Assembly: GCA_017860765.1 (NCBI GenBank) | Contig: JAGDMY010000031.1 | Location: 1 to 10,134 of the forward strand | Length of the DNA stretch: 10,134 nucleotides | Source of the DNA: Chloroflexota bacterium | GTDB lineage: Bacteria; Chloroflexota; Dehalococcoidia; Dehalococcoidales; UBA3254 | Direction of reading: 5' to 3' | Shown here: one piece after another, positions 1-10,134 of the stretch | Layout: every line of letters begins with the position of its first letter | Numbering within the stretch: the stretch's first letter is position 1 | Made by a program: the position numbers and the translations under genes | Notes under the pieces: model-generated | Seen by the model: the letters and a program-made list of their open reading frames with translations, nothing else | Database searches by the model: none | Told to the model about the DNA's origin: nothing

Positions 1-1
1 C

Positions 2-145
2 CAATTGCGTTATCTGCAGACTTTAACCGAAATTGCTTCCGAGAAAGCCAGCACGATAGTTTTCCCGTTACCTATAGAGCTATTCAAGGCTTTTGCCCCG
101 AAATTGCCTGTTGCCGTGGATGAAAAACCGGCTAAGAAGGAATAA
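2..145 (+). CDS. C-terminal end of a slipin/stomatin-like (SPFH/band 7) protein, partial
   Basis: An open frame enters from the left edge and ends at TAA 143-145, giving the last 47 residues of a protein. The visible tail contains [14 protein letters not shown] followed by [11 protein letters not shown]. This closely resembles the end of the conserved SPFH region of bacterial slipins, membrane-anchored stomatin homologues that form oligomeric rings at the membrane. The final dozen residues are charged (DEKPAKKE), as is common for the free C-terminus of this family. The N-terminal membrane segment and most of the SPFH domain lie outside the window, so the assignment rests on the short tail only. 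A strong terminator follows about 30 bases after the stop, so this gene ends its transcription unit. Other SPFH-family members are possible. Confidence 0.7.
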
Positions 146-173
146 GCGGTCTAGCCGGTAAATTGAAATAAGC

Positions 174-233
174 GGGCCTGGCCCAGACTAACTCTCAGGG
201 GAAAACCCCTGATAACTGGGCTGGCCCCTTTTT
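174..233 (+). terminator. Intrinsic terminator after the slipin-like gene
   Basis: A two-tier stem is visible. The inner stem is CAGGGG (196-201), loop AAAA, CCCCTG (206-211). The outer stem pairs GGGCC (174-178) and GCCCAG (181-186) with CTGGGC (216-221) and GGCCC (223-227). It is followed by TTTTT (229-233). The GC-rich stem plus U-tract sits just downstream of the stop at 145 and before the next promoter. Confidence 0.85.
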
Positions 234-247
234 CTCAAGTTACGGGT

Positions 248-276
248 TTGCCATAAGGGAGTCCCTCATTTATAAT
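248..276 (+). promoter_or_regulatory. Sigma-70-type promoter of the small ORF at 305
   Basis: A -35 box TTGCCA (248-253, five of six consensus bases) is separated by 17 bases from a perfect -10 box TATAAT (271-276). The predicted start near 283 leaves a short leader with ribosome site AGGAG (293-297) seven bases before the ATG at 305. It starts a new transcription unit after the terminator at 174-233. Confidence 0.75.
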
Positions 277-304
277 ATCCTTAACATTCATAAGGAGATA
301 TGAG

Positions 305-478
305 ATGGCGGGGGCACCCAAATTGAGGATTAAAAAATTCTTTGGCAGCTCGACTATAGAGGAGATGGTTCTTAACCTGGATGAAGCCAGAGGGTATCTG
401 AACTATTTCTGGCAGCCGGACCAGGCCAAACACACTGTGCCAAAGACCGCTACAAGGATCGGGCTTTTATTGAGATAG
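305..478 (+). CDS. Small hypothetical protein, probably frameshifted
   Basis: ATG 305 lies seven bases after AGGAG and behind a near-consensus promoter, so translation is well supported. The frame gives 57 residues, starting MAGAPKLRIKKFFG and continuing IEEMVLNLDEARGYLNYFWQPDQ, a charged soluble protein with no signal peptide or membrane segment. I do not recognise its family. After about residue 47 the character changes to TATRIGLLLR and stops at 478. From the G at 445 the overlapping frame instead reads DRYKDRAFIEIGLFL and runs to TAA at 523-525, which looks more like real protein. Adding back one base around 443-446 would fuse the two into about 73 residues. The gene may therefore be a recent pseudogene, contain a sequencing error, or simply be a short protein as read. 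Strong expression signals remain in place. Confidence 0.5.
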   Translation: MAGAPKLRIKKFFGSSTIEEMVLNLDEARGYLNYFWQPDQAKHTVPKTATRIGLLLR

Positions 479-592
479 GGCTTTTTCTTTCTAATGATGG
501 CCAGAAGTCCATCTGGCCGAAATAAGACTTTCGATACCACTGGGCTTTTAAAAGCTTAAGCTAAATTTTTCACACAATTCCCTCGCCGCAAA

Positions 593-622
593 TCGCCATA
601 GCCTCCATTCCAATGTTATAAT
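593..622 (+). promoter_or_regulatory. Promoter of pcrA, predicted to give a leaderless transcript
   Basis: A perfect -10 box TATAAT (617-622) has a weaker -35 box TCGCCA (593-598, four of six) 18 bases upstream. The expected transcription start, about seven bases after the -10 box, coincides with the A of the pcrA ATG at 629. No Shine-Dalgarno sequence lies between the box and the ATG. Confidence 0.6.
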
Positions 623-628
623 AGACTG

Positions 629-2815
629 ATGGATGTTTTGGTCGATCTTAACGCGGGGCAAAGGGAAGCAGTAGAGACTATCGAGGGCCCCGTTCTTATC
701 CTGGCCGGGCCCGGCAGCGGAAAGACCCGGGTTATTACTCACCGGGTGGCCTACCTGATCAAGACCTGCGGAATAAATCCTCACCGCATCATGGCGGTCA
801 CTTTCACCAATAAGGCAGCCAGGGAGATGACGGAGAGGCTGCAGGTCCTGGTCAGCAGAGCGGTAGGCAATCTTACTCTGGGCACCTTCCACGCTATCTG
901 CGCACGCATTCTGCGCCGCGAAGGCAAAGCTGCTGGCATTAACCCGGGTTTTATTATCTATGATGAGGATGACCAGCTGGAGTTGATCAAACGGGCCCTC
1001 CAGACGTTGAACCTCGATCCCAAAAAGTTTGTTCCCAGGGCCATTCTCTCGGCGATTTCTGCCTCAAAAAGCCGTATGTTAACACCGCAGGACTGTGCCC
1101 TCGGCAGCCGCAGCTATTTTGATGAGGTGGTCGGGCGGGTGTACGAGCGGTACCAGCAACTGCTCAACGAAAGTCAGGCTTTGGATTTCGATGATTTGCT
1201 TATGCGCACCGTTTTCCTTTTTCGCAATTATCCGGATATTCTGGCGAAATACCAGGAGAGGTATATCCATGTTATGGTAGACGAGTTTCAAGATACTAAC
1301 CTGGTTCAATATGAACTGATAAAGCAGATAGCGGGGAAATATCGCAACATCTGCGTGGTGGGTGATCCTGACCAATCAATTTACTCCTGGCGGTTCGCGG
1401 ACCTGCGAAACATTCTTAATTTTGAAAAGGACTTCCCGGATGCCAAGGTAGTTTACCTGGAGCAAAACTACCGCTCTACTCAGAGGATACTGGAAACAGC
1501 TTCCCATCTCATCAAGGCTAATCAACAGCGCAAATATAAAGAGTTATGGACTAATAATGAACTTGGCGAGCGAACGAGTCTCATCGAGACCTATACCGAA
1601 CAGGAGGAGGCCCAGTTCGTCGTTCAGGAAATCCAGCGCCTGGTAGATGCCGGAGAGGCTAAGCTGGGAGACTGCGCAGTTATGTACCGTACCAACGCCC
1701 AGTCCCGGGTTATTGAGGAGGCTTTCGTACGCTACGGAGTGCCTTATAAGCTGGTGGCCGGGACCCGTTTTTATGAAAGGCGGGAAATTAAAGATATCAT
1801 CAGCTATCTGCGGCTCGTCCAAAATCCTTATGACAGCGTCAGCTTGATGCGGATTGTCAATGTACCCGGCAGGGGCATTGGCCAACACAGCCTCGATGAG
1901 CTGGCTAATTGGGCTGCCTCTCAGAGTATTTCTCAATACCAGGCTTTGCAGCGACTCGCCGGCCCGGATTTAGAGTCAGCTCATTTGCCTTTCAGTTCCC
2001 GGATTGCCAAAACGTTGGGCAATTTTGGCAGTTTACTCAAGGAATTGATAGCTCAAAGCCTGGAAATGAACCTGGTAGACTTTTTCGATTTTCTGGTGAC
2101 CAGGTCAGGGTATAAGGATTTTATCCTGGGCGAAGAGAATGGTGACGAGCGGTGGGACAATGTCATGGAACTGCGCACGGTGGCGGAAGGATACCGCGAC
2201 CTGGCACCCGCCGAGGGTTTAGGCTCTTTTTTGGAGGGCGTGGCCCTGGTATCTGATGTGGACGATTTGAAAGAGACGGTGGATAAAGTCACCCTGATAA
2301 CCCTGCATCAGGCTAAGGGTTTGGAGTTCGGAGTTGTCTTTATTGTGGGGGCAGAGGAAGGCCTTTTGCCGCATTTTAGGTCTATGGATGATGCTTTGCA
2401 GATCGAAGAAGAGCGCCGGCTGGCCTATGTCGGGATAACCCGGGCCAAGCGCAAAGTTTATTTGGTCCATGCTTTCCGGCGCAACTTGATGGGGCGCAGT
2501 ACTGTCAATAAAGCCTCCCGCTTTTTAGGGGATATTCCCGCGAATCTGATTTCAGGCGGAGAGGTCTGGCAAGCCGCCGAAAGCACTTTGGGCTCGGATA
2601 TCGCAATGGCAAAACCAAAAGCCCCGGAAGTCCCCTCCCAGGCGCCTTCTCCCGAGGTAAAATCCGGCGATCGGGTCAGGCACGCTCAATTCGGGGAAGG
2701 AGTTGTTGTCAGCAGTGTTTCCAGAGGAGATGACAGCGAATTGGTAGTCGCCTTCAGCGGAGCCGGGGTCAAGAAATTGCTGCTCAGTTTCGCCAAACTG
2801 GAGAAGATACACTGA
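629..2815 (+). CDS. pcrA: ATP-dependent 3'-5' DNA helicase PcrA/UvrD (superfamily 1)
   Basis: This 728-residue protein has the full set of UvrD/PcrA/Rep motifs: Walker A GPGSGKT (27-33), motif Ia TFTNKAAREM (58-67), TLGTFHA (83-89), Walker B VDEFQDTN (217-224), motif III GDPDQSIYSWR (245-255), motif IV QNYRST (279-284), motif V TLHQAKGLEF (558-567) and motif VI RRLAYVGITRAKR (596-608). The C-terminal piece VKSGDRVRHAQFGEGVV (677-693) is the Tudor-like module that in PcrA/UvrD contacts RNA polymerase. Family members unwind DNA in nucleotide excision repair, replication restart and removal of RecA or stalled polymerase. The ATG at 629 is the first usable start: the frame is closed by TAG at 599 and no ATG, GTG or TTG lies between. 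There is no ribosome site, consistent with a leaderless mRNA. The next gene follows after 28 bases and is probably co-transcribed. Motif III has SWRFAD where many PcrA proteins have RWRGAD. Confidence 0.96.
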   Translation: MDVLVDLNAGQREAVETIEGPVLILAGPGSGKTRVITHRVAYLIKTCGINPHRIMAVTFTNKAAREMTERLQVLVSRAVGNLTLGTFHAICARILRREGKAAGINPGFIIYDEDDQLELIKRALQTLNLDPKKFVPRAILSAISASKSRMLTPQDCALGSRSYFDEVVGRVYERYQQLLNESQALDFDDLLMRTVFLFRNYPDILAKYQERYIHVMVDEFQDTNLVQYELIKQIAGKYRNICVVGDPDQSIYSWRFADLRNILNFEKDFPDAKVVYLEQNYRSTQRILETASHLIKANQQRKYKELWTNNELGERTSLIETYTEQEEAQFVVQEIQRLVDAGEAKLGDCAVMYRTNAQSRVIEEAFVRYGVPYKLVAGTRFYERREIKDIISYLRLVQNPYDSVSLMRIVNVPGRGIGQHSLDELANWAASQSISQYQALQRLAGPDLESAHLPFSSRIAKTLGNFGSLLKELIAQSLEMNLVDFFDFLVTRSGYKDFILGEENGDERWDNVMELRTVAEGYRDLAPAEGLGSFLEGVALVSDVDDLKETVDKVTLITLHQAKGLEFGVVFIVGAEEGLLPHFRSMDDALQIEEERRLAYVGITRAKRKVYLVHAFRRNLMGRSTVNKASRFLGDIPANLISGGEVWQAAESTLGSDIAMAKPKAPEVPSQAPSPEVKSGDRVRHAQFGEGVVVSSVSRGDDSELVVAFSGAGVKKLLLSFAKLEKIH

Positions 2816-2843
2816 TACCTGGCTATGATAACGAGGTAAAAAG

Positions 2844-3410
2844 ATGAATATTGTAGCAATCGTCGGCAGTCCACGCAAAAATGGCAATACGGAGCAGTTG
2901 GCGAGCTATACCCTTAAGTCCATCGCTGAAGAGGGGATGGATACGGAGATAATCTCCCTGGCGGGCAAGGAAATCAAACCCTGCAATGCCTGCATGTCCT
3001 GTAAAGAGACAGGTCAATGCTCAATTGAGGATGACTTACCTCCAATCTACCAGAAGATGAAAACGGCGGATGGTATTATTCTGGCTTCACCGGTTTATTA
3101 TGGTTCCTGCACCGCCCTGCTCAAGGCGCTTATGGAGAGGACCGGCCATACGTCACGCTTCGATGGCAATCCTTTTCAAGGGAAGGTGGGTGGACCTCTG
3201 GTAGTGGCGCGTCGGGCAGGCCAAAATTTTACGGTCTCCCAGATTAATTTCTGGTTTTACATCCTGGGGATGGTGGTCCCCGGTTCAACCTACTGGAACA
3301 TCGCCTTCGGGCGGGAAAAAGATGAAGTAATGCAGGATGAAGAAGCTCTGAAAACGGCCTGGAACTTCGGCAAAAATTTGGCTTTGGTTCTTAAGAAGTT
3401 GCACAGTTAA
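2844..3410 (+). CDS. Iron-sulfur flavoprotein / NADPH-dependent FMN reductase family
   Basis: This 188-residue protein has a flavodoxin-like fold. The N-terminal strand MNIVAIVGSPRKNGNT (1-16) carries the FMN phosphate-binding loop, and SPVYYG (82-87) is the second FMN-contacting loop. Between them is a compact cysteine cluster, C47, C50, C53 and C59 (CX2CX2CX5C), the pattern that holds a [4Fe-4S] cluster in archaeal and anaerobic-bacterial iron-sulfur flavoproteins. Such proteins pass single electrons between ferredoxin-like donors and acceptors and are linked to oxidative-stress or redox balance in anaerobes. The physiological partner is not visible here. The start ATG has GAGGT (2833-2837) six bases upstream. 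The gene lies 28 bases after pcrA on the same strand, so the two are likely co-transcribed although functionally unrelated. No convincing terminator follows. It should be cytoplasmic, since no signal peptide is seen. Confidence 0.88.
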   Translation: MNIVAIVGSPRKNGNTEQLASYTLKSIAEEGMDTEIISLAGKEIKPCNACMSCKETGQCSIEDDLPPIYQKMKTADGIILASPVYYGSCTALLKALMERTGHTSRFDGNPFQGKVGGPLVVARRAGQNFTVSQINFWFYILGMVVPGSTYWNIAFGREKDEVMQDEEALKTAWNFGKNLALVLKKLHS

Positions 3411-3548
3411 GAAGCAATATTTCTCCGCGACCTAACTTAATGTGGTGTTGTTCGTTATTAAAGATAGAAGCCACCTGGATGAGGGGCTTAATGTGCTGGG
3501 TTGAAAATACAAAGTTTTACGGATAAGAAAATACGGTCTTCTACGTAA

Positions 3549-3576
3549 TTAACTTTGTGCGGAAAGGCGGTATAAT
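3549..3576 (+). promoter_or_regulatory. Promoter of the 40-residue Cys/His protein gene
   Basis: A perfect -10 box TATAAT (3571-3576) is preceded, after 16 bases, by TTAACT (3549-3554, four of six consensus bases). The predicted start near 3583 leaves a short leader carrying AAGGAGG (3591-3597). Confidence 0.6.
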
Positions 3577-3604
3577 ATAGTTAGGTTGAGAAGGAGGAGT
3601 AGCG

Positions 3605-3727
3605 ATGTGGAGGTTTAAATATCTGGTCTGTCTGATTTCTAAACATGTCTGGATTGGTTCGCTATACCGGTACTGCCTGCGCTGCGGCAAGCTAGAAATT
3701 GAACACGCGCCTGATTGCTTGCGCTGA
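3605..3727 (+). CDS. 40-residue Cys/His small protein (putative zinc ribbon)
   Basis: ATG 3605 lies seven bases after a perfect AAGGAGG, behind a TATAAT promoter and ahead of an intrinsic terminator, so this looks like a real single-gene unit. The product begins MWRFKYLVCLISKHVW and contains YCLRCGK. Candidate metal ligands are C9, H14, C24, C27 and C38. The arrangement of a short N-terminal C/H pair followed by CxxCG resembles tiny zinc-binding proteins seen in many bacteria and phages (for example the DUF1660-like type), but that link is from memory and is weak. The tryptophans and aromatics near the N-terminus might favour membrane or protein contact, but no clear transmembrane helix is present. 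Function unknown. It is too short for many gene finders and could be missed in annotation. Confidence 0.65.
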   Translation: MWRFKYLVCLISKHVWIGSLYRYCLRCGKLEIEHAPDCLR

Positions 3728-3765
3728 TTCCAGGTTATTCTCAAAATAACTCGAGATAACATATA

Positions 3766-3796
3766 GGGGGGGAATTTTCCCTCCCTTTTTGTTTTT
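3766..3796 (+). terminator. Intrinsic terminator after the 40-residue protein gene
   Basis: GGGGGGG (3766-3772) pairs with CCCTCCC (3779-3785), with one G-U pair, around the loop AATTTT. It is followed by TTTTTGTTTTT (3786-3796). It lies 38 bases after the stop at 3727 and before the next promoter. Confidence 0.8.
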
Positions 3797-3825
3797 ATTA
3801 ATAACCCCCACTGGGCAAACCTGAA

Positions 3826-3854
3826 TTGACTTTTAGCTCTTTTAATGATAGATT
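3826..3854 (+). promoter_or_regulatory. Promoter of the VOC-family gene
   Basis: TTGACT (3826-3831, five of six) and TAGATT (3849-3854, four of six) are separated by 17 bases. The predicted start near 3861 lies downstream of an in-frame ATG at 3845, so that ATG would not be transcribed. This supports the GTG start at 3905. Confidence 0.5.
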
Positions 3855-3904
3855 GGCAGCAAATATTCCCGGCGTTGTTTTTAAGATTAAGAGGAGGTAG
3901 AGCT

Positions 3905-4273
3905 GTGCCGAAATATAAATATGACCATGTCCATTTAGTGAGCCCTGCTCCGGAAAAAACTGCAGAATTCTATGCCAGGACCTTCGGGGCAGCGGTCGGT
4001 AAAACCATGAACTTTCCCAATGGCATGCAATTGGTGCCCGTTGACCTGAAGGGCTCGCGTATTCTGATAAGCAACGCCGGTTCACTGCCGGGTGTTAACG
4101 GACTAGAGCATTTCGGGGTGTCTACGGATAATATCGACGACGCGGCCAAGGAACTAAAAGCCCAGGGGGTGAAATTTCAATTGGATATTACCCAGTTAGC
4201 CCCCGGGGTAAGGATAGCTTTCATCTGGGCTCCCGAAAAGGTCTTAATTGAGCTGGTGGAAGATAAAAGCTAG
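3905..4273 (+). CDS. Glyoxalase/bleomycin-resistance (VOC) superfamily protein
   Basis: From the GTG at 3905 the product is 122 residues, the usual size of a single-module vicinal-oxygen-chelate protein with two paired beta-alpha-beta-beta-beta units. The opening YDHVHLVSPAPEKTAEFY (6-23) is the classic first strand and helix. Candidate metal ligands are H8, H69 (in GLEHFGVS) and E116 (in LIELVE). Family members include glyoxalase I, methylmalonyl-CoA epimerase, dioxygenases and antibiotic-binding proteins. The short length and generic motifs do not separate these. An epimerase-like role would suit the CoA genes to the right, but that is only inference. GTG was chosen because GAGGAGGT (3891-3898) sits six bases before it. 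The in-frame ATG at 3845 lies inside the likely promoter and adds 20 residues unlike the family. It converges on yajC with a seven-base gap. Confidence 0.85.
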   Translation: MPKYKYDHVHLVSPAPEKTAEFYARTFGAAVGKTMNFPNGMQLVPVDLKGSRILISNAGSLPGVNGLEHFGVSTDNIDDAAKELKAQGVKFQLDITQLAPGVRIAFIWAPEKVLIELVEDKS

Positions 4274-4280
4274 TCAGGAC

Positions 4281-4658
4281 TTAGCGCGTTCCATCCGGTG
4301 AGCGCTTGACCATTAAACCTTGCTTGCTGACTCTTATTTTAGCCCCGGATTCAACCTTGATTACCAGAGAATCCTCGGCGATGCTTTCTATTTCACCATA
4401 GATTCCGCCGGCGGCTATCACGCGGTCGCCGGGCTTGAGATTAGCCATCAGTTGCTGCTGCTCTTTGCGGCGCTTGTTTTGCGGTCTGATGATAAAGAGA
4501 TAGAATAAAACGATAAGGATAACAACCATTATCACAGCCGTCCAGTTGAAGCCCCCGCTCTGATCTCCGGACTGCGCTAGAGTGCAGGCGTTCAGCATCA
4601 TCAATCCAGCCAGCAACCCCGCCAGTAGACCAAAGGTAAATATTTTATTCCGCAGCAC
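4281..4658 (-). CDS. yajC: Preprotein translocase subunit YajC, with a lipoprotein-like leader
   Basis: YajC is the small accessory subunit that joins SecD/SecF to the SecYEG protein-export channel. From GTG 4658 the product is 125 residues. WTAVIMVVILIVLFYLFII (39-57) is the single membrane helix, followed by RPQNKRRKEQQQLM (58-71) and the soluble domain LKPGDRVIAAGGIYGEIESI (74-93), all typical of YajC. Unusually, a second hydrophobic stretch precedes it: MLRNK, then IFTFGLLAGLLAGLMMLNAC ending at C25. This looks like a signal peptide, possibly of lipoprotein type, although N at -2 of the lipobox is atypical. The start was chosen because GGAGG (complement of 4665-4669) lies six bases upstream. 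An upstream TTG at 4703 has no ribosome site. secD and secF are not next to it. A possible -10 box, TATAGT (complement of 4692-4697), lacks a good -35 box. Confidence 0.92.
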   Translation of the reverse strand: MLRNKIFTFGLLAGLLAGLMMLNACTLAQSGDQSGGFNWTAVIMVVILIVLFYLFIIRPQNKRRKEQQQLMANLKPGDRVIAAGGIYGEIESIAEDSLVIKVESGAKIRVSKQGLMVKRSPDGTR

Positions 4659-4821
4659 CTTTTTCCTCCATGTTATTTGATGTGTAGGCAGACTATACAA
4701 CAAACAAAACTTTCCTTAGATCATGGAACAGTTCCAATCCAGTATAAAGAGCTCAGACTCTGAAGGCAAGTATACTCACCTCCTCCTACTGCCAGCCGCC
4801 CCGGAGAACCTATCGGGCGAA

Positions 4822-5871
4822 CTAGAGGTTTCCCAGGACCCGGAAGATGCGATTGCTTTTGGGTTTATGCTGGGAGAGGATTATTTCACCGCCATCATAG
4901 GGTTGGGAAAACAGAAGGGGGGCGTTGTTGATGAGGAATTCTTTCATCAATTTGGACGATCTAAGAAAGCGTTTTTCCGGGACTTGAACCGGGGTGGGCA
5001 ATCCCTGAAAGCGGTTGATCCTGGCATCGGACCTGTTCTGGCACACCAGGTCCAACCAGCTGTGAAACTTGAATGTAGACCTGGCAACTTCGGCAGGAGT
5101 CCTGCCGTTTAAAGCTTCTTGAATGCTAAAGTAGTTATAGTGTACCAGCCAGCCGTCCAACACCATCTGGGCGTTGACTTCGAGCTTCAACCGGCTCAGG
5201 ACTTTGTTGCGGGCCCTAAGCATATTATGCCAGTATTCAGCCAGCCGGCCAAAGCCAGGCCTGGTCTCGGAAGAAATATTAAAGATATGAGATACCTCTC
5301 CTCCATAGGCTAACTCGATTCCGGGCGCATAACCCTTCCAATCACCGGTGAAGATGCGTTCGGGGGTCTTGCCAGCTTTGTTGCTGGCGGCTCGCATAAC
5401 AAACGCGATATCGTCGATAGCGCGGCCGTAGGATAGCCTGGTAGCTAACAGGAATTTGGTCTCCATGTCGATGATATCAATTACCCAAAAACTCCTGCCG
5501 GACACTTTTACCGGGTTTTCACTGGCCAGCCAGGTGTCACCCACTCTTATGCTGGTCTTCCCGGCTTCAGCAATGGCCAGCCGGGAAAATCGGTTTACCC
5601 ATTTATCAATCGAAGCTTTGGTCACGAAGCTTCCACAAAGATGGTACATGACTTCAGGAATCGAATTTAGGCTCCGTCCCTCATAATAAGCTCCGACAGC
5701 AGTGGCCACCCGCTCATAGGGTATTCTCATGCCCGGCAGGGCGTTATTATCCGCAAATTTATGCCGGCAGTCCTTGCATTTCCACCTTTGAATGCCTTTG
5801 TAACGCCCGAAACGAATTACATTTTCGGAACCGCATATTTTACAGGTCACTGTCTCCAGGATAATTTTCAA
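4822..5871 (-). CDS. DDE transposase with N-terminal zinc ribbon (IS1/IS6-like)
   Basis: From TTG 5871 the product has 349 residues. The N-terminus holds a zinc ribbon, C10-x2-C13 and C32-x2-C35 (CKICG and CKDCRHKF), like the InsA-type DNA-binding region, followed by a helix-turn-helix-like stretch. The catalytic core matches DDE integrase folds: D112 (in RVGDTWL), D177 (in FTGDWKGY) and E212 (in RLAEYWHN), with D and E 35 positions apart, as in D,D(35)E enzymes. About 85 further residues follow the core. All three acidic residues are present and no frameshift is seen, so it may be active. The start is uncertain: the frame extends to TTG 5922, but GGGAAAGGGAAAG precedes 5871 and places the first Cys near the N-terminus. 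A minus-strand promoter is visible at 5962-5990. Terminal inverted repeats and target duplications could not be recognised, so the ends of the element are unknown. Confidence 0.82.
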   Translation of the reverse strand: MKIILETVTCKICGSENVIRFGRYKGIQRWKCKDCRHKFADNNALPGMRIPYERVATAVGAYYEGRSLNSIPEVMYHLCGSFVTKASIDKWVNRFSRLAIAEAGKTSIRVGDTWLASENPVKVSGRSFWVIDIIDMETKFLLATRLSYGRAIDDIAFVMRAASNKAGKTPERIFTGDWKGYAPGIELAYGGEVSHIFNISSETRPGFGRLAEYWHNMLRARNKVLSRLKLEVNAQMVLDGWLVHYNYFSIQEALNGRTPAEVARSTFKFHSWLDLVCQNRSDARINRFQGLPTPVQVPEKRFLRSSKLMKEFLINNAPLLFSQPYDGGEIILSQHKPKSNRIFRVLGNL

Positions 5872-5961
5872 GGCTTTCCCTTTCCCTCTGCCTGAAGCCG
5901 GGATTAAAGAAGGCAGCGTCAATAATACCCGGCACAGCCAGACTCAACCCGATCAATTGAG

Positions 5962-5990
5962 ATTGTACTACCCGGGTTCCCGGATTTCAA
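5962..5990 (-). promoter_or_regulatory. Promoter of the transposase gene
   Basis: On the minus strand TTGAAA (complement of 5985-5990, five of six) and TACAAT (complement of 5962-5967, five of six) are spaced by 17 bases. The spacer contains the GC-rich palindrome-like CCGGGAACCCGGG (complement of 5970-5982). The predicted start lies near 5955, upstream of both candidate transposase starts. The -35 box is 15 bases from the inverted half-site at 6006-6020. Confidence 0.65.
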
Positions 5991-6005
5991 ATTTAAAGTC
6001 CGAAG

Positions 6006-6074
6006 TGTCTATTTTTGGTTACTGGCGACACAATTCTGAGATGAAAAATGCATTTTAACAACCTAAAGTAGACA
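6006..6074. promoter_or_regulatory. Paired inverted 15-bp half-sites between divergent promoters (element A)
   Basis: TGTCTATTTTTGGTT (6006-6020) and its inverted partner AACCTAAAGTAGACA (6060-6074) agree at 13 of 15 positions when one is reverse-complemented. They are separated by 39 bases. The right half-site lies 17 bases before the TTGACA of the caiB-type gene, and the left one 15 bases from the transposase -35 box. A related pair at 8707-8775 has the same spacing, which argues for a regulator binding site rather than chance. The gap contains a perfect 12-bp palindrome, AAAATGCATTTT (6045-6056). The regulator is not identifiable in this window. Confidence 0.6.
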
Positions 6075-6091
6075 TAAATAATAATTCCGTA

Positions 6092-6119
6092 TTGACAGAA
6101 TAGCCTGGAGGAGTATATT
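6092..6119 (+). promoter_or_regulatory. Promoter of the CaiB/BaiF-type gene
   Basis: A perfect -35 box TTGACA (6092-6097) is followed after 16 bases by TATATT (6114-6119, five of six). The predicted start near 6126 gives a leader of about 40 bases containing GGGAGGAG (6152-6159) before the ATG at 6167. An imperfect inverted repeat, ATTCCG-6-CAGAAT (6084-6101), overlaps the -35 box. Confidence 0.75.
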
Positions 6120-6166
6120 TTCAGAATAACCGCATCTAGAGCTTTTTAATCGGGAGGAGAACGAAT

Positions 6167-7348
6167 ATGCAGGCATTGGAAGGAATAACTGTCCTGGACC
6201 TGGCGAGAGGATATCCGCCGGCCCAGAGCGCTATGTTTCTGGGAGATTTTGGCGCCAGGGTCATCAGGATAGAGTCCCCGGAGGGCAACAAAATGGAAAA
6301 ACAGGCAGGCATAGACCCTCACGATGAGCGTTTTGCCGCCTTTAACAGACTGAACAGGAATAAAGAAAATGTTTTGGTTAATCTGCGCTCGGAAGAGGGA
6401 TTGCAGGTATTTTACCGGCTGGTAAAAAAGGCAGATGTTCTGGTGGAGGGCTTCAGACCCGGGGTGATGAAAGCCCTGAAAGCCGATTATGAGGCCCTCA
6501 AGGTGGTTAATCCCCGGCTGATATACTGTTCGGCGAGCAGCTATGGTTCAAACGGACCCTATGCCCGAATTCCCGGGCATGACCCCTGTAATCTGGGCAT
6601 TGCCGGAGCCCTGAGTATGATAGGACCCCGCAATGGCATCCCGTGCGAACCAAGCAACTATATAGCGGATATGGGCGGAGCAGCTATGCACGGGTTGGCC
6701 GGAATCCTGATTGCCCTGATAGCCCGGGAAAAGACAGGGCAGGGTCAATTTGTCGACATCTCTTACACCGATGGTGCTCTCTCACTGATGGAATATGATA
6801 TCTTTTCCTATTTTTTTAGCGGCCGGGTGCCACGGCGGGGAGAGACCATGTTCACAGGATTTTCGGCCTCGAGCCATGTTTACCAATGTCAGGATGGAGA
6901 ATTTATCGTAATAGCCTGTGGTGAATTTCCTTTCTGGAGGAACCTCTGCCAGGCGCTCGGGAGGGAAGACTTAATCCGCTATCACAGCGCCCCCCTCGAC
7001 CAGCAGGAGCCCGCAATCCAGGAACTGACCACTATCTTTTTGACAAAAAGCAGGGACGAGTGGTGGGACTTCCTCAAGGACAAAGATATTTGTGTGGCCC
7101 CTGTTAAATACATCGATGAAGCCTTAAATGATCCCCAGCTGCTGTACCGGCAAATGGTTTTGACCCTGGATCATCCCGGCCTGGGCAAAGTGAAGCAGCT
7201 CGGTTTTCCCATAAAACTGTCGGATACTCCAGCGCAGGTCAGGAGCCTGGGGAAGATCGTGGGGTCTGACACTCGCGAGATAATGGAGGAATTGGGTTAT
7301 CCCGCGGAGGAAACCCGGCGTCTGATGGAGGGCGGGGCGATTGGCTAA
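6167..7348 (+). CDS. CaiB/BaiF CoA-transferase family protein, AMACR-like
   Basis: This 393-residue protein belongs to the family III CoA transferases, interlocked dimers that move CoA between acids through an aspartyl-CoA intermediate. The same fold also includes alpha-methylacyl-CoA racemases. The opening LEGITVLDLARGYPPAQSAM (4-23), GDFGARVIRIESPEG (26-40), RNKENVLVNLRSEEG (64-78) and GFRPGVM (95-101) are family hallmarks. IPGHDPCNLGIAGALSMIG (135-153) and NYIADMGG (164-171) resemble the racemase pattern, giving H138, D139 and D168 as candidate catalytic residues. E253 in CGEFPFW also fits the racemase side. Transferase versus racemase therefore cannot be settled. ATG 6167 has GGAGG nine bases upstream and a strong promoter. 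Downstream the acyl-CoA dehydrogenase gene converges, with 60 bases between them and no clear terminator. Its job is probably to activate or epimerise a branched or carboxylic substrate for the neighbouring enzymes. Confidence 0.9.
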   Translation: MQALEGITVLDLARGYPPAQSAMFLGDFGARVIRIESPEGNKMEKQAGIDPHDERFAAFNRLNRNKENVLVNLRSEEGLQVFYRLVKKADVLVEGFRPGVMKALKADYEALKVVNPRLIYCSASSYGSNGPYARIPGHDPCNLGIAGALSMIGPRNGIPCEPSNYIADMGGAAMHGLAGILIALIAREKTGQGQFVDISYTDGALSLMEYDIFSYFFSGRVPRRGETMFTGFSASSHVYQCQDGEFIVIACGEFPFWRNLCQALGREDLIRYHSAPLDQQEPAIQELTTIFLTKSRDEWWDFLKDKDICVAPVKYIDEALNDPQLLYRQMVLTLDHPGLGKVKQLGFPIKLSDTPAQVRSLGKIVGSDTREIMEELGYPAEETRRLMEGGAIG

Positions 7349-7408
7349 TCGGAGGCCTGCCCCGATAGTCAGCGTCAGACCAGCAAATACCGCTGTTATC
7401 AATTATAA

Positions 7409-8554
7409 TTAAGGCACGAATTCGCGGCCGATGATATCCCGGGCAATAATTAGCTTCATTACTCCCGCGGTACCGTCACCGATCTCCTGCCCTATCGTAT
7501 CTCTTAATCTCTGTTCAAAAGGCAGGTCTTTACTATAGCCATAATGCCCGTGTGTCAGCAGACATTCATGAATGATCTCGGTGGCTATCATAGGGCACCA
7601 CCATTTGGCCATGGCCGATTCCCGGGTATGCCTTTGTCCCCGGTCTTTCATCCAGAGAGTCCGGTAGCACAGCCATCTGCCTAATTCCAGATAGGTCGCC
7701 GCCTCAGCTAATTTAAAAGAGACTCCCTGAAAGTTGGCAATAGGTTTGCCGAATTGGACACGCCCTTTTACATATTCGCAGGTCTCATCCAGGGATATCG
7801 CGGCCTTAGCCAGGGCCATAAGCGATAAAAAGGCCCGGTTATAATCGAAATTCCGCATCATTTCCAGAAAACCTTTTCCTTCTTCATCTCCCAGGAGATA
7901 CCTCTTATGCAGCCGGACATCTTCGAAGGATACAATTCCGGCGCAGGTAGACTCAACCCCCATATCGTCGATGCGGGTTTTCGTCACTCCAGGCAGGTCC
8001 ATCGGGACCAGAAAAGCGGTAATCCGTTTAGAGCCCATACTGGTTTTAGCCAGAACGATCGCTGAATCTCCCAGGAAACCAAAAGAGACCCGATTTTTTT
8101 CACCATTGAGTATATAATAGTCGCCATCTTTGCGGGCCAGCATTTTTAAATTGCCGAGGTCCGATCCGGCATCGGCCTCGGTAGCTGCTACCAATACCAT
8201 TTTCTCGCCCCGCGCCATAGCGGGCAGCCATTCAGCCTTGACTTCATCAGTGGCCAGTCGCAGAAAATCAGCCTGACCCAGAGTATAAGAAATCACCAGA
8301 GCAGCGTCCTCAGCATATTTAGCCATCTCCTCAACGACCACACCCGCGGTAACTGCATCCTGAGGCTGCCCACCGTATTTTTCCGGAATATTCAGTCCCA
8401 ACAGGCCCATATCTGCAATCTTCCTGATTAGCTCCCGAGGAACGGTGAGGGCCTTGACTCTCTCTTTGTATCCCGGGACAACCTCCTTTATGGCAAAATC
8501 ATGAACCATCTTGCGCATCATTATCTGGTCTTCCGAAAAAGAAAAATCTAACAT
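7409..8554 (-). CDS. Acyl-CoA dehydrogenase family flavoprotein
   Basis: This 381-residue protein has the usual acyl-CoA dehydrogenase length and layout: N-terminal helices (FSFSEDQIMMRKMVHDF, 4-20), IPEKYGG (56-62), the FAD and substrate region ATEADAGSDLGNLK (124-137), GEKNRVSFG (151-159), GRVQFGKPIANFQ (264-276) and the C-terminal helical domain. The enzymes remove two hydrogens from the alpha and beta carbons of an acyl-CoA and pass electrons to ETF. The position of the common catalytic Glu, normally in IYEGT, reads IGDGT here, with D360. The alternative Glu site used by isovaleryl- or long-chain-type enzymes reads N (FDYNRA, 236-241). Asp may act as the base, or the reaction may differ, for example on alicyclic or aromatic-derived acyl-CoAs. 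The start ATG 8554 has AAGGAG (complement of 8566-8571) 11 bases upstream. It is divergent from the NPD-like gene. Confidence 0.93.
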   Translation of the reverse strand: MLDFSFSEDQIMMRKMVHDFAIKEVVPGYKERVKALTVPRELIRKIADMGLLGLNIPEKYGGQPQDAVTAGVVVEEMAKYAEDAALVISYTLGQADFLRLATDEVKAEWLPAMARGEKMVLVAATEADAGSDLGNLKMLARKDGDYYILNGEKNRVSFGFLGDSAIVLAKTSMGSKRITAFLVPMDLPGVTKTRIDDMGVESTCAGIVSFEDVRLHKRYLLGDEEGKGFLEMMRNFDYNRAFLSLMALAKAAISLDETCEYVKGRVQFGKPIANFQGVSFKLAEAATYLELGRWLCYRTLWMKDRGQRHTRESAMAKWWCPMIATEIIHECLLTHGHYGYSKDLPFEQRLRDTIGQEIGDGTAGVMKLIIARDIIGREFVP

Positions 8555-8635
8555 CGTAGCTAAATCTCCTTCCCTATCCGAATATTTTTAATCTAAGTCT
8601 ATTGACCATTCCGCCAGTAAATGTTAAAATTTGAA

Positions 8636-8647
8636 GTCATATATGAC
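8636..8647. promoter_or_regulatory. Perfect 12-bp palindrome, possible operator for the dehydrogenase gene
   Basis: GTCATATATGAC is a perfect inverted repeat in the 305-base gap between the divergent genes. If the dehydrogenase gene starts transcription near 8654 on the minus strand, the palindrome lies just inside the transcript, a usual place for a repressor site. No regulator gene is nearby. Confidence 0.35.
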
Positions 8648-8660
8648 ATCGCATATACTG

Positions 8661-8690
8661 AAGGTACACTCAACCGCCCAATTTGTCAAT
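8661..8690 (-). promoter_or_regulatory. Possible promoter of the acyl-CoA dehydrogenase gene
   Basis: A perfect minus-strand TTGACA (complement of 8685-8690) lies 16 bases from the half-site at 8707-8721. The matching -10 box is poor: TACCTT (complement of 8661-8666, three of six) after 18 bases. Such a promoter could depend on an activator. The leader would be about 100 bases. Confidence 0.35.
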
Positions 8691-8706
8691 CTGGCATTAT
8701 TTATTC

Positions 8707-8775
8707 TATCCATTTTTGGGTGTTATTTTCACATAACTGGCTTAAAATAGTATATTTACAAACCAAAAGTATACA
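8707..8775. promoter_or_regulatory. Paired inverted half-sites between divergent promoters (element B)
   Basis: TATCCATTTTTGGGT (8707-8721) and AACCAAAAGTATACA (8761-8775) are inverted relative to each other and agree at 10 of 15 positions. They are again 39 bases apart. The right half-site matches that of element A at 13 of 15 positions and sits 17 bases before TTGACA, exactly as in element A. The left half-site lies 16 bases from a minus-strand TTGACA. This appears to be the same regulator target, here serving the dehydrogenase and NPD-like genes. Confidence 0.55.
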
Positions 8776-8792
8776 TCGGCTAACGCAACAGT

Positions 8793-8821
8793 TTGACAGG
8801 GGTTGGGATGAAAGTTATATA
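8793..8821 (+). promoter_or_regulatory. Promoter of the NPD-like gene
   Basis: A perfect -35 box TTGACA (8793-8798) is followed after 17 bases by TATATA (8816-8821, four of six). The predicted start near 8828 leaves a short leader with AAGGAG (8848-8853) six bases before ATG 8860. Confidence 0.65.
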
Positions 8822-8859
8822 TCTTAACAGGAATTAGTAAAAGAAACAAGGAGAAAAAA

Positions 8860-9999
8860 ATGGCGAAAAAGAACCTTCTTCATACCGAGTTGTGTGATAT
8901 GCTGGGGATAAAATATCCCATCGTGGCATCCGGAATGGGATTCGTCTCCGGGCCGGCTCTGGCTGCGGCGGTCTCCAATGCCGGCGGGCTGGGCGTCCTG
9001 GGCGTAGCCGGATTCCATATCGATGAGCTGCGCATGTTGATCAGACGGACCAAAGACCTCACCAATAAACCCTTTGGCGTGGATGTCCCGATGCCCCCTC
9101 AGCTGGAACTCTTTCCTCCGGATTCCACCGAGGATTCTTTAAGGGCTGGATTGCCGGCGGAAGCGGTCGCTTTTACCAAACAGTTTGCCCAGGAGGAAGG
9201 GATACCTATCAAGAGAGGCGATCCCGCACTGCAGGTATTCTCCATTGAATATACCCGGCAAGCTTTTAAAATTGCTCTGGAAGAGAAAATCCCGATTTTT
9301 GTTTCTGCGGTCGGTGATCCGTCCTGGGCTGTCCCGCAGGCACATGCTCAGGGGATGAAAGTTATGTCCTGTATCGGCCTGGTCCGGCAGGCTAAACGTC
9401 TGGCCGGGAACGGGGTAGATATCATTATTGCCCAGGGCACCGAAGCCGGCGGTCATACCGGAAGGATCGGCACTATGCCTCTGGTCCCCCAGGTGGTGGA
9501 TGCTATTCGACCGACGCCGGTAATCGCTGCAGGGGGCATTGGTGATGGCAGAGGCGTGGCGGCGGCCCTGGCGCTGGGCGCCATTGGTGCCTGGATAGGG
9601 ACGGCTTTCGTCGCTACTAAAGAGTCCTGCCTGGAGACCATCGAACTGGGCCATATGTCCCAATGGGAAGTGGATGTCTGGAAACAGAAAATAATGGCCG
9701 CCACCGAGGACGATACGGTAATATCCAGGACTCTCACCGGAAAAACTTTGCGGATGATTAAGAACAAGTTCCAGGGTAACTGGGAGAAAAAGAATGGCCC
9801 CATCCTGAAGACACCTATCCAAAACTTGCTATTGGCGGATCTGATGGAGGGCGTTAGAACGGCTAAAATGCCCGACTATTATTTCCCCGTCGGCGGACAG
9901 ATTTCAGGCATGCTGAAAGAAATCAAACCGGCCGCCCAGCTGGTTGACGAACTGGTAGAGGGCGCCACCAAGGTCCTGGAGAAACTCTGCAAGGCATAG
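8860..9999 (+). CDS. Nitronate monooxygenase / 2-nitropropane dioxygenase-like FMN protein
   Basis: This 379-residue protein is an FMN-binding TIM barrel of the NPD family, which includes nitronate monooxygenases and the enoyl reductase FabK. Visible hallmarks are YPIVASGMGFVSGPALAAAV (19-38), NAGGLGVLG (40-48), AQGTEAGGHTG (191-201) with the catalytic-type H199, and AAGGIGDGRG (223-232) followed by ALGAIGAWIGTAF (238-250), which holds the FMN phosphate. The C-terminal part (about 255-345) is a helical lid. The segment between about 76 and 130 is longer than in minimal family members. In a CoA-enzyme setting it may reduce or oxidise an acyl-CoA or an unsaturated intermediate rather than act on nitronates, but the sequence cannot decide this. 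The start has AAGGAG six bases upstream. The enoyl-CoA hydratase gene follows 25 bases after the stop, so both are probably one operon under element B. Confidence 0.88.
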   Translation: MAKKNLLHTELCDMLGIKYPIVASGMGFVSGPALAAAVSNAGGLGVLGVAGFHIDELRMLIRRTKDLTNKPFGVDVPMPPQLELFPPDSTEDSLRAGLPAEAVAFTKQFAQEEGIPIKRGDPALQVFSIEYTRQAFKIALEEKIPIFVSAVGDPSWAVPQAHAQGMKVMSCIGLVRQAKRLAGNGVDIIIAQGTEAGGHTGRIGTMPLVPQVVDAIRPTPVIAAGGIGDGRGVAAALALGAIGAWIGTAFVATKESCLETIELGHMSQWEVDVWKQKIMAATEDDTVISRTLTGKTLRMIKNKFQGNWEKKNGPILKTPIQNLLLADLMEGVRTAKMPDYYFPVGGQISGMLKEIKPAAQLVDELVEGATKVLEKLCKA

Positions 10000-10024
10000 G
10001 ATGTGTGGCGACCCGGGAGAAAAG

Positions 10025-10134
10025 ATGAGCTACGAAGCAATTATTTATCAGAAAAAAGGTCCGGTGGCCAAAATTACTCTAAATCGACCGAAAGCCATGA
10101 ACTCTCTGACCTGGACGATGGCCCGGGAGATAGC
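10025..10134 (+). CDS. Enoyl-CoA hydratase/isomerase (crotonase) family, N-terminal part
   Basis: ATG 10025 follows GGGAG (10015-10019) by five bases and runs off the right edge after 36 codons. The start MSYEAIIYQKKGPVAKI and then TLNRPKAMNSLT (18-29) are the opening strands of crotonase-fold enzymes, where the NRP-x-x-x-NS pattern is highly conserved. The family hydrates trans-2-enoyl-CoA in beta-oxidation but also includes isomerases, decarboxylases and ring-opening hydrolases. The oxyanion-hole and catalytic residues are outside the window, so the specific reaction is open. It lies 25 bases after the NPD-like gene on the same strand and should share its promoter. Confidence 0.88.
   Translation, partial: MSYEAIIYQKKGPVAKITLNRPKAMNSLTWTMAREI

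Follow-up and report, generated by a model that had tools for sequence, protein, structure and literature searches.

Paired inverted half-sites shared by two intergenic regions: a putative common operator of acyl-CoA genes in a Dehalococcoidia-type Chloroflexota bacterium

The locus described here raises the question of whether two intergenic regions on one stretch of DNA may answer to the same regulator. The window (the whole stretch of DNA that was analysed, 10,134 nucleotides) carries a pcrA helicase gene, an FMN reductase, a glyoxalase-like gene and yajC, followed by a transposase-like ORF and acyl-CoA genes (Table 1). No regulator gene was recognised among the window genes in a Pfam scan of seven of their proteins (all except PcrA and the partial hydratase). 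To our knowledge, little seems to be known about gene regulation in uncultured Dehalococcoidia (an impression; a narrow literature search gave no paper).

Table 1. Features of the locus, with positions in the window
Feature	Positions	Strand	Description
Transposase-like ORF	4822..5922	-	the minus-strand promoter of A points towards it
Predicted promoter towards transposase-like ORF	5962..5990	-	TTGAAA-17-TACAAT; -10 box 5/6
Element A	6006-6074		two inverted 15-base half-sites, 39-base gap
Element A, left half-site	6006..6020	+	TGTCTATTTTTGGTT
Element A, right half-site	6060..6074	-	TGTCTACTTTAGGTT (minus-strand reading)
Predicted promoter, CaiB	6092..6119	+	TTGACA-16-TATATT; -10 box 5/6
CaiB/BaiF-type class III CoA-transferase	6167..7348	+	PF02515 1.6e-98
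Acyl-CoA dehydrogenase	7409..8554	-	closest NCBIfam model cyclohexanecarboxyl-CoA dehydrogenase, score under that model's cut-off
Predicted promoter, acyl-CoA dehydrogenase	8661..8689	-	TTGACA-17-TACCTT; -10 box only 3/6; not in general promoter scan
Element B	8707-8775		two inverted 15-base half-sites, 39-base gap
Element B, left half-site	8707..8721	+	TATCCATTTTTGGGT; weakest copy
Element B, right half-site	8761..8775	-	TGTATACTTTTGGTT (minus-strand reading)
Predicted promoter, NMO/FabK-like gene	8793..8821	+	TTGACA-17-TATATA; -10 box 4/6; not in general promoter scan
Nitronate monooxygenase (NMO)/FabK-like flavoprotein	8860..9999	+	PF03060 6.7e-65; FabK model below its cut-off
Enoyl-CoA hydratase-like gene	10025..10134	+	start only, cut by window end; likeness to an ORF of relative G343

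The two regions hold elements A and B, within each of which the half-site centres lie 54 bases apart. An earlier reading of this DNA (the original prediction) had given the coordinates, half-sites and 39-base gap exactly for both elements. The four half-sites align to a common pattern, TRTMYAYTTTWGGKT, in which no internal dyad is seen by eye, and are approximated by the asymmetric consensus TGTMTAYTTTWGGTT; they agree with one another at 10 to 13 of 15 positions and score 17.4-21.1 bits, every other site in the window scoring at most 10.7 bits. The arms of the A dyad match at 13/15 and were listed in an inverted-repeat search; those of B match at only 10/15 and are absent from that listing. 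When A is set against B, 42 of 69 bases are identical over the whole element. The corresponding half-sites agree at 12/15 and 13/15, the 39-base interiors at 17/39 (shuffle mean 11.0, p ~0.02) and the outer flanks at 3/23 on the left and 3/17 in the right spacer. The counts of 9 of 10 and 16 of 20 matching bases claimed for two blocks are correct on reading the sequence.

An inverted arrangement of this kind might also reflect a cis-acting RNA stem. This candidate was rejected, the arms of B being unpaired in the predicted folds and no Rfam match being found at gathering thresholds. Compared with shuffled sequence, A folds better (z -2.9 and -2.4) and B not clearly so (z -1.2 and -1.1). Since the pairing is lost in B while the motif is kept, A and B are better regarded as DNA sites than as RNA; retention of the half-site sequence with unpaired arms is as expected of a protein site.

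Each half-site faces an outward predicted -35 hexamer at a distance of 17 bases (A right, B right and B left) or 15 bases (A left); this hexamer is a perfect TTGACA in the first three cases and TTGAAA to the left of A. The original prediction was right in placing both right halves 17 bases before a perfect TTGACA, as well as in naming the minus-strand boxes TTGAAA (A) and TTGACA (B); its left-hand distance of 15 or 16 bases holds for A (15), while that of B was measured at 17. The CaiB promoter agrees with the consensus at 11 of 12 positions. The chance of a -35 match of at least 5/6 at gaps of 15-17 is 0.015-0.020 per flank (product ~1e-7), as estimated from mononucleotide shuffles with the gap range set after the data had been seen. 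A general promoter scan of positions 5700-9000 returned 11 sites (4.3 ± 2.2 in shuffles), including both promoters of A and neither of B. With starts predicted, rather than mapped, at about seven bases past the -10 box, the half-site centres fall some 58-60 bases upstream of all four of them.

Spacing and symmetry of this kind point strongly to one operator common to the four promoters. In our estimate there is a probability of roughly 0.7 that A and B represent the same transcription factor's operator in two copies, providing joint control of the flanking acyl-CoA genes. A putative transcription factor, probably encoded outside the window, would bind each asymmetric half-site. Each operator would thus present two inverted sites flanked by divergent sigma-70-type promoters, with 54 bases from one site centre to the other; each site would act on the adjoining promoter from 15-17 bases upstream of its -35 box. 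The factor would most likely be an activator that on both sides contacts RNA polymerase from the class I position upstream, and the exact 39-base gap may allow contact or looping between the two bound subunits. CaiB, the acyl-CoA dehydrogenase, and the NMO/FabK-like gene together with the hydratase would then be controlled jointly. That the gap is exactly 39 in both elements, despite interiors that are little alike, hints at an interaction between subunits bound to the same helix face at a distance of five turns, for which two copies are thin support. The predicted promoters flank acyl-CoA genes, in favour of an operator; against it, just two copies are known, neither promoter of B is picked up by the general scan, and one of the four promoters faces the transposase-like ORF. 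The interpretation in the original prediction is partly supported: coordination of the CaiB-type, dehydrogenase and NMO/FabK-like genes is in keeping with their positions, but the fourth promoter (minus strand of A) is directed at the transposase-like ORF.

Activation is preferred over repression as the most likely mode on position alone, and the weak -10 box of the dehydrogenase promoter could also fit an activated promoter. The same sites might instead be repressor operators, a dimer or tetramer bridging the half-sites so that a loop of about five turns shuts both promoters until an acyl-CoA or a carboxylic acid releases it. The gap fixed at 39 in both elements speaks for such an arrangement, as do the three perfect -35 boxes and the near-consensus CaiB promoter, which may need no activator. 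On the other side, neither promoter hexamer is covered by the sites, which are placed upstream of the -35 boxes, and DNA loops of about 54 bases are stiff. We consider repression unlikely, though the strongest of the alternatives.

In favour of the operator, A and B are far more alike in the half-sites than in the interiors or the outer flanks. Descent from a duplicated ancestral divergent promoter region, with the likeness owed to common origin and not to present binding, would account for the excess of identities in the interiors and for the overall identity of the two elements. However, most of the likeness falls within the half-sites and the right -35 box, the flanks outside them differ, and the inverted symmetry within each element is left unexplained, which makes duplication decidedly improbable.

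As regards the proposed operator in other genomes, the closest relative found with orthologues was a genome designated G343 (69% identity for CaiB in a search of 393 class genomes, 72% for the NMO-like protein in a search of 156 order genomes). With a PcrA only 64% identical, G343 cannot be counted as closely related to the window's organism; within its order, 126 of the 156 genomes match PcrA at E <=1e-200, the best at 73-74%. Among the 120 matches listed for each protein, the relatives with an organism name belong to Dehalococcoidia, Dehalococcoidales or Chloroflexota (53-54% for CaiB, 69-75% for PcrA), which places the window near the Dehalococcoidales of the Chloroflexota. The matches listed for CaiB also include proteins at 74-81% identity from jgi and ena sources, and those for PcrA one at 87%, encoded on a contig of 489,652 bases. 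In G343, CaiB is divergent from a hydratase-like ORF, to which the hydratase-like start in the window is 67% identical over 36 residues; the gene order differs from that of the window. The intergenic region between these two genes contains TTGACA-18-TATAAT by eye and no half-site of at least 12 bits, and a sequence model of A and B found no match in the 97 kb of the contig. The same contig (C65) carries ORFs that by eye resemble the subunits of an ATP-dependent benzoyl-CoA reductase (36846-40999), together with several CoA-transferases, dehydrogenases and hydratases (also named by eye), and gives the impression of a gene cluster for aromatic or alicyclic acids. A more specific proposal, in which a hitherto undescribed regulator governs the breakdown of alicyclic or aromatic acyl-CoA compounds in uncultured Chloroflexota of the Dehalococcoidia type, with inverted sites exactly five turns apart and a short loop driving both divergent promoters, whose -35 boxes lie ~17 bases off, is in our view doubtful.

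Wider scans were close to negative. A pattern for the complete module, with the gap set to 39 and no more than 3 mismatches allowed, matched in 1 of 393 class, 0 of 156 order and 0 of 400 phylum genomes, these sets overlapping and the class and phylum sets being samples. The lone match (locus L087 of genome G246) lies between methylase-like and integrase-like ORFs (by eye), away from acyl-CoA genes, and is counted as chance. The exact degenerate pattern of half-site plus -35 box was found in 0 of 156 order genomes. With the sequence model of A and B (both orientations, strict filters), 22 of the 156 order genomes gave matches at E <=1, the best at 0.034; all are partial, at no more than 15.4 bits compared with 48-50 for the window's own elements, and being partial and low-scoring they are chance-like. 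A weight-matrix scan for pairs at gaps of 35-43 in 1.55 Mb (the window and loci L001-L097, a set that includes 80 of the 133 loci with NMO-like relatives, best identity 52%) returned only the window's two pairs and L087.

The original prediction had looked to conservation of the blocks upstream of orthologous genes in relatives and to further pairs associated with acyl-CoA genes. Neither was seen in the genomes scanned: the blocks are absent from the G343 contig that bears the orthologues, where the gene order differs, no module occurs in the 156 order genomes, and the weight-matrix scan of loci L001-L097 yielded only L087, which is not beside acyl-CoA genes. From these near-negative scans it follows that the module, at any rate, does not occur widely; it may be confined to a lineage outside those sampled. 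The lack of the module in relatives counts against a broad regulon, not against a local function.

The same counts bear on the view that A and B are miniature transposable elements bounded by terminal inverted repeats and possibly mobilised by the transposase-like ORF. Although the ends are inverted and this ORF adjoins A, no target-site duplication is seen by eye at 6006/6074 or 8707/8775, no inverted repeats flank the ORF at the sensitivity used, further pairs are as rare as stated above, and the spacing to the -35 boxes is left unexplained. A MITE or insertion-sequence end was rejected on the missing target-site duplication (by eye) and the lack of copies in the 156 order genomes, and we rate the whole view as very improbable. 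A plasmid search gave one 116-base match, which is inside the coding part of CaiB and irrelevant to the elements. In viral contigs neither CaiB nor the dehydrogenase had a relative, and a pattern fitting A though not B gave no match.

To see whether the likeness of A and B exceeds chance, quartets of inverted 15-mers were sought over the intergenic regions 5923-6166 and 8555-8859, with all placements and any common gap of 10-80 allowed; each quartet was scored by adding up the matches in its six pairwise comparisons. The regions were picked on account of the finding, while placement and gap were left free. The best quartet was A plus B as described (gap 39, starts 6006 and 8707), at a score of 71. 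Regions subjected to 1000 dinucleotide shuffles scored 51.7 ± 1.9 (sd 1.87) with a maximum of 61, and 0 of 1000 reached 71. When divergent -35 pairs with inverted sites were ranked in 1.73 Mb of DNA (partly redundant loci), A came top at 13/15, followed by four pairs at 11/15 and 30 at 10/15; B may be one of the latter and is not among the 25 pairs listed. The B dyad by itself being unremarkable, the case depends on A and B jointly, that is, on the four sites together. A chance resemblance of AT-rich intergenic DNA, to which the low GC of the two regions (0.39 and 0.33) and the modest dyad of B might point, is scarcely credible given that no same-dinucleotide shuffle did as well with placement and gap free. 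The shared inverted-site feature is confirmed as real.

How does the proposed operator compare with known regulatory systems? Class I activation by CRP-like proteins uses a site near -61, which the half-site centres of A and B resemble at about -58 to -60 from the predicted starts; on the other hand, the A/B half-site has no obvious internal dyad, and the starts here are predicted, not mapped. LysR-type regulatory regions have divergent promoters with a site near -60, as is predicted for A and B. They differ in that no regulator gene adjoins A or B, where transposase-like, CaiB, dehydrogenase and NMO/FabK-like genes are found instead. In AraC/XylS operators the nearer repeat abuts or overlaps the -35 box, and AraC itself is able to loop. 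These operators consist of consecutive direct repeats, whereas A and B have one site per promoter, in inverted pairs 39 bases apart, at 15-17 bases from the -35 box. Typical sites of AraC/XylS proteins are asymmetric 15-mers that contain two boxes, as described in PMC4514859, which gives TAGC-N7-TCCATA for AraC, GCAC-N7-TAAA for SoxS, GCAC-N7-CAA for Rob and TGCA-N6-GGNTA for XylS. Set against these motifs, the boxes of the A/B half-site read by eye as about TGTM-N7-GGTT, and the likeness would consist in an asymmetric site of ~15 bases that carries two boxes some ten bases from each other, upstream of the -35 box. The half-sites may be called AraC/XylS-like by analogy only.

The Pfam scan of seven window proteins revealed no AraC gene. 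The AraC-type HTH (PF12833) was found in one of 10 related genomes, G343, and a LysR-type HTH above cut-off in two of 10; given these counts and the absence of AraC/XylS direct repeats, no regulator family is named. As one regulator serving several promoters, the arrangement of A and B is conventional, a new instance of a familiar layout. It offers a precise and testable candidate operator (four sites in fixed geometry) for acyl-CoA catabolism genes in uncultured Dehalococcoidia.

In our pattern scans of the class, order and phylum genomes (393, 156 and 400, in overlapping sets), the sole further match to the module of two inverted half-sites with a gap of 39 bases was L087:1501-1569, at a locus in genome G246. 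This match, which has a methylase-like ORF on one side and an integrase-like ORF on the other, is taken as chance, and may alternatively be a recombination site.

Within the window, the minus-strand predicted promoter of element A is directed at a transposase-like ORF, in which a zinc-ribbon domain (NCBIfam) scores above cut-off and around which no inverted repeats are detectable. Its longest homologues are 36-37% identical and occur in 2 of the 10 related genomes searched, one of these homologues having an internal stop. On the other side of A, the predicted CaiB promoter is spanned by a direct repeat.

Features in the window
Feature	Position	Strand	Remarks
Transposase-like ORF	4822-5922	minus	IS6/IS1-type profile matches, all below cut-off
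16-base direct repeat	6090-6105 and 6116-6131		copies 81% identical, 26 apart
Acyl-CoA dehydrogenase	7409-8554	minus	best curated match cyclohexanecarboxyl-CoA dehydrogenase

The public data contain a closer relative of the window's organism than the order genomes searched, since PcrA (629-2815) has a relative with 87% identity over 84% of the query on the 489,652-base public contig P0178, versus a best identity of 73-74% among the latter.

The curated model matched by the acyl-CoA dehydrogenase gives 376 bits (cut-off 575), a below-cut-off match hinting at a possible role in alicyclic acid breakdown. In G343, the best relative found with orthologues, many ORFs on contig C65 (L100-L104) cluster together and were named by eye as CoA-transferase, dehydrogenase, hydratase and benzoyl-CoA-reductase-like. 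This large cluster includes relatives of two genes in the window, CaiB (69%) and the NMO-like gene (72%).
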